Shown in pieces: positions 1 through 64,000 of a stretch of DNA of 64,000 bases; position 1 is the first letter of the stretch, and each line of letters opens with the position of its first letter. Source of the DNA: Ascidia mentula (taxonomy: Eukaryota > Chordata > Ascidiacea > Phlebobranchia > Ascidiidae); the NCBI GenBank assembly GCA_947561715.1, contig OX387199.1:19659001-19723000 (forward strand), in the 5' to 3' direction. The notes below the pieces were generated by a model that saw nothing but the letters and a program-made list of their open reading frames with translations, did not search any database and was not told where the DNA came from. A program made the translations under genes and the position numbers.

Positions 1-1
1 A

Positions 2-3000
2 AGCGAGGCACTAGGTGTCGCTGCACACGCGTATGCGATCGACCAGATACCGGACGAAGGGACGGCGCCTGTCGAGATTGACACCGATTCCACCAACACC
101 ACTAAACTCAAACTACGTGGAAGAAAAAAGAAAAGTAACTCAATTTTTTTTTACATTTTTTGTACGACGTTTGTTAATATTAATAAAAGGTTATTACTAC
201 GACTAACCTACGTCACTTCTAGTAATCAATTTTCACTAGATTTTAGTTCAACGTAGTTTTCAATGGGAGATCTATGCTTTATACAAATATTTTTAATGTT
301 AATAATTGTTGATTTTAATATTTTGGTGCATTTTTTCGAGTAAGCTTCCGATGACTTTTTTGTATCAAAACTGTCGCATTTTTTCCACAATCGCACGACG
401 AATGTTGACACGACTTTTCATTTACGTTTCAGATTGCATTCTGTTGTCTAAGTACAGTGGAAAGTTCACTACAGTACCAGTTAAAGTCGAACAGAAATCT
501 GATCCTTTCGTCGTTGATCGTAGCGATCGTTGGGACACATCGGCCAAGGTAAACACTGTTTAAATTGTTTATTTTGTGACCCCTAATAGCGTATAGTTTA
601 AAAGAAATCTGTTCCCAGCCTAGAAACGAGCATGACGATTAAACTTTCCCTTTTCAGGTTGATCTTCATGATGATATGAGTCACATCGTTCTCAATCTCT
701 CCAGACTCTCATCACAGAAACATGTCAAGTCCACGATGGAAAGAAAATGCAGGAAAGTCGGCGACGAATCGCTTGTGGTGGTGGAGGCGACTCTGGAAGA
801 CGTGCTCTCAATTCCCTGCTCCGTGCTCTTCCCGGAGGAGTACGACATCCACGGGAGTCCCCCATCGGAAGAGGAAGTCCACGTAAAGTTGGAGAAGGGT
901 ACAAAGGAGAAGGTGGAAGATGTAAAGATTGTTAAGGTCAACTCCTCCACAGTCGACCTTAAACCCACGGAAGAGGATCTCAAGACAGAGGTCGTGACGT
1001 CACAAAACGGTGACGTAAGTAGCGCTGACAGATCCTCGACCGAAGTGCCGAAGGAAGACAGCGAAAAACAAAATGACAGCTGCCCGAGCCCCACCGATGA
1101 CGTCACAGACAAGTTGAATGACGTCACTAACAAGGGTGATGACGTTTCTGTGAAGAAGTCGAAAATCGGTAGCGAGGAGAAGGATTCCAAGAAGACGGAG
1201 GCGGTCGTGGTTAAGGAAGAAACGGAGGAGGAGAAAGCGGAGGATCATGCGATGTGCAATGGGGTTCAATCGGATGAGAGCAGCGCAGATGACAAATCAA
1301 GCAAAGACGAAGAAACTGCTATGGATGTGGACTCCACAAAAGCGGAGGCAGCATCAACAGTGAAAGTTGAACAGGAGACGGATGACAATCCTTCCAAACC
1401 CGCAGATCCCGAGAATCAAGAAAGCGAAACGCAGAAGATGGAGGTCGGACTCCCCTTGTCCTCTCGCGTTACTTTTCGGGTGGAGAAAGTTCTAGAAGAG
1501 CGCAATGTGATCCTCTTGGAAGACGAGGCTTTGGCGAGCGACGGGAGCACGTCCGACTTATTTTCCGGGACAGTTATTGTAACCAAGGAATGTAACAAAC
1601 TGGAAGATCTCTCCAACCGCATTCAGTGCATTTCCAACGTCATCTGCGGTCTTTCATTTATTCCTACCAACCCTCGAAGCCTTTGTCAGCATCGCAGCCT
1701 TATGCGCGCCGTTTCTGGCTTGCTTTTATTACGTCACAAACACAGGACGCGGCCGCGTCGCGTGTCTCCGGACGAACAACACAATTGCGACGCCCTTGTG
1801 AAAAATGAAGAAGACACTAAGTCTCCTATCAATGGCATGGATACGGCGACGAAGCAGTCCCGAGCTTCCGAGCTTTTTGCTCCAGAATCCTCCGTCTCAA
1901 AACGCAAACATCGACCGCTCCTTAGCGCCACCGTGTTCGATAGTGAGGACGAAGATTGCATGAAGGCGTACAGCGACCCCTGGTGGTACGATTGCATCCA
2001 CCGTCTTCGCGAAGATTCGCTCGTGATACTTTCAAACGTTGCTCCTGTGCTTGATCTGTCGAAACTGCCCGATGATCACACCGCGTTAGCTGTGATTGAA
2101 GCTTGTCTCCATTGGACCGTGTGTCCATCTTCAGATGCAAACGACACGTTTTCTGGCAAAGTCAGGTAGGCTTATTTAATTTATCGGTGTTGACGGATCA
2201 AGCTGGTTTATGTCTTTTCTATACGAAACAACCCAGTGTTAATACTCCGGGAAAATTAATGCGGATTGATGATTGAAAGGCACTGATCTAGACTGTAATA
2301 TATTTCCTATCGCAGACCCCACCACGTCTCGCCACAGCGACTTTCACTTGAAATCCTCACTAAACTAACCATCAAGGAACACAACATTGATCTTATCCTG
2401 GCAACCAGACCATTCAGTCGCATTGAAAAGCTGTTCAACTTTCTGGTAAGTTATAAAAATACCTCTTCTTCGCCATGCATTCAAGCATGCATTCCACATC
2501 AAACCAACCGTGCTGTCGTTGGGCTCCTGATACAAGATTAACATTGACATAATATTGGTTTTCATCAAGCCTGAGTAACCTGGTTATTCCATCAACAGGT
2601 CGGCCTCCTGTGCGATCGAAAGGAACAAACCATGCGTGAATTCTCAGTCGTTCTTCTCTGCAATCTTTCTTCGGGCGATGCCACAGCCGCTCGAGCCATC
2701 GCCCTGCAGAAGGGGGCAGTGTCGGGTCTCATTTCGTTTTTGGAGGTGCGTAATGCGTTGCCTAGACAACATAGGTTGGTGTGCTCCGCGTATGCAGTAA
2801 GAAAAATACCGTTGGTGATTAAAGCAATATAGCACTGGTTCGAATCCCGCGGTGGCGAAAGAAACGGGCAGTGCAGGTCAAAACCCTCGATTCGTATTAA
2901 TATGAATTCCTGTGTCCTAAATTCCGAGACGCAGGTGGTTTGATGGTCGAGACATCCGTGGACAGTAATGCTAAAGCAAAAAGGAACATGCGACGCTATA

Positions 3001-3568
3001 TGGAGCCGAAACAGTGTGCATTTGTCTTAGTTTACATAATAGTAGTAAATATGTATTACTAACTTGCTTTTGTCACGTAGGAGGCAGAGGATCACGGTAT
3101 AAACCACAGGCGGATGCTTCCTTCTGCTCCAATCGATTGTCACACAACACCCTTCATGATATACAAGTGCGCCAAAACACTACTGGCGCTCGCACACGTT
3201 CAAGAGAATAAGTGAGTATTGCGAATATTAGCGATTTAATCCACCCTTTTTACAAAACACGGTTACCACGAAATGTATTTCCGACTCACAAGTTTTAATG
3301 TTACTTCCGCATTAATATATTGCAAATGTAAAATACAACCGCTAAATTGTGATTCTGAGTATAAAGAGCCTGGCCCATATTGTCCTAAATTGTGATTGTT
3401 TAAGAGAAAATCATCTCCAGAAACATCAAAAAAATCTTTCTTTTCAGATCTGCTTTCATTAAATATCAACTGCGTTTGTTATCATTGTCGATGTCACAAT
3501 TCCTTGCGCCCGACGTCACTTCCACAATCACCTCCGTCCTCTTCGAAGTCAGCCGTTGCGCCACGTGA
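2..3568 (+). CDS. ARID1: ARID1/BAF250 subunit, C-terminal part (5' end outside window)
   Basis: Exons: <2-134, 433-548, 658-2165, 2316-2445, 2599-2745, 3081-3211, 3448-3568 (TGA 3566-3568); phases agree at every junction, giving 761 residues. From about residue 393 the protein follows the BAF250 C-terminal domain of ARID1A/B: 'GLSFIPTNP', then '[12 protein letters not shown]', '[15 protein letters not shown]', '[13 protein letters not shown]', '[12 protein letters not shown]', '[16 protein letters not shown]', '[20 protein letters not shown]', '[10 protein letters not shown]' and '[13 protein letters not shown]'. In the family this large subunit of SWI/SNF (BAF) chromatin remodellers works in the nucleus and binds the core module through this armadillo-like region. 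The ARID DNA-binding domain should lie upstream, outside the window. Exon 433-548 carries 'DPFVVDRSD', also an ARID1 hallmark. The first third of exon 658-2165 is an acidic, low-complexity Glu/Asp/Ser/Lys stretch that looks lineage-specific. The exon at the left edge is the least certain. Confidence 0.93.
3342..3397. repeat. Short MITE-end fragment flanked by 13-bp direct repeats, ARID1 last intron
   Basis: Positions 3357-3381 match the outer 25 bases of the foldback element at 49930-50135 with three differences. The fragment is bracketed by identical copies of CTAAATTGTGATT at 3342-3354 and 3385-3397. It reads as a decayed or partially excised copy of the same family. Confidence 0.6.
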
Positions 3569-4296
3569 CCGTGTGACATCATCGCAGGGGGTTGCTCGAG
3601 GTCAAATGCCGGTACACGCGTTCAGGACGTTTCAACCTTGACGGTTTTGCCTTTTTTCTGTCGCGTCTCTCTCTCGCGCGATCACGTGATATGCATTGCC
3701 GCCTTTTTCTCCCGCGTGCTGCTGCTTCGTTCTTTCTCGCAAGTTTTTCCGTTCGTCCGCCACAACGGGGTGAGAGTTTCAACCCAATCGCTCTCTCACC
3801 CCCTCTATACTGTGATCTGGGAACCAACCCACACGTGGCGCGTTCTCATTGGCCAAAAGCGTCATGAGAAATTTCGAATTTTTCCGCCAATCAAATGTTC
3901 TTTCCGCCGGAAATCCCCGATTAACAAATGTGCAATACCCATGAAATTAACGGCCAGTCAAAACGTTAAACCCACGAAAAACAAATCTTCTGGTTAAGGC
4001 ATCCAATAGGTCACACACTTCGGTTTGTAGTTCGTTTCTATTTTCTTTTTCTATTTCATAAAATCCAGTCGCGGAGTCAAACTGTATGTCCAGGAGCAAG
4101 TCGCTAAGCTTGAATCCCGTTTTTTCAGTTTCCCTCTTCTATATTTAACGAAGAATTAGTTCAACGATTGCCGCGAGTATTCGGTAACTCGACAGTGCCA
4201 TGCCGCCCTTGTCCCTCTGGCGCCACCTTTTTGTTATTTTCTGGTTCATTTTCGACGTTTCTTTTCTCCTTTTGTTTTTGTACCTCATGTCGCGTT

Positions 4297-4302
4297 AATA
4301 AA
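4297..4302 (+). terminator. poly(A) signal of ARID1
   Basis: AATAAA about 730 bases after the ARID1 stop codon, followed by a T-rich stretch. The interval 3569-4296 is read as 3' UTR and contains no convincing coding sequence. Confidence 0.6.
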
Positions 4303-5875
4303 CCGTGCAGGACTTTCAAATGACTGCTGGATTTTTAACCTTCTGTATAGCACTGTAGGGCTTGCATCGAGAATCATTGGATGTAAGTGTTTGCTGGTGG
4401 TCGTGAAACGTCTGAAAGAATTTATAGCTTGCAGGAGATCAAAAAACGGCGATATACGTCCGCTTGTAAAATACTAAACCACAAACATTTTACCTTCCTC
4501 CGGAATGGTTTTAGCTATTTATTTTTGAAATAAAATGCCCAAAATCTTCCCGGGACGCTGAAATAGAAAATAATCGAAACAAACATTGTAGCACTACCAA
4601 AAAAATAATTGCTTTTCCGTCGGACTGAAGATGGGTTTTGACCATCCGGACACTTTATAAATTGCAGATCTATTGCGGTAGAAAAAAATGAACTATATGT
4701 GCACCTTTGTAAAGCATGTATTTATCGGACATTTTTCTTTTCTGTACGACTAAGCTTCTCCAGATAAAAACGAAATCAAAGACGATGAATAAATGTGCTG
4801 AAAACATAATAAGGCTTTACAGATGATAAACCTTTACCCGTCAGTGGGCGCAAAAGAGCAACACTAAACATCGGTTGTTGAGTGTTTGCTCTGGGTGCAA
4901 TGAAGCGTGGCAAGTTTGAGTGAGCGTGGTGTTTTGCGCCATTTCGCAACGAAACGACCTTTGTATGATTTGCGTGAAGTTTCGTGAAGATTTGCTAGCT
5001 GTGCAGAAAATATTTGACTGTTTTACAGTAGCTGATGGTGGTTCTGCAACGTTAAGGCTTGCGTCGGAGTGAAATGAAAAGTTAAATAAAAGTTGCGCAA
5101 TTTATTCAATTGCAGTTAGACTTGATCGAATCTATTTAAAATATTGGTGACGGCTACAAAGTTGTTTTCTTTAATGTATGGAAAAAGAAATTGAACATAA
5201 TTCAGAAGTGAAAAAGGACTGCATGGGCCAATTTGTGAGACTAACTGATTGTAGTTGTATTAAAAAAGGAGACAATCCTATCAGCTAACTGAAGGCTCCA
5301 TAAATCCTCTTGTAATTCAGATTATAATATCACCAGGAAAGTAAGAAATGAATGAATGAAACCTACTTTCAAACCAACATGTCTGTGTAAGCATGTTCAG
5401 GTTCAGTAGATAAATAATCAACAATGTAAATAATTTGTTATCATAACACTGGCTTTGTTGTTTCTGCTAATTAATTATTATTTCAAACTTTATTGATATG
5501 TTATTTTTTAAGGAACCTTGTAAAATGTTGGGTTCATTTTTTTGGCGTGTTCGTGACCAGATAACAGAGTAGCGAATAGTGTTTTGTCAAGCCAGACTAG
5601 TTATTTGTCTTTGGTTTAGTGGTGTGTCATTGTGGCTATTATTATTAATGAGTGTCTGAAACAGTTTTGACTTCAAACGTTATTATTGTTTGTGTCCTAA
5701 TTTAACATTGTATTTTTTGCATATAAATCCTGTAACTTAAACTTTCAGATGAATTTGTAGCCAGTTATGTAGTGGTTTTAACTGTATAGAATTCTATGGG
5801 CCTATGATCAAAATGGATTATTAAGCTATTTTGGACTCAAAAACACTCTTATAGTAAAAATCAGAAGCCACAGCC
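4303..5875. other. Intergenic / 5' region of the NHSL gene, no coding sequence seen
   Basis: No ORF with coding character and no repeat I recognise. An acceptor-like CTTTCAG ending at 5748 lies 127 bases before the NHSL ATG. It could be the 3' splice site of an upstream untranslated exon or a spliced-leader acceptor. The promoter must lie here but no clear TATA box was seen. Confidence 0.5.
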
Positions 5876-6386
5876 ATGCCTTTTGTTAAAAGAAGGATTC
5901 AGCCTCTTAAAGTTCGAAAGAATGAGAAGCCTAAAGAGCAACCATATGACTGTCATGATGATGTAAGTCATTAAAATACTTCTATACTATTTGATTTAAA
6001 GCTTATGCTGAATTCACCTGAAAAAAATTAGTTGTATGTTTTGTACATTGCAAGTAGAATATGTGCCCATTTACTGACTTGATTTATTAACCAATAACCA
6101 AGCCTTTGTTTGCAAAAGGTTGTAAACAATTCTTTGGTGAAAGTCCTCAAACAACTTTCCTCACTTACTCATCATGCTGAGGACATTTTTCGGGAAATAC
6201 AAGAACAGTCTTCAGAGGTGTTTAGGTAAGCTTTTCATACATCTAAATTGCCTTCTTACTTTGTTTGTCAATGTCAACTAGTTTCATGCATTTTTTATTG
6301 TTTTAGTCGATGTTGTCGAGTTAGTGGCAGGATTCAAAGACTGCATGAAACAGTTCTACAACTAAATCCTAAAGAAGTCCAGATAC
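5876..6386 (+). other. Exons 1-3 encoding the WAVE-homology domain of NHSL
   Basis: Exons 5876-5962 (phase 0), 6119-6225 (phase 2) and 6307-6386 (phase 1) encode residues 1-91. They have the MPF/L-V-K-R opening shared by WAVE and NHS proteins, the amphipathic 'LVKVLKQLSSLTHHAEDIF' helix and 'LNPKEVQI', equivalent to the 'LDPKxE' turn of that domain. In WAVE proteins this region docks into the Abi/HSPC300 part of the complex. The domain ends with the first codons of exon 4 across the very long intron. Confidence 0.85.
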
Positions 6387-9300
6387 GTAAGCTTAATTGT
6401 TTAAAAGTGTTTGTTTGTGTTTATTGTTGCGCGAGCGTTTTTCTATGAAATCATGTCTTTTTTGTGAGTATAAAGCAACATTTTATCATCAAACAAAAAG
6501 CACACAGAATTGCTGAACAGCTAAAAAAGACATCAAATACAAGGGAAATCTTACATGCTGGTTCTATTACATTTAACCACATTAAAAAGTATTTCTCTAA
6601 CTTGTTGTAATCAATGCTCAAAATTACACAAAATCCACACTTTAAAATGTTTTCGACACAAGACAACACCAAGCATATTCTATACGCCACAGTCAAAATA
6701 AGGAAACATGTTTGATGTTTGCTTGTTATTGTGGCTTTGGTGGATGGGAGGAAATTAAAAGAAAGTTTGATAATCAGTGATGCAATAAGATAAATGCCCG
6801 AAAAACACATAAATTTCTCCTTTCAGCCCAGTTACCTTAAAAGGGGTGAACACCCAACACCTGCCACTGTAGCCATCTCTACATGTAACGATCGTGTTTG
6901 CCACGGGCGTTACGCTTTGTTGGTAAACAGCAATTAAGGCAAAGTTTTCGCAATCGCTTGCCACGTTTGTGCCAATGTTGTTTACCCGATCTTGTGATCT
7001 AAACCGCGCAGCCAAAATCGCATCAGTCGTGAGGTTGTGGGCACTTTGTAGCGGTTAAACCGCGTGATGAAGGATCTAAAGTTGCCTAAAATTAAATTGT
7101 TTTCTGCTCCATCAAAACAGAATCATTCAAAGATAATAGCGTATGTGATTGGATAATGTGGTAGCTGTAACGTTTGCATGGATTTACGCTTCGCAAATCA
7201 CAAAGAGCTTCTGTGCGTTCAATGGATGACTAACCCGTTTCCGTTGTGTCAAGTTGTATGCACAAAACTTAGCAAATTCGAAGTATTTTGTGCTGCTTCC
7301 ATAGTTATGCTTATGACTATCACAAGCTTTAATCAGTTTATGGGCGATTCAAGCCTATGACTTATCGCATGTCGTTTTGCCCAAACAACTCTGTCTTACG
7401 TACAATCCATTTTAGCATTTCCATCTATTCCAATCAATCTTGCAATCCATTATAATCGCACGACCGCCTAACAGTTGGCCTAATGGGAGAGGCGACGAAC
7501 TTGTGACCTTTTGCGGCGAATAAGCATTGGATGCAGCACGGGGCCGACGAACAGCAGTTGCATCGCGGAAGTTCGATACCGCTCCTAATTGCAATTTAGG
7601 GTGCCCTTAGCGAACGCTTAATTTCCTGGTTGTGACTTCCCTCGCGGCTTCCAAAGTCTCTGTTCCTTATAGAGAATTGTACAAGCGTTGAATAGAAAGG
7701 TTTTAAATTGTAACTCTCGCGAATCCCATCAAATAATATCATCCATTGCTAAGTTAGGTCACGCATAACGTATTACTCTATCCACATGCACCATTTTTTT
7801 CTATTTTGGGGTCAAAATTTCGCAACTTGTTATATGCGAAATTGTACATCCGAACTAGATGCAATCACGCCGTGCTGGCCAAACACGTTTTTTATGTACA
7901 TTATACAAATATGTTGTGTGTTACATACGTGACAAACATAATGTCAATCCATGAGTTTAAAATTGCCTTACTGACCGACGGTAAATGCAAAACAAAAAAT
8001 GTCGACCACAGCCAGTGATACATACTTGATGCACTGGTTTGTGGAGGCCGTTACAGTTGAATTGTTGTCTTCGCGGGTGCCTCCGGAAATAGTTGGCAGC
8101 TCCACTACTTCCTATTGGTATGTTATAAACGGGTTTAGATTATTTATGAGATCCACGAGAACGCGTCACTGAACTTGTAAAACGGGGCGTCAAGGGCCAG
8201 TGGTTACGTGAGAGAGTGTGTGTTTAGGTGATTGTTTTTAATCATATCTCAGGTATGCCAAGTGTGAAAATCGTTATTTAGGAACAATTTTTTAATGATA
8301 AAATATTTTTATTTTGGTTTCAATTATTTTTGAAAAATTTCCCTATTTTTTCGCTTGTAATTTGCCGTTACTTGCTGTCGAGCTTCGCAAATTACAAACG
8401 CCTTTGCGATAATCCTCGCATGAAAGACGTATTGCGCAATTAACCATTGCGTCACGTTCCACCCGATACCCCTTCGATACGCCCATATATCCCAGACTTT
8501 TTTATATATATAATATAAATTCACACATTTTTTGTATATATGTAGTATACATGTTCAAAATACGCAGTAATGTTTCATGCAATGGCATGATTGGCAGGAT
8601 CGCCCCTCTGCGCTGGTCCTTATTTGGCAATCACAGCTATCGTATCAAGAGCCTGTAAACCTAACATGTTCAAAATATGTGTTTTTACGCTATTGGGTCG
8701 TTTGTAAGTTGTCATTCGTTCCAGTATTAGTTGCAAAACCAATCACCGTGATGTTCTTTATGACCGTTTTTGGACACGTTCACAGACGGTTGTTTACAAA
8801 CGAAACGAGAGCATTGTGGCCAAATCCCTCTCTAAACTTCTTCAATGGCGCTCTGAGGATCGGGTGTCTCTCTGAGCGTTTGTGACGACACAATAGTAAT
8901 TCCTGTCATGTGCGCCGGCATCAATGGTGACGAATCGTCAGAATTAGATTAGTATCGAACTAACTGGATTTGAAAGCGTTCCACTCTCCGTCCTCATCTT
9001 CTTTCCGTTTCCTCTGCCGACTTGATCGGATTTCTATTACATCAAAACCACCATGTTGCCTCGTGAATGCGAAGGTTGATTCCATGTGGTAGTATGCCCA
9101 AGACCGACGGCTTATATCACGAGTTTGAGTTGACCACATATGACCTGCTTTAGGGCATGTTTATGCCAAACAATTCTTTGTGGTTTGTCTCAATTTTTTG
9201 TTTTTTCATAATGCCTTTTCCGAGGTAGCTTAATTGTGGGGACGTCGAATTTGTTGCAAACAAGATATTGTGAAACTGACTCTTTTACTTGTTCCTTGGG

Positions 9301-12300
9301 AATGAATAGTTGGAACTCATCAAACTGTTACTAAAACGAGCACAGAATTAAGGAACACACATCAAAGTTACTAAATGGTTTTTGAACATTTTTGAACGGT
9401 CTTCCATTACCCCCATAGGTGAAAAATGATCGTTTCAACAGCCTGGGGGTAGCCAGCAAAAAACGCGCATTGTGGAATGTGACGTCAGCAGACGTTGTTT
9501 GTCCCCCTTCACTTTCGTCGGATGAAAAATGGACCCTGGGCCGTTTGGTTGCTGGACTCGCTGACACGGTTTGATCTTATTTACGTCCGTCCGTCACGCT
9601 TGGATTAGTCGGGCGGAGAGTGCGGTTTAACAGGATTTGGAAGAGCTGTTTTAAGTCTGTGCGACTGTTTGCTTTGGCTGGTCTGTAGTTTTGTCGTCTA
9701 CATATTGTGTCTGGCAATTTTTATAACTCTTTATGCTCTGGGGAGGAAATTTTTGCCTCGACTTGGGCATAATCGCTGCAGTATTCGCAAAAGGTAACTT
9801 TACTGCGCAAAACACTACACATGCTTTTGATAAAACACCTCTGCTTTATGGTTTTGCCGTATTTGGTGAAATTTGGGCTTTTTCGAAGCATAATTGCTCA
9901 GTGCTTTTCATGTAAACAGTTTTAAATTGGTTTCGCGTGCAAGGTTTAAACGAAAAAAGTGACCTTTTTATCGACCTCCACAGACCATTTTTTTCTGTTA
10001 TGTTTGGGAAGTGTCGATCGTGCAATGTCCACACATTAGGTTTGCGTTTACGCTGTACAGTGGCTTTTATCCATCATCGATCAACCAGCAGTTCAGTTCG
10101 TCGCTCTTCACGGTCCTTCAGCGTCAATTCCATCTATTGACTCAACATAACAGCACTTGTCTATAACCTTGATGCGTTGTTCGACCCCAATTCACTATGT
10201 ATATAGGATACTCGCATTGTTACTCATTGACAAAAGTCTAATTAGGTTTCTTTCAAATTTGTTACGTTGATCATTCATCATAGCTTCCTTATTTGTCGTT
10301 AAATGTGACGCCCACGTGTACGATTTTTAAATGCGTTCTACTCGTTGGTTGCCACCCAACAGAAAAACAAATAGGTTTGAGTTTGTCAAAATATAATCAA
10401 AACTGTCAGAAACTTGGTTCCCCAGGCAAACTTTATTAAATTCCTGGTTTAATATGTTATCAAACAGAATGCTTCCCATTTCTTCAGTAGGTTACTGTAC
10501 CATGTTTTGCGTAACTCCATTCCATGTCTTTAAACATTTTGTGACTATTCGATAACGATTCCGATTTTAAAATCAAGTGATTTACGCAATTGCCCATTTT
10601 GTGTGCACCTTCGCATTTCATTGAAAATATCATTTAGATAAATAACTGTAGCGAGAAGTGAGTGTGTATCCATCTAAACGTGCTGTGTACTTTAATGTCT
10701 GGTTCGCTTTCTCTTCCATTTTGATCGAACGAGACAGATTCTGTCGCTTTGTCTTCGTCTGAACCCCTCGCCCCCAAATATTAGCTTCTAAAAGCACTGG
10801 AGCGTAAATTCTTCGCCTATGTTGCTGAGAGCCAACAAGAGGGTGTTTGAGTACCACAATAAGATGCCCAGCTCGTGGGGAGAATTTGTTAAGTGCTTTG
10901 TGGTATTGATTGGCCTCACCCGTGCTAGGGGTGGCCCTCCGATCGGCAATAATTGAAGATGCGTTGAAGGTTTACGAAAACGAAAAGCTGTTGTCTAGGT
11001 GGACAACTAGCACACTTTTTCGCCAATGTGCATATTTTAGTTGCGTTGTTGGTTTTGATTTCAAGCCCTTGACTATCCTGCCTTAGCTGTGTTCGCCTTG
11101 GACCTGGCAGGGGGCCATTAAACATGCGAAAGCATTGAAAACTTTTGCGTTTAAAAATCTAATTATTGTCGAAACGTGCAAAACTACCAAGCATCTTGGC
11201 AACGAAAATAACCTGGACTAAATGTGGATAATTGATTTCCGCCAGTGGGCGCACCAGGGTTGCGTGTCACGTGACTTAGTCGAGCCTCTAAATAATGCAT
11301 TTGAAAATATGTGCGACCCCCTGTGAATAACAACCGACATTCAAAAGCTGTTTAGAGGTGAAAGCTAAAAGGTTTGGTGCAACGCCCTTAATTGGTAATC
11401 GATGAAGTAGAATTGGATTGCGGCTGGTTTGAGACTGCGTCCCAGTCAACACGGTTAAGTGTGAAAATAAAGATTCGAGGTTATTGGTGGGTTTTAGTGT
11501 ACAGTGAACTTTGAAATTATCCTTCTCATAATTTTTTTTGCATACTTGTTACAATGATAGTGTTTCACAGAACGCAATACTTCCAGCATTGAAGTTACAG
11601 CAACCCGTTCAATTGTTCTGGGTAGCAACAGATTAGGGAGTGCTGATTGGATTTATTCAACTTCCCTCAAATTTAGTTTTGGTATAATACGTCTCATTGT
11701 ACATTTTCCAAATCAGGATTTAATGTTGTGTTCCGTTTTTCTTTTGCCGAAGTTTCGAACTTGCCAAGTTGTTGATTGGATAAATGTTTAAGCTTTGTTT
11801 TGCGCTCTTTGGCGATGATTTCATTTTCGTTTTATTCCTATGTACTTATGTAAGGATATCATTATGCTTGGACCCTTCTCTTCGTTCTTAATGAGTGTCC
11901 CTGCTAGAAACTAGTTCCATCCATGCGATTTCCGAACCATTGAAAGTTTTTATAGATCAAAAGTTTTTGAAAAATATTGTAGCTAATTCTGGAAAGTATT
12001 AGTTGTTTTTTAACGGCAGTCACGCCACAATCAACCCTCGTGTGTGATTTTTGTCATTATGTCATGAAATCTTTATTTAAACTCGCGTTATACAATGCCA
12101 TGGTTTCGTCACAGCCTTCACACGTGTTGGGGTTGGACTGGTGCATGTTAATATTTCATGGGCGTTTCGATGGAAAATCACAATTCACCTCCTCTGGCGA
12201 AACGCGTCGACATAAAACCTGGTTTCCAACCATATGAAAAGCCTCCTGCTTGTAACCATCATGCATTAATAATGTTGAATTGTCATTTCAGGGTTACACG

Positions 12301-15300
12301 CTTGTTAGAGCGGCGCCGTTGCTTGGCAACCTGTGTACCACGTGTCAAATGTAATCTTAATCTTAACACTGACGAACTTTGGTTTTACTATAATTTTACC
12401 TTGTCTTCATTATAAATTTTGTTTTCATGCTAACATTATTTATTATACAGTGTTTTAGCATTACGTGACATTGGTGGACAAGCGAATAAAATAAATAGAG
12501 TGGAAGTCCGGTTGAAACTTTTGAGTAAAAAAGGGACGTTGGTTTGAGGCTAACTTATTCCCAATTTGACTAAGACCTAAGCATGTGCTTCTTGGTCTTG
12601 TTGTGTCGTTACATGCACTACATCCAACCACAGCCGATGTAGCTCTGCGGTGAATAACAAACGTGTTCATCAGTGTACCAACAATAAACCTAAACATTAC
12701 GTCAGAAGGACATCGTTGGCATTCCCTGTACGTTATCGTGCAAGTATTAGTTCAACCTGCAACCAGATGGTGTTTATCTGATATTACACGTGGATGTGTG
12801 TGCGTTTCACGTTAAGGGGTCTTGCTCTATTACGGCTGTGGATTAACCTGTAGAGGGAATTAGTAACTGCTGATAAATTTGAAGTACTTTCGTTATTAGT
12901 AATTGGAAATGGTCTTTTGGAGAAGTGTGTTTGTATTTTCTCACGGCTTGTAAAACCGAAACCGAAATGTTTTTTTAACAAAATGCTTTGAGGGTCCCTA
13001 AAATTGGTTTTCGATAATTTGCTTCTATTGTGGCAACTGGCATTTCCCTCCGATATATTTTTGCATAAACGCTGTACGAAATTCTATTTTTCACGAAAAA
13101 CTGCCTCACTCATCAACGGTTATTATCTAAATATGATGACATGGTTATCGATAAAATCATAAAGATCACAACCAGTAGAATTAGGAGGTGATGCGACATC
13201 TTATTTAAACGTTTGGTGGTCGTGCACATTATTTGTGGTGGAGTGTCTACAACTATCTTGTTAGTTGTTATTAAGAAAACAGTTGTAGATGCACGAATTG
13301 TGAGACGTATAACGAGCAAATCATTGTCACGCATGTCGCCTACAGCAACGTCCCCTGTAATTTGCTCAAGACAAAGTTTCGACGTTGCTTGTTGGAAGTT
13401 AGACGGGTTCAGACTCTAAACCCCATGTCCTCGTGTTTTTTTCAGCCTTTTCATTTCTAGTATGGCGTGACGCAGCTTATAGCGACCGTGCACCCAAACC
13501 TGTTCAAAGTCTTTGACCGTGATAACCCGCTTTCATTCGAAGGTGTGTTGTTTGACGTGGAATTAAATCAGAGGTTCGTTCTTTTTCAGTGGCGAGGGAC
13601 AATTTTAAACCTTGGCGTTGTGGGCATGGATAAACGTTTATTAGGCTTTATTGAATCGTTTAGTTCCGCACTCTTGTGATAAACAAGGGAAAAGGCTTCG
13701 TGCTTTTCTTTGTCCACTTTTAAATTAATAAAAACTGATCTTGCGCAATGTTTAGGTGGCATTACAACTAGCACACATGTTACTTTTAAAGCACTTGTCG
13801 TTTGCATGACAAATTGAGCATCGCAAGTCACGTGCCAAACGCGTTCAAGCATGAAAGGTCAAGCGATCTGTCCGCCGCCATGTCAAGTGTTTGAATCTGA
13901 AAAGTCCAAACGGAACTACGGCGTGTCTTAATCGCCTGTCCACTCTTTAACGGGTTTTTGACCCTCAGCAAAGGTTAATCACAGTTCAATTCCGGATTAT
14001 GTTTGGACTTTAATTGTATCCTGCCACTTGAACAAGTGGAACTCGTTTGTGTTTTGTGTTTAAAGGGCTGCTACATGCCGAGATTACCGAACGATTTGTT
14101 GCAGTTATAATAGGAGCCACAAAATGCAATTAAATCAGATCCATTTAATGGTTAGCAACCACAGCACAATTGTTTGTATCTTCGTTTGAAACCTTTCGTC
14201 GAGATGTATATTTTGGTTGTAGGATAGGAAGGAGAATATGCCCCGAAAACGTTGTGTTTATTGGCATGTTTCATGGGAACGGGCAACAGACGCTGATGTG
14301 TGGCTGGGGTTGTTTATTGGCAAAACAAGTCGAGCGAATTGATGCGTGTTCAGTGAATCTCGCGTCAAGTCGTTTCTCGGAACGTTACTGTTAAGCTCAT
14401 TGGACTTTGTTATTTTTATGACTGCTCGCTAAGGGCATAATCGATTAACAATACTGCCCGGGAATAGTTGTTCGTTATGTCCTTGGCAGTGAACCTCTAG
14501 TATGGAGTCGTCGGAACAACTTAAAATTTAAGGCAAAAATTTGTTTCTCCATGACTGTAGCAAAAAAAGCGCTTATATTTTGTTTACCTCCATATTATAG
14601 ACCTTAATGTATAGATTGGCCAATTTATGGATTATCGTGGGTTTTATCGCCACAATTTACTACTTTCATAAACAATAAGGAGCAGATTTTCTTGCGTTGC
14701 GTTGTTTTGTAGCAAATGTGAACGCCTGGGTCGCTCACTGTATCCCAGTTCACAGACCGACTTGTTCAATCGATTGAGATTGTTCGTTGTAATGGGACAC
14801 TTCATATTCTCGTAAGGTTCGCTTCACTACAAAACGTTCGCGAAAGTCCATTAATGTATCGAAATTCTATCGATTATCAGACCTACTGGTGGAATTGTAG
14901 ACTTGTTTTGCCTGCTGTAAGTGTGAATCATATAAGGCTGGCTTGCTTGGCAGATAGCTTTGTAAAGCGAGTTGGTCGTTCACGTAACTTATCCGCGCCC
15001 TAAACGCGTGGACGTTATCAAATCATGGTGTTAAATTCCAACCGCTAATTGGCCTTGCGCGCTTTTTCGTTCCCGCTACTGACTCACAATTAGGCACTAT
15101 TACGTCACCAAGAACGATTTTTTTGTGAATGGCGGTTTCCGTCGTCCAACCCTCGCTATTATGTGTTTTTCGTCTCCTTTACCGGTAGAATACCCGCGTT
15201 TCTTTATGCAGAATGCCCGCCTGTTGATTTAGGCGTGATTGAGAAGGTGTTTAAAGGGCCGTCGGTCGGCTCTAGGACGTTTAGACAACGTCGCGCCCCC

Positions 15301-18300
15301 AGCTTTCGAGATGGATTATGGAAGACGCGCGATTATAAAACGCATTACTCCCAATTGCTGGATTATGAAACAACAATAGTCGAATAGACGGCGGGGCGCC
15401 GCGATAATGTAAGCTACTGCACTAGTTCGGTGGCAATTTTGATGCTGTTCTGCTGTACAGTGACTTGTGACCTGGAAAAGGTTGGTGGCAGAAATACAGT
15501 AGTTTTGCTGAAGTTTTTATTTGTTTTTTATGGGTTCTAAATCAGGTAAGAACACTTTTGAGTGTAGATTACAACTGTAGTTTGTTTCACCACGAACAAA
15601 TCGTCGGCAGGGTTTGCTTTAGTTATTTTCCTGTTGCCTTTAAATTTGACTTGATCGAAAACGTGAAACACGCGGTCGAAAATGTAGCTAGAATATTATG
15701 ACCTGTCTTTGCAGAACGAAGATAACGGTTTACTACAAAACCGCACAGGCATGGACTTGTGTTAACGACATGTACAACGTCGTCTCTATGATTCGCAGTT
15801 GCAACTGAATGTGCCTGCCCTGTAATTTGACTTGCTACTATGACGACATTGGTGGATAGGGGCGCCTAATTAACCATTCTTTGAGTGGCCTCCACGTGGA
15901 AACCTCCTTTGTGTGCGACCGCCCTCTCAAAACCTTGTTTCGAGATCTATTTGGTTTACCCTGGTGGAGCGAAAGTGGTGGTGGCCGAAGACACGCGCGA
16001 CTTCGAGACTTTTACAGCCACGGATGTGGTAGCGACAGTTGAGACGTGATTCAGGCAGTGAAAAAGTGAAAATTTGCTCTCGTTGTCGTGTTTAAATTGT
16101 CACCTGGGTGTGGTGATGGTTCGCTAGGTTCCATATAGGTATTTATTGATGCGGAAATTAACAAAGGGTTTGTGTTTAAACAACGCCTTTGCTTGTGTTC
16201 CGCTTTTAATAGGCAGGTGACTGGATGTCTATCTTCTATTTGAGAAAAATCAGATAGTGTCAAATTCCACCAGGTTTCTGCATGAGTCAAAGTATTAATT
16301 CACAAATGTGCTTTACCGAACAAAAAAAAAACGATAACCAGGTATTCTGCAACGAAGAAACGAAGTCAGCAAATGAGACATAGCCGTGAAGGATGATTTA
16401 GTTGCGTACTGGAACAAGAGTTCGACTGACCAGATGTTTAAATTTTACTACCAGACCACTAACAAACATGAAGTCACGTTTGTTTGTTAACTAGTCGCAG
16501 ACGGTCGTATAGATGTTTATAGTCCGATAAGCAAATAGACATGAGGTATATGTTATTATGTGTGCCCATGTGCATTAAAGAAAGGAAGTCCAGCCTTGGG
16601 TTTCAAGAGGAAATGTCTGTACTTGTACTGGCGGTTGGTTTTCATTGTTTGGAGAATCGAAAAGCTTTGTTAGTAATTTATATCCACTGTGGTGCAAACT
16701 GTGTTGTTTCACAACTATGTTGTTCATCATTCCTATGTTTCATTTCCATGTCAGCATCTGTGTTGTGTGGAAAATTTGGATCTCCACAGCCGTTATGGTG
16801 TTGGGTGTTTTTCTTATGTTTTACAAAGATGCTCAACAAGGACTGAAAAACTGTCGTCACTGCTAATATTTAGTTTGTACCAACCCGTGCTGTAGCAAAT
16901 ATACAAGGCCTTCCAAAGTGCCTTCAAACCGGATCGTAGCCTGTAAGAAAAGCGTAACACTGCTAACACACCGCTTGTCAATTTCGTCACGCAAATTTCG
17001 CTTCATCCGGTTGTTTGTCGGTCAACGGGAAAGAGTTAAATATTGACTCGAATGTGCGTCGTATGACAAACAGGCAACCCCCCCTTTCTTGCTCTCCCGG
17101 CCTCTGAAAAACAAACGAAAGTGGCGACGACTTCACTTACCCCCTCGATTCGTGGAGGAATCGACAAAACGTTGCAGAAGTATTTCAGGTCAATCCAGTG
17201 ACAGTGTTCAGTATAGCAGGTGCATAATGTATGTTTGCTATTTTGGATTGTTGTGTTTATGGTAAGCGAGTTAGAAAAGTTTACATTAGGTTTAACGCAG
17301 GTTTTTAGTAAGTTACAAATTTCATGTTGTAAACTAGTTAAAATGTCTTGTAGCGTATTGATACGCTTTGACTTTGACACGTATGTTATTAGAGCGTTGT
17401 GGTAACAACAACTTAATAGGAGGTATAGCCAGAGTATACATATTTCTTCATTAATCCACTTAGCTGGTAAATAACCGAAATTAATGAAATCAAAATTGAA
17501 GTTTTTGTGATAAACCAGAAGATGGGTGTTGAACAATAATGACTTGTCACTGTTACCCTGTGTGTGCTTACTACCTGTACCACACGACACACCCATGTTG
17601 GCTCAAGGTCATGCGCAGGCAGACGATGAACGAGCTCTGTGTTTGCGCAAAGCATCACTGAACAATGGCCTCACTCAAAACGCCCGTGTGCACCTATATA
17701 GCCTCGTTTACACGGTTACGACATTTGTATCTCCGATACCGTTACAGTACAATTCTCCCCGACTATTATGACGAAACAAAAAGAAAGCACCGTTTACATA
17801 TTGGCTGTAGATTTAACAAACGATTAAAATAGAATGGAGATTTGGAATCGTGTCCATAGCCAGAATATCTGGGTCGCCCTTTTCTTAAACGCCCTGTTTG
17901 CAGCAATAGAAGCGCCCCCAGACAAAAGGAATTTATCAGCGTCATATTGGCTGGATTATTTTCTGATTATCGTTCGTTAATTGGGTCGCCAGGTAGTGGC
18001 TGGGCACGTTCGTACACACGGTGAAGTGCTGGTATCAGGTAAAAATGATAGAAGGCCGCTCGGTCGTGGTGCCTGGCACGTGTGATGTTGACCTAACAAA
18101 GCTAGCCTGATAAGAGCTGGTGTAGTGACCGTAACTCATCTCTGCTACCAGCAGGCGAACATCAAATATCGTAACTCGGACTACATTACGAGATACCGTG
18201 TGAAACACAAACGTTGCAACGGGATTTCGCGAAGAATGAATTGTCAACAATGGCTTCTTTTCTGGTGCCCGAAATGTGCTGACTAAATTGTTGCACAAGC

Positions 18301-21300
18301 CGTAAATGCTGAAGTTGAAAATGTCATGATTTTATGGAAATTTACGTGGTGGCGTAATTTCCATTGTGACTTGTGCATATTTTGGTGAAAGTATTTGGAA
18401 GATCCAGGTTTAATGCCCCCTTACAATAAAACCCAAATTGAAAGTTTTTACATTTGCTAAATGCTTTTTTATTCACTTTTGGTTTTAAAGCCGATCTGCA
18501 TACTCTGTTTTTCGTGGTTTGTTGGAGTAAATACCACGGGAGGTTTTAACAGAAACAATTGTGAACGTTTCGAGGGCGAAGAAAAGCGATTGCGCAAGGT
18601 TTTAGAGATGTTGCATTGCAAGAAACTTCAGCTTGTTTGATAAATATTTACTAGCAACGCCACACCGCACTCCCACACTCCTGCATGCAATATTCATCTT
18701 GTTGACCAAACCCCAGGCGTTATTACGCAATCCTACAATCATTTACCAGTTGTAGTAAGTCATTAGGAGAGTGAGAACAGGAGTGAGGCAGTTGGAAAAA
18801 CCAAACACTAGGTATTGAGAAACATGATCACAGCACAAGTGGACTGGCTGCTTGCTCAGTTTGGCAAAGTCAAGTATTCTGTCGTGTGTTCATTATCGCT
18901 GTGAATAAGCCAGGCGCGGCGGCGTCAGCAGATTAAGTGCTTTCCAACGGCTGGAACTGAACAGTCCGCGGGTTTGGCGACCAATAAGTGTTTTCAAATG
19001 TGTTTTGTTGTGTCAGGTAACACAAAGAGAAGTTTAGTTAAGGACAGGAAATGTTTTTCGTGATTTCTTGTTCAGTGAAAGGTGTATTTGCCGAGACGAG
19101 ACATTTAACCGACCTCTAAGGTTTTTTAAAGCGTTTAGATCTGCTATTCTTGCTCAGAAGTGTATGTTTATAATAGAGAACTTTATAAATTCCGCCACAA
19201 TAACATTCCCAGAATAATATTGTGATAACCCAAACAAACTATAGAATTCTAATCCTGACTCTCCGACAAAAGCTTTTTGTGTCGACAAATTATAAAATCA
19301 ATGGAAATCTGTCAGCGTCCGTGGTTAATAAACAGCAGCAGGTGTAAAATAAACACAGCTACATTTTGGTAATTTGACACACCAAATTCCCATAATTGCT
19401 CATACCGGCTTTTGCCAGATGACTGCTGTGGGCGGCAATCGGGCTATTTTTGCTCGCACTTGCATTCTGTCGATAAACAAGCCCAGAACGAAACGCACCC
19501 AGTTGCCCGATTCCAGCTTTCCCACGTCATGACGTCGTGCGCTGGCTGTGAAAATCGCTTTTGTGTTACAAGCCCCAGCACTCTGGAGACCCGCCGACTT
19601 CGTGTTCCGATCGAAGCCGCCGACAGTGAATGGCGAGAAATCGTCTTTTGTGTGGTTGTGTAAACAGGGTGTGCAAAGCGATTTCGTAATTTTGGCGCGT
19701 GTTTTTCCACCGTTTACGCCGTGGATGTGTTGGCTCGGTGTCTGGATTGTTGGAACTTCATGAAAGCCGTTTTATGGGTGACACGAGTTCGAGAAACAAA
19801 CAGAAAGCAATCCTGCGTAGATTCCGAAGTCGTTTTTTTAAGAGGGTTTTTCTTGATATATATATTTAACCTATGTTTGTTAGCTGTAGGCACCATTTGC
19901 AAGATCTTTGTTGGTCATAAAGCTATCAGGGGATTTTGATAACACAAACTTTCACAAACGATGTGAATTCGACGCGCAAATTGTAACGTCTTCAACAATC
20001 CCAGCAGTTTGGTTATACCCATAAAGTCGGTAATAAGCGTAGATCGACTGAAATAAGCGTAACTGTCACGTTTTCAATATATTTTTGCTTTAATTCAACA
20101 TATGTCTCGACGTAAGAAACCCATTGTCATCATCCGGAAACCTTCTAATATCATAATTTTATATATGTCTTGTTGTATACAATTTAAGGTCGTTGTCAGA
20201 CACCCGCCTGAAAATTACTGCCTTGTCAATGTCAGGCGCACAAAGCTACCTCCCCAGTGAGCCAGCAATCAAGATCGGCGCACCACAATTTGTGTCACCG
20301 ACACTACTCGGCGATATGTAGAGCAGATGCAGAAATTCAGTTCTCACGTTGGCAAGGTTTCCTGCCTTGGGAAGAAGGCACCTGTTCACCGCGTTCATTT
20401 ACTCTTACGCGCAAGAAATTGGCCTTCCACTTTCGTACGCACGCCGCCAATTAACTGGCGACTGTTTACGGCTTTCAGTTCGAGAAAACAAACACCAGGC
20501 CGATTGTTAGCTGGCCTGAGAATAGCGAGCGAGTTTGCAAATGGGAGGAAAATTGTTACACACTCGATTCGACCCGAATGTTTGCAGTGCGCAGTTACAT
20601 TGTGTTTGTAATCATAGTGCGAGGGAAGAAGAATTCATATTTGGGGCAGCGAGAGATTTTCGAATTAGCCTATTTCGTGCAAATTGGTTGGTTTTTAGTT
20701 GCAAATGGACAGAGCAGCGAAATGTCACAGACCGAAATAAGTTTTTTAAACTGTCGTGTGTTTGTGCTGAGAGTTAATAATTTCCACTTGGAAAGTCTGC
20801 TATGGGTTTTACACAATGAAAGTGCTTAAACATAAATTAGGTGCAGTTGGTAGCACAAATTTCAGCAGTCAAGCCATGACTAACAACGAATAGAGTTTTT
20901 AAATATAACAGTGACTGTTATAACAGGAAAGTGTTACTCCCACGCTATCACTATATAGACCAGAGGGATGTTAGTTGACAAAAAAAAATATATAGGCTAC
21001 GAAATAAACTATGGGCCCACGTTTAAACCCATACACCTGCGGCAAAACCACATCAGGTAAAAGTAGAAAGTTACTGCTTGGTTAAGTGAAAGTCTTTGAA
21101 ACTATTATTGCACCGAAACTTGGGAAGATATAGACGACCTAGACATAACATTGTGACAATACACAACAAAAGTGGAATAGTTGTTACTCCAGGGGTGCAT
21201 ATAGTTACACAAATATTTTTCCATACCCCAAAAATATACACAAACATAGGTTTATGTAGTGAGGCAAGGATTTGATTTGCTTGTTAGGTAATAGTATTAG

Positions 21301-24300
21301 GTTGCATCATGATATAAACTCATTAATCATTTGAAAATACCTTTTTTCCAAGGGCAGAATAAGCCTTAACCGATCCTCAAAGCAAGGCAGAATTTGAGTG
21401 ATTGATTTTAGCGTAGCCTTCCACAAACACAGCATGTGGCATGAATTTATCTTAATCGTGCTTTAAATCCCTCAAGGAGATCAAAGGGTTTCGTATCTCT
21501 TCAGCCCGTTCGCCACTTTTTGGTCACTTCTACCTTATTGTGTTTATGCTTAATTTCATTGTAGCTTCAGTGCTCGGTCCCTGGAGAGTCCTTGATTGAT
21601 TTTTGAGGAACTCAGATTTGATTGAAGTCTGTATTGTCGATTGACCGGTTGGTTGGTTGGACTTATTATTTTCAATTTGTTTTATACTCAACAAGAGTTC
21701 ATTAAACAGTAATCCTAAGACATGACCTGATCAATTAGTTCATGGAGGTTGCTTCAAAACCATGTTTTGTGAAAGGATCCAGTTCGTTACTATTTTTAAC
21801 AGTTTAGTCTAGTGTCGCTCGTTCAAAATTGCGTTCAAATTGCATCCAAACAAATCGAATCGATGTTAGTGCAGTTTACGGTATTGACCAAACAGTTGTG
21901 GCAGAGTTCACTATAACATATAAGCTTTCATTTATACTTGAATTGGCGCCAGGTGCATACAAACGGTGGACAGCTACAGTGGCAAAAAGTAAAATACTTT
22001 TGGTTTTTCAAGTGCTATTGTATAAGTTATGTCTGTTGACTCTGTCTGAAATTGAGGCCTGAGCCTTTTAAGAGTGAAATTGAACGCACAGTAAAATGGG
22101 AAACACCTCTGCAAAGCAGGACAGTAACCGGTTCAACCGGAGCTCATCGAAAAGATGGAGCAAGAGTTCGAGACCTAGGGATTATCACAAAGGTAAGGAC
22201 GCAGTTTGGACCAAGTCAGATATATTGGCTGTTCATCTGTACATTGACCGCAGTTAAACGCAAAATTGTGCATTACTGGTTACCAGAGTGCTGTTCATTG
22301 AAGTATTGGTAAAATTTAGCACTGGTAAACGTAACGATTGGCTGTTGGGCGTGAAATAGGTTTTGTATGATTCATTTTTGCCCGTTTGCTCGAAACTCTA
22401 CCAATAAAACTATTGATCTTCTGTCGGTGTCACATGGCAAACAATTACATCATATTTTCGACAGACGCCCACTCATAATTCGTCGCGTGTACTCAGGCTG
22501 GCGTTTAACGTCAAATGAAATTAAATATTGTCAATGCACTGACAGCTTCTCTCACAGACATGTTGCAACTTGTCACAAGATCACGTTTTTGTATGATTTC
22601 TATGAAAGTACGATTTATATTTAATAAAACCGTATTTGAATAAAATGTGCACACAAAGCACAATAACTTCACAGGTTCAGTCTGGTATTACACAACTGTT
22701 TTATGGCTAATGTGTGCATTATTAGGGAAGGTACAGTGATCACCAGATCAGCATGTGCAGTCTATGGTTTAGATCCTCATTTTCCACACTACAAGTCACT
22801 TATGGATAGAATGTTAACACCCATTTGCTGTAATCCCTGTGCTATCCTTTATCGACCGCTGTGGTTGTTTCAATATCGACGGCAGTTCACTCTTATTGAC
22901 TTTCCCACTTCAGAAAGTGATTAAGCTGACGTAGCAATCCTGTTTAATTACTTCACATTTCGCAACAAATGTTTGCTCAATGGTTAAACTCGGTCGTACG
23001 GGGGTTAGAATCGGTTTCCGCCAACGCCAAGAGTTTGCGAGTTCAGTATACTCAACATAAGCCCATGTTACAGTATAAAGGTCAACGAAACATCCTTAAA
23101 AAACTGTGTATTGACTATTCTTTCAACACTTTTGCCCAGTTCTACTTTATGACTGAACACAAAACAGCTTCTCAAAATCAAAACATCATCAAATGTTTCC
23201 ATAACAAAGTGAATAACACCAACTCTCCAATCAAAGTGCACTGAACAAAACAACTCCACACACGTAGTATGACATCACTATGATGCATGGTGACGTTATA
23301 ATGCTCACGCAAAAACCTTTGGGTGAAATGGTATTCACTCAAACACATTTACATAAGAAATAACGCGTTAAATGCCGCACGCGCAACAAGATCATAAACG
23401 ATCGCTCGGGAGGTTTTAAACGTTGTGTATTTCATGCAGCTGTGTCGAATTTGGAGGAAGAACAGAAAATACCAGTCTATCTTCACTTCCATTCGAGCGA
23501 CTCAGTCGAAGAAGATTTATTTATGACAGATACGAGAACACCATGTCTCATACACTTACATAAGATGGCTGGCAATGTAAGTATTCACGTAGTATTCGCT
23601 TGGTTATGATTTATTTGGCTTATACCTCTTTTGGAAATGAAAGTGACGTTGTTTTGTGCGTTGTTTCGCATCAAATTGAATAGATTTAAAAAATGTCGCC
23701 ACAGCTTGTGTAGTAATTTAATAATTTACCCGATGTATTTCTCCATACATATGAAAGTGATGTAACTGACATCTTTAATTTATTGTAGCTGCGGACTGCA
23801 AAGGTAAAGCTGCCGCTAAATGCTGCTGCTTAGAGCTGTTCCACGTATTAAACTCAGTTTTGATATGTGCACTAAAGCAATTTGTATTTTGCCCATGTTG
23901 TTTCACATATGTGTGTAAAATGTTGCAGTAAAACACAAGAAACAGCATTACAAGTGAAACGGTATGGCTGATTTGTCATCCTGACAAAAACCATTTTTGT
24001 TTTCTTCAAAAAAGTCTTGCCAAAATCAACTAACACACGTCATTGCTCGTTACGTCACGACACTGACACGTCATCCACATTGCGCACGGCGTTTAAACGA
24101 ACATCCGCCATTGTTGTTTTTGGAATGTTTTTTTCTTTTAGTTTGGAATTTACTTTACTGTGAATAATTGTTTTTTGTTTAAATGTTTTTTTGTTTAAAA
24201 TTATCAAATATTTGTTTCATTAGGACTGGAACGGAATGTTAAAAGGGTCGCAAGCATTCGCCAAACCCTCCCGACCAAAGTCGTTTGATCCAAATCTACT

Positions 24301-27300
24301 GATGCAAGACCAACGTTCGCCCGGACGTTACAACTGCTCCAAATCAACGGTAAGTACAATTACGTATAAAATGCAGTAACTTTTTTAAATTTTTCTAAAC
24401 TCGATGGTTTCCCGCTGACAATAATATAAGTTCCTTTACTTGCGCTGAGATGTCATCATTCGAATGGAAAGGTCGCTGGAAACTTTCGGATAAGGTTGCG
24501 TAGGCAGTCTCTAATTAACGTAGATTAGAATGACGTCGCAAGTTACAACAATGGAGCGTATTTGTGTTGACACCGCAAATAATGACAAACACAATCATTC
24601 TAGTCATTTTTCTGACATTCTTAAAATGTTTGCCAGAACCATGGCTTATATAAGGTGATATATTGCCAAAAAAAAATGTAACTTTTTTTAAAAACATTAC
24701 ACGTTAAGAAAAGTAGTACTGCCATATGTAATGTGTAATGTATTGAATATTGCACAACAAGAACCAACAGTCGCTGCAGCTAGTAAACTTTACCAGTGAA
24801 ATGTAACAGACTTCTTCATTGCGAAGACAGCAGCGCACTCGGGCCACGCCCAAGCTTCTTAGATGCCCTGTTAAGTGTGCTAGAAGAGCCCATTTAAACG
24901 AGCCAAGTCCTCTAAACACAATCCTCTAAGTTAAGTCTAGCACCACCCATCAAGCAGTGACTTTTAGCAGAAACGCACTGTTGTGAAACTGTAGGCACTC
25001 TTTAAATGACCAAATACGATGACTTGGCAACACTTGTTCAGACGAAAACAAGCTCTTGTGATCTTTTGGCTAATGACACTTTTATTACGTCACAATCGGT
25101 GTTCTTGCATCACAAAGCTTTAGGAATGTATTATGTGAATTTGTTATGTTCCTGATCTTAAACGTAGTGCTGCTTGTGCAAGATAATAGTACACGTTTAC
25201 TATTACATAATGATTATGGTAATGATGAAAAGTTAGATTAAAAGGTCAACGTGATATGTAACAGCTGTGTTAAGATGTTTATTGAAGTTTCATGTTGGAT
25301 GTCCGTATGAATAAAGCCCAGACGCACGATCCAGTCCAAAATTGTCTGCTTTTTGAGTCACATGGCTATTTTCCTCTGTACGCTTGTTTATTGGACTTTC
25401 TTACAATATTAACGTGTTATTTTCGTTCCTCACAGACAAACATTATAGCTTCCCCGGAGTTGAATGATCTTTACAACCCGAAATCTATACTGCCAACCCC
25501 TAAGCAGAAAGTAGTTGAAGAAAGCTCCCAACATTTTGGAGAGGTTGTGCATATAGGTAAGCTCTATTTTGTGATAAAACCAACTTCTGGCGCTTACATT
25601 AGTACATTATTAGTGTGCGTCGTTGGAAATTGTCCGTTGTTTTCTATTTTTTTTGACTAGATGTCGAAAACACCGGCATTAGGCACAGTGGTGAAAGTAA
25701 AAACATCTTACCGATTCGATTAAAGTTTTATTCTATGTGAAATTTCTCAAACTAGTGTAAATTCTAAAAAAAAAGATTTTTCGGGTGGCGATTTCACCGA
25801 AATATTTAAAGGTGCGAAATCCGTGCTTTGTTTCTCGTCAAAAAAGAACAGCTTGACATCCAAGTCGAACTCAGTGACATTGCGAAACTATTTAAACTCA
25901 GATCAATGTTAATCCTATTACGAGGCCAAAACCAGGGCCATATAAGCGCATTGCACGCTGTTGTCCCCAGGGCACAGATATCTGCCCAACGTACTACGGG
26001 ACGTGTGAAATAGTAAACACACAAGGCTGTAAGGGCGTACGCTAAAGTACTCAAAAACCGTTTGCATTCGTGCGCCACTGGAGTTATATGGCACGACTAT
26101 ATCACGGAAATTTGAGACGTTCCGGCCTCTTAGACATTCCAGAAATGCCTTCACTGATAGGTTTATAATTACGGGCGACTGACCAAAAACCACTTGCTCG
26201 CTTTGCCGTAACTAGGTAGACTGATTACGTAATAGTGAGGGTCGATTGCGTAGGAATGCTAAGGGGCGGTTGTTAACTCTTGCTCTGACGATTTACTGGA
26301 ATTTGGAGTAGTTATGAGGTTTGTGACTGACCAATCACTCATCTACTTGGAGGTTTGATGTGTAATATTGTCTGAAATGTGATTACGTTGAATTGCTTCG
26401 AGTCTCTTGGTTTTCTGTTCCTGAGGCGAATCATTTAATATACTTTGATCATGCGGTTGTTTCATTTTAACCTACATTTTCTGCGGTTTGTTGGCCTGAG
26501 TTCAGTGAACCGTGATAACAAAATAACTTGATCTTTGTTGCTCGGCAGATACGTCCGGATGTCAGTTTGATCGCAAAGTGAACCTCCGTCGCTCCCAGAG
26601 ATCCTCCGTCGGGTTGGTGAGGAGGAAGAGTCAACAGAAGTTCCGGGATCGCCACAAGACGGTCACTGGACTTCCGGGATGCATTTCCCACGAGCTAGGA
26701 GGTATTGAAAAAAGTCCAATCGGGTGCTTTCCCCGTGGTGATACTACTGCTTGTCAGTCGATTGCGATTTACCGCCACCTAGTGCATGACTGTAGGTGGC
26801 GCAGATAATTTTTGTGGGGTATTTTATGTTTGTAGTATTTTGTGTTGTTGTAAGTTGCGAAGCATGAACAAGCTTTTGCGCTTTTAGTGTCAAATGAAAG
26901 TTAGCAAATGAACATTATTATCAAACACAATTCAGCTAAATGCTCCTGAAGTAATTTAAATTTTCAAGTTGTAATTTCTGTTGTGTATTTTTCCTTGTAT
27001 GACAAACCGAAACTTTCTACATTTCAACGCAATAGTAAAAGCCGATGGATGAGTAAACCATGGCTGAGAATGTTGATAATTGTCTGCCTGACATTCATAT
27101 TTACCGTGAATCATGAAACTATGAAACGCTCGTGAAACACCGGGTAATCACGGCGTGATTTTTCATCGTGAATCTCTGTGGTCAGGTGTGATTCCGCAAA
27201 GACCAAGCAGTCTTCATTCTGACGTCAATTCCGTTTCCTCCTTTATCGGTGACAGTTCAATAACGAGTGGTATGTTCGTGCATTGTAAAAAAAACTTTTG

Positions 27301-30300
27301 ATTACTGGAAGAAAATACTTTTGCAAATCCCAAACACACCCGAACTGTATCAAGGAATTTTAACCTTGCTTTATATGAGTGGTTGAAACCTTAAACCGAA
27401 AACGGAGCAACCAAAATCTTTAAGTCAGTTCGGGCTGTGGATGTTTCCTGTAAACAAATAATACACGATATATTTAACTTGTTCATCTTGTGTGGTGATT
27501 GATCAACATTTCATACCGAAAAGTTATTGTCGCATGTATTGTGGGTGTAACCGCCTTGCTTGTTGGTGAAAAAAATCGTAAGCACGCTTTGCATTTTTCA
27601 GCTCGCTCTGCTCAGTGCGGTTACTGCTTTGCTTAGAAACACTGAATCGGCACATTAGCAATTGCTGAGTTGGTTTGATTTTGAAACCTCTAGTCCTTAA
27701 TTAAGATGTGACCCCATTGTAAAACTTTAAGTCAACGTCAACATGTATTAAACGTGGTAAAGGACTGTAAAATCAGTTAAATGTATTTTAAACAAAACAA
27801 TACAGCTCCTCACAACACTACAAAGGACGATAGTACCCCAACACTTAAATTCTGCATCTTTGGTCTTAAGTTTATGCAATATAATGACAATATTGCTGCC
27901 TTCACAGGCGCTTCCACCCCACGCGAAGTTCAGAATGCCGAGATTCAAACTGATGATGTGAAAATCGTCTCGGCCTCGCCAGTAAAAAGGCGACTCAAGG
28001 GAAAGCATTCGGTGAGTGTTTAATGCGTTCAGGACAAAAATTACGCTTGCTTGCTTGGACACATATCGCCTTTATCTCAGCAAAGCAATCGTGTCCATAC
28101 AAGTGGGTACAACTTCGTTTGTAAGAAGGAAATACCGGTTATCAGTTACATATTAACTAATAATTGCGAGCACGACAAGGCGTCCATTCATGATGTGTTT
28201 GCGTAACTGTCAATCAATATTGTGCACACTTTCCGTGCTGTACAAATGCTGTTGACCTGTATTAGTTGTCTTATATAGCGTATACCGTTAACGTCGTTGT
28301 TTGGGGTTTTGAGTAACATTCTGTGTTCAAATGTGTAAATATTACCATTATCTTGAAATTTTTTTTTGTGAGTGAGGCTTGTATACAGGTTGATAAATGA
28401 TAGTTCGGATCACGTTTTTTTTGGCATAAAACCCGAATCCCAAACAAGGAAATGCAAACAGCAGCTCCACGATTTTCCAAAAATGAAATTTGTAATCGAA
28501 GCAAGCATGCGCTTTCTCAAAATTCAAGGCCATAAATCACCTGAATTTTTCAAATTTATGCAGAAGTCTGAGATCCCACGAAGAGGGGCCCACGTATCCT
28601 TACCAAATATTGATGATTTGGACAATTATCAAGTCAGCGACGACTTACTGAACACGAGCGAGGTATTAATTATTTAAATTTTTTTTAAAAAGGTCTGTAA
28701 CTTTAGTAGCTGCTGGTAAACTGTTTTGGACAGACTAACTTATAAAAAACTTATTTGCACGAGCTCTCGCGAGCTTAAATCTCGCTTCATCAGGTGCTGC
28801 AAATGGCGTGACAAAGTAAAATGCGCCATCGGCGCTAAAACACTTTTAAATGTTTGAAACGTTTGGTCAAAATCGAACGTCAAAGACACCTAGATAAAAT
28901 CATGTATTGTGATGTTTTCATTCATTTGGTGTAATTGGATTGCTTTATTTATAGTCGGACGATAAGCCAATCACCGTGCGGGGATTCAATCACGTGACGG
29001 AGCAGACAACGAAACCGAGAAAGGGTGGAGATTTCATGCGAGATAAAAATATGATGGTAAGATGAAAGTCATATGATGGTAAGATGAAAGTCATATGATG
29101 GTAAGATGAAAGTCATATGATGGTAAGATGAAAGTAATCTGGAAATATATTTACTTCAATCCGAGCACTCAACAAAGAGCAATAATGAGCTTCAATGTAT
29201 TTAATCTCATTTATGATTTGTATGGATTCACACAAACACAGATCCGTCAGTTAAGGTCAACCTTCACTGGCTGATTCCTGTAGTCATCTCATAACATTTT
29301 CTCTTTCATTCAACTTGGTTTGAAACGTAACTGAGACGTTTTGTTTCCTCCAAGGGTGAAGATCGGATCTCGTCGGGATTCTGGAGCGGAACAGAGAGTG
29401 CTCGTCATTCCACTACATCCGAAATCCTCCTGCAGCATCAGAACGTCACTAACGCTCTCCACCAGGTAATTGTTGACGATTGTGTTGTGTTTGACAATTA
29501 CAATAGTCAGGTTTATCAGTTAATCACGAACCTAAACATTTTGTTGCTGACGCTACCATGTTTTAATATTCAAGAAATTCAAAGCTCTTCTGGCAAAATA
29601 ATTTAACTCGTCGTGTTTACGTTTACGTGCTTGTCCTGATGAAGGTCGGTTGGATAACGACTGAAACGTCGACCAAGAGATTTGAATTTATTAAATCATA
29701 AGCCTATACATTTATTCAATTTCCCCCTATACCGGTTGTCCGTTCATCTCTGTTCTCTACCAAACTCTTGGCTGACTGTAATCGGTTCTTATTCAAAGCA
29801 ATTCTGAGTAGAAACTGAAACAGCTCACTAAACTGAATTTATTATTTATCGGAAAATGTTTCTTCAACCTCAAAGCGTTGACATTAACTTTGGTATATCC
29901 GAAATTTACAACGAATGATGCCAAATACTGAATTCAGTTTTATGAGTTGTTTGGAGGATGCGAATAGGCGGAATTAATATTTCCGTTAGAAAATAAAGAT
30001 CATACACTGTCGCTGATCGTCCTTTACTGCTTTTGGAATTTCAGGAATATAATACATTGATTCGTATAGATAGATCCGCCTGCACAGGCTGATTCTTGTA
30101 GTCATTTTGACATTTTCTCCGTAATTGACGTTCTTAAAAACAATCCAAGATGTTGGGAATATAATTACTCATGCGAAACACTCGAAACCAGCGAAAATTT
30201 ATTACCAGGTGTTGAAACATCAGCCACCTTACAATTCACTGAGTCGAAACCACGTCCCGGCACCCCCCATGTCCGCGTCTACGTCATCACTCAACAGTCG

Positions 30301-33300
30301 TCTGAGCACGTTCGAAAACTCCCCGGGCTCCTCCCTCCTCTCTCTCAACCACGTTCAACATCCGGGACGCTCGTCGACCCCCGACGACTCGAACTACGTT
30401 CCGCGAACCGAGTTAGGGACTCCCCATAAACTGACCTTCTCGACCCCGGCCGGTGCTTACGGTTTCATGAATCACGACTTCGTGGAGAAATCGAACGAAA
30501 TCAAACGTCCCCAGTCTCCTATGGATCTCATCGTGTTGGGAAACAGGAGAGGGAAAGATGGACTGATACGTGATGAGATGTCCGGGCTGGATGACTCCTT
30601 GTTCTCCCAGGTAGGAAAACTCCCGCTCTGTCAGCAGGTCTGCTCACCTGACAACTGCTTGTGTTATTTATGGTAACCGAACGTGTAGAATGTAGTTACA
30701 TGTAGAGGTGTAACATACGTGGAGCGTATTATCTCAAGTTTTGTAGGTGCACTGTTTAGGACAGACTGACTGTTAAAAAACGTTACTTGCACGAGCTTTC
30801 GCGAGCTTAACTCGCTTCATCAGGTGCTGCGAATCTGAAGAAATTGAATTATCCTAAATATGGATGTCGAACCTAATAATAAGTATAGTATTAATGACGC
30901 CGTATTATAAACTGTCTTCATATTTATTAAAGTTAAAAACACATAATCCTTGTCTTCAGGACCAGGACGGCTACTACACCTCCATGCACGAGGCCAGCGG
31001 CATTCGGAGACGGCAAACGGCCCCAGCGGGCCCACGTTACGTCCCCGCCCCCTGCACCCCTGATGTGTTTACTCCAGGGGTTACGGCTGTCCCCCAGCAC
31101 CTTCGGTCGCCCCACGTTTACAATGTCCATGCTGTCCAATCGTCCACACCCAGGAACGTAGACGATAAACGATTCTTCGGAAACGATTTTAGTCCCCGTA
31201 GCGATATTGGCTCCTCCCCTCGCTCGCTGTCGCCACCTAACGGCGATCTTCAGGCCGAGTTGAAGCAAAAATTGTCCAGGAGGAGCCAGAGCGCGTCGCC
31301 AATCAAGCCAAAGCGCACGTCAAGCAAACCAACTCCTCCACGCCGGGATTCGAGCCTTCGATCCCCGCGGATGGGACCAAAGGAAGTCCTTGCTTACATG
31401 GAGCCGCTCAACACGCTTACCAAGAAGGCTTTGCACGGCGATGTTCCGGATTCAGCCTCAAGCATTCAGAATAATAACGAACAGCAAGCTAACATTGTCT
31501 CGCGTAGTTATCAGGCATCACCAGATATCTACGAGATGAACCATAGTAAGGGCGTACCACAATCTACCAACCAAGTGGTCCAGAATGGCGCTGAAGTTCC
31601 TGTAGAAACACCATCAAACACGACATCACCAGACAAAACACCATTGCAAGAAAACAAGGCACCTTTCTCCCCGAGTAAAACACCAGACGGTCCAATAAAG
31701 CGAACACAGTCTGTGAATCAACCAAACACCAGAATATTGTCACCAAGACAACCATCGTCGTTGAGGGAACGAAGTCGAAGTCCTTTGTCGCCACTGGATA
31801 AAACAAATCTGGTGCTTTCTCCAACGGACCATGTTGTTAAAAAACCACCAGTAGCAAAGAAACCATCCAGAAGGATGGCCGGAAGATCCACCAACCTGGA
31901 CCGCCTCAGCACCAGCGAACCATTATCGCCAGATGCTGGTTCAAAAACACCAGTTTCTCGTGAATCTAGTCCTTCCCCAGTCACTGGCTTTTTTGGACGA
32001 AGCACCACTCCAAGCCCTACAACTGGTTCCTTTTCACCATCAACCGCGAACTTCTCGAAACAAACCAGTTCTTCACCAGTATCTGGTGTGTTGGTTCGAG
32101 GAATCACTCCCAGCCCTACACGCAGCTCAGGTTCAAAGACACCAACCCCGCAGCGTTCCAGAGAAACCAGCCCGCAACCAGTAGCTGGTGTTGTGGTCCG
32201 AAATACTACCCCAAGCCCTACCCGAGAAAAAAAAGGTTCCAAAACCCCACAGACTCAAATCAACGGCTTTGCTGAACACAATGGTTTTAAAACACCACCC
32301 CCTTCACCAGTCAAACCTGTAACACCAAAATATCTTACCAAAACACCAACCCCAGCATCTCCGAAGCCATTGGACCCTCCTGTTTCGCCCAAACAAACCA
32401 CGACGCCCATAAAGGCCGTAGCGCCACCTAGTGGCCCCGGTACCAAGCCGCCGACCCCAGTGAAGCCAAAACTTCTAAAACCGCCGGTGAAGCCAAAACC
32501 GTTCGGTCACAAACTTCCCGCGGCAAAATCGCCAACAGATAAAAACGCGACCGCGTTGAAAACGAACGCAAACGAGGGTGACCTTACGCATCCCGGTGCG
32601 AAAAGCAAACAGATCAGCGCGAAGATTGCGGCAGACCGCGCTGCGTTCTTCGCTGGCACTTCACAGCCAAAATCGCCGTTGCCCGTTACTATGAAGCACA
32701 AGGAAATGGAATCCGTTGGCACGCCTTTGTCACCAGTGGTGGAAAAAGATTCAGTGAAGAATGAAGTAGAATTGGTTAAGAAACTCGCCAAAGCCTCGCC
32801 CCAGAGGAATGCCAACGCTAATAACAGCGTTCCCGATGTAAAAGAAGAACGCACTGAGGTTAAATTGACACCGGTGGCCGACAAAAAATTTGATTATGCG
32901 CCGGAAAAAGTTGAACAGAACCTGGTAGACGCAGAAAAAATCCCGACAGTGGCTGAAGCAAGTAGTGTGAAGGTGGATGGATCAGAACGCACGAGTCCAG
33001 AACTGAAAGTTTTGGACGGACATGAAGAAAAACCGGAGGCCTCGAACAACTGGACAGCAGAGAGTTTGGACAGCTCAAATCCATTAACACCAAAAAGCGA
33101 CATTCGATCTTCGTTACAAAGGTTTGTTTAAAACGTGTTGTTAAAGGGATACTAAATTTTATAATTTTCAAGAACTTTAGTGCTATTCTTGCCAGAAGAA
33201 CAGTTCTTACAAATTACAATGCCTGGTAGCCAACATAGCACTAAATTTTTTAATTTAAAAATCAGGGTGTGTGAAGTGCGCTATTGCGGATATATCTTTG

Positions 33301-34786
33301 TAATTTCGTTTATCTTGGACGCAGGTTGCGTAACACACTGCGAAGCTCTTCGCCCGACTCGAACGGACCAAAATCTCCAACACTAAGTCCGGTATCAACT
33401 CTAGAGAGAAACAGAACACACAGGTATGTGGAAATCAGTTGTTTGTAACTACACATGCAAGTCGTTAACGAAGACCTTTCTAGTTTTGTACAGTTAAGAC
33501 TTCTAAGAATTTACTGTTTAAGTTTTCGTAGTTGTTCTGTCCCAGGTTTCCTAGTCTGTTAGTTTTAAAAGCTTCTTAGTTTAAACCATGGTGTTGTTTA
33601 GGTACAGCACGTCAAGTCTCGAACGTCGTCGTCGAGTTTCGGGTTCTTCTTCTTCAAGCACTTCGAGGGACGATTTTAAAGCACTTTTACTTCAAGCTTT
33701 ACCCAAGTAAGGACGACTGTATTCAATAAAACGCTTTAAAATGCACTAAATAACATTCGCATTTGCTTAATATGAACAGGACCAATAGCTCACTATGTAG
33801 TTTTGGTGACAAAAGTAGTGGTATTCTTCCAAAGATACAATTCGAGTCGTGTTGATTGGATAATCTAATTTCTGAAACGTGTTGTCACAGAACGGCGTCG
33901 GGAAACCAAATGACGGCAACAGAAAAACTGCAACGTCAAAGGATAAATTCCTCACCGCTAGCGGGCGCTGATGTGTCGGACAGTACAAAGGGTAAGCGGT
34001 GGTTTTCTATTTATTTTAGCTTTTTTACTAGAGTGCCATGTTTCACAATTTGTGTTGTAACTATGTGTGAACCGAACATACTGCTGTTACGCAAACGATT
34101 TTAGACGACAAACAATCGACTTCGAATTAGTTTTATTCCAAAATCACATCACGAAATTCGATTTCTTTGTTTGAAGATTCGAGAAGTCAAATCTTGTCCA
34201 TGAGCAACTTGAAGGCTGCCATGGGATCGGGACGGCAGGGAAGGAGGCCGAACAGACATAGCCCCGACAATCGAAAGTCGTTCGCCGGAATAACTAGTTA
34301 CGGAAAGAGGCATCCACCCGTTACCATGAATAAGTGAGTTTTAAAATGTTTTTGATAAATCCGTACATCTTGGGATCGAATTCAAAGGTTGTCATAGCAC
34401 TCCATTTCGTAGTTTTATTTGACAAACTGTTGGAAAATTACAAACATACGCGTAAAAAAACGCTGTTTTTATGACTTACTACATTATTTAAGCCCTTTTC
34501 ACGCTTTTAAATACTTTTTTCCTTTTCACGCTCTTAATATATTCATTGCCGTTTTTCTTAATGAAATTAACGTGTTCAAACACAAGCGCTGTGCAAACGT
34601 TTACTTTTTTTTGGTATTGTGTTTGTCAAGTCGTAATTTCCACCTACTCCACGCAGATACAATATACGAAGCCGAACCCCAACCCGACCGATGATGTCAA
34701 TTTCGGAAGACAGCGAAACCGAAAAATCACCGGAAAAAGAGGAAGAAATAAAAGACGATGACATCTCACAAGGAAGCTCAGTCTGA
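5876..34786 (+). CDS. NHSL: Nance-Horan syndrome-like (NHS/NHSL) protein, long isoform
   Basis: Exons: 5876-5962, 6119-6225, 6307-6386, 23440-23576, 24224-24349, 25436-25556, 26549-26701, 27908-28011, 28564-28662, 28955-29056, 29355-29465, 30209-30610, 30960-33121, 33325-33423, 33602-33706, 33891-33991, 34177-34333, 34657-34786 (TGA 34784-34786). The total is 4383 nt, 1460 aa, with all phases consistent. The start MPFVKRRIQP and the following helical exons match the WAVE-homology domain of NHS proteins, running into 'IPVSNLEEE' and 'TRTPCLIHLH'. Later family blocks: 'GCQFDRKVNLRRS' (about 220), 'IQTDDVKIV' (about 280), 'DQDGYYTSMHEASG' (544), 'STSRDDFKALLLQALP' (about 1320), 'RSRTPTRPMMSISEDSETE' at the C-terminus. 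Family members regulate actin dynamics at lamellipodia and junctions through the WAVE/Abi complex. The middle is disordered, rich in SP/TP sites and PxxP motifs. The C-terminus is complete. Confidence 0.93.
6387..23439 (+). other. ~17 kb intron 3 of NHSL, with an internal alternative first exon
   Basis: All other introns of this gene are under about 1.6 kb, so this one is exceptional. Apart from the exon at 22096-22192 I find no spliced coding exon. A 186-codon ORF on the - strand (17036-17596) resembles no family I know. By eye the stretches around 15.0-15.4, 19.4-19.8 and 20.25-20.6 kb are richer in C+G than the surroundings. The intron is a likely home for enhancers and for the promoter of the short isoform. 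Confidence 0.7.
22096..22192 (+). CDS. NHSL: Alternative first coding exon of NHSL (MGN isoform)
   Basis: ATG at 22096 opens a 32-codon frame beginning MGNTSAKQDSNRF and ending at a strong donor (AAAG|GTAAGG). The leftover base gives phase 1, exactly the phase of exon 3 at 6386, so it can splice to exon 4 at 23440 and read on as 'YHKAVSNLEEE'. The resulting protein would be about 1401 aa and lack the WAVE-homology start. The N-terminus is basic and Ser-rich with Gly2 followed by small residues, compatible with N-myristoylation (inference). Vertebrate NHS genes also have alternative 5' exons, which supports the reading. An acceptor-like CGCACAG ends only four bases before the ATG, so the exon could receive a spliced leader or an upstream untranslated exon. 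Confidence 0.72.
28719..28802 (+). repeat. Interspersed repeat, copy 1 (NHSL intron)
   Basis: Matches copy 2 at 30745-30833 in the same orientation over about 85 bases, including a palindromic core (GAGCTCTCGCGAGC) and the shared tail CGCTTCATCAGGTGCTGC. It is probably a terminal part of a small non-autonomous transposon; the other end was not identified. Confidence 0.6.
29051..29138 (+). repeat. Four tandem 22-bp units duplicating a 5' splice site (NHSL exon 10)
   Basis: Units at 29051-29072, 29073-29094, 29095-29116 and 29117-29138, the last with a single-base change. Each contains ATGATG|GTAAGATG, i.e. the end of exon 10 and its donor. The first donor (exon end 29056) keeps the reading frame to exon 11. 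Use of any of the three downstream donors would read GTA AGA TGA and stop. Confidence 0.9.
30745..30833 (+). repeat. Interspersed repeat, copy 2 (NHSL intron 12)
   Basis: Second copy of the element at 28719-28802, with the same order of blocks: GGACAGACT, an A-run, TTGCACGAGC, a CTCGCGAGC-type palindrome and CTTCATCAGGTGCTGC. It lies shortly before exon 13. Confidence 0.6.
31938..32245 (+). repeat. Degenerate tandem repeat coding SP/TP-rich units inside NHSL exon 13
   Basis: About three units of 30-40 codons. Each contains a 'GSKTP' or similar lead, then 'SxSPxPVxG' followed by 'xxRxxTPSPT'. Clear copies are 'SPSPVTGFFGRSTTPSPT', 'SSSPVSGVLVRGITPSPT' and 'TSPQPVAGVVVRNTTPSPT'. Each unit offers several proline-directed phosphorylation sites. 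This is expansion within a disordered region, not a folded domain. Confidence 0.8.
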
Positions 34787-35010
34787 ACGCCAGGTTTCCA
34801 ACCCAACATGCAAGAAATTCACGACTTTGGGAGGAAAAAGAGCGAGGGAGCAACGGAGCAGAGTGGGAGAAAGGGTGCTTGTGACGTCATAGACAGTCGA
34901 AAGTAAACTCGATAATGAGCTTGTGGTCCGCGTATTACGTCCTGTCATTGTGTTTACAAAATGTATTGTTCGAGTTTTGCGCTAAATGAGAATCAAGAAT
35001 TAGTGACATT

Positions 35011-35016
35011 ATTAAA
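35011..35016 (+). terminator. Candidate poly(A) signal of NHSL (ATTAAA)
   Basis: ATTAAA 225 bases after the NHSL stop. A canonical AATAAA follows at 35272-35277, so alternative 3' ends are possible. Which is used cannot be told from sequence. Confidence 0.45.
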
Positions 35017-35277
35017 GGCTTTTCTAATTTTCAAGCTCGTTGCTAAACCACATACTGATACCTTCCGTAATTGTGCAGCTTTTTGCTCGAAAGGCTACAG
35101 TTACTGAAATTGGTCTACAAGATTTCTGAACCGTGCGATCACCGTATAACTGTGAGTGCCTCTGCCCCTATTTCCCGGTTTGTCGTTTGCACAACGTAAT
35201 TCTTCATATGCGACATCTTTATTTGTTTTTTGCTGCTTCGCGTTGTTTGTTGATCATTCGCGACGCAAATCAATAAA

Positions 35278-36163
35278 AGCGGCGCAAAGAAAACGGGTTT
35301 GCGACAAGAATATGATATAACAAAGTTCGCAACAAACGAATCTGAAAAGATCCAATGTTTTTGAGATGAAATCTCTATTTTTGATCATCAGTAACATGGC
35401 AGAAGTGGCGAATAGTAGCATTTTAAAAAAAGAGCTATTTTAGGGATAAAATTTCGTACATATTACTTGGAATTCCATTGGGAAAATGTCCACAGGTTGA
35501 CATATAGGGAATTAATAGGTTAACGGAACTCAATCACGCTAAAAATTATTTAAAAACAAATAATTTTTGCGATAGTGGCACTAGAACCGTTATAGCAATA
35601 AAACTGCTTGGCAGATTTTTAAACGCATGTGAAATGTAAATGCAGACAAAAACAATCGGCTTTGTGACGTAACAGATCTATCGCAAATCGTCTCCTGGAT
35701 GATGAAAACTTTCACCATTTTTCAACCTTTCTTCAGGTGGGTGGGGAGATTTTGTGTCAACAAACTAAACGTTTTCAACAACGAATTAAAGCTCGATAAA
35801 CATGTACTTTGAAAGCTGACAACTTCAAGCATTATTGGTTAAAAGTAATATTTACCTCAAACGGCTCTTGACTCACAGTCTCGAAGGCAATCATTTTCCT
35901 GACTGAAAACAAAAAAAAATCTTTCAAAACGGAATCAGTTAGGTCCAAAATATTGCTGTAGTGTTAAGAGTGGCACAAAAAAAAACAATAAAAAAGATCG
36001 TTTCCTATGTTGAAAGCAAGTTAAGGATGGGTTAGCGAAGTAAAAAATAAATTATATTATATAGGTCTGCATGGTGTTTTTATCAGTTTTATTATTTTCA
36101 CATTAAATGGATTTCTTCTGATACGAAGTGCGTAATTTTAAAATATAAAATTTTAATTTTCTA
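35278..36163. other. Intergenic gap between two convergent genes, nothing coding seen
   Basis: AT-rich sequence with A-runs, lying between the 3' end of NHSL (+) and the 3' end of the LRR-ZU5 gene (-). No ORF with coding character, no repeat and no RNA gene recognised. Confidence 0.5.
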
Positions 36164-36169
36164 TTTATT
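36164..36169 (-). terminator. Candidate poly(A) signal of the LRR-ZU5 gene
   Basis: AATAAA on the - strand, about 215 bases after the stop codon at 36384-36386. Confidence 0.5.
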
Positions 36170-36383
36170 GACATTGTTAATTTCATTGCAATTTAGCTTG
36201 AATTTTTCAAAATTACTGGGTCGCAACAGTTGTCTGAAAACTTGATCGGTCGGCAAGAACCACTGGTTTGTTTCTTGAATTTAAATACCTTGAAAATCCC
36301 TTGGAACGAAAAAGAAGTCCCCCGCCAATCGCTGTGAAGATAACTCCAACCGATACCGGATTTCTTGGAAAAAGATTCCCGAC

Positions 36384-39300
36384 TCACGTTTTCGCAACTT
36401 TAACGTCGCCACCCACGGTTCGGGGAATTCCCCTTCGTTGTGAAGTTTCCTCGGTTCGACGTCGACTTGTTTGCTGGAAACGGAAATGTGCGGACACTTC
36501 CAAGTGTTCCTGAAAGAACGAAATCCGGTTGTTTTTGTTGCGTCGACTGTTCACGGAACTTGGAAAACACTGCGTTTGGATAACGAAAAATCACGGTTCG
36601 CCCTACGTGATCTCACAGGTCTTATGACGTAACAACGGCGAACATACACAAAAAGCACGTTTGAATTTATTATAATATGATTGTAATCAATTCACAGTCA
36701 CGTGGGAGCGTGCGCTTCTTTCTTATCTTCGCTATCAGCCACAAGGGTCGCTACAACGCTATAGTTTACAGTTCAAGGGGATAGCGTCAAAGAAATATTT
36801 GCTTCCAGTTTCCAATTCAATTCTATTAACTTATGTGTACCGTGTTTGTGTGTTTTATCGCTATTATTTTATTAATTTATGAATCTGGTTTTTGTACAGT
36901 TAATGAGCAGGTCTTATTTTGTAATTATTTGAATAATTTTTTTTCAGTACGGAAACTGTCGATTAAGAAGGCAAAAATTAATATTTCTATGACATTTCTT
37001 GATAAAAGATCGCACTGACGCCGATCGTCTGCCACCCTTATAAGTAATTTTGGACGTTATTTTGTTTAAATATAATTCGTAATTCCAATGGGTCGCGACT
37101 TATAGTTACTCTAATTTTTATGTGATTATGGGCGGATTGATTTTGTCTTGAACCTTGATATTTTATCATGTAAGACACTTTTAACGGAATTAACACCCTA
37201 AAACATGTTCTTTCGAACAGAGACATTTCTCTACAGGAAACCTGATGACAAATCGCTTCTTGTGGACGATCGTCATCTTTTCAACTGTGACCGCGTCTTT
37301 GGTGTCGTCGAATATGAAGCAAGATAGGTTGATTTCATCCGGGTCAGTAGAGTATAGAACGGGTGCCGCGATGACAAGGATTTTGTTCAGGTGAGAGTGG
37401 ATGACGTTAGAAGCTGACTCCATCATAATCCTGTAAATTTTATTTTTAAATTTGCCTTAAAACCGTGTGTATGTAGGCCGTGGGAATAATTTAAAAACAC
37501 TCATAAAATATATATAACCGTACAAAGTGCCTCCCATATAAACGGTTTAGTTTCTTTCTTTATCTGAAGTTAAAAAATAGCTTGGAATAAACGCGTATTG
37601 GTTTATCAAACTGATTAATAACAACAACAAGACCATGAATAAATGAAACAGCGCACCCAACAAAAACATCAGTTTGAACGCAGATCTGTCTCTGCGTGGA
37701 ATGGCGGATGGTTTTAATGGTTTCCCATTTCTTCCCATCTGCAGTTTGACGAACCTTCAAACAATACGGCCGATATAACTTAACAAAAAATAAAGAAAAT
37801 GTACAAACCGCTATCCGAACCGTTCGTTTCCCGTCTGTCACGTGACAAGTGCTTAAAATGACGTCGATTGGATTGTTGTTAAAGTTTAAACCTTCAGGAT
37901 ATAGAAATAACACTGACGATAGTTTTTTCTGCAAAAGAAATGCATTTTATTAGAAAACATAGGTTGTTGTGCGAGGGTTCAACTGTTTGTGCACTTACCG
38001 AAATTCTGTTCGGTGCATAGTAAGAAGTTAATACGATTTGCGTATTTTCCTCAAGAGCTTTCCGTGGAATGGTAACTGTGGAACCTCCAATTTGTATACA
38101 ACCACCCAATGGTCCGATCGTAGCAGACACAGTGCGTTTAGTAGCCAATGTCTGAACAAATATATTATTAGAAACTTAAACAGCAAAGCACATTTTCAAA
38201 TTTCCTTGACAACAAGTTCAAATTATCGTTTTTCTTTGCCTGGTGGTTTGTCGTCATGGGCGTCGACGGTTTCTCATAATTTATTCGTGGAAACGTTTGT
38301 CTTCGAACGCTTGAACAGCATAGAATGTTGATTCCTTCGTACAACGAACTTTCCGCATCACTTAACTCGACGGGGTTTCCCCTCAAGTCAATCTGCTTCA
38401 ACTATAGAAAGCATAACTTTTCCGAAAATATGAAAACATTACATCTTTTGCAATTTGATTTTAACATTCACACTCTGTTTCTAACTTGTTGCATTCGCGT
38501 TAAATTCTCAGATGTTACTAAAAATTGTCTCTTTAAATCTCAACAAAAAGGTGTGATTGTGGTAAAGTATATGTGTATAACAATACGGCTGAAATGAAAT
38601 TCAAAATAAAATTAAAGTTTACCCAACATGGCTGCTCTTTTACGCGGGATAGCAGACATCTGACGTCAAAAGGAAGAACGCTACAACTTTTCAAACCCAA
38701 GTTTGTAACGTTGGTTACACATCCTGATAAATATTGTATTCCTTGCCATCCAATGGGGTTTCCACTGAGATCCAATCGCAGCAACTGAATTAAACGAATT
38801 GATTGATTTTAAACAATCGTTTACAAGAATATTCACGTTGCATTCACACATAACAGCCACGTTAAGCTATCGGCCAGTGCTGGATTTTGAATATGCTGAC
38901 TCTTAGGCAATAGTAACGGGCATGCATGCCTTGTTTGTCTACTGGTTATAATCCAGTACTGCCATCAGCGATACAACCTTTACTACCACTGCCTAAAGTA
39001 AGTCGGTTCGCTGTTCCTGGAAGAATTCAACAGCTGGTGCTGTGCCCTTTTTTGTTGAGAGAAACTTAAATTGAATTATTCGCTTTAAGAAACCTCAAAA
39101 TACAATGGTTAATGTTTTTCCTGAAAATTTAATCGTTCCAGGAGGAATTATTTTTAACTTTTAACTCTGTTTACTACACGTTATGACACAAAGTGTTGTG
39201 ATAAGTAACTGATGCAAGATGTAACGAGATATTTATGGGGATAATATGCATAGTTCAAGCAGAAGTTACAGCAGGCATACCCACAAATACCTCAGAGTGT

Positions 39301-41449
39301 GTGTCTGCGAAAAAAAGCACCGAATGTCCAATGTTGTGGGTTCAAACCTCACCGCGGGAGCAATACTTGTTGGTCACGTACTTGACTATAACCCAAGGTT
39401 CAAGGATTTGCAACTTACCGGTTTTCGGCGACTTTTTACAGATCTTGAAAGAACTTCAACATCTGGAGGTTGAAGCAGACATTCGCAGAGCAGAAAACTT
39501 TCCGCGTGGTTTAGGCAGAGAGCGATATATTCGACACCGCGCGATCCGATTGGATTGTTGGAAATATCAATTAGCTTGATCTGTGACATATTTGTGACTT
39601 TATATTGAGATAATTATTGTTTCCAATGAACTTTATTGTAACCTAAACTATTCTAGGTATATGTCAAAAAAACACTACACAGTTCTAACCATGAGTCTTA
39701 CAGTATTGTTCTGGAATGAGGCAAAAAAACTAAGTGCAGAGTCTTTAAAAGAACAATTACCGGTTTCTTTAATTCCCTTAGCGCGTGACTAAGAATTCGG
39801 ATTTCTGCAGATTGAACGTTGCATCCAGGAATACAAAGTTGTTCAATGTTGGAAATACAGTCGGATTCGCATAGAGATCGTATTCCGACTGTGCCGATAA
39901 GATTTCCCGACAAATTGAGAAGATACAACTGTGTAAGAAACAAAATTATTGTTTACGAACAAGTACACAGACCTGTTTTTCTACCCTATTTTTTCTACCA
40001 AGAAAAATTAATTTCAAACAGTACTGTTGAAAGTATTATAATGCAGTGAAACTAATTTATTGGGAATTAAATAATTTTTTTATGTAATCTTCAACTCAAT
40101 ATGCTTAAACGTAATGTCAAGGTTTCTATGTGACATACTGGTCGCTGCAGACGTTTAATTGCTTCAGCAAGAATTTTGATGTATCTAGGTTGTAAATCAC
40201 AACAGATCAGAATCAACTGATTGATGTTGAACAGAGAGGTGGAAATAGAGTCAATGTCTTCCGGCCCGGTGATATGTTGCCGTATTTCCAAGAGCTCCAA
40301 CTAAGCAACAAACGACAAGAAATAATTGTTTACAAATCCAGGTAAACCCAAAATACAAACAACAGGGCGGTACCGGAGTTGTTCTCAGTCGAATGGCGTC
40401 AATAATTCGTGAATTTTCGTCGTTTTCGGCGGGTGAGAGCCATAACTTTTCCACAGTGGATGTGACTGAAGTTATTATATATTGCAGTTCTTCTTCGTCG
40501 AAACTTGCTTGCTGTTTGTGAAGCTCCCTAACCTATGTGTTAAAATGCGGTTACTATTTAGTAGCTTGACTGGCCTAAGCGAAAACAAGTATGCTATTTT
40601 TAAGAAACCCCTAAAGTTAATTGTGTACATAACCATATTGCAGTGTTCGCTGTAAATTAGTGTTCCCAACCGGTGGTACGCGAGCAACTTTCAGTAGTTT
40701 GCGGACATAGTTCGAATTTAAAGTGGTCTCAAAATATTTGTCACTTCATCCCCTAGGTTACTTTGTTACACTCAACTAGGTGGTTATACGCGTGGTACGC
40801 AACCACAAAAAGGTTGGGAATCACTGTCATAAGTGGTCGCTTGCAACAACAATTGTTTTTTTGAAGACATTTTTTCTCAGTAATAAGTTGTGTAAAATGA
40901 CATGGTTTTGTCAAAACCCATGGCTTCCAGTTTAAGCACAAAAGGGATTCAAAATGACCACTACCATCCCATCCCATGCCATTGGCCTTTGGCATTATAC
41001 GCAATTTATTACGCAAAATAGAATGTTTTGGTTGATCTTGGATTGATGGATCAACCCTTACCTGATGTTTTTTATCCAGCAGCTCGCATAGAAGTAGTTT
41101 CAACGCATCGTTTGTGAATGTACCCACAATGTCGATTGTCCAACTCCCTCCAACAGTCCGTATCTCGCGAATCAGGTTTTCCACGTGTTTTGGTTTGCCT
41201 GTCGTCGAAATTTTGCGCTGAATTCCATCGGGAGAATCGTTGTTGTAAACGCAGGCGTCTAAAAAAAAGAATTGTGAACGACAGCACGCACAATTCATTC
41301 GAAAACGGTTTTACGATTTTTATGTCAACCTTTTCCACGGTTGGTTTCACACGGGAATGCTTTCCACAAACGGAAAGTGATAATAAATTGTTTTTGGCGC
41401 CAGGACGATCCCAACACGGAAACAAATGGACATTTGGACAACCGACCAT
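36384..41449 (-). CDS. LRR-ZU5-UPA-like protein without NACHT or death domain
   Basis: Exons, 5' to 3' on the - strand: 41449-41353, 41258-41062, 40532-40374, 40300-40139, 39928-39761, 39580-39419, 38784-38623, 38401-38240, 38151-37999, 37928-37657, 37430-37235, 36509-36384. Phases agree throughout; 671 aa. Residues 99-423 are six exon-encoded modules of 53-56 aa. The best ones read 'LLRLDLSGNPIGWQGIQYL', i.e. ribonuclease-inhibitor/NLR-type leucine-rich repeats. Residues about 424-564 resemble ZU5: 'IGPLGGCIQIGGSTVTIP', 'LYPEGLNF', 'TADGKKWE'. Residues about 565-640 are UPA-like ('EINLSCFIFDDTKDAV'), then a basic tail. The nearest known arrangement is PIDD1 (LRR-ZU5-ZU5-UPA-death), but there is no death domain here and the repeats are of a different class. 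Residues 33-98 are unrecognised. The first exon was chosen for its ATGG context and matching phase and is tentative. Role unknown; possibly a cytosolic scaffold or sensor. Confidence 0.75.
38238..38239 (-). promoter_or_regulatory. GC-AG donor splice site after the last LRR exon
   Basis: On the - strand the exon ends CCACCAG and continues GCAAAG. Cutting here makes the exon exactly 54 codons in phase 0, the same size as its neighbours, and joins in frame to the ZU5 exon. No GT donor nearby gives a consistent phase. Confidence 0.7.
38240..40532 (-). repeat. Six exon-sized leucine-rich modules, one per exon, all phase 0
   Basis: Exons 40532-40374 (53 codons), 40300-40139 (54), 39928-39761 (56), 39580-39419 (54), 38784-38623 (54) and 38401-38240 (54). 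Each starts with L/I-x-x-[LI]-[DN]-[LI]-S-x-N-x-I-G, contains a central Cys-rich L-x-L-x-x-C half-repeat, and mostly ends in a basic residue plus Pro just before a donor. The first two modules are more diverged. The symmetric phase makes gain or loss of repeats by exon duplication easy. Confidence 0.85.
40658..40826. mobile_element. hAT-like MITE (~170 bp) in an intron of the LRR-ZU5 gene
   Basis: Left end TAGTGTTCCCAACC and right end GGTTGGGAATCACTG are inverted repeats with few differences. The CAGTG-type terminus and the subterminal GGTGGTACGC copies on both sides are typical of hAT-derived elements. There is no coding capacity. A clean 8-bp target duplication was not seen. Confidence 0.65.
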
Positions 41450-43634
41450 TGCTTTGCTATTTACCGCTTTACTCTGGACTTAATAAATCATTGTTTGCTC
41501 ACAAAACATTTGTTTTGTCAGATAGAGCGTTTGTCCGGCAATAGAGCTCTTGTTTACAATCAGAACGCACTTTCGTACACGCCCAGTGGTCATTCTGCTT
41601 TCACTTCATAAAATCTGACTTGATATAGAAGTGCGCAATGGTTAGGGTTATGGTTGACCGCGTTAATTTGCGGGAAAAAGTGGCCTTCGACTGATACTGT
41701 ATATTGATTGGTGATCAAAATAGTTCATGGGTTTTGGGTGAATAACTAAACAATACCAACGTCATTCACTACAATCTATGCGTTGTAATGTGGCTTTCGG
41801 ATAGAATGGCAAATGTTAACATTTTTAACGATGGAAAACGCAATTAAAGGCTTTGGGATGCAAATTGTCACACTACGAGCTATCTGGGTATACTAACAAA
41901 AGTATGGGGTCGTATCAAAACCATAGGAGCTGCTTTGAATGTTAATAATGCTGGATTTGCAATACAATATAAGGGCAAATGTTCATTTATGTCGCGAAAC
42001 ACTCACCAAATTCTTCCACTTTGGAGACCGAGGTTGTCTCATTATCAGAAAGTCCAATCCACTTTTCTGGCATTGTGTTTTGCTTCAGTGCTTCCCTATT
42101 ATTTTTCGCGGTTCCGCCTTGGATATTTTACCAAAAAGTTAAATGTTACCGCCTAACGTAAAATATATTGACACCATCCCCTGTTACAATGATTGTAAAG
42201 ACTTCGTCTCTTTTTCTTTGAAAACACTCTTTAATTACAGTGGCTTATTTGTTACGAAGTGGCGTTATATGTGAAGTCACATTATGTAGTCACCCTTGCC
42301 TAGATACACGTGCTCGTTGCTGAGCAATCTTATTCCATATTGTGTAACGTACGAAACATATTTCAAAAGTTTTCGTTGTATATAAGACCTCTAATTGCTT
42401 CCAATGTGGTATGATCGAAACATGAAATATGCACAACTGCCGATATTTATTCTGTACATCTTTACAATGTAAACACCTGTTGTTGCACAAGCTAAAATAA
42501 AGAGAACATTGCGCAGCACAAATTCAGCTTTAAAATGCCCTTGAAGCTGCGCCAATACAGCGCCCTTTAAACCTGCAGACAAACTAACCAAATTAACATT
42601 GCTGAGTGCTGGCTAAGTCTACTGGGTTTCCCCATGCATAGTTTGGTGCGCAGGAACGCCTGTGCCATTTCACAGTCAGGTGACGTCTGTCCGCAGCTCG
42701 TCAGGCGTTTACAAAGCACCGAGGCCTTGTTTGCTAAAACGCCTCACTGCACAACGCGTGTTGAAAACGATGTTGTCCTGGGCCACGAAATACCACCAGC
42801 CAGGCTGGCAACATCAACCGCCAATCACTTTGATCTCAAGTTATCCCCAAGAAAGATATCAACTTGTGATTTTGACCCCGGGTTACCTTTGTAGATAAGC
42901 GAAAGGTTTAACTTACCGCTTTCACATATTCTATCCTGTTTTGGTGAAATTTAACAAATGTTACAAACAGAGTAGGCTATGTAATGAAAACAGGTATTGC
43001 TTCATATGTACTATAAAATAAAACTTCCGCATTTTGGTTAAGACCAGGCTATTTCCTGAGCAATGACGTAATGTTTTGCAGCTAATAAAATGACCACGTA
43101 AAGGCAATAACAGGTAGTAGCACATGATCTGCCAATCCCCTAAGAATAGAAGCAAGTTGTTTCTCCAAACAAAGGGGCAATTATTCGACTGTTTGTCACT
43201 AAGTATGCAAATCCCAAATCGGGAAATTTGCCCGGGGCAGCTTAAAAGTGCTTCAAGTGGTCGATCAACGATTGCATCAAGGCCTCTATTGATACTGTAT
43301 GCTAATCGCAAGGATATCTGCGGCCGAACAAGTGATTCACCGCCGGTATAATTCCTTATATAAGTCCGCCTAATGTATGAAGATTTATTCGCATTCGAAT
43401 GAGCTGTTGAATGAGTGTGGTTTTTACTTCAGTATAGTTGCTTCTGTGCATTTGGCCGACGAATGTGAAATGTTAGCGAGTAAATTGCGAATAGTTCACC
43501 TATAGGTTGTAAAACATATGTTTACGTCATAACCGATGTTAAACTTATCACAAAGTTCGTTTCAATGCATGTTTGACTTTGTGTAGTTAATATAGTAGAA
43601 GTTATTTTTATCTAAAGCCGTTTATATATCTACA
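41450..43634. other. Divergent intergenic region between LRR-ZU5 (-) and the lectin gene (+)
   Basis: About 2.2 kb with no convincing coding sequence; the small ORFs here have no recognisable features. A TATATAAG at about 43357 and a TATATA at about 43625 are candidate core-promoter elements for the downstream gene. The promoter of LRR-ZU5 should lie at the left end. Confidence 0.45.
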
Positions 43635-43635
43635 G
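43634..43635 (+). promoter_or_regulatory. Acceptor-like site 19 bases before the lectin-gene ATG
   Basis: A pyrimidine-poor but acceptor-like ATCTACAG ends at 43635, 19 bases before the start codon. Ciona trans-splices a short leader to many mRNAs close to the ATG, so this is a candidate trans-splice site. An untranslated upstream exon would explain it equally well. Confidence 0.35.
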
Positions 43636-43654
43636 CGCCAGTTACACTAAAACA

Positions 43655-46406
43655 ATGTTTCAATATTCTCTCGTCGTCGTCTGCTGTTTGTTCGGAGTTC
43701 TTCACTCGGTGACGTCATCACAATGCCGACTGACCACCGAAACCACCTCGGTGTGTGAGCCCCAATCGGCCCCAGGGGAAGTACCTGACCCCGCTGCGGA
43801 CCTGAAGCAGTTTAAGATGGGCGTATTGAACTCGCTTGCTCGTAAGTAACTCAATACTCCTATGGTTATCCTAATCGGAACAACATATCATGATATCGCC
43901 CAATCCCACCTAAGAGTCTGCGTTACACCGAACTGTATATTGCAGTCATGTAGTTTTTTACCGATTGAACAATTCAATCATGATTTAGTCTCGATTTTTG
44001 ATGCTTGGGAGTGCGATTATTATATGAATTGATAGTTAATGAAACGATATTTCAGACATGCCGTTTTTTTCGAACTAATGTTTGTTTTTGTGCAGAGATT
44101 AACGCAAGCTTGAAGGAGGTTTCAGACAAATTGATTGCGAAACTTGACGAAGCAATTGACAGTAAGTTTGTAAACATGTATATGTTGAGTAAAATATATA
44201 GGATTCATTTCAATTTATTTTGTATCCAAGAATGGATCTTAAAATATGACAAAACTAAATGTTACCACTGTTGTGTTTGCAATTGAATTCAATGCTATAT
44301 GACCGAGCTATATGATACTTTTATAATTTCGAAAATAATCTGTTTTAGAACTGAAAGAATCTAATGATGACTCGGACGAACCAGGTAAATATTATTTGAT
44401 TGTTGGGCGAATTGCTTACTTGTTTTCATGTTTTTTTTTTTGTTAATCACATCTTCCCACTGCTGTATATATGCTTGAACCAAGCTACCCTAGCAGACTG
44501 TCGGTTGACAAATGCATCGGTAGTTTTTGTGCAAAGCTGAAAATGCGAATTAAACAGTGCATCCATAGATGTTTTTTTCAGAAAAATATATTTTTTCTGA
44601 CTCTGTAGGTGAAATATGTTTTTGTCAAAATTTCAATTTATTTTTTAGAATATGAAAACGCCAACAATGCGTGCTCGGACTTTACACAAGACGGAAAGTT
44701 TAATCTAACTTCTGGAGTTGAAGTTTTGTGCTCAGGCGGTTGGACGGTAGGAAACAAATCTGCTCAACTATAACACCCAATTTCCCTGCTCTGTATTTAC
44801 ACCATGCATGGTACATGTATTAAGACCGGTGGTACTTAAACTTTTTCGCGTGCTACGCACTGGGAAAGATTCACCAATTATTAATTTATCACGCGAATCG
44901 TCGCAGAAGGCTGACTTAAGATATTATTTGCCTCCAGTTTTCTTGTAAGTTATTACATGCACGACGCACTTGAAAACTTAAAAAAAAATAAACGCACTTG
45001 CGGACGTCGCAATGCACAGTTTGAGAACCTATAGGGAATAAACCATAATGCACTTAAAAATTCCCAATCTAAACATATTCAAAGGTTATCTTCTGAAGCC
45101 TAAAGAACAACAGATTTGCACAAAATATCACAATATTGGTTTTCTTAGGTGATCCAACGAAGATGGAGCGGCAACGTGAATTTTAAAGCTAGAACATGGG
45201 ATGAATATAAAAACGGATTTGGAGATTTGAGCTCCGAGTTTTGGTGGGGTAAGTCACTTTAGTTTGTCCGCTATATCTTCAATACTTGCTTGTTCAATAC
45301 TCGGCTTATTTTGTGTATACGATTGCTGACTTAAAGCAAACGTTTGGAAAGTGTGAATGGATTCGTGCCCAGAAGAGCTTAATTCAAATGCAAACAACTC
45401 CAAAATTTTTAAAAAAAAATTTTGGGATCGGGAAAAATACCAAAAATCACTATGGCCTTCAGTAGGTGATAATAATTTTATTCTTAGGTCTTGAAAACTT
45501 GCACAGGATGACGAAGAATGGTGGATGCCGCCTGAACCTTGAAATCTGGTTTCCTGATGCCAACCCAGCATACAGTTCGGCTGACTATGGGTACTAACAG
45601 ATAAACTAATTTGTTCGTGTAGTTAATTATATAATGGACAAAGGAGCAGGTGTCACATTGTTATTTGAATTTAAAAGCCCCAATTTCAACTTTAAAGTCA
45701 GTTACAGACGTGAAAAACAATAGAAGTTTAATATAAAGCCTTGTCGTTCAACCTAGCCTAAAAACTGTTCTCTATCGCAGAACATTTCAAGTTGCAAACG
45801 AATCAGAACTCTACCGTCTCCAAGTGTCGGGTTACAGTGGTAACGCAGGAGACAGTCTGACACCAGCAAACGACCCGACCAAAGACGTTAACGGAATGTA
45901 TTTCTCTACCCCTGATTCAGACAACGACAAGTAAGCACCACGTGATGCTACAAGTACATTTCTGTTGTCAAAATAACTTGGGACAAAATCCAATCAAGAA
46001 CGATACGCCCTACTTTGTGACAACTACACTCAAAGCTAGACACACAATAAGAAATTATTGGTGATGAGCCCTTGCATGCATGAAATCTTCATTTTTTGTA
46101 TTGTTAGTGTACAATCAGGTTGTTTCACATGCAAAAATCTTATGCTGTCAGTTCGAAAGAAAAGTTTTCACATTTTGGAACTCAATTTTAACTAAATAAG
46201 CGATTTTTGTCCTTTTTAATTTCAGTTGGTTGTCGGGAAACTGTGCTGAAATGTACGGGGGATTTTGGCACAACTCCTGCACTTACGCTCGCCTCAACGC
46301 GGACTGGAACCCACAATCTTCTGCCCAGAACACGATCAGTTGGTTCAAACGTTTGGACACCTGGGGAGGAATAGATACAACTGATGTGAGAGTCAGATGT
46401 GACTGA
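43655..46406 (+). CDS. Secreted fibrinogen-related domain (ficolin-like) protein
   Basis: Exons: 43655-43841, 44096-44161, 44349-44384, 44649-44746, 45149-45248, 45488-45590, 45781-45930, 46226-46406 (TGA 46404-46406). The total is 921 nt, 306 aa, all phases consistent. Residues 1-22 form a signal peptide (hydrophobic VVVCCLFGVL). Residues about 65-90 are a short heptad-like helix ('NASLKEVSDKLIAKLDEAID') likely to oligomerise. Residues about 104-306 are the fibrinogen C-terminal domain: 'GGWTVIQRRW', 'WDEYKNGFGDLSSEFWWG', 'MYFSTPDSDNDNW' (the Asp-rich calcium site) and 'NCAEMYGGFWHNSC'. In the family such proteins bind acetylated sugars or other surface patterns outside the cell and serve in innate recognition. 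No collagen stretch is present, so it is not a classical ficolin; ligand unknown. Confidence 0.93.
44822..45034. repeat. Possible degenerate MITE in a lectin-gene intron
   Basis: Left side contains ACCGGTGGTACTTAAAC; right side ends CAGTTTGAGAACCT. The internal CGCGTGCTACGCACTGGG resembles the GGTGGTACGC motif of the hAT-like element at 40658-40826. The inverted ends are imperfect, so this call is tentative. Confidence 0.35.
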
Positions 46407-47152
46407 TGTGTTTCCGTGTCTTTAAGAAACCTTTCCTTATGATCAATGGACAAGTTCTATAATACATTTTCCGCATGAAAATCTTGTATTTGTTTTCTTG
46501 GACAAGTATAGTTGCCAGAGTCAGTTTTCGCAAGTTTGCCTGATTTCACCACATTTAACGGATAAAAGTCCCCCAGTTTCGTTTCTTTTTGAGGCTCCTT
46601 GTTTCCAAAAATAAGTGGCAAAAGTCGCGACTGGTGTTGTAGTGCAGTCGACATAGTATACATACGTACGGCTCGTAACCCCATGACAATAGTAAAATGC
46701 TGCTCCTAGTTAAGTAACACATGTCTTATTCCTTTTTTAAACTGTCAAATGTCTGAAGTACGTCGTGAGGTATCCTGCGTTGTTTGCTGCAGCCCGCCAA
46801 ACACGCATTCTAAAACAAATTAGTTCTAAAATAGTCAAATATGCAGGAGTGTTAGTATGTGTTACCATCACAAGATTCCATATTGTCAATTGGTTTGTTC
46901 TGTGATATAAAGAAATTTCAATATTACAGTTTGACTACAATATTGTTTTATCGTTCCGGTTGATTTATTTTACGCAACCGCACGTGACTTTACAAAACAT
47001 CAGCATTAAATGGAATCGGATTTCGCTGTGTTGGTAGTTGGTACCTGTCGTGAAATTCAACAAAACATTTACTGGTTCCGACGCATGAAATGAACTAATT
47101 GCATAGTTTCAGAAAGTATTGAAGTGTCTAAATAAATAAAACACATTAAGTA
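46407..47152. other. Short gap between the lectin gene and IGF2R
   Basis: No coding sequence seen. Overlapping AATAAA motifs at 47131-47140 lie just before the IGF2R start codon, and an AG ends two bases before that ATG (47149-47150). These could be the 3' signal of the upstream gene and a trans-splice acceptor of the downstream one, or chance in AT-rich DNA. Confidence 0.4.
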
Positions 47153-50100
47153 ATGCGGTTGCTCTTGCTTATCTCGTTGCTAAGTATCGTTAACGCCGGT
47201 GAAGTCTTCCAAAGTTGCAGTAACGTACACGGAAGAAATCTGACAGATTTACAAGGGTAATATGTGTTATAACTTAAATCCACATGTGTTTTACATGTAG
47301 AGTGGCAATACACGGGACACGGGCTATTTTTGTTTGTGGCAAAGTTTTGGAGGAAAAATATTAACGAATATAGGCTAAATCAAAAAAATATAATTATAGT
47401 GTTGATTTACAAGTGACGGAATTATATTAGCTTATGAATAACTTGTGCCACAGAACTTCCTAAACTGCTTTGGGAAAACAGCTTTAAATAATCGCAATGT
47501 TTTTTGTGTGATGTTTTTAGTGTTTGGGAAGTACATCAGAACAACAATGACAGTTCTACATCAGTTTATTACATAAGTCTTTGCAATTCTTTGCCAAACT
47601 CTATTTGCGATGGAGGAAGCACAGTTTGTAAAAAACAACAATCCACAGGTATTTTATTTTCATCCGTAACTTTCTTTTCAAAATAATTATTTAAACTCTC
47701 TTATTTTTGTGGCATTAAGACCACACCTAAATGTTATTTTTTTGCACATTTAACTTTATGAACTTTGCAACACACTATTCAACAAACTTGTAATCCTGGA
47801 AACAAAAAAACTGGCCCATATGTAGAAAATATGTCTATGTTTTCGGTGTCCTTTTTTGTTCTCAGAATTATCACCTAATGAGTTACATGTAATTTATTGT
47901 ATCATAGACATGTGTGTTTTTTATATTTTTGTACAATATATTCTGCAACACTTAGCCCATCCATTGATTGTTTGTCTTTTCAGGGTTGTCATTCGGTAAG
48001 TTTGATAAACCCCCTGACATAGCGGCAGCTTCTGAAACAGCAGTTTCCTTCTACCTGGAGTACAACACAACAAGAAACTGTACCACAAGGAATGGTGTGT
48101 CCTATTCATACAGAAGCAGCATCACATTTGAATGCTCAACAACACTGGTATGTCCTGAAGTAGCTCTGCATTTAGATCTTTTAATTTTAAGTTTTCAAAC
48201 TTCCTCATACAACAAGTGTTGTCATTTTAGGATTTGCTTAGTCATCCGAACACTCAATTACTCAAGTTTAACCTCAGTTCTCTATATATATACTATTAAG
48301 CAGGCATTATATCACCAATTGCTTTGGGTATTGAAGTGGTGGCCAATTTTTTTTTACTTTTAACTCAGATTGTGCCCCAACTTTCACTACCATCATTTAT
48401 TTTAAATTTGTTTACTTAATTAGAATAAATTTTAATAAAACTCACAGGCATGCTTTACCTTTTATTATCTCTGGGGTCTAGGGTGCCATGTTTAAATGTG
48501 CAATGTGCCACTTTTGGGGCATGCCTGATAGTTTGGCCACCCTTGGGGTATGGCATAATGAACATAGTATTTAATGACAATGTTTTCTGGAACAAAGTTT
48601 AAAACTTAATTGCCGTTGAGCATTTAGGCTAGTGGACTTAAATAAATTTGTTTTGGAACAACGTAGGGCTCTCCAGAGGTAATATCATCAGATGAATGCA
48701 GTGTTGATTTTCTGTGGGAAACTAGCAAAGTTTGTCGGCCTTCAGAGTATGATGCTATCAAAGAAGTTCGATGTTATGGATATGATTCAAACGACAAAAA
48801 GCGGGACCTGAATAGTTTAATAAAACAGGTTTGTTCCAAATAACATACAATGGTTTTTTATACAACTAATTTTAAATAGCACATTTTTAACTTACATGCA
48901 ATTCCTGCACTCGTTGCTATGAGTTTAATTCATCAAACAATTGTATTTCTATATTTCTTTCAAAAATAAAGTTTGAAATCTATTGAATGGTTACATATTT
49001 TTTAACAGTAAAACTTGAAATAAGTTCGTTTACAATTTAAATCAGTCATCCATTTTTCTTCTCTTCAGATGGGTGGGTACTTTGTCACTGACCCTAATTC
49101 CAATGAAAAAACCACCGATGGACTGTACATTAATGTCTGCAGAGACATAAAATCTGTAAGAGGTGATAAAGTTTTTTCTGTGCTGGGAAATTGTCCCAGT
49201 GGCTCTGCAGCCTGTCTTGTCAAGGGAGGTCATTCTTACTCGCTGGGTGTTCCTGGGTCTGAAGTCAATGTCACTAAACAGAACAGGTAAACGCAATGTG
49301 GGCAAGATATGTATAATATTTTGTGGTGCAGTGTATTCAAATTGTTGTGGTAGTGTGTCAAAAAGCTGTGTATAATATGCATATACATATATTGACAAGC
49401 TATAAATGCACAATATAATGCTTAAAAGGCAAAATAATACAAACAAAATTATTCCTAGCAACTGTGGTTAGGTCTCTGGCCTTTGTCAGTATTTATGTAA
49501 CTAATTTCTGGCCACCCAGCAAAACTTTTTAAGGGTTTCACCAGATTGTTGTGTTTAGGTTGGTTCTTGCCTATCAATTCAGCCCACAACCGGGAAATAC
49601 GAAACCGCCAGAATGTGGAAGTTTTACGCCACAAGTGATCGTGACATTTGTGTGTCCTGGCAATACCCGTGGAGGCAGCAAGTAAGTACAGTAAAACATG
49701 CTGTAATGTGACAGTCAGTACACATGCTATGTAGCATCACTGTGTAAAAATCTGCACTGCTGTGAACCTTTAATTGTAAAAACCCCTAAACAGGAAATTG
49801 TAGCTTAATCCGAAAAACAGACAGAACATGTTTCAATTGTTTGCTATTATCTTGTGTTTGTTTATCATGCATGAGGTGATAACATGCAAGATGCTTAGGA
49901 ACACAACTCACGGGTTTTCTCATAATGCTGAGTATAAATAGACTGGCCCATATTGCTGTTAACACTGTCATGTTAAAGACGTTTCGACAAAAACTTTTGT
50001 CATCATCAGTTTGACTGACGCGATTGGTAGAGCTCCATCAATATAAGGAGCTGACCTGACCGACGTCACAGTTTTTGTCGAAACGTCTTTAACATGACAG

Positions 50101-51019
50101 TGTTAACAGTAATATGGGCCAGTCTATTTATACTCGTGCAAGATGCTGTTTTTTGTTTTACTGATAAAGCCTTTTTCAGTTTTTTTTTCAGTAAACTTTT
50201 TAGCAATAATTGTTCCTTTGGTTTTTGGCCATAACTGAGTCACTAGGTCATGTGGTTGGCTGTGCGCCATGTGACACATGTGACATGGCATACATTTTCC
50301 TCTGTACATATTGTTGCTCACATTGCATTTGTCAATCTGATATGTTGAAAAAATCTTTCAAGTAACACAAGCACCAATTAGTATAAATCAAACATTCTTG
50401 CGTGCGTTTATTGAGTGGTGCAAACTGCAGGAAGATTGTAAGTCCTGTATTGCAACATTTTTATACAGGAAGCCATATTAAATCAGACAACAATGCACCG
50501 GTTGCAGCACACACACTATTCAACCTGCATATGAAACCTCATTGATATCTTGGTGCATATGCTCCAAAACCATTTTTTTATGTCTTACAGTGTTATGTGG
50601 ATAGGATTTTTCATTTTTTTGGATGTTTATCATGTCAAGTCAACTTTGCTTTCTATTTTTGCCTTTTTTTAATTTTGTTTAAGAAACTGGGCTTATGACC
50701 AGCACTAAAGTGTCAAACTGTTCCATCTTCGTTGTTGTAACAGTGATCCTGAAAACTAAAACAATTACCTTGGTGTTAATGGATTATGTAACTCCTTCGC
50801 AATTTAACGTTCTGCTCAATCTTTGAATTTTTAGAAAATGTCGTTCACGGATACAAACCAATACTTCTTGAATTAGTATTTAAATTTGAACTGATGCATT
50901 ATATACTATTCTCACATATGTTTATAACAAGGTTTATGTTTTTATATAGACCACCAATATTGACCAGTACATTAAACTGTCAGTACACCATCGAGTGGTG
51001 GACAGAGGCTGCTTGTCCT
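47153..51019 (+). other. IGF2R signal peptide and CIMR repeats 1-2
   Basis: Repeat 1 begins right after the signal peptide and keeps the second-half Arg ('YRSSITFEC') but has Lys where a sugar-binding Gln would be ('TVCKKQQ') and no matching Glu/Tyr pair. Repeat 2 ('GLYINVC', 'GSAACLVKGG', 'VIVTFVC', closing 'CQYTIEWWTEAACP') lacks the binding set too. Neither is expected to bind mannose 6-phosphate by this reading. Confidence 0.8.
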
Positions 51020-54000
51020 GCTGATTTTGTGAGGAGCAAAACATGTCAGTTGGATATACAGAAGCATGGGATTGAGTTGGACCTTGCACCTTTGACCAAA
51101 AAAACTCAGTGTAAGCAACATCTTAGCACTGTGTTGAAGGTCCCCCCTTTTATCAATTAGTTGCAGATGCTATCAGGCATTTGCATCGAAACAAATTTGT
51201 CAAGACTTTGTTTTCATTAATTTTGCACTGTGAAAAAAGGTCATTTAGGACAACAGAAAAACGTCAAAATTTAACAAATATTTTTGCCAGGCCAGCTCTT
51301 TAAACCTGATGCCTTGTTGATCAAAATCGTGAATCCATTAAAACTGTTCCACAAACTTTTTGCACATGATGCAACTGTAGTCAAAAGCCTCTGCGTTATC
51401 TGTAAATATATTTTCTTTCAGATGAAGTTGCAACCAATGATAACCAAGGGACAACATATTTTCTTAATGTGTGCGGTGGTATACACGTTGCATGTTCAGC
51501 AAATCAAGATCCTAGCACTCAGAATGATGTTGCTGTTTGTCAATCAAGTAAAAACCCCTGTTCTTTTTTCCCAACAAATGTTAAGATTTTTTTTATCGAA
51601 AGAATCAGTCTGACATTTTTAGATTTTTTTTGAGCCATTCAAAGAAAAGAATGGTCAAAAAAACATAATAAACTGTAAATTTATGTGAACTGAAATGTTG
51701 ATGCTTTCTAGCTCTGCAAAAATTTCAGTTAAAAATTAACAGAAAATATAATTGTCATTAGGTTTCTATGTGTCTGTCACTTTTTGTTCAATTCTGAGCT
51801 TGCACTGTTATGACGCTTTTTGAATGATACTGCATAAAACATTATGCAGTTGGAAGTTCCAACTTGGAACTACATATTTTCATCATATACAGCTCTCAAT
51901 TCAAAACATATGTTGATTCATTATTTGTTTGCTTCAGACAATAATGGGGCTGGTTATAATGCTGGATCATCATCTAACTATCAACTGCAGTATGTTGATG
52001 AAGAACTTTCCATTACTTACAAAAATGGTCAGCGCTGTAACAGCAATGGACTCCGTAGAAGATCCGTCATCATTTTTCATTGCAACAAAACAGCAGGTAA
52101 ATTTGTAAAATCTTACATCATGTAGATGATGCTAATGCTTTTTTGGTATTGGAGTAACAGTTCGCTTGTTTTTCTAAAGTATTTTATTATTTTCTTTCTT
52201 TTTTACTGGTGTCCTGATCTGTTGTCTCAGATCCAACTACGTTATAAATGCAAACTTTAGGAATTCTTTTTTTCAACATGTCACAAGACATCATTACAGA
52301 AAGTCGCATATATGTAGAAAAACATAATATTGTGTTCAGTACAGCATCAAACACAAAACAATAGATAGCAAAAAATAATCTTTTATATATAAATTGTAAT
52401 TTTTTTCATAAATTTTGTTTGTCATTTTTCCACTTAATGTTTTTGCTCTATAACCAGCACTAAGCTATTATGTAATTGTATTAAATTAATGTTCTCGCTC
52501 TATTTTGTAATATCAGGTATTGGTAAACCGACATTCAGTCATGAACTTCACTGCACGTACTACTTCGACTGGCAAACTGCGAATGCCTGCACCTCGCAAC
52601 CTGTCTGTCATTTGACTGACAGCCAAGGTCAAACATTTGACCTCTCATCACTGACAAAGATTAACGGTTGGTTTTTATTTAGAAATATAAATTTTTTTTT
52701 GAATATTAATGTTTTTAATGTGCCATGATTAACAACACATTAGAGTACAAGCTGCCTCACCCACACTATTTTTGGCTTGTTGCCTTTATCAACACAGTAC
52801 AGGAGTCAAAACTGTTAAATCATTTTTAAATGATGCCAAAATCTTGGTATTAAATATGTTATTTTTGCACAATTACCACTAGGAGGTGGTGAAGAGAACT
52901 GGGAGGTGTTGAGAACAGATGTAATTGGAGTGTCTCACATTAACGCTCCGAGATATTTCATCAATGTTTGCGGGTGAGTTATTGCTGAGTATTTAGTTTT
53001 TTGGCAGTTGGTTCAAAAATAAATTTTTTGAATGTGTTGCGTGTAATTTTGTTTTTGTTATATGATATGGTGTTCCTTAGAATTGTAACAACAAAGCTAA
53101 TATTTAGTATTCAACAGGCATTTGTTAAATGTGTAGTTTTAGTTGATAAATGGTAAATTTGTTTATGAAACAGATTGTGGCATGTACTATGTTGCAATAT
53201 CCTCCTAATAAATGATGTTTGGAGTTATAACAACAAAGCTAATATTTTGAAGGGAAATTCTAAGGGATCGCGTTACAACTCCCTGTCCACCGGGAGCAGC
53301 AGTGTGCAGACTCAAAAGCAGTCAACATGTTTCATTTGGTTCGTACGCCCACTATAACATTACAAGACAGGTAATATATTCTTAATTTCACGCAATGCAA
53401 GCCGAATTTGATTTAGCATGATTTTCCACTTTAGGTTTAAGTGTAACATGCAGTCAGCAGTTAGGATCTGCATAATTTTTTATTCATAGATGCTTTGATT
53501 TAATGTGAATTATTTTTTCTGTTGCAGAACAACAAACTTGTGATGTTTTATTCGAATGGAGATGTTTGTCCGGAGACGGGAGTTGGGAGAACTACGAAAA
53601 TAACCTTGTACTGCAGACCAGGTATAAAATTCTTCCATCATGTTACCATATATAAAATTCTTTAAGTAAGTATCAGAATTACCAAACAGTCTTTTGGGCA
53701 ACAAAAACTTGGCATCTGATTTTTTTGACAAGTTATACATATATATTAAAAACATAAGTCAGTCCATATGAATAAGTGATGTTGATGATGTCTAATTGCA
53801 GCCGAAATATACATATCAGAAAAAAATATAACAACGAATGACTCATTTTTTTTTCTTATATAACTTATCGTGTTACCATTGTTTAAACATGCACAAAAAA
53901 TCTTTTTTCTTGCAAATAGGTGATTTGGAGGGCAGTCCTGTATTCAAGTATATGTCGAGCGACGGATGTCAACTTGCTCTGAGCTGGTATACGGCTGCCG

Positions 54001-57000
54001 CTTGTCCTTTGAAAGCTGTTACTGGAACCAATTGTATGGTGTCCGATGAGGAGTCCGGGTTGACCTTTGATCTCCGTAGACTGACCAAGTCTGCCAAGGA
54101 CAATATGTACAAGGTCTGAAACATTTGTCACTGTTATTGATGTAAATTACGGGTACTGTACCAACAAAACAGTCAAAAATAAGCTGTGATAGGGTAAATT
54201 AGAAAATCTCCTCCACTACTTACTGAGGTGTTGAAAGCAACCTTCTGTGCCACATTGGTGACCCCGACGTTTAAAAATAACCGTTGGAAAGACTCATCTG
54301 CGTTTTACAGTGAAAATGGTTGTAGTAGTACAACAAACGAAACGTCTGTAGCATGAAATTCTCGACTATTGCATTGGCTATTTTGTTTATATGGAAGAAA
54401 ACCGTCAGATATGTTCCTAAAATGACCGTTTGTTTTCAGGTTTCTACTAATCAATACGATTATTTCCTGAACGTTTGCGACAAGTTGGCGAACACCCCAT
54501 GCAATAGCGCAACCGGGGATTCCCCAGGAACGTGCCAGGTCGAGTTGGGAGGTTCGGGACGTTCGTTTACGACGGGACAAGCATCGGGTTAGTCTTGCAT
54601 CTTGCGTAACAGCGTTGTGTTTGTGACGCAACAATGGAAATATCAGTTTACCAAACGACCAACAATGACGTTTAATGTCTTTATTTCACTTCACAAACTG
54701 AATTATCTAATATTGTATATAGTGCTAATCTTGCTGTCAGGCATTGTGATTTGAAAGAACTGTTTTTCTAGCATAAGGTTACGATATTTTACGAAACGTC
54801 GGTTGTAATAAAATCTCGTAACCTTACGCCAGAAGAACAGTTCTCAAAAATCGAATTTCGGTTGAAACCAGTAAACTTTTATCACTGTTTGTTTTGCTTT
54901 GCAGAGACTCTCACCTACTACAATGGTTTTGTAAAACTCCTGTATGAAAACGGCGACTCGTATAGTAACCATCTCCACAATCGATCCACACAAATATCAT
55001 TTCTATGTGACACCAAGGTTGGAGCTGGAAAACCTCAATATGTGAGCGAGGGCAACTTCACTTATCTCTTCAACTGGTAAGATTACATATGATTAGTTTG
55101 TAGATTAGTTGGGGTTTTGCTAATGTACTGTACAAGGTTGTCATGACGAAATTAGAGGAGTTAAAGTTTAATTTTTCCGCAATTGTTTTTTTGGCAGGGT
55201 TTGTGCCTTACGAATAATTTATATAGTGTAGTTGTCATGGCACCGACAATAAACTCTGAACAAAATACATACTTTTCATGAGCAGGTTTTCCCAGGCTCG
55301 ATAAACTTTACGCGTCATTGTACTTCTAAACGCCACTTAAACCTGAATTTCTCCGTCTTTCCCAGGTATACGTCGTACGTATGTCCTGCCGCCTCCGTAC
55401 AATGCATGGTAACCGACCCCACAACTGGCGAACAATACGATCTATCGAGTCTTGCTAAATCCGAAGATGACGAAGATGCCAACTGGTCAGTGATGGCTGG
55501 CACAGAAGGAGAGCAGGTATTTGTCCCCTGTTGCAAGGGCGTTGCTAAGGGGCTGTGACGTAATGAGGTTTCGGTGATCTGTGGTTTGCAAAGTCTGTGG
55601 CGATTTAGTTCTTGATTGTGTGACAATTGACAGGTCAAAATGTGCGAAAAATGCCATAAAATGACTGCAAAAATCAGCCTACGCAGGTCGGCGTTGACCG
55701 GCGGATCTGTTTTTTTATACGTAACAGTATATTCAGAAATTCAAAAAAGCGTAACAGACGATCACTGTCGGTGTATGGTTGTAATGTGTTTAACTTTTGA
55801 TATTGCAACCCCAGTCATAAGAATAAGCTGACTGAACGAAGGGTGACAAAGCTTGGCTGTATTTCCCGTAAAAGACTTTTTGTAAATCTTTTATAAACGT
55901 AACTGCATGCTACAACTCTTAAAACAGATTCTGTTTTCACGTTCACGTGTTTTTCTTTGTCGCTCACATGATAAAATGACGTCAGTACCAGATGTCGACA
56001 GTGTGTAAATGACCACAACGTTTCCATCTCGTTGACAGACACGGAAGAAGAAATATTACTTGAACGTTTGTCGTCCGGTCAATGAAGTTCGTGGCAACCA
56101 AGAGATGGAATGCGATGCATTGGCCGGTGTCTGTCAGACTTCAATAGATTCAAATGGACAAGTATGTCACCTCCCTTTCGCTTTCAGTTTTACCGCATAG
56201 CTTGCATGTAACTGTGTTATTTGGTGCCCCTATATTGTTTCTTAAAAACGAAATTACCAACTTTTTATCCTTTTTATGCAAAACAGTTTTTTCCCAACAT
56301 AAATTAAATCAAAAAAGTGATTTTTGGGCTGATTTTAGAGCGAATTTTTTTCCGCAAGATCGAATATTTTGCATTTAAATTTGCGTAAGGACTTCTGTTC
56401 ACGTTCCCTTTTTGTTAAACATGTTTGTATTAACATCGCCAACAGAAATGGTTTTAAACACTAAAAATTATGCATATGGTTATTGTGACATTCGCATTAA
56501 AGGCAGAACAACTGCAAAACGGTGAAATTTGCAACGTTTTTGTAAAGGAGCGAATCGACTTCCCATCTCTCGGTCGTCCGACTTCGGCGCCAGTGATCGA
56601 GAGGTCAGGGCATCTGCTTCTGACGTATACAAATGGTAGTGAGTGCACGGATGGGGGAGTGCGTGGCAGTTTTTCGACTCATATACATTTTATATGTGAG
56701 AAGGGCGTCCTTGCAAGCTCTCCGAGGTAATTACAACCTATCATAGAACAATAAGATTTTCAGAAAATGTTTTTTACATGACGTCATTCAGTGAAATAAT
56801 TTGTGTAAATATTAAGAATTTAAAGTAAATTGAAGTTTAAGGTAGCAACAAAGTCACTATTCCACTTAATAGTGTTTACAGCATCTTGTCTGCAATCAAT
56901 AAAACAGTGTTATGTTTAAAAATGTAAGTTTTTAAAAAATCACATACTGTAAACTAACGACCCTTGCTGTAAGGTTTCGTTTTGTGAAAAATGTTATGCA

Positions 57001-60000
57001 TTCCCCCCGACAAAGCTTAAACCAAAACAGACTGAGATTATTTCAAAAGCAATAAAACCAAAACGTACTGTGCAAAATTTAACCTAACATCGCATGTTTC
57101 CAGTGGTGATTCATGTCAAGGTGCACAATCTTGTGAAACGTTAACGCTTCAAGCACCTCCACCCCACTGTACATATGTTAACCTAGGTTTTTGGAAAGCA
57201 CCGGTTGTTCCGCATCGTTCATGTGGAACACTGAAGCGGCTTGCGCCATCACCTCCAACAAGGGAGTAATGAACAACACCGAATGCGAAGTTTCCAGTTC
57301 AAACTCCCAATACACGTTCAACCTGCAACCGCTCAAGCGTGACCCCGCTCGTCCCTACGTCATCAGTGGCGGGGGAACCACCTACGAGGTATGTTTCCTT
57401 TTTTACAAACTGATTTACATTTAACCTCTTGATGACCTTTGAATAAGAAGTTGTCAGCCAAGATGGGTTTATAGACTGGGTTTGCTTTTGGCTATGTGGC
57501 ATAGCTTCTCATTGTGGCATTCATGTTGCATTTGTACCTGAATTGCTAAAAAATAAACTCTTTTTTGCAGATAAACGTTTGTGGGAATGTGAGTGATTGT
57601 GGAACGGGGCAGTCGTCAAAACTAGCCGGGTGCAAAAAAATATCAGATGGAAATTATCAGCAGAGAGTACAAAGTCACTCAGCCCCGTCTTACTCCGACG
57701 ATGGTAATCTCTACATCCAATACACCACTACAAAGAGGTGAATGTTTTATAATATTCCATAGTTTAATTTTCTGTTGACACCAACCTTTGTCCACAACTA
57801 AGGTTAATTCCTTGCACAAACGAAACAGTTAAATCATGGATTGTTTGTGAAGAAGAAACGCGACTCAAACAGAGAACAAATGAATTTAGAAATTGTTTTT
57901 GATGTAAAACTCCAGTTCAAAATGATGGTGTTTCAACATAAGTGCAACTTTATAAATACAATTCACATGTTTCACTGGTTTAAAATAACAAGTTTGTATA
58001 TTTTAGAAACGTGTTGTAATTTTGTACTTTGGTCACAGAAGAAGTCTTTGTCAAGTTGCGTCAATATTACGTTTATGGAAATCTAAATTACACAAAAACT
58101 GCTAACTTTTACAGAAATACTCAGCTGCAATTCGAGTATTACAAGATATCTTTTATCTGCAATCGCACTGTGGCTCGTGGTAACCCTACTTTCAACTCGT
58201 TGGATGGAAATTACGTTCTGTTCGATTTCCAAACTTCCCTAGCTTGTCAACCCGAGCCTGTGGATTGCCTTGTTACCGGTAAGGCTGCACTGGTTTTATC
58301 AATGAAAACGCTGAATTTTAAAACATTTTTTCTTTAACTACCAACGTCGATACGTACTCCCTGCTCCATTTGTTATTGTGTTATCGCGTCGAAACATACG
58401 TTAATGTCATAGGCCGTAGACTTTACTGAAAAAAGTACTTCAAGTAGTTTTGTTACTTCAAAAATAACATCTTTAACCACAAGCACTGTATTTGTCATAC
58501 TGGTGAGATATTACCTGTATGCATCAAGATATTTGTCAGTGTACTTTTATATGAAAGGCTTTGATGTGAAATTACGTTGAAACATATATAGTTAGCAGCG
58601 TTGATTGAATTTCTTCATTTGCTTTAATTTGACTCCCAAATTACAAACAACTGCTACAAGAACATTTGTTTCACGAATTTTAGACGAGTTTGGAAATCAG
58701 TTCGATCTCACCCCCCTATCTCAATCCGACAAACCGTGGATTGTGGTGAATGATGCGAAGGGAAGAACATTCTACCTCAGTGTGTGTCGACCACTACCAC
58801 CTGTCCATGGCTGTTCAGGTAAGGTTTCAACATTTTTTACAGAGTTGTATTGAAATTAATTGAACTCGAAATTGCTCTCCTGGCGAAACCACTGTTATTG
58901 TATTCGACGTTTTGTTACCAAACCGACCACACAATGATAATTCGCTGGGTGCACCAAAAACGGATATGATGAAATTAGATGCTTAAAACTTAAGCCAACA
59001 TATTTAACTTCACATTTTTAATCGAAACACTTAAACTCGCTTTTTTAGTTGTTTTTATTGATGTCTACATCATATCCCAGCAACATGAAACGTCGTTTTC
59101 CAAAAAATATCATTGCTTGGGCTCATGTCGTTAGAAAAATATCGTTGCATAGATTCTAATTCTAATCGTTGCAACGCTATCGTTGCATAAATATCGTTAC
59201 TTAGGTTTATATCGTTGCAAAAATATCGTTACATAGGTTCTGGCTCTGGTGCTTGTTTCGTTGAGAAAGTTGCAAACGGGGGTCAGGTCAAAGGTCACAA
59301 CCTCGGTCTCGTCCAATCGAATCCATCAGCAGCGAGTGACGTCGGGCACAACTCAGCCGTGACGCTCACGTACATGGGAGGTGACGTGTGCGCGTACGAC
59401 ACCAAGCGGCGATATTCGACCAGGTTATTTTTTTTGACTAATTATATTTTTAGAGAGTGCGCCTTTCTAAACAATAATCGTTTTTGTTTTTGGCGAAATT
59501 TTTGTTTATAATCAACTTATCGTTTTTGTTTTTGCCGAATACAATCAAGAGGTGTTCTATATTCTTCTAAATGATCTGCTGGAAATATAACATGCAAACA
59601 AAAATCTACATTATACTTTCGTATCTTTTGTTGACCTTTGCACTTACACTTTCTTTCTTTATTTTACAACCAATCAATGTATCACAAACATGTATGTATT
59701 CTGATATTATGGTTAAACCAAACCGAAATATTTTAAGACAAATTCATTTCTCCACAGAATCCTATTCCAATGCTCCGATGACGAGGGTGCTTCCCCGGTG
59801 TTGCAACCGAACGGAGACCCGTGTGAATTTCTGTTTGCGTGGCACACGCCCGCCGCTTGCCCGGTCACCAAGGTTAAAGGTCAGGGGTGCAATGTCACCG
59901 ACCCCCTCTACCACATGACCTTCGACCTTTCCCAACTGACCAAAAGCAGTACAGACTATGTCGTCCCCGCCGGTAAGGCAGACATGGAAATTTTGTGTGC

Positions 60001-63000
60001 TCAAATCTAATAGGCAATGCAGTTGAATATAATCCTAATTACTTGATCTGAAATGGATTAAAACTCAATATGGCTATTGCCTGCAGTTGCTCAAACACAA
60101 TTAGTTGGTTTTTGTTGTTGAAAATAGTATTACTATCAGATGTAACTTGTGACCATGGTAACTTGAGTGTTTGAACGTGATTAGTTGCTTTGTTTCGAAA
60201 CTGAAAATTACCTCCGGGTCGAAATATATTAAAGATCAATAGGAAGTTTATTGCAGTAAAGTTTTCTGTTACAAAATGCGATGAAGTATTTATAATATAT
60301 GTTTTTAATCCTCATTAAATATACAACAGGAAATGAATATAATTTCAACATCAATATTTGTTCCGCCTTAAACCAAGCGACTGGAAAGTGCCAGGGTTCC
60401 GGGTCTTGCCAGGTAAGTTTACTCTTTTCAATGTTGGTTGCTTTTACTTGTGGGGTTGAATAATGATTCTGTGGGATGTACCCCTATGTGGCGGCCGATA
60501 TAGAGCCTCGGGGTCACCATTAAAGCTCGATTCTCTGTATTGTTCGCGCGTGTCTTGCGTGAAGAGGTGAAAAAAAACGTTTACTCCTAATCCCAATTTT
60601 CCTAATTAGGGATGGGCAGAAAAATGTAAAAAGTTGATATTTAACTCTACAGGTAGCCAAGAGTGGGGGGACGATGTATGACGCAGGGAAACCAAGTTCA
60701 GAGCTTGTATATGACGATGGTGTGATTACTTTGGAATATTTACACGGTAAGGTTGCATCGGAATATATATATCCTGATACCGTTACATACTACATACGTA
60801 TTTTCGCAGAAGCTGGAAAACTAAGTCTAAATACTCGTTTATTTCCATTAGAACCACACCAACATTTTAGACCATCAACTAGATCCGTGGTAATATTTTT
60901 GGTCTGATACTCGTTTTCGCATGGCAGTTATGTAAGTTTCGTTAAACTCTCAAATAGTTCATCTGACCCTGGGGTTGGTTGACACATTTTGTGGAAATCA
61001 GCTGATGCTTCCTTGCCAGGTGTACGGTTTACCTGCGAAGTGGTACAACTACCTGTTGGCAGAATTTATTTATGCTAAAAGCAAAGTTTCCAATATTTGA
61101 CTTGTACCGCTCAAATATTATTCACCGGGTTATTAAGTATTCGCCGAGAAGCGTAATGTTCTTCCGATATATTTGTAAACATATAGACTTTTCGACCGTG
61201 TAAAGCAGCTTATGATATGTGTTAGTTATATTTTATTTCGGAAAAAAATATCCTCTCTCCTATAACACTACAACCACTTTGACGCAGGTCAATCATGCCA
61301 CAAGAATAAATTTGAACGTTCCACGGTATTCCGGTTTACCTGCAATCACGAAGACAACGCTGCGTCCTCAAACGGTTTGCCTACATTTATTAACGAGACA
61401 TCTGACTGCACCTACCACTTTGATTGGCCAACGGCTAAGGTCTGTCCGCCAATCAAAATCGTCGGCTGCACTGCCACGTAAGTACAGTATGACCTTCAGT
61501 GTTTTTATGCTTGCTGTAAACGAGTAATTGAGTATGTGGAAGTTCTGACACTGTAAATGAGGATGTTTGCAGTTTGTATACCAAATCGAGTGTTGACAAG
61601 CTTTCCTGCTACATTCATAGTTACTAAAACTATTACCCCGAAGCGCAATTTAGTTCAAGACCATAGCCCATAGATTACGGTTGAAAAAAATAATCCAATT
61701 AGAAAATTAAATGAACGCAATTTTCTATTGCCTGATTGTATCTTATTTATAAGCACTAGAGCCAATTATATTTTTTATTGTGGGCTGCAGATAGGGCCAC
61801 TGTTTCGACCTAATATGCCTCATCAGTGCAGCTATGGTGTGACTTACAACGATCTTGTCAGTTAACTAGCCCGCAAGACTTCCATTTCGTCGTGACTAGA
61901 CCATACCTGCACTGTTGAGAGACTTATTAGGTCGAAACAGTGGCCCTGTCTAACCTATTTATATCCACACATAGACATGCCCTGGGTGATCAATACGACC
62001 TTTCTGCTCTCTCACTTTCCGACTCCAACTACTTGGCATCGACACGTGGTGACACTGGAGGTCGCTCTTACTACATCAACGTATGCAGATCACTTCTGCA
62101 CCAACCCGGGGTCACGTGTCCACCTAACTCTGCTGCCTGTATGAAGCAAGGCAAAAAGTACGTATTGTGTTTCTCACTGTCTGCACGTTTTATCTCATTT
62201 TAAATTTTCCTAATGATCTGTTCTAAGGCAATGCAGAATAACCAAATGATAAATACATAAATTATGTAAAATTCTCGCCGCAGGAAACTTTGATTAAATA
62301 CAATCTACATTACTTCTGTGCCAGAAGCGCAGTTTTCTTGAACATTGCAATGCATTGTAGCAACATGAAATAAATTTTAGTAATCACAATAAAAATTAAA
62401 GCTCTAAAATGATATTCAAATACTTCGTAGTCAAACCGAACCGTACGAAATACAGTCATACTATTTCCTAATAAATCAAATAACTTTCGATAAACAGATA
62501 CACAAGCTTGGGAACGGTTACAGACGGCCCCGAGTTCAACGGCGACACCTTGCGGTTAGTTTACACAGGCGGCGACAGGTGCGCGAGCGACCCCAAGCGG
62601 AATTATTCCACGGTTGTGACGTTCCAGTGCGGCCAGGATTCTGCGGTGGACACTACACCTGTAGTGGTGTCCGGAGATTCGTGTATTGTCCAAATGTTAT
62701 GGGTAACTAAAGCTGCCTGTGCTCTTAACACTCCTAGTGGTGGTGGTGGTTCGTCATCAGGTGCTGAGGGCGGTTCGACGACGTCTGGAAAACCGTGTGT
62801 TGCTATTAATCCTGCCACAGGTAAATTGGTAACGTGTGGATGTAAGACGCGTCTTTTTAATGGTTCGTTGTAAAAATTCTATTGAGTTTTTGTTGAGTTT
62901 GGTGTACTTGCTTGTAGTTTACGGTAATGGTCGGTTGAAACTGAAACCTTGACGTGATAAGGTTGTGGACGGAATGATTAATTTATCCTCTAAAGTTATT

Positions 63001-64000
63001 GCCTGTAAACCTAATCACCTCTATAGTACCAGTAATCCTGCACTGAATATCTGTAAACGCTTTAACTAAAATCCAAACAAATTTGAACATAAAACTACAA
63101 TGTAAATGCTAGTCGTTATACCTGCAAAGTTGTAACGATAAACAACCGCTGTCGGCACTGATACCTTTATTTTTTGCAATTGTTTTACTTAATTTCTCGA
63201 CACAATCTATTGCAAGACATGTTAACTTACGACATATAATTTTCATAATTTTGCATGTACTTCCAACTAAAAATTTGCAGACTTTTTTATGTTCTAATTT
63301 CTAGAAATATTTATTTTCAATCTCAGGCCACAGTTTCGATATGTCCAGCCTGACGTCATCATCGGGTTATGAAGTGGACACATACGTCGGTCACTATTTC
63401 AACATAAACGTTTGCGAAAAATTGCACGGTGGAAATTGTCCTGATGGAACAGGTGAGTTCCTTAATTGCAATCATAGGCGTCGATTTTTCAACGTTTTGT
63501 AAAATATGAACGGTGACTTTTCCAGGTTTTTGGAAACACGCAAAAAACATTTCGTCAGTCGTATCGCCCTAAACATCGGTAAACGACGTAAATTCCGTTT
63601 AGTGTCACTTTGTTACGTAACAATCCACGTGACACTTGTGTTTGTCATGATTGTGACGGTGATATACAGGTCGTTTTCACTAGCTTAACGCATAGTATGA
63701 TACAAGTGTTTTTTCTGACAATAATTTTTAATTTAAACGAAATCCAAGGGTGACAATACATACGCTGTCACCCCTGTTTGTTTGTGAGGGGTGACATGTC
63801 ACCCCAGTCACCCCTAAATCAACGCCTATGGTTGCAATCCAATTTGTGATTCTTTTTCACAGAATATACATGCGTACAACTTTATAGTTAACACACTGAC
63901 AATTTATGTTAAACAGCAGAAAATGTATAGAAAAAATTTCAATGCAAGTTCAATTTAACTTTTACAGGAAGTTGTCTTGCTACACAACACAACGGGCCGT
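47153..64000 (+). CDS. IGF2R: Cation-independent mannose-6-phosphate receptor / IGF2R homologue (3' end outside window)
   Basis: Exons: 47153-47256, 47521-47648, 47984-48147, 48667-48828, 49069-49286, 49559-49681, 50950-51110, 51422-51547, 51938-52096, 52517-52666, 52883-52973, 53265-53370, 53528-53621, 53920-54113, 54440-54587, 54905-55076, 55366-55516, 56039-56161, 56503-56726, 57187-57388, 57571-57737, 58115-58278, 58684-58818, 59237-59423, 59758-59972, 60330-60412, 60653-60746, 61288-61477, 61975-62157, 62498-62820, 63327-63452, 63968->64000. Phase is kept across all 31 junctions; 1633 complete codons lie in the window. Residues 1-16 are a signal peptide (MRLLLLISLLSIVNAG). The rest is CIMR repeats, each with 'Y-[FY]-[IL]-N-V-C', 'FxC' and 'C-x-[YAF]-x-[FL]-x-W-x-T-x-x-[AV]-C'. 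In the family the receptor carries phosphorylated hydrolases from Golgi and surface to lysosomes. Repeats 12-15, membrane span and sorting tail should follow the window. Confidence 0.93.
49930..50135. mobile_element. Foldback MITE with 66-bp arms, IGF2R intron 6
   Basis: Arms 49930-49995 and 50070-50135 are inverted copies with one mismatch, around a 74-base loop. Outer end GAGTATAAATAGACTGGCCC. An 11-base direct repeat, TGCAAGATGCT, occurs at 49885-49895 and 50137-50147. A fragment of the same end is present at 3357-3381. No coding capacity. The near-identity of the arms suggests recent insertion. Confidence 0.85.
51020..52590 (+). other. IGF2R repeat 3, mannose-6-phosphate-binding signature
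   Basis: Mammalian repeat 3 uses a Gln, an Arg, a Glu and a Tyr to hold mannose 6-phosphate. Here Gln is in 'AVCQS' (51541-51543), Arg in 'RRRSVIIFHC' (about 52057-52062), Glu and Tyr in 'HELHCTYYF' (52543-52545 and 52558-52560, five residues apart as in human repeat 3). Binding itself is inference from these residues. Confidence 0.8.
52591..54008 (+). other. IGF2R repeat 4
   Basis: Complete CIMR repeat ('YFINVC', 'CPPGAAVCRL', 'KITLYC', closing 'CQLALSWYTAAACP'). The Gln position is Arg ('AVCRL') and the Glu/Tyr pair is absent ('SSDGCQLAL'), so the sugar site is not conserved. Confidence 0.75.
54009..55387 (+). other. IGF2R repeat 5, sugar-binding residues kept, one Cys lost
   Basis: Has Gln in 'GTCQVE', Arg in 'NRSTQISFLC', and Glu/Tyr in 'SEGNFTYLFNW', again five apart. 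The Cys normally two residues before that Tyr is Phe. Mammalian repeat 5, which prefers the phosphodiester form of the sugar, also lacks a disulfide, so the loss looks ancient. Confidence 0.75.
54756..54844. repeat. 89-bp palindromic hairpin element, IGF2R intron 15
   Basis: Begins AGAACTG and ends CAGTTCT, with arms of roughly 30 bases (GCATAAGGTTACGAT against ATCTCGTAACCTTACGCC). The distal arm block GCCAGAAGAACAGTTCT also occurs at 33191-33207 in an NHSL intron, indicating a repeat family. Confidence 0.75.
55388..59863 (+). other. IGF2R repeats 6-8
   Basis: Repeat 6 ('YYLNVCRPV', 'GVCQTS', 'HIHFIC', closing 'CSASFMWNTEAACA') keeps Gln but not Arg. Repeat 7 ('YEINVC', 'ISFIC', closing 'YVLFDFQTSLACQ') and repeat 8 ('FYLSVCRPL', 'RILFQC', closing 'CEFLFAWHTPAACP') lack the complete set. 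These are taken as structural or protein-ligand repeats. Confidence 0.75.
59100..59236 (+). repeat. Degenerate ATATCGTTGCA repeats ending in the acceptor of IGF2R exon 24
   Basis: At least five loose copies of (A)ATATCGTTRC run into the exon. Copies GTTGCATAG, GTTACTTAG and GTTACATAG each present an AG. The last (ending 59236) is the frame-keeping 3' splice site. Confidence 0.7.
59864..61448 (+). other. IGF2R repeat 9, mannose-6-phosphate-binding signature
   Basis: Gln in 'GSCQVA', Arg in 'FERSTVFRFTC' (61317-61319), Glu and Tyr in 'NETSDCTYHFDW' (61395-61397 and 61413-61415). The Glu-Tyr spacing is six here, the spacing remembered for mammalian repeat 9, against five in repeats 3 and 5. Confidence 0.8.
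61449..62720 (+). other. IGF2R repeat 10
   Basis: Complete CIMR repeat: 'YYINVCRSL', 'CPPNSAACMK', 'DRCASDPKRNYSTVVTFQC', closing 'CIVQMLWVTKAAC'. No Gln at the sugar position. Exon 61975-62157 of this repeat directly follows a MITE. Confidence 0.75.
61789..61953. mobile_element. MITE with ~26-bp inverted ends just upstream of IGF2R exon 29
   Basis: Left end AGATAGGGCCACTGTTTCG and right end CGAAACAGTGGCCCTGTCT are inverted repeats with one difference over about 26 bases, flanking about 110 bases. The exon-29 acceptor lies only 21 bases beyond the right end, so the branch-point region is probably within or next to the element. Confidence 0.8.
62721..64000 (+). other. IGF2R repeat 11 (partial), with a Gly/Ser-rich insertion
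   Basis: After the closing 'KAAC' of repeat 10 comes 'ALNTPSGGGGSSSGAEGG' and 'STTSGKPC' before the usual 'FDMSSL' and 'YFNINVC'. Other repeats here have a much shorter gap between these Cys. In mammals repeat 11 is the IGF-II-binding repeat. The window stops before its binding loops, so nothing can be said on IGF-II. Confidence 0.75.
63473..63830. mobile_element. hAT-like MITE (~358 bp) in IGF2R intron 31
   Basis: Termini CATAGGCGTCGATTT and AAATCAACGCCTATG are inverted repeats with one mismatch. The flanks ATTGCAAT (63465-63472) and GTTGCAAT (63831-63838) are an 8-bp target duplication with one change. The right third has several GGGGTGAC/GTCACCCC copies, resembling subterminal transposase-binding repeats. 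No transposase coding sequence. Confidence 0.85.

Follow-up and report, generated by a model that had tools for sequence, protein, structure and literature searches.

The LRR-ZU5 gene and its neighbor

The window, meaning the whole stretch of 64,000 nucleotides analyzed here, contains a minus-strand gene of 13 exons running from 42073 to 36281, whose predicted product of 706 aa joins LRRs to a probable ZU5 domain and a possibly UPA-like tail (Table 1). Its splice sites were inferred from the genomic sequence, and the phases are consistent throughout. The first-pass annotation had placed a gene here but gave its extent as 36384..41449, which the exons exceed at both ends. Donors are weak at exons 3, 8, 10, 11, and 12, which we count against the explanation favored below, and the boundary of exon 8 is uncertain because its weak donor is followed by so short an intron. 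Exon 11 has a possible alternative end at 37657, also in phase 2, which corresponds to an exon end of the relatives. The fibrinogen-related gene reported earlier does lie head to head with the LRR-ZU5 gene, as its plus-strand Fibrinogen_C exon confirms, an arrangement that may hint at an immune setting.

Table 1. Exons of the LRR-ZU5 gene and neighboring features, in window positions
Feature	Position	Strand	Description
Exon 1	42007..42073	-	start codon, MPEKWIGLSDNETTSVSKVEEF; phase 1 end; donor G|GTGAGT
Exon 2	41062..41258	-	N-terminal segment, ~65 aa, no recognized fold
Exon 3	40374..40532	-	taken by eye as first, degenerate LRR exon; phase 0-0; weak donor GTACCG
Exon 4	40139..40300	-	LRR exon, phase 0-0; such ends align with other LRR exon ends
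Exon 5	39761..39928	-	LRR exon, phase 0-0
Exon 6	39419..39580	-	LRR exon, phase 0-0
Exon 7	38623..38784	-	LRR exon, with the best Pfam match to LRR_6 at residues 306-324
Exon 8	38192..38401	-	final half-LRR and linker; weak donor GTGCTT, then 40-nt intron
Exon 9	37999..38151	-	probable ZU5, first part; hhalign, C69 matches, intron place and phase common to relatives
Exon 10	37809..37928	-	probable ZU5, middle; hhalign and intron places
Exon 11	37612..37754	-	probable ZU5 end; QTDVFVGC, relatives THF(S/T)W
Exon 12	37242..37430	-	possible UPA-like tail begins; weak donor GTTTCC
Exon 13	36281..36509	-	possible UPA-like tail ends; stop codon TAA
AATAAA poly(A)-like signal	36164..36169	-	~112 nt beyond stop
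Fibrinogen_C exon of neighbor (not part of the LRR-ZU5 gene)	45737..45934	+	Pfam PF00147, E 1.5e-12

Domain evidence and own-genome relatives

LRR_6 is the sole Pfam model to pass its cut-off in the protein (E 1.9e-8), and together with the repeated phase 0-0 exons of ~54 aa each it identifies RI/NLR-type LRRs preceding the ZU5 region. This LRR part matches other places in the genome at 26-45% identity, and residues 1-420 used as the query of a protein search matched a single protein, which has NACHT and LRR domains (E 2.9e-5). Pfam NACHT, Death, and CARD gave no match at E up to 10 in the assembled protein and none in eight chosen flanking minus-strand ORFs, the other flanking ORFs having been inspected by eye; nor was a CARD matched by Pfam in the scanned ORFs downstream of the stop. 

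The ZU5 assignment comes by way of relatives. Pfam does not detect ZU5 in the gene's own protein, which counts against the favored explanation, and protein searches with queries from the ZU5 region returned no match. Against a profile of the own-genome ZU5 family, in which rows C70 and C71_19.146 lack the third ZU5 exon, hhalign gave 97% and E 4e-11 (six shuffles reached at most 0.9%), and of the eight aligned sequences, seven match the ZU5 model of Pfam at an E of at most 10, the best at 4.7e-8. Two inferred ZU5 introns, both phase 0, fall at corresponding places in the LRR-ZU5 gene and in its C1 and C70 relatives, the second also in C71, and the second has an AAG acceptor in all four; this second place is read through in ankyrin ZU5, and the first is read through in the C69 ZU5 genes. 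We also count against the favored explanation that identity to the ZU5 relatives is only 25-34%, and that the most similar of them, the C69 places (31-34% over residues 429-522), have no LRR recognizable by eye. Taken together, the relatives' Pfam matches, the profile, and the inferred intron places support the presence of one ZU5 domain.

The family to which this domain probably belongs is large, and the LRR-ZU5 gene is therefore no isolated oddity. Related ZU5 first exons numbered 76 in one search of the genome (the row C71:4353627, which begins at query residue 14, is excluded), and 20 of them come after a short NLR-type cap exon that itself lacks NACHT. Many family genes have NLR-type LRR exons or cap exons as neighbors, and NACHT lies beside some of them. 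At C1:24.507-24.513M, NACHT (E 1e-17), LRR exons, and ZU5 (E 2.8e-5) lie on the same strand, as do NACHT (E 1.5e-22), LRR exons, and a ZU5 match below the cut-off (0.012) at C71:12.436-12.440M; the NACHT-LRR-ZU5 order at these two loci is the layout of NLRP1 without CARD. The LRR-ZU5 gene shares with the family (C70:2.09-2.64M, C71:17.5M, C71:19.06-19.16M, C1:24.5M, and others) its LRR exons and a three-exon ZU5, with corresponding inferred intron places and phases where these were read. It differs in its N-terminus, since an NLR-type cap exon comes first in the C70 cluster, and where ZU5 ends, its VFV standing in place of the HF(S/T)W that most of the relatives examined carry.

Of 15 third ZU5 exons of relatives that were read, 12 close ZU5 with HF(S/T/A)W, which resembles the HFS self-cleavage site of PIDD. 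The count takes in no C69 third exon, and eight of the 15 had been fetched for matching a query (HFSWW) at that very place, which we count against the favored explanation. The VFV of the LRR-ZU5 protein aligns with this place, and an SF/S or HFS site is absent. SFIHG had been our first reading of the cleavage place and was replaced by VFV on alignment.

The tail was scored against ankyrins and UNC5B. With ZU5 attached it reached 36.6 (shuffle maximum 19.4) in an alignment extending into exon 12; the tail alone gave 17.6, inside the range of 100 shuffles (maximum 20.4). Comparison of the tails of this gene and its relatives with FIIND, ankyrin, and UNC5B likewise yielded nothing significant for the tail alone, which counts against the favored explanation. 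A Pfam UPA search of the genome also found nothing, but it is blind here, because exons that read like ankyrin UPA are present and split. The position of the tail hints that it may be UPA-like. The first-pass annotation, which had described an LRR-ZU5-UPA protein lacking NACHT and death domain and proposed checking it by HMM, is upheld for LRR_6 and for the missing NACHT and Death; its ZU5, missed by Pfam in the protein itself, was recovered through the relatives, and its UPA remains a positional guess. The refuting outcome it had named, an HMM search without a ZU5/UPA hit, did literally occur for this protein with Pfam, and the relatives outweigh it for ZU5 alone.

Comparison with known ZU5 proteins

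FIIND has been described as a ZU5-UPA module (D'Osualdo 2011, PMC3210808), so an LRR-ZU5-UPA order corresponds to the LRR-FIIND half of NLRP1. The earlier view that this architecture belongs to no named family is thus half right, and the own-genome family is large. A 2024 survey (PMC11508797) mentions FIIND for the NLRP1 of mammals and for certain fish NLRPs, and gives ascidian NLRs only as NACHT-LRR or NACHT. The closest known kinds are NLRP1 and CARD8. As in NLRP1, the RI-type LRRs of the LRR-ZU5 gene lead into ZU5 and a possibly UPA-like tail, and as in CARD8 there is no NACHT; on the side of differences, no NACHT, PYD, or CARD was detected, and VFV replaces SF/S or HFS. PIDD1 comes second. 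It too has LRRs and then ZU5, and its HFS motif has a likeness in the own-genome relatives. PIDD1 carries two ZU5 domains, and its LRRs are PIDD-type, not RI-type, whereas the LRR-ZU5 gene has a single ZU5, RI-type LRRs, no death domain, and no HFS. The first-pass annotation drew its comparison with PIDD1 alone. Ankyrin, UNC5B, and ZO-1 resemble the gene in ZU5 by profile match; their other domains are absent from the protein by Pfam, and the own-genome ankyrin has different ZU5 intron places.

Possible function and alternative explanations

The explanation we favor, at somewhat less than an even chance, is that of an intact LRR-ZU5-(UPA-like) gene, a divergent, NACHT-less family member whose product may be an uncuttable scaffold or trans-inhibitor. 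Consistent phases, a stop in frame ahead of the start codon, and the poly(A)-like signal speak for it. On this view the relatives would behave like NLRP1, CARD8, and PIDD, cleaving themselves where ZU5 ends and setting free a C-terminal piece that is UPA-like. The LRR-ZU5 protein, presumably intracellular, would be unable to do so, has no known effector, and could act as an LRR-guided scaffold. Alternatively, it may inhibit in trans, its ZU5 holding the C-terminal pieces of cut relatives; the C-terminal pieces of rat NLRP1 and CARD8 are described as being inhibited by ZU5 alone (PMC11760013). Trapping of UPA pieces requires UPA, which is not significant in this gene or its relatives, and this we count against the explanation. 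A broader proposal, which we regard as speculative and rather unlikely, is that the family is an invertebrate counterpart of NLRP1/CARD8, expanded within a single animal genome into dozens of HF(S/T)-cut LRR-ZU5 proteins, with or without NACHT and without CARD, and that the LRR-ZU5 gene described here supplies a dedicated uncuttable member to keep the freed pieces in check. If the family does self-cleave, then LRR (sometimes with NACHT) was coupled to a cuttable ZU5 either before the vertebrates arose or on two separate occasions, and a member that cannot be cut would offer a natural test for ZU5 trans-inhibition.

That the gene is instead a decaying, functionless remnant of a NACHT-LRR-ZU5 gene also seems rather unlikely. 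NACHT, the cleavage motif, and a clear UPA are all absent, several donors are weak, and the gene has diverged from the relatives found, all of which speaks for decay. Against this, the 13 exons remain open across 2121 nt with matching phases, the joint probability that length-matched shuffled exons would be open in the set frame being ~2e-21, a figure uncorrected for how the splice sites were chosen. The genome search found no close copy, which argues that no recent duplication took place. Descent from a NACHT gene is itself unproven, since exons 1 and 2 have no NLR cap exon match, a point we also count against the favored explanation.

The first 88 residues have no assigned domain, and they bear on a second alternative, namely a stand-alone LRR-ZU5 adaptor with a degenerate CARD/DEATH-type bundle in exons 1 and 2, like a small PIDD/CARD adaptor reversed. 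By eye, the hydrophobic spacing of exon 2 (VENLIREIRTVGG...ALKLLLCELL) recalls the last CARD helices, and the same exon has a Pfam match to NCH3 that stays below threshold (E 0.086). Pfam found no CARD or Death, and the single-sequence AlphaFold2 model of exon 2 (pLDDT 48, one helix and two strands) is too poor to inform either way; we rejected exon 2 as a CARD and consider the adaptor improbable. Exon 2 was also suspected by eye of being the remnant of an NLR cap/NACHT exon, but its profile score of 11.9 fell below the maximum of 100 shuffles (18.7), and in an anchored test against the NLR cap exon 1395 of 3000 shuffles did equally well. The idea that its end is half of an LRR exon was likewise rejected, with 670 of 5000 shuffles scoring as well. 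The LRR scoring of exon 3 was compared with exon 2 shuffles only, which is not a proper control.

More doubtful still is that a 5′ or 3′ end was missed or mis-modelled and that the true transcript has NACHT or a Death/CARD tail. The model does rest on inferred splicing, and NACHT-LRR-ZU5 loci do occur in the same genome, but exons 2 and 3 are separated by an intron of 529 bp, the gap to the nearest plus-strand ORF that starts like a signal peptide measures ~1.6 kb, Pfam matches nothing in the minus-strand ORFs chosen in that region and downstream, and a stop stands in frame 57 nt upstream of the ATG. Least probable, and very unlikely in our judgment, is a PIDD1 orthologue from which the death domain and one ZU5 have disappeared: the LRR-ZU5-UPA order is common to PIDD1, but the repeats of the LRR-ZU5 gene are RI/NLR type (LRR_6, phase 0-0, ~54 aa), its ZU5 is single, HFS and Death are absent, and the ZU5 genes that have both of the same intron places adjoin NLR-type LRR and cap exons.

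Gene model and domain content

The LRR-ZU5 gene is a chain of 13 exons that preserves phase across all junctions, with an in-frame stop 57 nt upstream of the ATG. Downstream of the stop codon, AATAAA follows after about 112 nt. The chance of all 13 exons being open in their set frames is about 2e-21, calculated as a product from shuffled sequence and taking the hand-chosen splice sites as given. The weak points of the model are the donors of exons 3, 8, 10, 11 and 12, which deviate from GTRAGT, and a 40-nt intron after exon 8; exon 11 may end at 37657 rather than 37612.

The segments called LRR and ZU5 in the first-pass annotation fared differently in HMM searches of the full protein. LRR_6 was the sole Pfam model over cut-off (E 1.9e-8), with LRR_1 matching below it. 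ZU5 was found neither by Pfam nor by phmmer against PDB sequences, and the putative domain is instead supported indirectly, through related genes of the same genome, by four pieces of evidence, the fourth of which, shared intron places, is given with the related genes below. Four places on sequence C69 resemble residues 425-522 with 31-34% identity, the best of them at E 1.3e-6, and two of the four exceed the Pfam ZU5 cut-off. When the segment was aligned with seven relatives, Pfam ZU5 matched seven of the eight sequences at E <=10 (best 4.7e-8), the window sequence being the exception, and the alignment profile matched ankyrin-2 (E 8e-4), ZO-1 (2e-3) and UNC5B (0.1) in PDB. Comparison of the window ZU5-UPA to six relatives by hhalign gave 97% probability over query residues 2-117, against at most 0.9% for six shuffles.

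The UPA-like segment gained no independent support as UPA. ZU5 plus tail aligned to ankyrin-1, -2, -3 and UNC5B with a score of 36.6 (maximum of 100 shuffles, 19.4), the alignment extending into exon 12, whereas the tail alone scored 17.6, within its 100 shuffles (maximum 20.4). The relatives' tails matched neither FIIND (the ZU5-UPA module) nor ankyrin UPA, and the window tail did not match those of the relatives. We therefore call the segment UPA-like by position only.

The proposed lack of NACHT and death domains held: Pfam searches with a limit as loose as E 10 gave no NACHT, Death or CARD match in the protein, and none was seen in eight chosen minus-strand ORFs lying outside the gene between 33767 and 43428. 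Residues 1-88, suggested by eye as a CARD or an NLR cap, gained support as neither.

Related ZU5 genes in the genome

Locations of the gene and of related or neighbouring features (M, megabases; C1, C69, C70 and C71, sequences of the genome)
Feature	Location	Strand	Content
LRR-ZU5 gene	window 42073 (ATG) to 36281 (TAA)	minus	706 residues
Open frame	window 30858-33131	plus	757 aa, stop to stop
NACHT-LRR-ZU5	C1:24.507-24.513M		NACHT (E 1e-17), LRR exons, ZU5 (E 2.8e-5)
NACHT-LRR-ZU5	C71:12.436-12.440M		NACHT (E 1.5e-22), LRR exons, ZU5 (0.012, below cut-off)
Cap exon	C70:2.229M		
ZU5 genes with flanking repeats	C69:4.706-4.750M		e.g. VGDHGTVNQGN
Relatives with similar motifs	C70:2234132; C1:24514370		after UPA-like exons
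Cap exon with long frame	C70:11470200-11472900		Pro/Gln-rich, 865 aa
Cap exon with long frame	C70:11484137		952 aa, from listing
NACHT run	C71:14.2-15.4M	single	frames mostly about 480 aa
Ankyrin-like gene	C69:3078001-3098000		ankyrin repeats, ZU5, UPA, then open frame >7.4 kb continuing beyond the stretch

With a relative as query, the genome gave 175 exon matches, of which a part was listed. We surveyed 76 first-ZU5-exon matches among the matches listed, entered by hand, together with the NACHT matches and cap exons (short NLR-type exons preceding LRR exons in some relatives) near them; the counts come from partial lists, with 95 of 317 NACHT candidates scored, and are not a census. Among the matches listed, 20 places have a cap exon within 15 kb upstream whose open frame is under 200 aa and which therefore holds no NACHT itself, a NACHT in a separate exon being possible for some of them. 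These cap matches are individually weak (E 7e-4 to 0.88), and all eight cap exons read showed the same kind of cap. At four of the remaining places the cap exon is as large as a NACHT exon (546-610 aa), and at two the frames are the longer ones tabulated, in the first of which the NLR-type cap is in frame; one place has a NACHT match, and for 49 the lists show none of these. At the C70:2.229M cap exon, the 2.7 kb upstream held no plus-strand frame of NACHT-exon size. Neither the 27 Death nor the nine CARD matches of the genome, in lists read by eye that split exons may escape, lay within 15 kb of the 76 places. The order NACHT, LRR, ZU5 was read from the DNA at two loci, and order and strand suggest that each is one gene.

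GT/AG sites and the reading frame point to two phase-0 introns within the ZU5 of the window gene, matched in place and phase by the C1 and C70 relatives. The C71 relative shares the second of them, at which all four genes have an AAG acceptor. Coding sequence runs on across the second place in the genome's ankyrin and across the first in the C69 genes. The C69 genes are the most similar to the window ZU5 by identity, and no LRR was seen in them by eye. The short glycine/asparagine-rich repeats in exons flanking C69 genes are possibly a beta-helix or amyloid-type motif. Elsewhere, the dense NACHT run looks like a tandem NLR array and the ankyrin-like gene like a giant ankyrin, whose split UPA the Pfam UPA genome search overlooked.

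Cleavage motif and possible function

The self-cleavage motif at the end of ZU5 is described as HFS in PIDD and SF/S in CARD8 and NLRP1 (PMC3210808). Among 15 third ZU5 exons of relatives, C69 genes left out, we read HFSW in seven, HFTW in four, HFAW in one and no readable motif in frame in three, a share biased upward by eight having been picked as matches to a query ending HFSWW. The relatives may cleave themselves, those with HFTW if threonine can serve. The window protein has VFV at this place; serine and histidine are lost, and it is therefore predicted not to self-cleave.

ZU5 expressed alone is reported to block the released C-terminal piece of rat NLRP1 and CARD8 (PMC11760013). By analogy, the uncuttable window protein might block C-terminal pieces of cut relatives, its LRRs supplying specificity. 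We regard such a block in trans as the likeliest mechanism, though with a probability well below one half. The next readings would be that the protein is a plain scaffold or that the gene is decaying.

Literature and neighbours

No invertebrate LRR-ZU5 family was described in the titles and abstract openings of the papers listed by literature searches, some of which showed 20 of 145, 20 of 76 and 10 of 34 hits. TRADD-N domains fused to FIIND and to a UPA-ZU5 module are reported (PMC8195603), and an account of sponge NLRs has one ZU5 mention (PMC12909245). The fibrinogen-related neighbour noted earlier was recovered as a plus-strand Fibrinogen_C exon, whose proximity is weak evidence for an immune role. 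The 757-aa frame, Ser/Pro-rich, lies tail to tail with the window gene on the opposite strand.
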